DNA from: a virus
Length of the DNA stretch: 30,174 bases
Strand: one strand, 5' to 3'
Virus record (IMG/VR): IMGVR_UViG_3300043438_001031
Span: 1 to 30,174 of that record
Shown in pieces: positions 1 through 30,174 of the stretch. The translations under genes were made by a program, and so were the position numbers. The notes under the pieces were generated by a model. The model did not search any database. It saw only the letters and a list, made by a program, of their open reading frames with translations, and was not told the origin of the DNA. The stretch's first letter is position 1, and each line of letters begins with the position of its first letter.

Positions 1-203
1 CTAGCCTTGCGAATGTATTCGGCTACCTGATGGAAGTCAAGGTAGCCAGTCACAGAATCGTTATCGATGTAGTTATCTGGGTTAACCATAGCGCATTCAA
101 ATAACTTCTCGTCCTCACCGTAACTGATGAGATGCTTACAGATTATAGATACTTCCCATCCATCATCGAGTTTAATCCTTCTTGCGTAGTGTGTTTGTGG
201 CAT
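1..203 (-). CDS. Hypothetical protein, C-terminus beyond the left edge
   Basis: This reading frame starts at an ATG whose first base is shared with the TAA stop of the upstream gene (TAATG) and stays open to base 1, giving 67 residues of an incomplete protein. It begins MPQTHYARRIKLDDGW and contains many acidic and aromatic residues. I recognise no domain. It is the last visible member of the leftward operon of small genes, and the one-base overlap suggests translational coupling to the 90-residue gene before it. It lacks its own Shine-Dalgarno. Function unknown. Confidence 0.7.
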   Translation of the reverse strand, partial: MPQTHYARRIKLDDGWEVSIICKHLISYGEDEKLFECAMVNPDNYIDNDSVTGYLDFHQVAEYIRKA

Positions 204-475
204 TACTCAACAACCTCAATCATCTTGAGTTCAAGCCCGATGCCGAGCAGTCTTTCAAGAGCAGCGCTGACCATCCACATGTTGTCTTCAAGGTCATACA
301 GCTTAGCCTCTGCAATGCTCTTGTTCTTACGGAGAGCAGAGATAATGAGTGTGATGCTGGTGACGATGTCACTTGGAGTGCGACGATCACGCTTAGTTGA
401 GTCCTGAATGTTAATCAGGTTGCTAACAACAGACGCAAGGTTCGACTGTTGTACTTTGTAGTCTAATTTATTCAT
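203..475 (-). CDS. Hypothetical helical protein, 90 aa
   Basis: The start at MNKLDYK is chosen because GGAAAGG lies about 8 bases upstream. A longer frame runs up through a tRNA-like hairpin and is unlikely to be coding. The protein looks mostly helical and amphipathic (SNLINIQDSTKRDRR, then a C-terminal half rich in Leu, Ile and Glu). It has no signal peptide, membrane segment or known motif. It follows a 86-base spacer that holds truncated tRNA-like element A, so its mRNA may be set off from the upstream gene by processing. It shares one base with the next gene downstream. Function unknown. Confidence 0.72.
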   Translation of the reverse strand: MNKLDYKVQQSNLASVVSNLINIQDSTKRDRRTPSDIVTSITLIISALRKNKSIAEAKLYDLEDNMWMVSAALERLLGIGLELKMIEVVE

Positions 476-494
476 TGTGTTTACCTTTCCAAAC

Positions 495-568
495 TTCTCC
501 GCTAAGGAGAAAGGGTAGCCGAGGAATCGAACCTCGGTAAGCACCAGCTCTACCTATTTGATTACCCT
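495..568 (-). other. Truncated tRNA-like element A with downstream hairpin
   Basis: Read on the minus strand, AGGGTA (568-563) can pair with TACCCT (517-512) as an acceptor-like stem. Between them is a perfect T-arm: stem CCGAGG/CCTCGG (537-532 and 524-519) with the canonical loop TTCGATT. The D-arm is reduced to a GGTAGAGC-like remnant and there is no anticodon arm; the whole element is about 57 nt. It is followed at once by a second hairpin, TTCTCC-TTAGC-GGAGAA (511-495), and then the ribosome binding site of the gene starting at 475. The element overlaps the TAA stop of the upstream gene. It resembles the minimal acceptor/T-arm substrate known for RNase P; a processing role is inference. 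Confidence 0.6.
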
Positions 569-1032
569 ATTGGAACGAGTGCAACCTTTTGAAACTTGTA
601 CTCGTGTGATGTGTGTCTACTTGGCATCCAGCTTGAGCCAAACAGTTTTTCTAACTCTATCTTCTGCTCTCTTGTAAGCAAGGGTTCGTCAGCAGGGCTG
701 AGGTCATCCACTTCGTAGTTGAACTCAAGCGTATACCTTTTGAACTCTTCTTTGCCCTTATCTTCATCGCAGAATGTGTATGGGTAACACTCATCAATGA
801 TGATGTGTGGACGCTTGTCCATATCTGGAACAATAGTCAAGAATTTATCGAGCGTTTTCTTGTCCCAGTAGTCATAACGCATTGACCAAGCCATCGCTTT
901 GCTTGGAAGCATGTCGATGTATGCATTGAAGACCTGCTCTTTGTTTGTGCCCATCACTTTAACAACTGTTCGAGACTCATGGTAGTCATCGACTTCGGTG
1001 TATGTCACGATGTATGCCGTCTGTACTGTCAT
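562..1032 (-). CDS. Hypothetical acidic protein, 156 aa
   Basis: The ATG overlaps the stop of the upstream gene as ATGA and is preceded by a strong AGGAGG about 7 bases away, so the start is secure. The protein begins MTVQTAYIVTYTEVDDYHESR and is rich in acidic and aromatic residues (DYWDKK, DECYPYTFCDED), with a charged C-terminal half. There is no signal peptide, membrane segment or familiar motif. It is tightly coupled to the 205-residue gene, which suggests the two act together. Its stop codon lies within tRNA-like element A. Function unknown. Confidence 0.75.
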   Translation of the reverse strand: MTVQTAYIVTYTEVDDYHESRTVVKVMGTNKEQVFNAYIDMLPSKAMAWSMRYDYWDKKTLDKFLTIVPDMDKRPHIIIDECYPYTFCDEDKGKEEFKRYTLEFNYEVDDLSPADEPLLTREQKIELEKLFGSSWMPSRHTSHEYKFQKVALVPIG

Positions 1033-1646
1033 TTTGTTTCCTCCTCATCATAGGTAAAGTCGAGTCCGTTCTGATCGGCCTCGTTGTAGTGTGGAAAAGC
1101 CTCGTGACTAATGCGCTTGCATTCGTCAATGATTTCATTGAACTTCTTGTTTGCTGTCCATAAGGACATAGGTTGTTCTTGTTTAGTCACAGCGTGACCG
1201 ATGACAACGTGGTCTTCTTGTGTGCCCCACGCTGAGGTAACGAAACACCGAGCAGTGATTTCCCATTCGTAGTATTCACGGCCACTATCATCTGTATAAG
1301 TGTGCTTAGACCTCAAGGCTATGCAGTTATAATCTACATCAGACAACTCCTCGTCCTTGTAGATAACACAAGTGCTGTTCTTGACAGTGAACTCAAGGTG
1401 TCCTTCCATATACCACCAGAAGGCATCGGAAATATTGCCTTCGTCAATGCTGACAAGTGCAGCACGAAAGCATTCCCGTCCACGGTGGTCGGCGCATTCA
1501 TCGGTGAATGGTGTGTCATTAATCATCTTGCGAGCAAACGTGCGTTTCATCAGCGTACGTTGCAGTGCTGATACCAGCTCAGCGCTGATAACTGCTTGAT
1601 TGTCGCTGTCACCAGCGAGCTTGTTGAAGCGGAAGATGTTATCCAT
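1029..1646 (-). CDS. Hypothetical protein, 205 aa
   Basis: The start ATG at 1646 has AAGGAG six bases upstream. The protein begins MDNIFRFNKLAG, has a mixed composition with several Trp and Cys residues in the middle (AFWWYMEGHLEF, CVIYKDEE) and ends in an acidic tail (FTYDEEETK). Nothing matches a family I know. It is co-directional and overlaps the next gene by four bases (ATGA). It is the first gene after tRNA-like element B and after one copy of a repeated leader sequence, so it probably begins a processed or separately translated segment of the operon. Confidence 0.75.
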   Translation of the reverse strand: MDNIFRFNKLAGDSDNQAVISAELVSALQRTLMKRTFARKMINDTPFTDECADHRGRECFRAALVSIDEGNISDAFWWYMEGHLEFTVKNSTCVIYKDEELSDVDYNCIALRSKHTYTDDSGREYYEWEITARCFVTSAWGTQEDHVVIGHAVTKQEQPMSLWTANKKFNEIIDECKRISHEAFPHYNEADQNGLDFTYDEEETK

Positions 1647-1647
1647 C

Positions 1648-1700
1648 TTGTCTCCTTGTGTTTAGCAGTAGGTTGCCAGCCGTATTCCTCTTGCGAGGTA
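1648..1700 (-). repeat. Repeated operon leader, copy 1
   Basis: About 53 bases in front of the gene starting at 1646 closely resemble bases 2180-2232 in front of the gene starting at 2178. The part nearest the gene (CACAAGGAGACA on the minus strand) is identical and carries the Shine-Dalgarno; the rest is alike at roughly four positions in five by eye. This copy includes a short GNRA hairpin, CCTC-GCAA-GAGG (1698-1687). Confidence 0.65.
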
Positions 1701-1749
1701 TAGGTAGCCGGGGCATTCAACCCCGGCAGTCAGGCTTGAACTGATTACC
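1687..1749 (-). other. Truncated tRNA-like element B with downstream hairpin
   Basis: On the minus strand GGTA (1749-1746) can pair with TACC (1706-1703). Inside is a perfect 6-bp T-arm-like stem, CCGGGG/CCCCGG (1726-1721 and 1713-1708), with a seven-base loop TTGAATG that departs from the T-loop consensus at the C56 position. The linker in place of the D and anticodon arms is about 18 bases. A GCAA tetraloop hairpin follows (1698-1687). As in element A, the upstream gene's TAA stop falls in the 5' strand of the acceptor-like stem. Weaker than A and C because of the loop and the short stem. Confidence 0.5.
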
Positions 1750-1930
1750 GTGAAACTTCGTTGTTGACGATCTTGTCTTGAGACTTCTCAAGTAGTTCCT
1801 CTGCCACATGGGCACGGAACTCAGCTGCCTGAATGACAGACTGTTGGTATATGGCAAACATTCCGAATGCCAATGCAATACAACTCATTACGATGTAGCC
1901 CTTGACGGCTACCTTGCTCAATGTTCTCAT
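1745..1930 (-). CDS. Small single-pass membrane protein, 61 aa
   Basis: The start has a good GGGAGA about 6 bases upstream and lies two bases after the previous stop. A basic N-terminus (MRTLSKVAVKG) is followed by a hydrophobic stretch at about residues 12-29 (YIVMSCIALAFGMFAIY) and then an amphipathic, charged C-terminal helix (EFRAHVAEELLEKSQDK). This is the layout of an N-in, single-pass inner-membrane protein or an uncleaved signal anchor. Small proteins of this kind in phages can be spanins, superinfection-exclusion factors or lysis regulators; nothing here decides between them. The stop codon lies in tRNA-like element B. Confidence 0.65.
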   Translation of the reverse strand: MRTLSKVAVKGYIVMSCIALAFGMFAIYQQSVIQAAEFRAHVAEELLEKSQDKIVNNEVSR

Positions 1931-1932
1931 TA

Positions 1933-2178
1933 TTATCTCCCTACAATCTTTCCGATTACTGCACGAACCGATGCTTCGTCGTGATATCCACCGCCGAGTA
2001 GTGATGCCATCTCTACAATCTTCTCTTTAAATGTTGACATCGATGTGTACCAGTGCATACCTTCTACCCATCCACCTGTCTTGATGTTCGTAACCTTGAC
2101 AGTCATGCCAGCACCCTTTGGCGTGATGTTGATCTTGAAGTTCTTACCTGCTGGGAATTCCCCTGATTGGATGACCAT
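1933..2178 (-). CDS. Hypothetical protein, 81 aa
   Basis: The start at MVIQSGEFPAG is chosen because AAGGAG sits five bases upstream; a longer frame would run back through tRNA-like element C and is rejected. The first half looks beta-rich (KNFKINITPKGAGMTVKVTNIKTGG) and the second half helical (FKEKIVEMASLLGGG and ASVRAVIGKIVGR). No known family. It follows leader repeat copy 2 and is two bases from the small membrane protein gene, so the two are probably translated together. Confidence 0.7.
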   Translation of the reverse strand: MVIQSGEFPAGKNFKINITPKGAGMTVKVTNIKTGGWVEGMHWYTSMSTFKEKIVEMASLLGGGYHDEASVRAVIGKIVGR

Positions 2179-2179
2179 A

Positions 2180-2232
2180 ATGTCTCCTTGTGTTAGTGGT
2201 AGGTCACTACCCGTGTTCCCCTTGTGAGGGTA
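2180..2232 (-). repeat. Repeated operon leader, copy 2
   Basis: This is the second copy of the leader described at 1648-1700, just before the start at 2178. On the minus strand it holds a CCC/GGG hairpin (2230-2218), a perfect GGTAG-TGAC-CTACC hairpin (2211-2198) and the shared CACAAGGAGACA ribosome binding site. The second hairpin is only partly preserved in copy 1. Confidence 0.65.
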
Positions 2233-2277
2233 ATGGACGTCAGGGAATCGAACCCTGATCAAACACCTGTTCGCCCA
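2218..2277 (-). other. Truncated tRNA-like element C with downstream hairpin
   Basis: On the minus strand TGGGCG (2277-2272) pairs with CGTCCA (2239-2234), with one G-U pair. A perfect T-arm lies between: stem TCAGGG/CCCTGA (2258-2253 and 2245-2240) and canonical loop TTCGATT. Only about 13 bases join the acceptor-like strand to the T-arm, so there are no D or anticodon arms. A CCC/GGG hairpin and the leader repeat follow, then the gene at 2178. This is the cleanest minihelix of the three. Confidence 0.6.
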
Positions 2278-2323
2278 ACGATGCATTTTGCCGGAGATGC
2301 ACCAAACTCCCTGATTGTGATAA

Positions 2324-2677
2324 CTACTTGGCGCGAGCTGCAGTGTTACGCTTGCGCATCATTGCAGCAGCCTCACCTGCCGCATCCAACTTGACAGCGC
2401 CAACCGTAACCAAAACACCCTCATCCGCCAACTTGCCGTACGCAAGCATCATGTCATTCAACATGTTGGTCTGTGCCTTCGTGAGCACAGAAACCTCCAT
2501 CTGACGAATCATGGTAGCAACGATGTTGATACCCTTGATGTCACGGGCATTGAACGCTTCATGCAATCGCACTGCAGTCTCCGCTATAGGCTCTACCTTG
2601 TCAAAGGTGAAGGGACCAGCAGAGACGGTGGTGGACATCGATGAGACGAACTTGGCCAAAACAGACTTTGTAATCAT
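2324..2677 (-). CDS. Hypothetical helical protein, 117 aa
   Basis: The start at MITKSVLAKF is preferred; the upstream AAAGGG is about 12 bases away, so the start is less certain than others here. The protein looks almost wholly helical, with several Met and Ala residues and a basic Ala-rich end (MMRKRNTAARAK). No membrane segment and no known motif. It is the first gene of the leftward operon. A 6-bp hairpin, AAGGGT/ACCCTT (2710-2727), and a TATAAA-like box (2741-2736, minus) lie upstream and may be part of its promoter region; both are weak evidence. Confidence 0.68.
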   Translation of the reverse strand: MITKSVLAKFVSSMSTTVSAGPFTFDKVEPIAETAVRLHEAFNARDIKGINIVATMIRQMEVSVLTKAQTNMLNDMMLAYGKLADEGVLVTVGAVKLDAAGEAAAMMRKRNTAARAK

Positions 2678-2997
2678 AATTCTAACTAACCCTTTGTGTT
2701 GTGTATAGGAAGGGTATACACACCCTTGATAGCAGTTTATACACATGCTTAGGTGGATACACCCGCGTCCGTAACGCTCGGATGCCTTCTACGAAACGTA
2801 GCAAGACACTATGACTTCATTAGCGCAGGGCAACCTGCTACCAGATGATACCGATAGCAGATAAAGGGAAAGTTTTGGTTTATGTGTCCGCTACAACGGC
2901 TTGAAACATGGCAAAACGGTTTGTAAACTTCGTAACCGTGATGGTTTTAGGTGATAGTTTGGCGGGTTTTGACGTTAGAATCAACGCAAAGCAAAGC

Positions 2998-3041
2998 AAA
3001 ACCCGGTATATAACCTGTAGTAGGCTATAAAACCGGGTTTT
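2998..3041. repeat. Perfect 10-bp inverted repeat with secondary inner stem
   Basis: AAAACCCGGT (2998-3007) and ACCGGGTTTT (3032-3041) are exact reverse complements with 24 bases between. The inside can also pair: TATA (3009-3012) with TATA (3026-3029) and CCT (3014-3016) with AGG (3022-3024), closing a five-base loop. The result is a long imperfect cruciform or hairpin. The A and T runs at the ends would also make it a possible bidirectional terminator, though no T-tract extends past the stem. Confidence 0.65.
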
Positions 3042-3136
3042 GAACGCTAGGATGTAGCGGTAAAGTTTTGAGCCGATAACATCGGACTGGTTAAAGGTAG
3101 CACACCCACATACAAAGGAGTGTAAGGAGGGGGTAG

Positions 3137-3158
3137 CCCCCACCCACACCCACCCCCC
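3137..3158 (-). other. G-quadruplex motif
   Basis: On the minus strand four G tracts of lengths 6, 3, 3 and 5 are separated by loops of 1, 3 and 1 bases. This fits the standard G3+ quadruplex pattern with short loops, which usually gives stable folding. Two further C-tracts on the plus strand (3168-3171, 3174-3180) could extend it. A GGGGG/CCCCC hairpin (3129-3141) shares one tract and would compete with it. It lies in the non-coding divergent region. Confidence 0.6.
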
Positions 3159-3235
3159 ACATGGCAAGCCCCTGCCCCCCTTCAATGGAGTGTTTGGGAC
3201 TCCGACAGCTATATTTTCTCTTCTCTATCATCTAT

Positions 3236-3270
3236 TTCTCCCAGCGGAGAACATCATCTCCCTACGGAGA
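3236..3270. repeat. Tandem CTCC/GGAG hairpins
   Basis: Two hairpins follow each other: TTCTCC-CAGC-GGAGAA (3236-3251) and TCTCC-CTAC-GGAGA (3257-3270). The same TTCTCC/GGAGAA stem occurs in tRNA-like element A (495-511). Each pairs a Shine-Dalgarno-like GGAG with its complement. They sit directly upstream of the tRNA-Asn promoter. Confidence 0.5.
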
Positions 3271-3275
3271 ACTAC

Positions 3276-3304
3276 TTGTCACACTGCTCTAATATGGATA
3301 TACT
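3276..3304 (+). promoter_or_regulatory. Sigma-70-like promoter for tRNA-Asn and ncRNA
   Basis: TTGTCA (3276-3281) and TATACT (3299-3304) are spaced by exactly 17 bases. The predicted start of transcription falls about four bases before the 5' end of tRNA-Asn. It is the best consensus promoter seen in the window. A partial TACGGTA motif overlaps its downstream end (3305-3311), resembling the motif found at four later starts. Confidence 0.65.
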
Positions 3305-3314
3305 TACGGTATGT

Positions 3315-3386
3315 TCCTACTTAGCTCAGCGGTAGAGCCTTCGGCTGTTAACCGAATGGTCGCTGGTTCGATCCCAGCAGTAGGAG
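3315..3386 (+). tRNA. tRNA-Asn (anticodon GTT)
   Basis: All four arms fold without a mismatch: acceptor TCCTACT/AGTAGGA, D-stem GCTC/GAGC, anticodon stem TTCGG/CCGAA with loop CTGTTAA (anticodon GTT), T-stem GCTGG/CCAGC with loop TTCGATC, and discriminator G73. The length is 72 bases. CCA is not encoded and must be added after transcription. It is the first product of a strong promoter and is followed by a folded non-coding RNA segment and a terminator, not by a protein gene. Confidence 0.95.
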
Positions 3387-3587
3387 TCCCCCATGCATGT
3401 AAACGCACTGGGGACCGCGCTATGTCCCGTAGGTCTTTCATACTCTTTCAACTACGGGATGTAGCGTTGTGATAAAGTGGAGTCGCCACCGAGAGGTGAG
3501 CTTTGAAAGGCCAGAACCCTCCCTTCTTGCCCGACATACTTGGACTCTGCAAACAAGGAAGACCAGTCAGCCACACTGGTCTTTTTT
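3387..3587 (+). ncRNA. Structured non-coding RNA downstream of tRNA-Asn
   Basis: This segment has no good coding frame but several strong stems. GTCCCC/GGGGAC (3386-3391 with 3410-3415) comes first. A 15-bp stem follows (3418-3432 with 3452-3466) that has only two G-U pairs and closes a 19-base loop. Next are two mutually exclusive small hairpins, GTGG/CCAC (3477-3489) and CACC-GAGA-GGTG (3487-3498). An intrinsic terminator ends it. It would be made from the tRNA-Asn promoter and released by tRNA 3' processing. I do not recognise a known RNA family; function is unknown. Confidence 0.55.
3559..3587 (+). terminator. Intrinsic terminator of the tRNA-Asn/ncRNA unit
   Basis: A perfect 9-bp stem, AAGACCAGT (3559-3567) with ACTGGTCTT (3575-3583), closes a seven-base loop and runs into six T residues (3582-3587). 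The -10 box of the nuclease gene begins only four bases later. Confidence 0.9.
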
Positions 3588-3590
3588 GGT

Positions 3591-3596
3591 TATAAT
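3591..3596 (+). promoter_or_regulatory. -10 box of a probably leaderless nuclease gene
   Basis: TATAAT lies five bases before the ATG at 3602 and there is no Shine-Dalgarno. The expected transcript start is at or next to the A of the ATG. No -35 element can be seen because the terminator stem occupies that place. Confidence 0.55.
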
Positions 3597-3601
3597 GGAC
3601 T

Positions 3602-3961
3602 ATGTACGAATACGGAATCAAATTTAAGCGAGTCATTGACGGGGATACTTTCGTTTGCGATATCGATCTTGGTTTTGGCATTTGGCTCGTGGATCAACAC
3701 TGCAGGCTCCATGGAATTGACACGCCAGAAAAAAATACTGCGGAAGGCAAGAAGTGCGTCCTTGAAGCAAAGTTCTGGTTTGACGATGCTGCCTCTAGGC
3801 TTGAAAAATTCTCAATCAAGGTAGAAGCTAAGGCGGACAAGTATGGTCGCAGGTTGGTCCATGTGAGAACCGACAAGGCACCATGCACACTCAATGAACA
3901 GTTAGTAAGAGATGGACTTGCAGTTCCATACTCAGGCGGTAATAAAAAAGCCCCTCTGTGA
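3602..3961 (+). CDS. Staphylococcal nuclease-like (SNase/thermonuclease) protein
   Basis: The 119 residues carry the SNase fold signature. VIDGDTF (11-17) supplies the calcium-binding Asp, RLHGIDTPE (35-43) supplies the catalytic Arg, Asp and Glu, and DKYGRRL (79-85) supplies the second catalytic Arg. LNEQLVRDGLAVPY (97-110) is the usual C-terminal helix of the family. Known members are calcium-dependent endonucleases that cut DNA or RNA to 3'-phosphates. No signal peptide is present, so it probably acts in the infected cell, perhaps in host DNA degradation or recombination. The start is inferred to be leaderless. The coding end overlaps its own terminator, so the last codons form the terminator stem. 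Confidence 0.9.
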   Translation: MYEYGIKFKRVIDGDTFVCDIDLGFGIWLVDQHCRLHGIDTPEKNTAEGKKCVLEAKFWFDDAASRLEKFSIKVEAKADKYGRRLVHVRTDKAPCTLNEQLVRDGLAVPYSGGNKKAPL

Positions 3962-3970
3962 AGGGGCTTT
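3946..3970 (+). terminator. Intrinsic terminator after the nuclease gene
   Basis: AAAGCCCCT (3947-3955) pairs with AGGGGCTTT (3962-3970) around a six-base loop, with A residues before and T residues in the descending arm. The stop codon of the nuclease (3959-3961) lies in the loop. Confidence 0.85.
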
Positions 3971-4055
3971 TACTTCGCTCGACCTATATGTCATATCGGC
4001 ATGATGGGTGGACTTTTTAAGTTTTCATCGCGTTGCGTATACATATTATCACATA

Positions 4056-4070
4056 TACCTACGGTACAAT
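4056..4070 (+). promoter_or_regulatory. Palindrome/-10 motif before tRNA-Leu and thyX
   Basis: TACC-TAC-GGTA (4056-4066) overlaps the -10 box TACAAT (4065-4070). The expected transcript start is about one base before the tRNA. No good -35 is seen at 17 bases. The same palindrome occurs at 5102, 6379 and, on the other strand, 7033. Confidence 0.6.
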
Positions 4071-4077
4071 AAAACAC

Positions 4078-4158
4078 GCCCCGGTGGTGGAACGGTAGAC
4101 ACGACAGACTTAAAATCTGTTATCGCAAGGTGTACGGGTTCGAGTCCCGTCTGGGGTA
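4078..4158 (+). tRNA. tRNA-Leu (anticodon TAA)
   Basis: The acceptor GCCCCGG pairs with CTGGGGT; the first pair is an unusual G-U and another is also G-U. The anticodon stem ACAGA/TCTGT holds loop CTTAAAA (anticodon TAA at 4111-4113). The variable region is long, as in class II tRNA-Leu, and the T-arm is ACGGG/CCCGT with loop TTCGAGT. The discriminator is A73, as expected for Leu. CCA is not encoded. The thyX ribosome binding site starts three bases after the tRNA, so cleavage of the tRNA would leave a very short thyX leader. Confidence 0.92.
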
Positions 4159-4171
4159 TAGGAGTAAAGAG

Positions 4172-4813
4172 ATGGCAGCCACACTTAAGTATATTCAACC
4201 CGACGCAGAACAGTTTATGATTCACCTTGCACGTGTATCATCTGAAGACGAAAACAACCCTAACTACGAGCGATTGCTCAACTACTGCATGAAGGAAGGC
4301 CACTGGTCTGTATTTGAGATGGTTGATGTCACCATGGAGATCTATACATCTAGGGCTGTATCGGCACAGATCTTGCGCCATAGGAGTTTTCACTTCCAAG
4401 AATTTAGCCAGCGCTATGCTAATCCATCTAAGATTGAATTAGACCTACCTGTAATGCGACGTAAGGGAACAACTAACAGGCAGGGCAGCGTCATGTTTGA
4501 AGATCCAGAGACGCAGTTTGAAATGGACAACAAGGCGTTAGCTCCAGTGCTTTATGCAATACGAGCATACGATGACCTTGTCAAGTCTGGAGTAGCATTA
4601 GAGTCTGCTCGGATGATATTGCCTCTCTGTGTCGGCACACGCCTCTACATGAAGGGAACCGTGCGTGATTGGCTGCATTACTGCCGTGTACGCATGGAGA
4701 GCCATACACAACGAGAGCACAGGGACATTGCTGTTGATTGCTGGAATGTATTAAAAGAAGTGCTTCCATGTACTACAACTGCATTTGAGACATATCACAT
4801 GGAGAGTAAATAA
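4172..4813 (+). CDS. thyX: Flavin-dependent thymidylate synthase ThyX
   Basis: The 213-residue protein contains the ThyX signature RHR-x7-S-x-R exactly, as RHRSFHFQEFSQR at residues 69-81. ThyX makes dTMP from dUMP using FAD, NADPH and methylenetetrahydrofolate. The length and the C-terminal region (YCRVRMESHTQREHRDIA, then the final helices) also fit the family. The start MAATLKYIQP is chosen because GGAG lies seven bases upstream; a longer frame runs back into the tRNA and is rejected. The gene shares a transcript with tRNA-Leu and overlaps the next gene by one base (TAATG). Together with the dUTPase it would supply dTMP for phage DNA synthesis. Confidence 0.97.
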   Translation: MAATLKYIQPDAEQFMIHLARVSSEDENNPNYERLLNYCMKEGHWSVFEMVDVTMEIYTSRAVSAQILRHRSFHFQEFSQRYANPSKIELDLPVMRRKGTTNRQGSVMFEDPETQFEMDNKALAPVLYAIRAYDDLVKSGVALESARMILPLCVGTRLYMKGTVRDWLHYCRVRMESHTQREHRDIAVDCWNVLKEVLPCTTTAFETYHMESK

Positions 4814-5115
4814 TGTTTGTAGAAACAATCCACAACGAAAAATGCCTTGTTCGCATAGGCCGTGACTCAGACGCAACCATAACTGTATTAAGGCGCAAAA
4901 ATGAGTTGTTTATGAAGATTTCAGTACGATCAACCGTTGCCGATCAGGAACTTTTTACTGATAAAGAAATGCCTTTTGCTGATGGAGCTGCACTTGTTTA
5001 CAAGATGTGGTCAGAAGGTGACATGATTCAATCAAAAATGCTAATACATTTACAGAACGACGTCATTAGTTATTTGACTAACAAGATAACATTTGAAGAT
5101 CTACCTACGGTATAA
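4813..5115 (+). CDS. Hypothetical protein, 100 aa
   Basis: The start overlaps the thyX stop as TAATG, with GGAG eight bases upstream. The sequence reads as a beta-rich N-terminal half (CLVRIGRDSDATITVLRRKNELFMKISV) followed by a helical half (FADGAALVYKMWSEG and later). There is no membrane segment and no motif I recognise. Its position next to thyX suggests a middle-gene role in nucleotide or DNA metabolism, which is guilt by association only. Its last codons contain the palindrome/-10 motif that serves the next gene. Confidence 0.7.
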   Translation: MFVETIHNEKCLVRIGRDSDATITVLRRKNELFMKISVRSTVADQELFTDKEMPFADGAALVYKMWSEGDMIQSKMLIHLQNDVISYLTNKITFEDLPTV

Positions 5116-5116
5116 T
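5102..5116 (+). promoter_or_regulatory. Palindrome/-10 motif before the 76-aa gene and dut
   Basis: TACC-TAC-GGTA (5102-5112) overlaps a perfect -10 box TATAAT (5111-5116). The ATG of the next gene is at 5122, five bases beyond the box, and has no Shine-Dalgarno, so the message is probably leaderless. The motif overlaps the stop codon of the preceding gene. Confidence 0.65.
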
Positions 5117-5121
5117 AAATT

Positions 5122-5352
5122 ATGGAACTAATTAAACCTAGTAATAACTGTGACATCACAGTTACTCAGTCTCTTGACTACACTGATGGCAATGGCATTA
5201 AGTTTACTGTTGCTCGTGACGGTGTTGTGCTTTCAGAAGGCAATGTTGTTACTGTTGCCAAGTGGATTTGTGCTGCATCTGTTGGCAATGAACATAAAAT
5301 CCCCAGTAAGTTTGCTGCTAAGTTTGCATCGATGGCATTGGAGTCACTTTGA
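5122..5352 (+). CDS. Hypothetical protein, 76 aa, probably leaderless
   Basis: The protein begins MELIKPSNNCDITVTQSL and alternates short beta-like runs (GIKFTVARDGVVLSEGNVVTV) with a C-terminal helix (FAAKFASMALESL). No known family. The start lies five bases after a perfect TATAAT and has no ribosome binding site, so translation probably begins on a leaderless mRNA. Its stop overlaps the TTG start of the dUTPase gene by four bases (TTGA), so the dUTPase depends on the same message. Confidence 0.7.
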   Translation: MELIKPSNNCDITVTQSLDYTDGNGIKFTVARDGVVLSEGNVVTVAKWICAASVGNEHKIPSKFAAKFASMALESL

Positions 5353-5813
5353 AATTAGAGCTTGAATGGTGCGGTAAAGATGAAGACGATTATCGTACAT
5401 TTTTACCAGTGCGTAAAACAATTGGCTCCTCCGGAGTAGATCTTAAGGCGTATAACACAAAGCCAATTACTATCAAGGCTGGTGAAAACGCACTAATTCC
5501 TACTGGATGGAAAGTTAAGATCCCAGAAGGCTATGAAGCACAGATCAGATCAAGATCTGGAATGGCTTATAAGCAGTCAGTGTGGGTGCAGAACTGCCCC
5601 GGAACAATTGATCAAGACTACCAAGGGGAATTACTAGTACTGCTCTACAATGGCAGTAGTGATAACAGAGTTATTCTACGTGGTATGGCAATTGCACAGC
5701 TTGTTATTGCACCTGTTGTTTTGCCTGAAATCGTGCCTGTGGCTAATGCTGTGTTGTTTGATATCGCTACTGATCGCAAAGACGGCGGATTTGGTAGCAC
5801 AGGGGATTATTGA
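5349..5813 (+). CDS. dut: Deoxyuridine triphosphatase (dUTPase)
   Basis: All five motifs of the trimeric dUTPase family are present in order: SSGVDLKA (27-34), RSRSGMA (67-73), PGTIDQDYQGEL (84-95), RGMAIAQLV (111-119) and the glycine-rich tail DRKDGGFGSTG (142-152). The enzyme hydrolyses dUTP to dUMP and pyrophosphate, which keeps uracil out of DNA and feeds ThyX with dUMP. The length of 154 residues is usual. The start is TTG at 5349, supported by GGAG five bases upstream and by the four-base overlap with the previous stop. It overlaps the next gene by one base. Confidence 0.96.
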   Translation: MKLELEWCGKDEDDYRTFLPVRKTIGSSGVDLKAYNTKPITIKAGENALIPTGWKVKIPEGYEAQIRSRSGMAYKQSVWVQNCPGTIDQDYQGELLVLLYNGSSDNRVILRGMAIAQLVIAPVVLPEIVPVANAVLFDIATDRKDGGFGSTGDY

Positions 5814-6130
5814 TGAACACTAATCACTATAGGAATAAATACGAAACAGTAGACATTGCTGAAGACTGGAAGCTTTCAGGGCCATTGTTTAATGTGTTGA
5901 AATATATTCAAAGGCGTGGGCGGAAAGATTCAACATCGTCAACAAATGATTTACTTAAGGCTATTTGGTATTTAGTTTATGAAGTAACCAAGAGTAAAGA
6001 AATCTGCGATGGCGTAATTGAGATAATTGAAAATACGCAGAAATCAAAAGCAGTATTTACGTTTACTCCAACAAAATGTAGTTGTCCTGAATGTCAAATC
6101 AATAGATTAAAAATGCAAAAGCAGTTATAA
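5813..6130 (+). CDS. DUF3310-like phage protein
   Basis: The first 70 residues follow the DUF3310 pattern: a HY near the start, then E-x-V-D-I, NVLKYIQRRGRK, and DLLKAIWYLVYE. These small proteins are frequent in phages and sit near nucleotide metabolism genes; they have been called SaV-like, but their reaction is not settled. The C-terminus adds a Cys pair region, CSCPECQ, which could bind metal. The ATG at 5813 is preferred over a TTG one codon earlier; AGGGG lies upstream and the ATG overlaps the dut stop by one base. It is the last gene before a terminator. Confidence 0.72.
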   Translation: MNTNHYRNKYETVDIAEDWKLSGPLFNVLKYIQRRGRKDSTSSTNDLLKAIWYLVYEVTKSKEICDGVIEIIENTQKSKAVFTFTPTKCSCPECQINRLKMQKQL

Positions 6131-6179
6131 TCTACTACCCTGTACCAATATTCAACAGGGCCAACAACAACCAAATGGT

Positions 6180-6208
6180 AAAGAGGGAGTCTTAAAAGCT
6201 CCCTCTTT
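6180..6208. terminator. Bidirectional intrinsic terminator
   Basis: A perfect 10-bp stem, AAAGAGGGAG (6180-6189) with CTCCCTCTTT (6199-6208), has A residues before and T residues after. It lies between the convergent dut operon and the 45-residue minus-strand gene and could stop transcription from both sides. Confidence 0.85.
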
Positions 6209-6213
6209 ATTTG

Positions 6214-6351
6214 TTAGCAGTCGCAGTTCTTTTTACGGCAGTAAGGGCAAGGATCTTCCTTTTCACGCTCAGGAGTTTCCTTACCTTTGTACATACCCTT
6301 CTTCATTCCCTGCTTCATGCCGTTCATTTTCATTCCACATTTCATAGCCAT
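6214..6351 (-). CDS. Small Met/Lys-rich protein with C-terminal Cys motif, 45 aa
   Basis: This short gene starts with ATG at 6351 and has AGGAG about 8 bases upstream. The first half repeats G-M-K steps (MAMKCGMKMNGMKQGMKKGM); the second half is charged and ends CPYCRKKNCDC, with four Cys in the last eleven residues plus one near the start, which could bind metal. It is divergent from ssb and shares a short control region with it; it ends against the bidirectional terminator. The Met/Lys-rich style resembles the 78-residue protein at 8717. Function unknown. Confidence 0.65.
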   Translation of the reverse strand: MAMKCGMKMNGMKQGMKKGMYKGKETPEREKEDPCPYCRKKNCDC

Positions 6352-6364
6352 AGCACATCTCCTA

Positions 6365-6393
6365 TTACAATGTGATATTACCTACGGTATAAT
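6365..6393 (+). promoter_or_regulatory. Promoter of ssb with palindrome motif
   Basis: TTACAA (6365-6370) and TATAAT (6388-6393) are spaced by 17 bases, so this copy of the motif has a plausible -35. TACC-TAC-GGTA (6379-6389) overlaps the -10. The ssb Shine-Dalgarno (CGGAGG) follows 10 bases later. Confidence 0.7.
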
Positions 6394-6410
6394 AACAATC
6401 GGAGGTACAC

Positions 6411-6806
6411 ATGTTAAACCATGTTACATTAATTGGCCGTCTTGTTGCAGATCCTGAGCATAAGCAATCAAGTAATGGCAAAGGATTGTGCGCAATCCGA
6501 ATCGCCGTAGATCGCAAAGGGCGCGAGAAAGAAACGGACTTTTTTAACTGTACGGCATTTGGGCAAACTGCGGATGCGCTTGGCACATATGCGCAAAAGG
6601 GTAGGCTTATTGCTATTACTGGAAAGATTCAATTAGAAAACTATGTCAATAAGGATAACGTTAAACAACAAACAGTAAAAGTACTTATTGACGGATGGAA
6701 TTTACTTGACTCGCGCAAAGAGCAAGATACTCAATCACCTCCGCCAAACCCGCGCCCAGCGGGTAAGTTGCAGGTAGATGACATTGATGATCCGTTTGCG
6801 GATTAG
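6411..6806 (+). CDS. ssb: Single-stranded DNA-binding protein
   Basis: The first ~105 residues match the bacterial SSB OB-fold: MLNHVTLIGRLVADPE, then DFFNCTAFGQTADALGTYAQKGRLIAITGKI-type strands and VLIDGWNLLD. A proline-rich linker follows (SPPPNPRPAG), and the acidic tip ends DDPFAD, close to the DDDIPF peptide that recruits partner proteins. The last two residues after PF are unusual. It coats single-stranded DNA during phage replication and repair. GGAGG six bases upstream fixes the start. The 3' end overlaps the convergent HTH gene by four bases, so there is no room for a terminator between them. Confidence 0.95.
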   Translation: MLNHVTLIGRLVADPEHKQSSNGKGLCAIRIAVDRKGREKETDFFNCTAFGQTADALGTYAQKGRLIAITGKIQLENYVNKDNVKQQTVKVLIDGWNLLDSRKEQDTQSPPPNPRPAGKLQVDDIDDPFAD

Positions 6807-7009
6807 TCTAGTAAATTTAATTCCATAGCTTTGCCCAGAGCTGCATATCTTGCATGTGGTCCAGAAACGTCTAGTTTTGCATAGATGCACTCAAAGTAAA
6901 AGTGAATAGTCCGTAATCCAAGGTTAAGCTCAAGCGCTATAGCCTTGGATGTTTTTTTATCTGCGACTAATTTTAAAACTTGCTTTTCTCGACTTGACAA
7001 CTTAATCAT
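6803..7009 (-). CDS. LuxR-type helix-turn-helix regulator, 68 aa
   Basis: Almost the whole protein is a LuxR/GerE DNA-binding domain: LSSREKQVLKLVADKKTSKA, then IALELNLGLRTIHFYFECIYAKLDV, with the conserved LS-x-RE, T-x-K-x-IA and KL-x-V positions. There is no receiver or ligand-binding domain, so it is a stand-alone DNA-binding module. MIKLSS is chosen as the start because a TACAAT box lies just upstream and no Shine-Dalgarno exists for it or for the longer frame. Its promoter carries the same palindrome as thyX, dut and ssb, so it may regulate itself and them; this is inference. Confidence 0.85.
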   Translation of the reverse strand: MIKLSSREKQVLKLVADKKTSKAIALELNLGLRTIHFYFECIYAKLDVSGPHARYAALGKAMELNLLD

Positions 7010-7018
7010 AGTGTGTTT

Positions 7019-7033
7019 ATTGTACCGCAGGTA
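7019..7033 (-). promoter_or_regulatory. Palindrome/-10 motif before the HTH gene
   Basis: Read on the minus strand, TACC-TGC-GGTA (7033-7023) overlaps TACAAT (7024-7019). The ATG at 7009 is nine bases beyond the box, so the leader would be only two or three bases long. This is the only copy with TGC rather than TAC in the centre. Confidence 0.6.
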
Positions 7034-7080
7034 ATGCATTAGAAATATCAAACAGTGTATGATGCGGTGAGGTATACCAC

Positions 7081-7329
7081 ATGGGCGTTGTCAAGAAGTA
7101 TCAAAATCCTGCTGGTGGCTTAAATGCCGCTGGACGTGCGCATTTTAAGCGTACGACTGGGGCTAATTTAAAGCCTCCTGCACCTACTCCTAAAACAACT
7201 GCCGATGCTGCGCGACGTAAATCATTCTGTGCTCGAATGGAAGGAATGAAAAAAGTCAATACTTCTGCTAAGACGGCTAGAGATCCGAATAGCAGGATTA
7301 ATAAATCATTACGAGCATGGGATTGTTAA
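7081..7329 (+). CDS. Small phage protein of the GGLNAAGRAHF / RRKSFCARM type (DUF6321-like)
   Basis: The 82-residue protein has the two blocks I know from small proteins of many environmental phages: GGLNAAGRAHFKRTTGANLK (13-32) and RRKSFCARMEGM (45-56), ending in a basic ...RINKSLRAWDC. Those proteins are usually encoded near structural genes; their role is not established. It is basic and likely disordered. GGTGAGG about eight bases upstream supports the start. The block ARMEGMKKVN resembles ARIEGMRTVN in the 368-residue protein nearby. It begins the long rightward structural run. Confidence 0.65.
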   Translation: MGVVKKYQNPAGGLNAAGRAHFKRTTGANLKPPAPTPKTTADAARRKSFCARMEGMKKVNTSAKTARDPNSRINKSLRAWDC

Positions 7330-7341
7330 TGGAGGTTTGTT

Positions 7342-7602
7342 ATGCAACACGGTAAGAAAAAAGCATCAGAGAACACAACGGGCGCATCATCAATAGGTAT
7401 GAAGACGGGCGATAGGGTTCCGTATGCTGAGATGGGATACGCCGTTCCTAAAGCTAAACCAAAAACAATTACACCGTCACGTCCTTCAACATCAGAGCCT
7501 ACAACTGGCGCTAGGGCAATCGGATTAAAAACCGGAGACCGTGTTCCACGCGAGTTAATGAATAACTCTTACAGCAAAATGCTGGGAATAAAAAAGAAGT
7601 AG
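7342..7602 (+). CDS. Hypothetical repeat protein, 86 aa
   Basis: Two copies of one motif make up most of this protein: TTGASSIGMKTGDRVPYAEM at 12-31 and TTGARAIGLKTGDRVPRELM at 54-73, joined by a Pro/Lys-rich linker. The N- and C-termini are Lys-rich. GGAGG about seven bases before the ATG supports the start. It is probably flexible and may offer two identical binding sites, but no partner is known. It lies 12 bases after the DUF6321-like gene. Function unknown. Confidence 0.7.
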   Translation: MQHGKKKASENTTGASSIGMKTGDRVPYAEMGYAVPKAKPKTITPSRPSTSEPTTGARAIGLKTGDRVPRELMNNSYSKMLGIKKK

Positions 7603-7613
7603 TAGGTGTAATC

Positions 7614-8720
7614 ATGGCAGATCGTAAATACAATCAAAAGCGTGAAGATGCAGATGCAGCTCGTGGAAAAGGTAAGGTAACACGTGCTGTAGGAACTACT
7701 CGTGGTCCCGGCATGAATTCTCAACCACCTTCATTAGGTTTAGGGAGATCCTCTATTTCTAATGCTAGTTTTGAGCAATATCCAGATCTTCCTAGTACAA
7801 GAGTGCGAGGGCTAGGACGAGGATTTTCCTACGAACCACAGGATTTTGGATTAAAAAATCCGGGTTATAACTCACAGAGAGCCCATCGAATAGCTGATGA
7901 GCGAGCCTTTGATGCTCGATCTATGAGCCGTCCCGGCACACGTGTTCAAGGTGGAACTGAAACTACAAGTCCTAGAGCCAGTGCACAATTTGACGCATCA
8001 GCAAACGAACGGCGCAATAAACGTAGTTATGAAACTGGTATTGCAAAAGCTGGTTTAAAGCCAAATTTAAGCGAGCAAGGATTCTCTCGCAATTATGACA
8101 AACAAGCTGGCGCTTCCGAAAGTACTGGAAGAGGTGAAGCTCGCGATTCAATGAATCGTTATCTTGCTAATCAAACAGACAAAATGCGTCGCATGACTGG
8201 AAATCCTGTAACTTCTTCTTTAGGGCCGGGCATGAGGAGTTACGATGAGGCAATGGGTAAAGCCCCAAGTGATATGCATCGTGACGGAACTGCTCCTGCA
8301 AAACCACCAGCTCGTATTGAAGGTATGCGGACTGTTAATAGCCGTGGAGAAAGCACTTCATCCGCTGCAAGCAATATGGATAAATATCAAAAATCACGCA
8401 AAGGTATTGCAGATGAAAAAAGCAACAGGCGTGAGACAGGCGGAATAATTGCTGGCGCTTTAACTGTCCCTATGGCATATGGGCTTAAGGCGTTATACGA
8501 CGACCGTCGTCAACAAACAATTGATAACAACGTTAATCGACGACGTGATGACGCAAGTGATATGGGTCCGGTTAAAGGCCGTGCGCTTGAGCGTAAAAAT
8601 CAGTTTGAAGGCGGACGCCCTAAAACTATGGCTGATTTAAACCAAGAAAAAGATGTTAACACCATGAAGAAAAATGGAACATCTCTTACTAAGGCGCTTC
8701 TTAAGGATGCAAAAAAATGA
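7614..8720 (+). CDS. Hypothetical basic, low-complexity protein, 368 aa
   Basis: The protein is rich in Arg, Gly, Ser, Asn and Ala, with few hydrophobic runs except GGIIAGALTVPMAYGLKALYD at about 278-298, so most of it is probably disordered. Two short motifs recur elsewhere: ARIEGMRTVN (compare the protein at 7081) and DDASDMGPVKGRALERKN (compare the protein at 13017). AGGTG supports the ATG at 7614. The last codons overlap the next gene by four bases. Its place before the terminase and its composition suggest a virion-associated or internal protein; the function is unknown. Confidence 0.7.
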   Translation: MADRKYNQKREDADAARGKGKVTRAVGTTRGPGMNSQPPSLGLGRSSISNASFEQYPDLPSTRVRGLGRGFSYEPQDFGLKNPGYNSQRAHRIADERAFDARSMSRPGTRVQGGTETTSPRASAQFDASANERRNKRSYETGIAKAGLKPNLSEQGFSRNYDKQAGASESTGRGEARDSMNRYLANQTDKMRRMTGNPVTSSLGPGMRSYDEAMGKAPSDMHRDGTAPAKPPARIEGMRTVNSRGESTSSAASNMDKYQKSRKGIADEKSNRRETGGIIAGALTVPMAYGLKALYDDRRQQTIDNNVNRRRDDASDMGPVKGRALERKNQFEGGRPKTMADLNQEKDVNTMKKNGTSLTKALLKDAKK

Positions 8721-8953
8721 TGGGTCGCATGAACAAGCATATTAATTCTTTGTCAATGCGAACATTGATGAAGGTTGAAAAAAAAGAACACGGCATGAAA
8801 AATATGCCCACTAAAAAAGGTCTACCTGCAATGGAGATGAAAGAACATGGATTGAAATCACGACCATCTATGTCTCAGATTATGCAGATGGAGCGAAAAG
8901 AACACCTCAAGGGTGGCAAAGTTGTAATTGGTAAGGGTGCTAAAGGTAATTAA
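8717..8953 (+). CDS. Met/Lys-rich triple-repeat protein, 78 aa
   Basis: A motif of the form M-x-E-x-K-E-H-x-x-K appears three times: LMKVEKKEHGMK (17-28), AMEMKEHGLK (38-47) and QMERKEHLK (57-65), ending in a basic glycine-rich tail. Methionine content is striking. A second ATG one codon later is an equal start candidate. It overlaps the preceding gene as ATGA. No known family; the repeats suggest a small binding or packaging protein, which is speculation. Confidence 0.68.
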   Translation: MMGRMNKHINSLSMRTLMKVEKKEHGMKNMPTKKGLPAMEMKEHGLKSRPSMSQIMQMERKEHLKGGKVVIGKGAKGN

Positions 8954-8955
8954 CA

Positions 8956-11900
8956 ATGGCTATGACTCCATTAACGCGAGCGTTGTTCGCTGATGAATCT
9001 GCTGCAGGATCCGCTGGTGGGGCTACACCCCCACCAATGCGCTCAATCTCTCCTACGGACCCTATGGCAGCTCATGTACGGAGATTCTTTAGGACTAACC
9101 CACAAGCTTCAAACGAGCAAATTGCTGGTGCGTTTAAAAAAGAATATAAGCTAGAAGAAGATATTGATCCAGCATCGATTGCTGCATTGCGTGGACGCGA
9201 AGGACGTCGGCGTGAAATTGCTTCTGCTCCATTAGCTGAACGACCAGATGCTTCTGCAGTTGCAAAAGCTTCTATTGCAGCGACTACATCTAGTACAGTT
9301 GGTAACGTAGTACAACCACCTATTCCGGTTAGTACATCTGGTAAAGCTGGCGCTACACCTCAACCGCGAGTTTCTGTACAAACACCTAATCAACAACGAT
9401 TCAATACAAATGATGACTTCCTGCGTGATTACACTAGCCGAATTCTTTCAGGAAACGCAGATGCTCCTGTAATACCTGACCCCGTTACTAACAAAGACAT
9501 GCCAATTACAATGTCATTAGATGTTAGGACCGCGCCTAATGATAAAGCAAAAGAACTCGCGTTATTTAAAGCATTAAAGAAAATGTATAATCGCGGGTCA
9601 AAAGATATGACCTTACCGGGCGATGTAAACTCTGAAGCAGAATTAGCAAAACGACGAACAGTGCTTAGTACTAAGCCTGAAGGAACAATGATTCCTAAAG
9701 CACCTATTACTAAGGCTGGCAGTACTACAGAAGGCAGCACTATTACTACTAATACTGTAGTGCCTAGATCTGTGACAATGTTTACACGTGATGCTATTCC
9801 TAGCGCAAGAGTAGCGCCTATTGTGTTACAGCAAATCACACAACGTTATGCTGGTGTCGGTAACAACACTGCCAAGTTTGTCAGCGACTATCGTGATTTT
9901 GCGCAGACACGACCTAATGAAGTAGACCCTACGCTTGTAAAAATGATTAGTTTGTATGATGCCAATAAGGGTGTACCACAAGCACAACAATCACTTGACA
10001 AGTTGATTAAGTCTTATGTATCTGCGTTACATGTTCGTTCAAACGCTGCTAAATTAGGTTTAGATAACAGTGACGTTGAAAGATTGCGGAAAACGTGGGC
10101 TGGCACAGCAAACTCTGTAATGAGAGTGATGGCAGACAATCCACGCGGATCGATTACAGCAGCACGTAAATTAGATGACATGTTCTCCCGTGGAGAATTT
10201 GGAGCATATGCTCGTGGTTATTCAAAATCGGCATTCCAAAGTTATTTAGATGACTTTGAAAACGGTTTGTCTGAGATGGACCCACGTGCTCATAACTGGG
10301 GTGAAAAAACCACTGCTGCAAGAACAAGCCCAGATGCTACTGCTCAAGAATTAATTCGCCATGGTTCAGAAATTGCACGTCAAAAACTAGGACGCCAGTT
10401 TACTGGAACCGACGAAGCTGGTAACTTAAAGCATCCTGAATTACGTGTCAAAGTAGACGCTGTCAGTAATTTAATGCAAGCCGTTTTAGTTAATCCTAAT
10501 ACTACACTTGCTAAAAAAATGCGTGTAGATGTTGCTGACAACATGGAAAAAACGGGTGTGAATGCTGCGCTGCAAAACCCAGCTACGGCAAAAGCAATGG
10601 CAGCAGCGTTAGCAAAGCGCAGTGGAAACCCAAACACAACTCAGTTAATCGATCCAAACACTGGCAAGCAGATATTTGATTCAGGATTTTTAAAATTAGC
10701 TGCTGAGTCTGGAATTGATAAATCCATCATGGGAAGTACTAAACTTCTATGGGATGGGTTTGGTAGTGCAATTGTCAATGCGGACCCAAGGACATCAGCC
10801 CAGTTTGCACAACGTGTAAATGAGGCAGCTGCTGAAGTTTCTAAGGGTACAAAAACAGACTGGAATAAAGTCAGTAAATTACTAAGAGATTACATAACTC
10901 CAGAGCAAACTAAGTTAATGTTCCCACAGATGGCGATGGCTAAACCTACTAAAAAAGGATCTGATTTTAGTCCAGAAGTACATCAAGCAACATATTTTAA
11001 AAATGCATTTGCTAAAGCAACTGGATTAAAAATTACAGATAACGGAGATTTAGCTGGAGACACAGGTCGCATGGGCGATTTGATTCTTTCTGAAATTAAG
11101 GCTAATGACCCTAAGCTTTATGCGGAGATGGTGCGCAGAGCAAACCTTAATCGTGGCGTTAATTTAAACCCAACACAGGACGTAAATACTCGTCGCAAAG
11201 ATGTGTTCGATGTAGCTCCGGGTGGAGGAAAAAAGCCGGGGACAACAAACGTTTCTACACCAGTTGCTGGATTTAATCCTAAAACAGTTAATGGTGTACA
11301 GGTGTGGAATGCCCTATTAAACCCAACTTATCAAGTTGAGGATTGGAAATACAATCCTAATACACAAACCTCGGACAAGCGCACAACAACCATTAGTCCT
11401 GAACAAGGTGCGCAAGGCCGTACAGGTTTAAACTTGTTTCAGCAAGCAATGGAAGCAAGTTCAACAATGCGCGGTTTTATGGGTGGCGCAAAAATTGGTG
11501 AAACAAAGGTTGCTCCTGTAGGCGTAATTGGAGCATCTAACACTCAACGATTAGAGGGAGCCAAAAAGCTTGCTGGCGTTAAGCCAATGGAGGCTGATGC
11601 TTATTCACCAGCCAAAATCAACTTGATGGTTCAGCTGAGTGAGGAACTTGGAGTAAGCCCACAGATGTTCCGTGGATTACAACCTAATGCGGATGGAACT
11701 ATGGCTGAAAAGAAGTTGGCAGCAATTATGGCTAACCCAACTACTAGGAAGCAATATGAAACATTAGCTGATCTTGAAAAGGGATTAATTGGAATTTTCC
11801 AAAAGGTTGATACCAACAAGGGACTTGGATTACCTGAATCAAGTCAAAAGAAAACAGGTACAGGTAAAACTGCTACTGCTATCACAAAGGTTGTTTCATC

Positions 11901-13017
11901 TATTGAAAACATGGACCTTTCTGATTTTGGTGATGATATCAATAAAGCTCGTGCAGCAAAAATGCGGAGCATTGAGTACATTCGTGGATTTGCTAAAAGT
12001 GCTGGGCAGGAAAGCGCCGGTTCTGCAAGTGGAGCATCTAACGTTGTTAGTTGGATTTTAAGAAACAGGAATAACTTCCAAAACTTTGCAGCACTTGCCC
12101 CTAGCAGTGTGCCCGGAAAAATCATACGCCCAAACAATATGTCTGATGCTGATGTATATCGCTTTGGACGTCAAATAGAAGATGTGGTTAAGCGCAGCGG
12201 TAATCGAGAGTTAATTTTAAAATATGTTGACTCAACTGAACCGGGGCGAAAAGCTTTACGACTTCTTTCTGATGTAAGCAGCACAGCAGAAGTTGCAGCA
12301 ATTGTCCGTGATTTAAATCGTGCATCTAAAATGTTTGGTGCTAGTGAAGCTAGTGCAATGGGTGGATCAACAGTTAAGACACCACAGGGTGGACCACGAG
12401 GTTCTACGCAGGTTGAAAAGGCTGCTGAGACTGGGCGGTTTGCTGGTGTACAACGTCCGGAGCTTGGTACGGTAGGACCTACTGGAGCTGGCTACAAAGC
12501 CCCCGGTGCACCAACTGGAGCCAACTACCAGTATCAACCGTTCATGGGTGAGAATAGCCCAGAATCATGGGTTCGTAAATGGACAACATTTGCTAAGAAT
12601 TCGTTTCAGCCGGGTTCTGAATCCTATCGGCTGGCAATGCAAATGGGGCAAAAGCTTGGAAGTAATTACTCGCTTGAACAAATTCTTGCACCAGTACCGA
12701 CAGGTGGAGCAAAGGCTAAACGCGCTGAGGGTGCAGTAGGATTTACTCCATCTCAAGAAACAAGAGCAAAGCAGTTAATTGTCAATCGGGCTAAAGAAGC
12801 TGGCATTCTTGTTCAAGGGCGTTCTAATAATCGTCTGCCAATGCCAACGGAAGATGCTGCACCAGCTCGTGGAAGAAGCATTGGCGTTACTACTGACATG
12901 CTTCCAGCCAAGGGTAATCGCGGTGGAACAGGTGGTCGTGCAGCCTTTGGTATCGGTGCAACCGCTATTGGCGCCGGAGTAAAAGATATTATTCAATCTC
13001 GTACCGGAGGTAAATAA
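8956..13017 (+). CDS. Very large virion-associated protein candidate, 1353 aa
   Basis: This is by far the largest gene in the window. The protein is rich in Ala, Thr, Asn, Lys and Gly, and mostly soluble. An N-terminal block at about 37-90 (HVRRFFRTNPQASNEQIAGA and on) is helical; the middle has many short helices (TLAKKMRVDVADNMEKTGVN and similar); the end carries a Gly/Ala-rich hydrophobic stretch (GRAAFGIGATAIGAGVKDII). I see no lytic transglycosylase, protease or polymerase motif. Its size and the lack of a tape measure fit an internal or ejection protein of a short-tailed phage, but such genes usually lie after the capsid, not before the terminase. AAAGG lies upstream of the ATG. Confidence 0.75.
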   Translation: MAMTPLTRALFADESAAGSAGGATPPPMRSISPTDPMAAHVRRFFRTNPQASNEQIAGAFKKEYKLEEDIDPASIAALRGREGRRREIASAPLAERPDASAVAKASIAATTSSTVGNVVQPPIPVSTSGKAGATPQPRVSVQTPNQQRFNTNDDFLRDYTSRILSGNADAPVIPDPVTNKDMPITMSLDVRTAPNDKAKELALFKALKKMYNRGSKDMTLPGDVNSEAELAKRRTVLSTKPEGTMIPKAPITKAGSTTEGSTITTNTVVPRSVTMFTRDAIPSARVAPIVLQQITQRYAGVGNNTAKFVSDYRDFAQTRPNEVDPTLVKMISLYDANKGVPQAQQSLDKLIKSYVSALHVRSNAAKLGLDNSDVERLRKTWAGTANSVMRVMADNPRGSITAARKLDDMFSRGEFGAYARGYSKSAFQSYLDDFENGLSEMDPRAHNWGEKTTAARTSPDATAQELIRHGSEIARQKLGRQFTGTDEAGNLKHPELRVKVDAVSNLMQAVLVNPNTTLAKKMRVDVADNMEKTGVNAALQNPATAKAMAAALAKRSGNPNTTQLIDPNTGKQIFDSGFLKLAAESGIDKSIMGSTKLLWDGFGSAIVNADPRTSAQFAQRVNEAAAEVSKGTKTDWNKVSKLLRDYITPEQTKLMFPQMAMAKPTKKGSDFSPEVHQATYFKNAFAKATGLKITDNGDLAGDTGRMGDLILSEIKANDPKLYAEMVRRANLNRGVNLNPTQDVNTRRKDVFDVAPGGGKKPGTTNVSTPVAGFNPKTVNGVQVWNALLNPTYQVEDWKYNPNTQTSDKRTTTISPEQGAQGRTGLNLFQQAMEASSTMRGFMGGAKIGETKVAPVGVIGASNTQRLEGAKKLAGVKPMEADAYSPAKINLMVQLSEELGVSPQMFRGLQPNADGTMAEKKLAAIMANPTTRKQYETLADLEKGLIGIFQKVDTNKGLGLPESSQKKTGTGKTATAITKVVSSIENMDLSDFGDDINKARAAKMRSIEYIRGFAKSAGQESAGSASGASNVVSWILRNRNNFQNFAALAPSSVPGKIIRPNNMSDADVYRFGRQIEDVVKRSGNRELILKYVDSTEPGRKALRLLSDVSSTAEVAAIVRDLNRASKMFGASEASAMGGSTVKTPQGGPRGSTQVEKAAETGRFAGVQRPELGTVGPTGAGYKAPGAPTGANYQYQPFMGENSPESWVRKWTTFAKNSFQPGSESYRLAMQMGQKLGSNYSLEQILAPVPTGGAKAKRAEGAVGFTPSQETRAKQLIVNRAKEAGILVQGRSNNRLPMPTEDAAPARGRSIGVTTDMLPAKGNRGGTGGRAAFGIGATAIGAGVKDIIQSRTGGK

Positions 13018-13820
13018 TGCCACAAGGTAATGATTCTAGGTTAAAAGGGACACGATCCATTATGGGTGGTGTTTCTGGACCCATGAAAGGTATTAATATC
13101 CGGCCTTACATGGGTGCCGCTTATCCTGTAAATGCAGCAGGTCGAATGATTAGTGCTTTAGGTAATCCTGACGCAAATACGGCAAAAGAAATGGCAACCG
13201 TAGAGTTGCTTAAATTGCTTGGTAATGCTGGACAAGATACTGCATCTGCGTTTATTGGACCTGCTTCATTTATACCAAACATGGCACTTGATACTACTGC
13301 TTCTGTACTGGACCCTGAAATTACTACATTGTTGCAAAAAGCAAATAAGAGATTTGGATTACAAAAAGCATTAGGCATGGAAAAGGTTGTGGATGACCCA
13401 AAGTCTAGGCGTGATTTTATAAACGCGGCTACTGCTGAACTTCCACAATGGATGGGTACTAAAGGACCAGCGCTTAATCACATAATGAGTTTGTTTAATG
13501 CTCCCGGGCAAATGTCTAAGGGTATTGTTGACGAAAACATGGTTTACCCTTTAGCGAGTAATAAATATCAAAAACAATATGATCTAGGACAAGGTCATCC
13601 ATTTCGTAACTTTGTAGCCATTGATGAATCAGACAAACGTCAACGTGATGCATCTGACATGGGTCCAGTAAAGGGACGTGTGCTTACTGATAAGAATAGG
13701 CGCTCTAGTCCACTGTCAATCAATTACGAGCGCCCAGATATGCAAGGCGGTAGATCTGAAGTACCATCTAGGGTAAGTAAATATCCTCAGTTTAGGAGTG
13801 GCCGAATACCAAGTGAGTAA
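13017..13820 (+). CDS. Hypothetical virion-associated protein, 267 aa
   Basis: The start shares one base with the previous stop (TAATG), so it is coupled to the 1353-residue gene. The first ~60 residues are glycine-rich (SIMGGVSGPMKGINIRPYMG); the middle has helical runs (TAKEMATVELLKLLGNAG, ALGMEKVV); the end is basic, Pro/Ser-rich and probably disordered. At about 212-228 it carries RDASDMGPVKGRVLTDKN, a motif also found near the end of the 368-residue protein. No known family. Its partner gene and composition suggest a role in or near the virion. Confidence 0.7.
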   Translation: MPQGNDSRLKGTRSIMGGVSGPMKGINIRPYMGAAYPVNAAGRMISALGNPDANTAKEMATVELLKLLGNAGQDTASAFIGPASFIPNMALDTTASVLDPEITTLLQKANKRFGLQKALGMEKVVDDPKSRRDFINAATAELPQWMGTKGPALNHIMSLFNAPGQMSKGIVDENMVYPLASNKYQKQYDLGQGHPFRNFVAIDESDKRQRDASDMGPVKGRVLTDKNRRSSPLSINYERPDMQGGRSEVPSRVSKYPQFRSGRIPSE

Positions 13821-14535
13821 TCAATGTAAAGCCTCTGTAAAGAGAAAGGACGGCGTTAGACAATGTCAACAACTAGCCGTTCAAGGGACTCCGTTTTGCG
13901 GATTACACAACAAAAAGAGTAAGGAAGTTGCAGAAAGCCCACAGTTTAAAACTGGAATTTACAGTGAATTTAAACAAAGGTTTTCAGGAGTAGCTCCTAA
14001 GCTTTTAAAGCGCATTAGTGAATTGCGCGAAGATCCAGACCTGTGGTCTTTAAAGGATGATGCAGCATACGTCACTGCATTAATGGATTTAAGGTCTGAA
14101 GCAGTAGATGAAGGTGTTACCTTAGAGCACTACAGACTACTAAAACGATCTTACTCTAGCATGATGTCAGCCTACAGACGCGGTGATGACAGTTTTGATC
14201 AACAACTAAAAGATTTTGAAGACATGCTAAATAAAGGCATGGATGCATTTGAAGGCAGTCAAGATATTATTCAGTTGATTGAAAGACGTACAGATATCAT
14301 TGAGGCTGAACAAAGAATGCTTCACGCCAAAGCGTATACATTAGAGGTTGATCAAGCATACAGCCTAGTCATGCAAGTGTTAGGTGTAGTTAAAGCAAAC
14401 GTGCGCAGTTCAGATGAGTTGTCTGCAATTAGATCAGGTATTGCGAAATTACTCAAAGTTTACCAAGAAGCAGATGACGTCATAGATGCGGAGGTTATAG
14501 ATGAAACTATCAGTCAACACGAGATCAACGCCTAA
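13813..14535 (+). CDS. terS: Small terminase-like protein with N-terminal zinc-finger-like motif
   Basis: The protein sits directly before the large terminase. Its first 32 residues hold C5, C18, C29 and H32 (QCKAS...RQCQQLA...FCGLH), the spacing of the short zinc-binding HGG-like finger seen in some phage terminase small subunits. The rest is strongly helical (KRISELREDPDLWSLKDDAA and a long charged C-terminal coil), as expected for a DNA-recognising oligomer. The start is uncertain: GTG at 13813 has AGGAG 14 bases upstream, while a GTG at 13798 is in frame but has no ribosome binding site. Function rests on position and architecture, not on a specific signature. Confidence 0.68.
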   Translation: MSNQCKASVKRKDGVRQCQQLAVQGTPFCGLHNKKSKEVAESPQFKTGIYSEFKQRFSGVAPKLLKRISELREDPDLWSLKDDAAYVTALMDLRSEAVDEGVTLEHYRLLKRSYSSMMSAYRRGDDSFDQQLKDFEDMLNKGMDAFEGSQDIIQLIERRTDIIEAEQRMLHAKAYTLEVDQAYSLVMQVLGVVKANVRSSDELSAIRSGIAKLLKVYQEADDVIDAEVIDETISQHEINA

Positions 14536-16249
14536 AAAATTAAAAAAGTTTGTCCGTCCTGATAAAAGTCTAGCCGTAAGTTTATTAGAAGCACTTGAAG
14601 AAGAACTGACAGAAACTATTGCGGCTGGAGATTTTGATTCAGGAAAAGCAATTCCGCTTACCGGAGCTGACTTGGATTACACTACATGGCTTAAGACATA
14701 TGCTCCACATGCAGCAAGTAGCAAACTAGCGGATCACCACAAACGTGCATGGGATTGGTCGGATGGATTCTCCCCCGGAATGCCTCCACCTGCCCTAATA
14801 GAGTGCTGGTTTCGAGGTGGTGGTAAAAGTACCACTATGGAACTTATTGTAAGCCGTACGGCGGTTAGAGCAACTCGCAGGTTTGCTTTATATGTATGCG
14901 CTACTCAAGATGCTGCTAATAGGCACGTAAGTGATATTGCAAACGCTATGGAGAAGTGCGGTATTGAGCGAGCTGTTAACCAGTATGGTTTTTCGAGAGG
15001 ATGGAATGCAAGTAAGTTACGTACGTCAAATGGATTTAACATCTTAGCGTTTGGATTAGATACGGGTGCTCGTGGTGTTAAGCTAGATCACCTACGTCCA
15101 GACTTTATAATCTTGGATGACATTGATGAATTAGACGATTCAGTTAATAGAGTTGAAAGTAAAGTTCGTACTATTACTCAAACAATCCTTCCTGCAAAAA
15201 GCACAGATTGCGCAATTGTATTTGTGCAAAACGCAATCCACTCTAACAGTGTGATGTCTCGTGTGCTAAGTGGCGAGTTAGACATGTTGCAAAATAGGAT
15301 TCAAAGCAAGATTGTTCCAGCAATTGAAAACTTGCAGTACGAACCAGTCGAAAAAGAAGATGGTCGTATAAGCTGGAAGATTACGGGTGGCACACCTACG
15401 TGGGAACATAAAAACCTTGAGATCTGTCAGCGTGAAATAGAAGACTTTGGGCTGCTTCCTTTTTTACGTGAGTGTCAACACGATGTTGGTGTAGGTGGAC
15501 GATTCTTTCCTGAGTTTAGAGAGTACGGGCCAGAAGGTCAACCTTGGCACACCGTTGATGCAATTGACATACAGCCATGGTGGAGATTCTGGGCTAGTCA
15601 CGACTTTGGTACTGGTGCTCCATCATGTTTCTTGTTGTTTGCGTCAGATGAACGTGAAAACGTTTACGTCATTGATGAGTGGTATGAAGCAGGTCATGTT
15701 AGTAGCTCGCAGACAAATAAGGTTATTGAGTTACTTGAAAAACATTCACTTGCAAGTCCACGAGAGCAACGGAAACGCGATGGAGCGTGGAACACAAAGC
15801 TTGAAGCCATTGCGTTTGACTATGCTAATACATTCCCGCCAATGAAAGCAGAAGAGCGCATTGGTGAATATCCTGTTGAGATTTGGTGGGAACGCGGCCT
15901 AGCTGCAGTTCGTGCAGTAAAAGATCGAAAAGCTGGCTGGCAACGATGTAAAGAACTACTCATTGACACTGAAGTTGTTGATAAAGTTATTCGTCCAAAG
16001 CTGCGTATTTTACGCAGGAATTGCCCTAATTTAATTAAGCAGTTAAATGACACAATGGCATCACCAAAAGATCTTGACGAGATTGATAACGGCACAAAGC
16101 ACGATCACGCTATTGATAGTTTTAGATATGGGGCAATGTGGCGTATGAATCCAGTAAGATGTCCTGAAGTAGATGGAAAGTCAGATGTTACTGGACCACG
16201 TAATTTACCATTGTGGTTAACTAATAAAAAGAAAGACGATTACATATAA
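14501..16249 (+). CDS. terL: Terminase large subunit (packaging ATPase/nuclease)
   Basis: The 582-residue protein has a Walker A-like loop, FRGGGKST (104-111), and a Walker B, DFIILDDID (201-209), both typical of the terminase motor. The C-terminal half has the acidic residues of the RNase H-like nuclease: WASHDFGTG at about 367-375, AFDYAN near 428, and HAIDSFRYG near 535. It drives DNA into the prohead and cuts it into genome lengths, with the small terminase choosing the site. GGAGG about seven bases upstream fixes the start inside the end of terS (35-base overlap). Confidence 0.93.
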   Translation: MKLSVNTRSTPKKLKKFVRPDKSLAVSLLEALEEELTETIAAGDFDSGKAIPLTGADLDYTTWLKTYAPHAASSKLADHHKRAWDWSDGFSPGMPPPALIECWFRGGGKSTTMELIVSRTAVRATRRFALYVCATQDAANRHVSDIANAMEKCGIERAVNQYGFSRGWNASKLRTSNGFNILAFGLDTGARGVKLDHLRPDFIILDDIDELDDSVNRVESKVRTITQTILPAKSTDCAIVFVQNAIHSNSVMSRVLSGELDMLQNRIQSKIVPAIENLQYEPVEKEDGRISWKITGGTPTWEHKNLEICQREIEDFGLLPFLRECQHDVGVGGRFFPEFREYGPEGQPWHTVDAIDIQPWWRFWASHDFGTGAPSCFLLFASDERENVYVIDEWYEAGHVSSSQTNKVIELLEKHSLASPREQRKRDGAWNTKLEAIAFDYANTFPPMKAEERIGEYPVEIWWERGLAAVRAVKDRKAGWQRCKELLIDTEVVDKVIRPKLRILRRNCPNLIKQLNDTMASPKDLDEIDNGTKHDHAIDSFRYGAMWRMNPVRCPEVDGKSDVTGPRNLPLWLTNKKKDDYI

Positions 16250-16389
16250 TGCCATTATGGTTTTTACTTGTGACTTGTTTGTTTATGATCGCTGTGTCAA
16301 CATGGTGTTATTTCATGTATAAGCTTGTTCGCGAATTAAAATATGAGCGTATTTTAAGAGTTATGGAAAAGATGGAGAATTGGTTATGA
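16249..16389 (+). CDS. Small membrane protein between terminase and portal, 46 aa
   Basis: The ATG shares one base with the terL stop and the TGA overlaps the portal start as ATGA, so the three genes are tightly linked. Residues 2-24 are hydrophobic (PLWFLLVTCLFMIAVSTWCY and on) and form one membrane helix; the remainder is a charged amphipathic helix (KLVRELKYERILRVMEKMEN). This is the shape of a single-pass inner-membrane protein. It could be a holin-like or spanin-like protein or serve assembly at the membrane. No family recognised. Confidence 0.68.
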   Translation: MPLWFLLVTCLFMIAVSTWCYFMYKLVRELKYERILRVMEKMENWL

Positions 16390-18632
16390 GTATGCCACCT
16401 ATGGATCCAAACGCGCCTCAAGTCCCACAAGCACCAATTGATCCACGCATTATTCAACGTATGTTGCCGATGGCAATGAGGCCAAACAACGTACGTGTTA
16501 CAGCGTTTAAAAAACCATCTAATGCAGGGACCGTTGGGTCACAACCATTAAAGAATTCATCACTTACAGATCCAGACAACCTAAAGATTGATCAGGAAAA
16601 GAAAGATTGGAAAGTCTCTCCTAAAGATCAACCTGATGAATCACGTCGAATTAATGATTTTGTAAAAACACAATTTGATACTGCTTATCGCGCACGTTCC
16701 GAAATGGAAATTGAATGGGCGATGGCAACAGCGTTTTTTGAAGGGCGTCAGTGGTTTAGGATTAACAGCCAGACACGTAACTTAGTGCAGCTTCAAAATC
16801 CAAATGAACCAAATCGTTACATGACGGTTAATAAGATCAGGCCTTTAATTGACGGTGTTGTAGGCAAACTTACACAATGTAGCCCAGATGCGGATGCAGT
16901 TCCGTTGAGCGAGAGTCAACAAGATATTGCCGCTGCCGATGAAGCAAACTTTTTAGTTAGTCATTACAACCGTAAGTTTAAACGTGAAACACAGTTGAAG
17001 GAACGCGTTCGTTGGGCTTGTGTAACAGGTACAAGTTTTGTAAAAATCTTCTGGGATTCTCGAAAAACACAGATTGTTCCTCAGTTTGCATCTGATGGAC
17101 AGCAAGTAATTGGACATAAAGAACTTGCAGTTGGTGACGTCGTAGAACAGATTATTCCGTGCTTTGATGTTTATATGGATCCATCAGCCAAACGTGACGA
17201 TGAAGTACGTTGGATGATACACGCCATGATTAAGCCTTTATCATGGTTTGTAGATTCGTACGGAGACATTGGCAAGCTAGTTACCGCAGATGCCGTTATG
17301 GGACACAGTAGCGGATATATCGATAGTTACCTTGAAGGTGCTAATGGTAGTGGTAAAGGATGGGTTCCGCCATCTGTTGCTCGTATGAATAACTACGACA
17401 CACGCAAGCAGTCTGCTGTTGTTTATGAGTATTGGGAAAAACCAACACAACTTTATCCTGATGGTCGATACATCGTGTGTTCAAACAACACATTGCTTTA
17501 TGCTGGCGTATGGCCTTATAAAAAGAAAGACTCGTTTCCATTTATTCCATTAAGGTGGCAACCTCGCGCAGGAACGCCTTTTGGTTACAGTCTTGGCTTT
17601 GATCTTTGTGGTTTACAGCAATCTTATAATCGTATCTATTCACGGTTAATGGAGCAGTTTGAAAGCCAGAAAGATTACATCTTAGTAGAGCGATTAAGTA
17701 ATGTCGGCGCTGATGCATACAATAATACATCAGACGAAATTGAAGACAAGAACCGTATTTACCGTAAGGTGTATTACAACCGAGGTTCACAGCCACCATC
17801 AATTCAGCGAGCACCGGGAGTTGGTGGAGATTTATTTCCGCTTCTACAGATGTTTGAAAAAGACATGATGGACATTGCCGGTTTACACGACGTAAGTCAA
17901 GGCATGGCAAGTGCTGGTACTCCTGCGGAATCAGTACGGTTGTTGCAACGCGCTGATAACACGCAGCATAGTTTTATTCGAGCTGACATTGAAATTAGTT
18001 CAGCGATGATCAAAGAATGGGAAGTATCACTTGTTGAGCAATTTGCGATTGTCCCATTTGTTGGAAACATGGAAGGCGGAATGCTTCCATCTGACCAAAT
18101 TAAACAAGGTGTCATGCGATTTGATGCTATCCGTAATGGTGGTCAGTTCCGGATTGTTTACATACCGGGATCATCAATGGAAGATGGACCAGAACAGAAA
18201 CTGCAGAAATATGCTGCTCTAAGACAAATGGGTATCTTTGGTGATCCAGCTGACCCTGCAACTAATAAGTTGTTTGTTGAACTTGTCATGATGCCTGAGA
18301 CATCTAAGATCCTCAAGCACCTTGATGAGCAAGCTCAAAAAATGGAACAAATGCAACAAGAGCAAGCAGCAATGATGCAGCAACAAATGGCTGCACAGCA
18401 ACAACCACCACCAGCTCCGGGGTCCGACTTCAATCCAGAAGTTGAGCAAGCCAAGGCCGAGATTGAGCTAAATAAAAAGGTGGGAGAAATTAAAGCAAAA
18501 CTAGAAGCCGACATAGCACTTGAAACTGCTAAGGCTGGAATTGCTAGTTCAGTGGAAGAGGACAAAGTCTATTCCGCGCAAACCGCTAGTTTGACATCTA
18601 GCGGACCAATGAAAAATGGAGATAATATGTAA
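16386..18632 (+). CDS. Portal protein
   Basis: The protein of about 748 residues follows the terminase and precedes the scaffold and capsid, the classical portal position. A Pro/Met-rich N-terminus is followed by a folded region beginning near 90 (AYRARSEMEIEWAMATAFFE, GRQWFRIN) with KIRPLIDGVVGKL, ERVRWACVTGTSFVKIFWD and FGYSLGFDLCGLQQSYNRI, blocks typical of the large portal proteins of P22-like and related environmental phages. The C-terminus is a Gln-rich coiled coil (KMEQMQQEQAAMMQQQMAAQ) and a charged helix. Twelve copies form the ring through which DNA enters and leaves. The ATG at 16386 is preferred over a TTG two codons earlier because GGAG lies eight bases upstream. Confidence 0.9.
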   Translation: MSMPPMDPNAPQVPQAPIDPRIIQRMLPMAMRPNNVRVTAFKKPSNAGTVGSQPLKNSSLTDPDNLKIDQEKKDWKVSPKDQPDESRRINDFVKTQFDTAYRARSEMEIEWAMATAFFEGRQWFRINSQTRNLVQLQNPNEPNRYMTVNKIRPLIDGVVGKLTQCSPDADAVPLSESQQDIAAADEANFLVSHYNRKFKRETQLKERVRWACVTGTSFVKIFWDSRKTQIVPQFASDGQQVIGHKELAVGDVVEQIIPCFDVYMDPSAKRDDEVRWMIHAMIKPLSWFVDSYGDIGKLVTADAVMGHSSGYIDSYLEGANGSGKGWVPPSVARMNNYDTRKQSAVVYEYWEKPTQLYPDGRYIVCSNNTLLYAGVWPYKKKDSFPFIPLRWQPRAGTPFGYSLGFDLCGLQQSYNRIYSRLMEQFESQKDYILVERLSNVGADAYNNTSDEIEDKNRIYRKVYYNRGSQPPSIQRAPGVGGDLFPLLQMFEKDMMDIAGLHDVSQGMASAGTPAESVRLLQRADNTQHSFIRADIEISSAMIKEWEVSLVEQFAIVPFVGNMEGGMLPSDQIKQGVMRFDAIRNGGQFRIVYIPGSSMEDGPEQKLQKYAALRQMGIFGDPADPATNKLFVELVMMPETSKILKHLDEQAQKMEQMQQEQAAMMQQQMAAQQQPPPAPGSDFNPEVEQAKAEIELNKKVGEIKAKLEADIALETAKAGIASSVEEDKVYSAQTASLTSSGPMKNGDNM

Positions 18633-19516
18633 TGTCCGATGAGATGGTGATGCGAACCACTGATTCACCAGCAGTGGCTACGGGCGATGGTTACGGTGCA
18701 GCTGATGCTTTGGTTGATTACGTACGGGATTCCGCCTCTCCCGATAATTCAGAATGGGCGTTAAACTCTGAAGACTCTTCCGAAAATGATGGTGCAGATT
18801 ATGGCGAGGAAGATACATCTTATGATGTTGAAGCCGATGTCAGACAGCGGATTTATGACAACTTGTTGGGTAACGAACCTGCAGCCGTTCCATATGAGCG
18901 GTTTCGTGAAGTCAACGAACAGGCTCGTTCGGGTCGTGAATTTCAGAACAACTATGAAAAGTGGGCTGATGTTATTTCACAACTTGAATCTCAAGGGTTT
19001 CAATCTGCAGCTGATGTTCAAGCCGCATTACAACAACAACAACTTGCTGGTCAGGAAACTGCTATTCGGCAACGATATGCAGAACTTGAAGCAGCAGAAC
19101 TTTTACACCCAGAAGTAGCTCAAGCCCAAGCTGAAGCAGAAGTTCAGAAGTTTCGTTACGACCGTGTAATGAACCAAATGTCTGAGTATATGGTTTCACA
19201 GCAACGGCAAGAAGCATTAGACGCCTACCCATACGCTCGTCGAGCACAAAGTATGGTTGACGGTCTAATCCAATCTGGTATGAATCCGTACGATGCAGCA
19301 GCATTAGTACACGATAATGTTAGTGGTCTCGTTGAGTCCATTGTCCCAGAGCTTACAAGTATGATTCAGTCGCGGAGTTATGCTCCAACGCCAATCGATA
19401 CTTCGTATTCTAATCAGCAAGCAGTGGTTCAATCCAATATTCCGCAACCTCGTGGTGGAGCTTTTAGTTCTATTTCTAGATTGCTTGGTATTGGTGGTAA
19501 TCAAAATTCATTGTAA
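18632..19516 (+). CDS. Capsid scaffolding protein (probable)
   Basis: The 294-residue protein lies between portal and major capsid, where scaffolds are encoded. It has an acidic, disordered N-terminus (SEDSSENDGADYGEEDTSYD), a long helical Gln/Glu/Ala-rich centre (ADVQAALQQQQLAGQETAIR, then AELEAAELLHPEVAQAQAEA) and a Ser/Gly-rich C-terminus, as scaffolds usually do. It would guide capsid assembly and leave or be degraded before packaging. No protease gene was recognised. The start overlaps the portal stop (TAATG) with GGAG upstream. Sequence alone is weak, so the call rests on order and composition. Confidence 0.75.
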   Translation: MSDEMVMRTTDSPAVATGDGYGAADALVDYVRDSASPDNSEWALNSEDSSENDGADYGEEDTSYDVEADVRQRIYDNLLGNEPAAVPYERFREVNEQARSGREFQNNYEKWADVISQLESQGFQSAADVQAALQQQQLAGQETAIRQRYAELEAAELLHPEVAQAQAEAEVQKFRYDRVMNQMSEYMVSQQRQEALDAYPYARRAQSMVDGLIQSGMNPYDAAALVHDNVSGLVESIVPELTSMIQSRSYAPTPIDTSYSNQQAVVQSNIPQPRGGAFSSISRLLGIGGNQNSL

Positions 19517-19527
19517 GGATAAGTTAA

Positions 19528-20552
19528 ATGGCTATTGATTTTAACGGCGCTCTTACTCTTGCTGACCAAGCGATTCTGTCAAACGATCCACTGGTCAAAG
19601 AGATCACAAAGAGCCTTCACCAAACTTGGAATGCTATTAAAGACATTCCATTCTTCACGTCTCCATCGCTCAAGCAGGTTGGTGTTCGGTATTTAAACCA
19701 GAACATTCCAACCCCTAACTGGACTGGAATCAACACCGAGCCTGTTGCTGTAAAGGGTAAGCCAAAGTCTTATGAAGAGGCTATGTACCTTGTTCGCAAC
19801 AAGTTAACTGTGGACCATGTACTTCTTGATCAGCCGAATAACATCATCGATCCTGTTGATGCACAGATCAAGATGTTTATAATGATAAGTACATCAATAA
19901 TGATCCTACGTCTACTGTCAACGGTAACACTCCAGATTGTTTTCCGGGACTAAAGTACCGCATAGACAACGCAGCTCAGTATGACATTCCTTCTGAAATG
20001 AATATCAATACTACGGCTGACATCTCGCGTGGAAACCTTCTTGCAACTGCAAGTGCTACTACTGGTGCTGCAGCTGCAAACATCTTTATTGCTGACCTTC
20101 AGTTTTTACTTGACAACATGAATGCACCAGATGGTGATGGCGTTGTCCTGTATTGTTCTGAGCATGTAAAGCGTCAGATGGAAATGGCTATTCGTGTAAT
20201 GGGTATTGGTGCTGGTTTTGATATTACTCAAGACAGCTACGAGCGCCCTGTAGAGAAATACAAGAATGCTACGGTTCGTGTTGTTGGACGTAAGGCTGAT
20301 GGTACAACACCAGTTATTAACAACAATCAGACAATTGCTGGTGTTACTGGTACAGGTGCAGCATCTCAAATTTATGCAGTTCGTTATGGAACTGGATACG
20401 TACAGGGATGGCAGTCTGGTCCGTTTAAGCCACAGTACCTAGGTCTTTCCAAGGAAAACGGAATCATGCACAACGTAGTCTTTGACTGGGGTGCTGGTTT
20501 ATGGATTCCTCACGTCCGCGCCATTGGCCGAATTAACGCTAAGGTTAACTAA
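19528..20552 (+). CDS. Major capsid protein, gene interrupted by a -1 frameshift
   Basis: Two frames together encode one protein of about 341 residues. The first runs MAIDFNGALTLADQAILSND to IDPVDAQIKMF and then falls into nonsense ending at 19953; the second continues as YNDKYINNDPTSTVNG from about 19878 and ends at 20552. Joining them needs one extra T in the TTT at 19876-19878, which restores K-M-F-Y-N-D-K. Position after scaffold, length and the SGPFKPQYLGLSKENGIMHN region near the end fit a HK97-fold capsid protein of environmental phages. AAGGATAAG supports the start. The break is most likely a sequencing error in a T run or a mutation; no slippery heptamer or downstream stem was found for a programmed shift. 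Confidence 0.85.
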
Positions 20553-20566
20553 AAAGGAGTTAAATT

Positions 20567-21571
20567 ATGGCACGAGATTTTAAATCGTCGGTTATCTTCC
20601 CTACACAAACGGGTAGTGTAACAGCATTTGGTGTAGCCGCTACAAACCCAACAGGTGTTTTCCGTAATGGATTAAACACACTTTCAGTGACATCGAACAG
20701 TGCTGGCTCGTCTGCAGCATTTACCGCATCTACATCCGACTTCTTCTTTGTAGATGAGCAGGTTGCTGATCAGTTAGTGGTTAATAGTGTTGCAGATGGA
20801 ACAAAGGGTGACGGATTAAGCCTTGCAGCTGCACCTCTTGGTTTTCGCAATGCTAACGCCCCAACAAGTGTAAGCACTACAACCGGACTTTGGACGTATA
20901 CACTTGGAAACTCTACACCGTTAGTTAATGGCCAGTTGATTTTATTTACTGCTATTACTGGTGGTGCTGGAGCTTTCCAGTTAAACAGACTTTATTCTGT
21001 AATCGTAGTTAGTCCAAATACGTTTTACTTGACTGAGCGACAATCTACACAGGTTATTGTTCCGACTGCAAACGTTACGGCATCTACTTTCTATACGACT
21101 GCTGCAAATGGTGGTTTAGGTCCTCAGTCACCAACTGGTAACGGAAATTTTCCTGAACCATTGCCCGGAATGTATGTCCGCCCAATGTACTTGAAAGTTA
21201 ATGTTGTTCCTACAAACGTTAACTTTGCAGCCATTACTGGCGCTGTATCTTTGCAAAATATTACAGTTACTTGTACTGGTTCTTATGTTCGTGGATTTAG
21301 TGCAAGTACTGGTGCAATGTCTGACCTCGACGGTACTCCATATAGTACGGTTACAAGTAAGACATTTACTCAGGTTTTTGCTGATGGTGTAACGCCAGTA
21401 AATGGACGTGGACTGTTGGGTACTATGCCAATTCAGACGGATTATCCATTCTTGCGATTTTCTGTTTCGGTTGGACGTACTGAAACCTCTACTACTGGCC
21501 TGTTTGGTACGGGTGGTAGTCTTGGATTGGGTCTATCGCTGGTTGCCGGACGTGACAACGCCCAGCCATAA
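20567..21571 (+). CDS. Possible capsid decoration or head fibre protein, 334 aa
   Basis: The gene lies just after the capsid gene with a strong AAGGAG. The protein is rich in Thr, Ser, Ala, Val, Gly and Asn and looks all-beta. At about 105-175 it carries a module (NGQLILFTAITGGAG, LYSVIVVSPNTFYLTE) that resembles the beta-sandwich inserts common in phage structural proteins; a similar module is in the connector at 22230. No membrane segment. Position and composition suggest a decoration protein or short head fibre, without a family match I can name. Confidence 0.6.
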   Translation: MARDFKSSVIFPTQTGSVTAFGVAATNPTGVFRNGLNTLSVTSNSAGSSAAFTASTSDFFFVDEQVADQLVVNSVADGTKGDGLSLAAAPLGFRNANAPTSVSTTTGLWTYTLGNSTPLVNGQLILFTAITGGAGAFQLNRLYSVIVVSPNTFYLTERQSTQVIVPTANVTASTFYTTAANGGLGPQSPTGNGNFPEPLPGMYVRPMYLKVNVVPTNVNFAAITGAVSLQNITVTCTGSYVRGFSASTGAMSDLDGTPYSTVTSKTFTQVFADGVTPVNGRGLLGTMPIQTDYPFLRFSVSVGRTETSTTGLFGTGGSLGLGLSLVAGRDNAQP

Positions 21572-21582
21572 GGATAATTGAA

Positions 21583-22230
21583 ATGAATATGGGCCAAATA
21601 AAGCAAAAGGTAAGGATGCTAGGTAAAAACTACTTTGGCACTGATGCCGATCGTGATCCGTTTGGCCTAGATTACTTAATTATTGAATCAGCAAATCAAA
21701 TTGCACGACAAACAGACTGTCTTGTAGGTCGTCGCAAACTATCCGTAGTGGCAGGGGAAGCAGATTACTGTTCCCCTGACCTCTACAAAATTCGTGTTAT
21801 TAAAATACTTAGTCAAGCTGGTAACTACGGAAAGATTCGTATTTACAATTACAGCGACCAAATGATTGATTACTGGCGCAATGCTGGTTCACAACTAGTA
21901 CCAGATGTTGCAGCAATACGTGGCATGAATGCCATTACTTTACTACCTACGCCACTAGAGGCTATTACAGATGGCTTGTTAGTAGAAGGTTTTTGTATTC
22001 CCGGTGATTATTGGGAATACGACACCAATGGAAACCCTATTGTCAATTCAGATACTAGTGAGTGCCCATTACCGGTTGTTGGGCACGACTGTTTAGTTTT
22101 TCTGGTTCTGTACAATCGAGCTATGCAAATGATGGATGCAAATGGCATGGCTATCTTTAATAAAGAATATCTAGAACGCTTAGGACAACTGGAATCTTAT
22201 GCAGCTACGTATGCAAGGAGGACAGTTTAA
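21583..22230 (+). CDS. Head-tail connector/adaptor-like protein, 215 aa
   Basis: The protein begins with a helix (MGQIKQKVRMLGKNYFG), then DYLIIESANQIARQTDCLVG, beta-rich middle strands, and C-terminal helices (CLVFLVLYNRAMQMMDANGM, RLGQLESYAATYARR). This helical-beta-helical plan and the position after the capsid gene are those of head-completion adaptors that dock under the portal. Two such genes in a row (with 22230) are common in short-tailed environmental phages. AAGGATAA supports the start; an ATG two codons later is possible. It overlaps the next gene by one base. Confidence 0.65.
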   Translation: MNMGQIKQKVRMLGKNYFGTDADRDPFGLDYLIIESANQIARQTDCLVGRRKLSVVAGEADYCSPDLYKIRVIKILSQAGNYGKIRIYNYSDQMIDYWRNAGSQLVPDVAAIRGMNAITLLPTPLEAITDGLLVEGFCIPGDYWEYDTNGNPIVNSDTSECPLPVVGHDCLVFLVLYNRAMQMMDANGMAIFNKEYLERLGQLESYAATYARRTV

Positions 22231-23150
22231 TGCCTTTAGGATTTACTACGCTTCGCAACGAGGCTTTGAAATTACTCAATGAAACAAATACATCGGTAGT
22301 CGGAGAACTAGCTACAGGCGTAGGTCAAGGATTTATTTCTGCAACTATCACCCTTGGCAACGCTATCATTGTTGCTAACAACAACTTCTCCGCAGGAGAT
22401 CAAATAAAGTTTCTAGCGTCAACTGTCACAAACGTTGTGGCTGGAACGATATATACAGTATCAGCAACAAATCTATCTGCGTCACAGTTTCAAATTGTAG
22501 GTGTAACACCAAGTGGTGGAACAGGCGGAACATTTACTGTTGTGTCCGCTGCTGTATTTAGTGACAGCACGATACTTGATTACATCAATGAAGCCGCAGC
22601 AGATATGTGTCGCACATGTTGTTTTGAGCAATTAACATACACAGCTCCGGGTACTACTTCTTCTCGTGTAACTAATATCTCTAGTACAAGAATATGGTTT
22701 CCAATGCATGTTGGTTACCTGACTTACAATTTAATTCACTGTGGAGAAATGGAGTTACGATCCTACGATTTGAACTACCATTCTATATTTGGTGTTCCAA
22801 AGTATTGGTACAAATCAGGACAATACAACGTGGGTATTTACCCTGTTCAATCGTCTCCAATTACTCTAATCATTACTGGTGCAGCTATACCAGTACCAAT
22901 TGCTACGGCAACTATTGCGACGGATACATATAGTTTTATTCCTGATGACATAATGCTTAAAACTATTCCTGCGTATGTAGCCGGAAAATTAGCAATGAAA
23001 AACTTTGACGATCCATCTCTTGTTGGGCGATCTTTCTGGAAAGATTGGTACGACAATAATAGAATGTTGTTGTGGGCACAACTTGACAATAGCTTAAAAG
23101 CTTCCGGCGGACCTTTTGCAATACCTCCAGTACCACAGGCAAGTAAATGA
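22230..23150 (+). CDS. Second connector/adaptor-like protein with inserted beta domain, 306 aa
   Basis: An N-terminal helix (TTLRNEALKLLNETN, 6-20) continues logically into FSDSTILDYINEAAADMCR (110-128), which is the usual adaptor sequence. Between them about 85 residues (FISATITLGNAIIVANNNFS, DQIKFLASTVTNVVAGTIYT, SASQFQIVG) form an extra beta-rich module. The rest has strands and a C-terminal helical region (LVGRSFWKDWYDNNRMLLWA). AGGAGG lies six bases upstream. It probably joins portal and tail; the insert may face outwards. Confidence 0.68.
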   Translation: MPLGFTTLRNEALKLLNETNTSVVGELATGVGQGFISATITLGNAIIVANNNFSAGDQIKFLASTVTNVVAGTIYTVSATNLSASQFQIVGVTPSGGTGGTFTVVSAAVFSDSTILDYINEAAADMCRTCCFEQLTYTAPGTTSSRVTNISSTRIWFPMHVGYLTYNLIHCGEMELRSYDLNYHSIFGVPKYWYKSGQYNVGIYPVQSSPITLIITGAAIPVPIATATIATDTYSFIPDDIMLKTIPAYVAGKLAMKNFDDPSLVGRSFWKDWYDNNRMLLWAQLDNSLKASGGPFAIPPVPQASK

Positions 23151-23443
23151 AAATAGCTTACGGTAGATTAGTCTTAATCATATTAGCTGCATTTATGGCA
23201 AGTGCAGCTCCTGAGTTTGACGCCTCTTGGAAGGCACAGCATATTGCCGATAATGCTACATTTGGTACGGTGACTCGCGCTCTATTTTTATCTGGCATTG
23301 AAGGCCTACGTGCTGGTATACCTGCAATGGTTACTGCGTTGATTGCATTCTTTATGAGACAAGACAGTAACTTGCCTGTGTTTTCAACACGATTACCGGA
23401 GGTTACCAAGATCAGTGAAACGACGAGGGACATCGATGGATAG
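23147..23443 (+). CDS. Small membrane protein, holin candidate, 98 aa
   Basis: Two hydrophobic stretches are visible: LVLIILAAFMASAA at about 8-21, which may also be a signal anchor, and AGIPAMVTALIAFFMR at about 57-72. The C-terminus is short and polar. Two membrane helices and about 100 residues fit class II holins, which make the lesions that release lysis enzymes, but no endolysin gene was found near it. It overlaps the previous stop (ATGA) and the next gene by eight bases. Confidence 0.6.
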   Translation: MKIAYGRLVLIILAAFMASAAPEFDASWKAQHIADNATFGTVTRALFLSGIEGLRAGIPAMVTALIAFFMRQDSNLPVFSTRLPEVTKISETTRDIDG

Positions 23444-23714
23444 AGATCAGCTGATTGCAGGAGCCATTGGTGCAGTTGCTGGCACTGACTGGTGGGACAA
23501 AACCAAAGTGAAAAACTTTTGGCATGGTCTAGCCGGTGTAGTTGTCGGCACGATATCTGCTGTTTATCTCACACCACTTATTGCTAAACAATTCCAATGG
23601 ACAACACCTGAGCAGGTAGTAGGTGTAGCATTTGCTGTTGGAACACTAGGACTACGATCAGTTCAATTGGTAAATGCAATGGCTGAAAAAATTGTAAAGA
23701 AGCTAGGTGAATAA
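23436..23714 (+). CDS. Small membrane protein, holin-like, 92 aa
   Basis: The start MDRDQLIAGAIG is chosen because GAGGGA lies upstream; a longer frame begins seven codons earlier without support. Hydrophobic segments lie at about 6-17 (LIAGAIGAVAG), 31-49 (LAGVVVGTISAVYLTPLIA) and 62-76 (VVGVAFAVGTLGLRS), and the end is basic (MAEKIVKKLGE). It resembles short phage holins with two or three membrane helices and a charged tail. With the gene before it, it could form a holin/antiholin pair; this is inference. Confidence 0.62.
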   Translation: MDRDQLIAGAIGAVAGTDWWDKTKVKNFWHGLAGVVVGTISAVYLTPLIAKQFQWTTPEQVVGVAFAVGTLGLRSVQLVNAMAEKIVKKLGE

Positions 23715-23715
23715 C

Positions 23716-23898
23716 ATGTCTTGGCTAAGCAAATTTGTAAAGAAAATCGCTAACGTCCCTGAAGTCAAAGTGCCTTTTGGTGAGGCATTGGTATTGCGTC
23801 AGATTGCTGACAACCTAGACTTTATGAGTACGTCAGATCTTGAGATGCTACGTGATCTTACGTTGGTTGCTATCGCAAATAGGAAGGTGAAGAAGTGA
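23716..23898 (+). CDS. Hypothetical small protein, 60 aa
   Basis: The ATG at 23716 (MSWLSKFVKKIANVPEV) starts one base after the previous stop; a GTG at 23707 is an alternative. The N-terminus is a short amphipathic basic helix, and the rest is helical (EALVLRQIADNLDFMSTSDLEML). No membrane helix and no known motif. It sits between the membrane proteins and the fibre cassette. Function unknown. Confidence 0.6.
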   Translation: MSWLSKFVKKIANVPEVKVPFGEALVLRQIADNLDFMSTSDLEMLRDLTLVAIANRKVKK

Positions 23899-24122
23899 AT
23901 TTTCAAAACTTTCGCATTGAGCAGGTAACCTCACCAACTCCAGATTGGATTGTTTATGGTGATTTCTATTCATTTGATGGCGTTAAACTTGGAGACTTTG
24001 GGGTTAATGGAACATCTGTGTTCCAGTGGTTTCCACAACAGTCCTATGAGTTTCAATTTAACCTTGTTATGCAGTTTGTTCCATTAATGGCTGCTGAGAT
24101 TGCGGAGGATACAAATAACTAA
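23895..24122 (+). CDS. Small protein of the fibre cassette, first copy, 75 aa
   Basis: The GTG start overlaps the previous stop (GTGA) with AGGTGAAGA upstream. The protein is a diverged paralogue of that at 25735: both share VTSPxPDWI, a central D-x-x-G-x-x-L-x-x-FGVxGTSV, then W-x-x-QQ and EFQ, and a hydrophobic C-terminal helix. It overlaps the first beta-helix gene by one base (TAATG). A fibre-associated or chaperone role is suggested by the conserved pairing with a beta-helix gene; it is not proven. Confidence 0.68.
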   Translation: MNFQNFRIEQVTSPTPDWIVYGDFYSFDGVKLGDFGVNGTSVFQWFPQQSYEFQFNLVMQFVPLMAAEIAEDTNN

Positions 24123-25738
24123 TGGCAACCGCATACGTTAGCCCTGTTGGTTCAGCAGCTTATCCCGGCACTGTTGGCGCTCCTACATCCTTAACTACAG
24201 CGTTATCTTCCGCTGGTGTTGGAGATACTGTTTACTTGGCTCCCGGTAATTACCGTGGCACGTTTACAGTTGGTGTTTCGGGTACAGCGGGTAGTACTAT
24301 TCAATTTATTGGAGACCCTTTAGCGAGTCAAGCAATTGGAGGGATAACGGCTGGTGTTGTTAGAATTACCAACTATATTAGTGATACCGTGTATCCAACT
24401 ATTGCAACACTTTTAACAGCAACAAGTCGTTCGTATTTTTCGTTTGCAAATATTTATTTTGAAAGTCATCACAACAGCGCAGGAATTTTAGGGTCTTTGG
24501 TAACTTGTACAAATTGGTCATTTGAAAAATGTATATTTGTAAGTAATTACAGCCAAGGATTTTCAATCACGACAACTGCAAATGTTGCCTTAAATGCAAG
24601 TTTTACAAAATGCATATTCTATATTTCAGCATACGCAACGGCATTAAACTGCCCTAATCATGCAAGTTCGTACAGTCTTAATTTTAATATGGTCAACTGT
24701 ACATCAAATTTTTCTTTAGTTTTGAGTTACGCTGGTACTCCGGGTACTAGTACAAACGCTGGCGGCATTACTATTTACAACTGTTACAGTCAGGCTGGAA
24801 CTTGTGTGCAGTTATATCAAAGCACCACCACGCACCCTTCTTACGTTTACAACTCACTTTTAATAAGTAACGGAAATGCACTTATTTCAAGTACTTCTGG
24901 TGCTCTTATTGAAAACTACAATGTAGTTAGGGGCGGCACGTTTGCAATAACCGCTGGTGCTAACAGTTCTTACATTGGTATTGTCGGACTTGATTACGGT
25001 TATAGCGCAATAGTTGGATTACCTGCGCCTTCTATAAATGGCCCATATATCGGTTCTCGTTTACTTGGAGCAGGTACAGCAATAGGCGCACCGGCAACAG
25101 ACGCAGACGGAGTAGCGTGGTATCAATCCCTACTCGGTATAGGTGCTTATACTTATGCGGGACGTAACAATGTCATTACATTTCCGGTTACACCAACACC
25201 GAATACAATCACAATCGCTTCCGGTAGCACATCTCAAAGTATTGAAATATATCTTGGCGCAACGGGTCTTACAGTTTCTACAAGTGGCCTATCAGCTTAC
25301 TACAACCGTACACGCACAGCCGCTATTAACATACCGTTGATAACGCGCACAATTTCTCAAGCGTGGACGGCTGGAGGGCTTGCCGAGGTAGATGCTGTCA
25401 ATATGCCGGGAATCTATAGATTTGACATTCCGAATGACGCATTGAACGCTGGCGCTGATGATGTCACAGTTGTTGTGAAAGGTTTATCAACTACTGTTGG
25501 CGCAGTGGTTACTATTAGATTACAGTCTGTTGTTAACGACATTCTAAGCGCAGACCTTGGCAGCGGTACTAACGCTGGTACGTTGAACGAGCGTACTGTA
25601 CGTTCTGCATTGCGATCTCTCCGTAATAAAGTAGCCGTAGCAAGTGGCACAATGACCGTATACAAGGAGAACGATGCAGACACGGCATGGACTGGATCGT
25701 TGTCTAATACTTCTGATGTAACGGTAGATCCTTCATGA
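24122..25738 (+). CDS. Beta-helix tail fibre/spike protein with C-terminal modules, 538 aa
   Basis: Residues 1 to about 340 show the repeated short strands, Asn and Cys ladders and N-terminal PGTVGAPTSLTTALSSAG...VYLAPGNYRG region of right-handed parallel beta-helix proteins. Residues about 350-465 form a beta-sandwich (SIEIYLGATGLTV, AEVDAVNMPGIYRFDIPNDA). The last 60 residues (RTVRSALRSLRNKVAVASGT, TVYKENDADTAW) recur in the protein at 27104. Such proteins bind or degrade host surface sugars; no catalytic residues could be assigned. It overlaps the next gene as ATGA. Confidence 0.75.
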   Translation: MATAYVSPVGSAAYPGTVGAPTSLTTALSSAGVGDTVYLAPGNYRGTFTVGVSGTAGSTIQFIGDPLASQAIGGITAGVVRITNYISDTVYPTIATLLTATSRSYFSFANIYFESHHNSAGILGSLVTCTNWSFEKCIFVSNYSQGFSITTTANVALNASFTKCIFYISAYATALNCPNHASSYSLNFNMVNCTSNFSLVLSYAGTPGTSTNAGGITIYNCYSQAGTCVQLYQSTTTHPSYVYNSLLISNGNALISSTSGALIENYNVVRGGTFAITAGANSSYIGIVGLDYGYSAIVGLPAPSINGPYIGSRLLGAGTAIGAPATDADGVAWYQSLLGIGAYTYAGRNNVITFPVTPTPNTITIASGSTSQSIEIYLGATGLTVSTSGLSAYYNRTRTAAINIPLITRTISQAWTAGGLAEVDAVNMPGIYRFDIPNDALNAGADDVTVVVKGLSTTVGAVVTIRLQSVVNDILSADLGSGTNAGTLNERTVRSALRSLRNKVAVASGTMTVYKENDADTAWTGSLSNTSDVTVDPS

Positions 25739-25971
25739 ATATAGTCAACCTAACCTTTACTCGTGTAACATCTCCAATTCCCGACTGGATAATCAAAGCC
25801 GATATTACGGATGATGCTGGTAATGTGCTTAGTACATTTGGGGTAGATGGAACATCAGTTAATACGTGGTGGAACCAGCAACCTGACGAGTTTCAACGTG
25901 AATACGTCTATCAGTTTATGTCTGTCATAGCGACACAGTTGGTAATAGACAGTCAGTCGGTAAATGAATAA
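25735..25971 (+). CDS. Small protein of the fibre cassette, second copy, 78 aa
   Basis: This is the paralogue of the protein at 23895. Shared positions include RVTSPIPDWI, DDAGNVLSTFGVDGTSV, NTWWNQQPDEFQ and a C-terminal QF-x-x-x-x-A-T/A-x-L region. Both copies are followed by a one-base overlap into a beta-helix gene. The two DNA sequences differ widely, so the duplication is old or came by recombination with a related phage. Confidence 0.7.
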   Translation: MNIVNLTFTRVTSPIPDWIIKADITDDAGNVLSTFGVDGTSVNTWWNQQPDEFQREYVYQFMSVIATQLVIDSQSVNE

Positions 25972-27104
25972 TGGCTACCTATTACGTTAAAACTACTGGT
26001 TCAAATGGAGCGGCTGGTACATCTACTGGTACAGCGTGGGCAACTATTACATATGCTCTAGGTGCAACCTCTGGATTTGCATCTGGTGATACGTTGTGGG
26101 TAGCCGCTGGTGTCTATAGAGAAGTCTGTACTGTTGGTATGACTAATCCAACTGCAACAACTTACATCAAGGGTGATACAGACGGAGCCATTTTTGGTAC
26201 TGCTGGTGAATGCCGTATTACTGGTTTTACTACTAACGATGACACGACTGGTAGTGCTAGTGCGGCAATGGCAGTTACGTCAAAAAACTACTTGTACTTC
26301 CAGAATCTTAAATTTGAGGGTGCGGCAGGTAGTGGTTTTACGTCTGCAAGTTCAACAAACCTTACTTTAGACAAGTGTATTTGTACGACCACTGGTAGTA
26401 GTCACGGAATCCGTATTGATATTTCCGCTAACGTAACAGCCAATCACTTAGTTAAAAACTGCTTTATTATAGGACGCTCTAACGTATTCCAGATAGTTGG
26501 CAATGCTCCATCGTCTGGCAATCAAGATATGGGCATGACTATAGAGAACTGTTTTATTGTGACCAGTATTGGTAACTGTATTTTCTTTACTACTGGTTCT
26601 GGAACAGGAACCTTAAGTGGGGTAAAAGTTACAAACTGTACTACCCTAGGTGGCACAGGTGGGATATTCATAAACACTGCGCTCTATCGGTCATCAACTG
26701 CTTCAGTCACAGTCCGAAACTGTTTGTTGCTTGCTCACACTAACTCACTGGTAGCCAACGTGTCTGGGCAAATGGATGAAAACTACTGTCGCTTTGTGAC
26801 CTTTGCAACTCAAAGGACGCTTGTTACTAACACACTCGGAAATGACATTTCAAATGGTGTATATGGTCTAGACTTTACCGGTGGTTTTATAACCGGTGCG
26901 GCTAGGAATCTATTCCTTATGCCAAATATAAGCGGTGTTGTAAGTGGTGATGGAACGGCTACAGGCGCACCAGCGACTGATATTTATGGTTACACTAGAC
27001 CTAGTCCTCCATCGGTTGGTGCGGCAGAAGCAAATCCATTGCCCACTGCTGGTGGCGGAACGACTACAGAGCCTAGAGTAGGACTGAATGCAGGGCTAAA
27101 CTAA
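25971..27104 (+). CDS. Second beta-helix tail fibre/spike protein, 377 aa
   Basis: The N-terminus (MATYYVKTTGSNGAAGTSTG, TLWVAAGVYREVCTVG) parallels that of the protein at 24122. The central part has repeated turns with Asn, Thr and Cys (NLTLDKCICTTTGSSHGIRI, VTNCTTLGG) typical of a right-handed beta-helix. It ends with GAPATDIYGYTRPSPPSVGA, the usual close of such repeats, and lacks the sandwich and C-terminal modules of the first copy. It may form part of a branched or mixed receptor-binding complex. No catalytic site could be assigned. Confidence 0.75.
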   Translation: MATYYVKTTGSNGAAGTSTGTAWATITYALGATSGFASGDTLWVAAGVYREVCTVGMTNPTATTYIKGDTDGAIFGTAGECRITGFTTNDDTTGSASAAMAVTSKNYLYFQNLKFEGAAGSGFTSASSTNLTLDKCICTTTGSSHGIRIDISANVTANHLVKNCFIIGRSNVFQIVGNAPSSGNQDMGMTIENCFIVTSIGNCIFFTTGSGTGTLSGVKVTNCTTLGGTGGIFINTALYRSSTASVTVRNCLLLAHTNSLVANVSGQMDENYCRFVTFATQRTLVTNTLGNDISNGVYGLDFTGGFITGAARNLFLMPNISGVVSGDGTATGAPATDIYGYTRPSPPSVGAAEANPLPTAGGGTTTEPRVGLNAGLN

Positions 27105-28006
27105 TGTTTCAATTTACACAAAATGAATCTACTGCGAGTCGCAGACGAATCTATTTCTATGCAGTTGATGCAACAGATGGATACACGGCTGTAACTACCG
27201 GTCTAGGGGTAAGTGGGTCTACAACTGTAGAAATTTTTAAAAATGGTGTTGTACCCGGCAGTACTCCTATAAGTCCAACATTTACACACGTTAATAGAGG
27301 TCTTTGGTTTTACGAAATGATAGTAGGACACCTAGATACAGTAGGTGTTTTAAATGTTACTATTTCTGATGCATTAATTAGAACACTACAACTTGTTGGT
27401 TATGTGTATGCTGGAGACCCACTCGCATCCAGTAGTATTACAGCGGCGGATGTGTGGTCATATGGAACTCGTGACTTGACGGGTTCTGTTGCCGTAGCCA
27501 GTATTGCAACTAATGCTATTACTGCGGCATCGATTACTGATGGAGTTATTGCTAGTGAAGTGTGGAATGCGTTGCTTGCTTCTTACACAACAGCAAACAC
27601 CTTTGGTGCAAGAACTATTAGAGCAAAATCAACATCGCCATCTAATGAAACATTTATAACAGGTTCAAATCACATTGCAGCTGATATACATGAACTGCAA
27701 CCGGGCGTTATCATTGCTGCTGATTTTGCGGCAGGTGCTATTAATGCAAATGCGCTAGCTACTGACGCGGTTGAAGAAATAGCCGATGCTATACTTAAAC
27801 GTAATCTTGATAGTTCTGGAAATGAAGTATCTACTACATCCAGTGGGCGGACAGTTCGTAATGCGTTGCGCATTTTACGCAACAAGGTAGATGCGTCAGG
27901 TGGCACACAAGTTGATGTGTACAATGAAGCTGATACTACAATAATTTGGTCACAGCCAATTACAACTAGCATTACTGCAGATCCAATTGTGAAGGTAGGA
28001 ACATAG
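27104..28006 (+). CDS. Tail fibre-like protein with shared C-terminal module, 300 aa
   Basis: The first ~105 residues form a beta-sandwich (RRRIYFYAVDATDGYTAV, VNRGLWFYEMIVGHLDTVG) of the kind found in phage baseplate or fibre proteins and in the middle of the protein at 24122. A helical linker follows (AADVWSYGTRDLTGS, GVIASEVWNALLASY). The last ~60 residues (GRTVRNALRILRNKVDASGG, VYNEADTTIIWS) match the end of the first beta-helix protein. The gene thus carries the parts the second beta-helix lacks. The start overlaps the previous stop (TAATG). Confidence 0.7.
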   Translation: MFQFTQNESTASRRRIYFYAVDATDGYTAVTTGLGVSGSTTVEIFKNGVVPGSTPISPTFTHVNRGLWFYEMIVGHLDTVGVLNVTISDALIRTLQLVGYVYAGDPLASSSITAADVWSYGTRDLTGSVAVASIATNAITAASITDGVIASEVWNALLASYTTANTFGARTIRAKSTSPSNETFITGSNHIAADIHELQPGVIIAADFAAGAINANALATDAVEEIADAILKRNLDSSGNEVSTTSSGRTVRNALRILRNKVDASGGTQVDVYNEADTTIIWSQPITTSITADPIVKVGT

Positions 28007-28008
28007 TC

Positions 28009-28491
28009 ATGGCAACAACAACAGCGTTTACAAATGCAACTGAAGCAAATCTGATTAATCATTTATTGCGTGGAACTACATTTGCAGCAAGCGGTGGAGC
28101 TGCAGGTCAATTGTACTTAGCATTAATGTCAAACGTAACATCCGATGCTGCTTTGGCTGAAATCGCATCAGGCACTGGTGGTTACACAACAAATAGAATT
28201 GCTATTGGTACAACTCCAGCACAGGTTTTTGGAGTTGGTGGAGCAAATACTGCAGCAAGCACAGCAACTCCCGGACCATTGACTAATATCCCAGCTGTTT
28301 CTTTTACTGCCACCGGAGCAATTACTATTGCAGGTATCGCTGTTTGCAATGCTCAAGCAATTAGCGCCACAGCCAGCACAGATGCATCTATTTTATTTTA
28401 CGGTGATATTACAGGTGGGCCAGTGACTCTTGGAGCTGGTCAAACAATCACGTTTCCAAATAATACAGGCATTAGTATTACCCTAGACTAA
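28009..28491 (+). CDS. Phage fibre-like structural protein, 160 aa
   Basis: The protein follows a pattern I know from many phages: a start like ANLINHLLRGTTF, then LYLALMS, a GGYTTNRIAI strand, a central PAVSFTATGAITIAGIAV and ILFYGDITGGPVTLGAGQTI near the end, closing in ITLD. These are annotated as tail fibre or minor virion proteins; the function is not defined. AGGTAGGA lies upstream of the ATG. It overlaps the next gene by one base. Confidence 0.72.
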   Translation: MATTTAFTNATEANLINHLLRGTTFAASGGAAGQLYLALMSNVTSDAALAEIASGTGGYTTNRIAIGTTPAQVFGVGGANTAASTATPGPLTNIPAVSFTATGAITIAGIAVCNAQAISATASTDASILFYGDITGGPVTLGAGQTITFPNNTGISITLD

Positions 28492-29273
28492 TGGCACTAC
28501 CACTTGGTGCTGGTTATATAACAGCGATATTTATAGCCGCAAGACTTGCAGCACCACCTCCTCCCGGTGGTGACAAATCAGCAAGCCTTAGTGCTTTTGC
28601 TACTCTATCTTCAACGCCTACAATATCAGTTAGCAGTGCGCAAACAGCAAAAGCAACAGTAACGACTAACGTTACAAGAACAGCAACTAGTACGCAGTCT
28701 GCATTTGCAACAACATCATCTGTTATCAATTACAATGTGAGTGGATCTATTCTTGCAAAAGCAAGTGTAAGTTCTGTTCTAACATACATATCTTCTTCAA
28801 CATTAAGTGCATTTGCAACATCAGCAGCTTCAGGCATCGTGACTGGTGGGCCTATACCTCCATCTTCAGTCAGCATAACTGCAAGTGCATCTTTTACATC
28901 AAATGCTATATATGCTCATTTATGTGAATGCCCGCCTTGGCGTATTCCGCCAACATTATCTTCTAGTTGGCTGACTAATCAAGTTCAGTGTTCAGGTAGT
29001 CAGGCGGATTTACCGTTTACTTTGCCAGCATTTAGATTGTATGATCTTGCAGAAGTAATATCGAGTAGTGAATATCATCGTGGCAATAGTATAAATTGCA
29101 TAACATCAAACGGACTACCAGCTGATTTACCATATACTTTGCCAATATTTAGAATGTATGCAATTAGTAAATTAATAGGCAGTCGTGGATATTATCGTGA
29201 TGATTCTACTACTTGTACGATGACTAGGGACGGGACACTGGTTAATGCATGGCAACGAAAAGTGTGTGAATAA
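28491..29273 (+). CDS. Ser/Thr-rich protein with C-terminal tandem repeats, 260 aa
   Basis: After a short hydrophobic N-terminus (GYITAIFIAARLAAPPPP) come about 100 residues of Ser/Thr/Ala-rich sequence in which SAFAT appears three times (34, 70, 106). The C-terminal third has two 38-residue repeats: QADLPFTLPAFRLYDLAEVI (171 on) and PADLPYTLPIFRMYAISKLI (210 on), each followed by YxR, a Ser/Thr run and one Cys. Further Cys residues lie at 145 and 147. A disordered stalk carrying a small repeated head would fit a receptor-binding or adhesion role. No family recognised. Confidence 0.68.
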   Translation: MALPLGAGYITAIFIAARLAAPPPPGGDKSASLSAFATLSSTPTISVSSAQTAKATVTTNVTRTATSTQSAFATTSSVINYNVSGSILAKASVSSVLTYISSSTLSAFATSAASGIVTGGPIPPSSVSITASASFTSNAIYAHLCECPPWRIPPTLSSSWLTNQVQCSGSQADLPFTLPAFRLYDLAEVISSSEYHRGNSINCITSNGLPADLPYTLPIFRMYAISKLIGSRGYYRDDSTTCTMTRDGTLVNAWQRKVCE

Positions 29274-30174
29274 TGGCAACTAAACAAGTAACAAATAATC
29301 AACAAGCATTTACATTAGGTGAAAAAGCATTCCTCGGCATTGATACGTTTAATGCTCCAAACAGATTACAGGATGGTTATTTTCAAAACCTACAGAATCT
29401 ATTTGTTTACGGAAATGCTTTACAGCCTCGCAATGGTTGGCAAACATGTTGGTGGTCTGCATCTACAACTAACTACCAGATTGCCAATGCACCTATCTAT
29501 GAAATCACACCGCTTAAATACGCTGGATTTAAAAGCCGTTTAGTATTTACTTGCAACAATAAGTTGTATTACTGGGATCCAACTACGTACGAAACAACTG
29601 GTAGCCAACCTGTTGAGTTACTAGATCGCACAAATGGGAACGTGTCATTTGCATTCCCAGACAGCGAGAACGTGCGCATGATTACGCATGGTAGATACAT
29701 ATACGGCGCAGCTGGTGGATCAAACTCATTGTTCCGTGTGCGCATGAATGGGTCTAGTATTGAAGCGGAGAGCGTACCAGTCCTTGATGATTTTTCCAAC
29801 GTAATTCCTATTGCAACAGCTGTCCCATTGTCAATTGCATCTATTAGTCAATCAAACACGTCTGCTATTGACACGGCATCTTTTGGTAGTGCTCCAGCAA
29901 TTTTAACAAATCAGATTACTAATGGAAATTTTGCAAGCAACACTGCTACTGGGTTTGGGCAATGGAATTACAATACTGGCGACGCTGAGTACATTACAAG
30001 TACTACTAAAACGGTAGGCGGATACACTTACAACGTTTTTAGTATTACTTCTAAAAATCCGAACAACTACATTCTGACAAGAGATGGAACGGTCAGCAAC
30101 TGTATTAAAATTGACCACATACAAGACTTTATCTTTCAAGATATTGATGTACGTGGCAGTAGTATTGTTAAAGA
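29273..30174 (+). CDS. Large virion (tail) protein, cut by the right edge
   Basis: About 300 residues are visible and the frame is open at the end. The start overlaps the previous stop (TAATG). Near the N-terminus NRLQDGYFQNLQNLFVYGNA is followed by LQPRNGWQT and strands such as ITPLKYAGFKSRLVFTCNNK, features shared by long tail or tail-needle-associated proteins of short-tailed environmental phages, which often form beta-propeller-like folds. From about residue 220 a jelly-roll-like segment begins (NGNFASNTATGFGQWNY). Probably a tail component; exact role unknown. Confidence 0.7.
   Translation, partial: MATKQVTNNQQAFTLGEKAFLGIDTFNAPNRLQDGYFQNLQNLFVYGNALQPRNGWQTCWWSASTTNYQIANAPIYEITPLKYAGFKSRLVFTCNNKLYYWDPTTYETTGSQPVELLDRTNGNVSFAFPDSENVRMITHGRYIYGAAGGSNSLFRVRMNGSSIEAESVPVLDDFSNVIPIATAVPLSIASISQSNTSAIDTASFGSAPAILTNQITNGNFASNTATGFGQWNYNTGDAEYITSTTKTVGGYTYNVFSITSKNPNNYILTRDGTVSNCIKIDHIQDFIFQDIDVRGSSIVK

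Follow-up and report, generated by a model that had tools for sequence, protein, structure and literature searches.

Minimal tRNA-like elements punctuate a phage operon and are candidate substrates for host tRNA-maturation enzymes

Introduction

We set out to explain why pieces of tRNA appear between the genes of a phage operon. The window analysed here, the 30-kb (30,174-nucleotide) virus record IMGVR_UViG_3300043438_001031, carries elements resembling the acceptor and T-arm of tRNA at three gene junctions of its leftward operon. A first-pass annotation had proposed that such elements might let the phage use host tRNA-processing enzymes, RNase P foremost, to cut its mRNA between genes. There is precedent for parts of this idea: mitochondrial polycistronic RNA is punctuated by tRNAs, and cuts by tRNA enzymes in bacterial or phage messages are known as single cases.

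Results

Three elements at junctions of the leftward operon

The elements, E1, E2 and E3, lie on the minus strand. A contig identical to the window (L001) adds 3.7 kb to the leftward operon, and a relative of the window phage (L002) has about 85% DNA identity. In the direction of transcription, the features are:

2324..2680, minus strand: open reading frame, first gene of the operon, upstream of E3, function unassigned, 89% identical in L002
2280..2310, minus strand: H-type pseudoknot between the first gene's stop and E3, stems GGAG/CUCC and GGUGCAU/AUGCAUC
2232..2277, minus strand: E3, mini-tRNA
2218..2231, minus strand: second hairpin after E3 (CCCU CACA AGGG), identical in L002, followed by AAGGAGA and a start codon at 2178
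1933..2178, minus strand: gene after E3 (open reading frame and gene start), no assigned function, no match in Pfam or PHROG
1745..1930, minus strand: open reading frame of a 61-aa gene whose UAA stop overlaps the E2 acceptor
1703..1749, minus strand: E2, atypical element
1687..1698, minus strand: second hairpin after E2 (CCUC GCAA GAGG), followed by AAGGAGA and a start codon at 1646
1029..1646, minus strand: open reading frame, gene after E2, no assigned function, no family match in Pfam or PHROG
562..1032, minus strand: open reading frame, gene before E1, its stop 6 nt ahead of E1
511..555, minus strand: E1, mini-tRNA
495..511, minus strand: second hairpin, downstream of E1 (UUCUCC UUAGC GGAGAA), followed by a start codon at 475
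203..475, minus strand: open reading frame of a 90-aa gene after E1, from the ATG at 475

The three T-arm hairpins of 6 bp with a 7-nt loop are present where the first-pass annotation had placed them, the loop is exactly TTCGATT in two (E1 and E3), and a second hairpin followed by a start codon does lie downstream of every element. Its statement that two elements begin at the preceding stop codon holds for E2 and fails for E1 and E3, which begin 6 nt and 46 nt after it. The only full tRNAs in the window, by ARAGORN and the Rfam tRNA model, are Asn and Leu at 3314 and 4078.

In E1 and E3 the acceptor and T-stem stack into 12 bp, the T-loop reads UUCGAUU, and the D-loop GG survives in a linker of 12-13 nt. 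The E1 acceptor pairs AGGTAG (550-555) with CTACCC (513-518) and ends in a UU tail; its 12-nt linker spans 538-549 and contains the GG, its T-stem 532-537/519-524 and its T-loop 525-531. The E3 acceptor pairs TGGGCG (2272-2277) with CGTCCA (2234-2239), with the GG in the linker at 2259-2271, T-stem TCAGGG/CCCTGA and T-loop 2246-2252. Folding energy is weak evidence for both (z -2.15 for E1, -1.04 for E3).

E2 is differently built. Its minimum free energy fold is stable (z -3.27) and has three stems: a GGTA/TACC acceptor, a D-arm-like extra hairpin (TCAG-UUCAAGC-CTGA) and a T-like arm (GCCGGGG/CCCCGGC) whose loop, UUGAAUG (TTGAATG in the DNA), is not a T-loop. Loop segments UUCAA and UUGAA could form a kissing interaction; a homologue search for covariation between them returned L002 only, identical in sequence and so without signal. 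E2 also went undetected by the covariance model R1 described below. Its membership in the class is unproven, and it is probably a divergent cis-acting mini-tRNA.

Relatives preserve pairing while changing sequence

In L002, E1 has acceptor AAGTAG/CTACTC and T-stem CCGGGG/CCCCGG, a compensation in both stems: an acceptor pair that is G-C in the window is A-U in L002, and a T-stem pair that is A-U is G-C. The same comparison corrects the drawing of E1, for which GGGTAA (563-568) had been taken as the 5' acceptor arm; that arm is not conserved, and AGGTAG/CTACCC is. E3 was correct as first drawn, and the L002 copy agrees, its acceptor TGGACG/CGTCCA having A-U in place of the window's G-U.

We searched 28 loci of terminase relatives for T-arms; those not belonging to a tRNA are clustered in the operon in question in G009, G011, G014, G022 and G025. 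A covariance model (R1) trained on seven copies and counted at E < 0.01 identified 18 copies in seven phages, all in the leftward operon. Eleven of these were held out of training, ten of them scoring E 1e-8 to 2e-13 and one 0.0014. E1 (71.4 bits, E 1.8e-17, with compensatory changes against L002 and other relatives) and E3 (62.6 bits) belong to the training set; the held-out L002 copy of E3 scores 53.5 bits. Across the 28 whole records there was one weak match outside the operon (G022 3684-3747, 18.5 bits, E 0.003 for one genome). Relatives also have a hairpin at the equivalent place downstream of their copies.

A free alignment of 16 copies put the acceptor off by one base in several, and a model-fitted alignment was used instead. 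Among the 18 copies, 92.6% of cells are paired, 9 of the 12 pairs are changed on both sides, and double-change cells number 37 against 9.8 after shuffling, counts that lean towards structure in an alignment fitted to structure; the same compensatory changes can be made out by inspecting the copies before alignment. Pair 1-72 is unpaired in 11 of the 18.

Compensatory changes in relatives had been set beforehand as the test on which the proposal could fail, and they were found, in nine of twelve pairs. Covariation and junction position together support tRNA-like acceptor/T-arm structures punctuating the operon. We regard this comparative evidence as decisive, and by it E1 and E3 are, in their predicted structure, genuine tRNA top halves. 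Their clear likeness to tRNA, with phage tRNA genes nearby, might also suggest relics of degenerated tRNA genes. Compensatory changes, the repeated loss of identical parts and the fixed junction position speak against decay; covariation rules this reading out, and we assign it very little probability.

Structures of other kinds occur in the same operon. The second stem of the 2280..2310 pseudoknot is GAUGCAU/AUGCAUC in L002 and GGUGCAU/AUGCACC in G009, G011, G014 and G022, one pair thus being seen as A-U, G-U and G-C across relatives. Another H-type pseudoknot (GUGAG-GG-GUGCGU-CUCAC-UAACA-ACGCAC) recurs at further junctions (L001 7777-7823, 8650-8700 and 9194-9240) and at homologous junctions in L002, G009, G011, G022 and G025, with double-sided changes at two pairs. 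At L001 6625-6743 and in its homologues, a junction bears two strong GGAGGGG/CCCCUCC-type hairpins with a U run after the first, perhaps an attenuator. Ahead of the first operon gene there is apparently a larger tRNA-like fold, in which a central stem accompanies acceptor, D-like loop and T-arm (L002 5919-5986; window about 2762-2830, minus strand; also G009, G014 and G022), its acceptor being TATCCCT/AGGGGTA in G009 and TGTCCTT/AAGGGCA in G014; ARAGORN does not call it.

The tRNA elbow is retained

In tRNA, the D-loop GG contacts the T-loop. Family linkers keep CTGGTG, a match to the D-loop GG, and copies in G011 and G022 combine a CTGATG linker with a UUUGAUU T-loop, exchanging G19-C56 for A19-U56. 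We tested this pairing by pattern scans of IMG/VR. Among non-tRNA matches that combine GG and UUC with a full T-stem, 46 of 91 also had an acceptor stem, where swapped flanks would give 4.6; the A19 and C56 combination had one in 4 of 50 (p 1.4e-7), and all four of these carry another UGGU in the linker. A further unrelated group has G-C (L145), G-U (L564) or A-U (L375, L401) at 19-56, and two unrelated groups contain structured copies with A19-U56. The elbow features present are the D-loop GG with T-loop UUC, a covarying 19-56 pair and the 12-bp stack of acceptor and T-stem. Judged by this covariation, the elbow, which the first-pass annotation overlooked, is kept in the mini-tRNAs.

These details bear on whether the elements act as passive structural spacers, stable folds that block exonucleases or insulate translation of neighbouring genes and are left uncut by tRNA enzymes. 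Pseudoknots at other junctions likewise lie between stop and start codon, and the first junction of G009 retains its pseudoknot without a mini-tRNA, both of which would suit a spacer. Nothing in a passive block calls for an exact T-loop, a GG, a 19-56 pair or a 12-bp stack, and we hold the spacer reading to be unlikely, while giving it appreciable weight.

The minimal form is widespread in phages

We scanned 4.6 Mb for a perfect 12-bp stack with a UUCRANU loop and a 7-18 nt linker. This returned 77 distinct perfect copies, spread over many phages; control scans with permuted loops yielded 0 and 2, and one of reversed sequence 0. The form, first noticed in a single phage, is therefore no peculiarity of it. 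The linker contains GG in all 77. Of these, 38 fit a search pattern that requires GG, and 39 of 39 not chosen for it have it as well; shuffling letters within linkers would give about 56 of 77, and copies from the same phage are not independent. Phages retrieved by these patterns are over-represented in the sample. Per Mb, the density of unselected copies was 4.5 in viral variant-pattern loci, 25 in viral wild-type-pattern loci and 1.1 in cellular loci; because density is higher among wild-type-pattern loci, phages with one copy tend to have more.

Beyond bp 12 pairing drops to 0.51 at bp 13 and 0.35 at bp 14, approaching background, and acceptor pairs 2-7 vary freely. CCA stands at positions 74-76 in 1 of the 77 copies, N74 being U in 41 and G in 1; the window's Asn and Leu tRNAs also lack an encoded CCA. 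Mini-tRNA-like sequences were also seen in Undibacterium and another Oxalobacteraceae contig (L248, L289, L293), that in L293 with an encoded CCA end.

Copies follow stop codons, in the sense direction

Both flanking genes run in the element's direction for 35 viral copies and opposite to it for one, as counted by simple ORF calling, which misjudges some contexts. Of 52 copies with an upstream reading frame, 34 start at most 27 nt from its stop codon, and a start codon with a Shine-Dalgarno motif often follows 20-60 nt downstream. In L115, an unrelated phage contig, 9 of 12 junctions carry a copy, and behind most of these copies comes a conserved GCTGGCAT..TACTGC element; the largest protein of this contig has no match in the phage collection. 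The isolated T7-like cyanophage S-TIP37 has one copy, 117 nt ahead of its capsid gene; at this site several further cyanopodoviruses carry hairpins, some related to it and some different. Among those at L228-L237, P-SSP7, P-GSP1 and S-SBP1 show a three-stem form with a UGCRANU loop, and others a hairpin with conserved loop CACCUCAGAGUCGGA; downstream of most comes GGAUACC..GCCGUC..GACGGUGGGAUAGACCACA. In the C. difficile phage phiC2, one copy lies inside a long untranslated stretch.

Some phages carry arrays. Seven perfect copies lie within 1.2 kb in L201, where positions 1500-2860 (minus strand) hold about 14 mini-tRNAs and related UGCAAAU-loop hairpins over 1.3 kb without evident genes, many of them with another hairpin behind. 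L183 7240-9000 has about a dozen mini-tRNAs, most preceded by a YUGUGAA-loop hairpin that resembles an anticodon loop (GUG) shifted to the 5' side.

A T-arm with its 3' acceptor is typical of attP cores, and this resemblance raises the question of phage attachment sites copied from the 3' half of a host tRNA. The two clear window copies differ in acceptor, each having a complementary 5' strand and a D-like linker, and the seven perfect copies clustered in L201 are equally out of keeping with such sites. The complete 5' strands rule this reading out, and its probability is close to nil.

Arrays without intervening genes in L201 and L183, together with the retained elbow and acceptor, would fit a decoy or free small RNA that binds a tRNA-reading protein (EF-Tu, a modification enzyme, a synthetase or a defence nuclease). 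Most copies are single, in sense orientation and placed between a stop and the next start, and they have variable acceptor pairs 2-7 and no CCA end, all of which weigh against it; we consider it improbable. Because those pairs vary freely, no identity element for one synthetase is shared, and a common aminoacylation signal was set aside.

Candidate enzymes

The 12 bp plus elbow are what RNase P, RNase Z and CCA-adding enzymes recognise, and what mini-tRNAs have lost is what decoding requires. For RNase Z, CCA acts as an anti-determinant; in keeping with an RNase Z substrate, 76 of 77 copies have no CCA after the discriminator base. The 3' NCCA that aids cleavage by bacterial RNase P is present as CCA in the one remaining copy.

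The upstream stop codon offers a second indication. In 6 of the 18 family copies, the upstream gene's UAG occupies positions 4-6 of the 5' acceptor strand, and in 4 more the stop overlaps the first acceptor bases, so that it is inside or overlapping in 10 of 18. With the stop within the acceptor, a 5' cut would leave the message without a stop, while a 3' cut would keep the upstream gene intact. RNase P, the cutter first proposed, is thus awkward, and because the stop so often lies inside the acceptor we favour RNase Z at the 3' side as the better fit.

What we observe is a fold with elbow pairing and a 12-bp stack, placed after stop codons in sense orientation and recurring in unrelated phages. 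We think it rather probable that E1 and E3, and probably E2, are cis-acting punctuation mini-tRNAs that mark the transcript for host tRNA-maturation enzymes, with cutting as the putative outcome. Taking the genes that flank mini-tRNAs as co-transcribed, host enzymes would recognise the acceptor/T-arm half and elbow without anticodon arm or D-stem; RNase Z would make an endonucleolytic cut at the acceptor's 3' side, alongside an optional 5' cut by RNase P. The upstream message would then finish in a structured tRNA-like 3' end, and the downstream message would start with the short hairpin after the element, which may protect the new 5' end. Counting against punctuation, pair 1-72 is often open in the family, the arrays in L201 and L183 are left unexplained, and the replacement of mini-tRNAs by pseudoknots at other operon junctions makes a common structural role possible.

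Discussion

We give an even chance that the mini-tRNAs form a widespread, unnamed RNA class of dsDNA phages, consisting of acceptor, T-arm and D-loop remnant, punctuating the genes of many unrelated phages, arrayed in some, and routing phage mRNA maturation through host tRNA-trimming enzymes. Host RNase III cuts the polycistronic message of T7 between genes; if the class is as described, host tRNA maturation would be a general phage mRNA-processing route in the same way. Its members would serve as natural minimal substrates for enzymes that read the elbow, RNase P and RNase Z among them, and they have a signature that can be searched for and that standard tRNA finders and Rfam miss.

Compared with canonical tRNA, the mini-tRNAs lack the anticodon arm and D-stem (linker 12-13 nt) and are not called as tRNA genes. 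The tRNA punctuation of mitochondrial polycistronic RNA is alike in placing tRNA structure between genes of one transcript, and differs in using real, functional tRNAs where the phage elements have no anticodon arm. The small tRNA-like folds mascRNA and menRNA are excised by RNase P and RNase Z from long RNAs, which are human nuclear lncRNAs; against their model (Rfam RF01684), E3 scores 16.8 bits, below the 42.5 threshold. The sites cut by RNase III in T7 involve another enzyme and another fold, and the T7 relative S-TIP37 carries the pre-capsid mini-tRNA. M3 RNA, C4 antisense RNA and gene 32 mRNA are single cases, neither of minimal tRNA form nor an operon-wide set. They resemble the elements described here as phage transcripts handled by RNase P, putatively so in our case. 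All are known phage RNase P substrates, C4 being that of P1/P7 and gene 32 that of T4 (PMC11143913).

A close parallel is in plant mitochondria, where t-elements are described as tRNA-like folds between genes that set mRNA ends via RNase P and RNase Z (Forner et al., 2007, cited in PMC6801519), and a tRNA overlapping the end of the ccmC reading frame as being processed despite truncating the frame (PMC6801519). The phage copies likewise stand between genes as tRNA-like folds in sense orientation. In that account, t-elements are mitochondrial, occur singly and are not conserved between Arabidopsis and potato (PMC6801519). Set against that description, the phage copies are found in dsDNA phages and are uniform in their minimal form, with a D-loop GG and no D-stem, conserved and repeated. 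An Rfam search at lax thresholds matched E1-E3 at chance level only, and the minimal covarying phage form is absent from Rfam and from the open-access literature searched. As a kind, tRNA-like punctuation is known; its minimal covarying phage form appears to be new.
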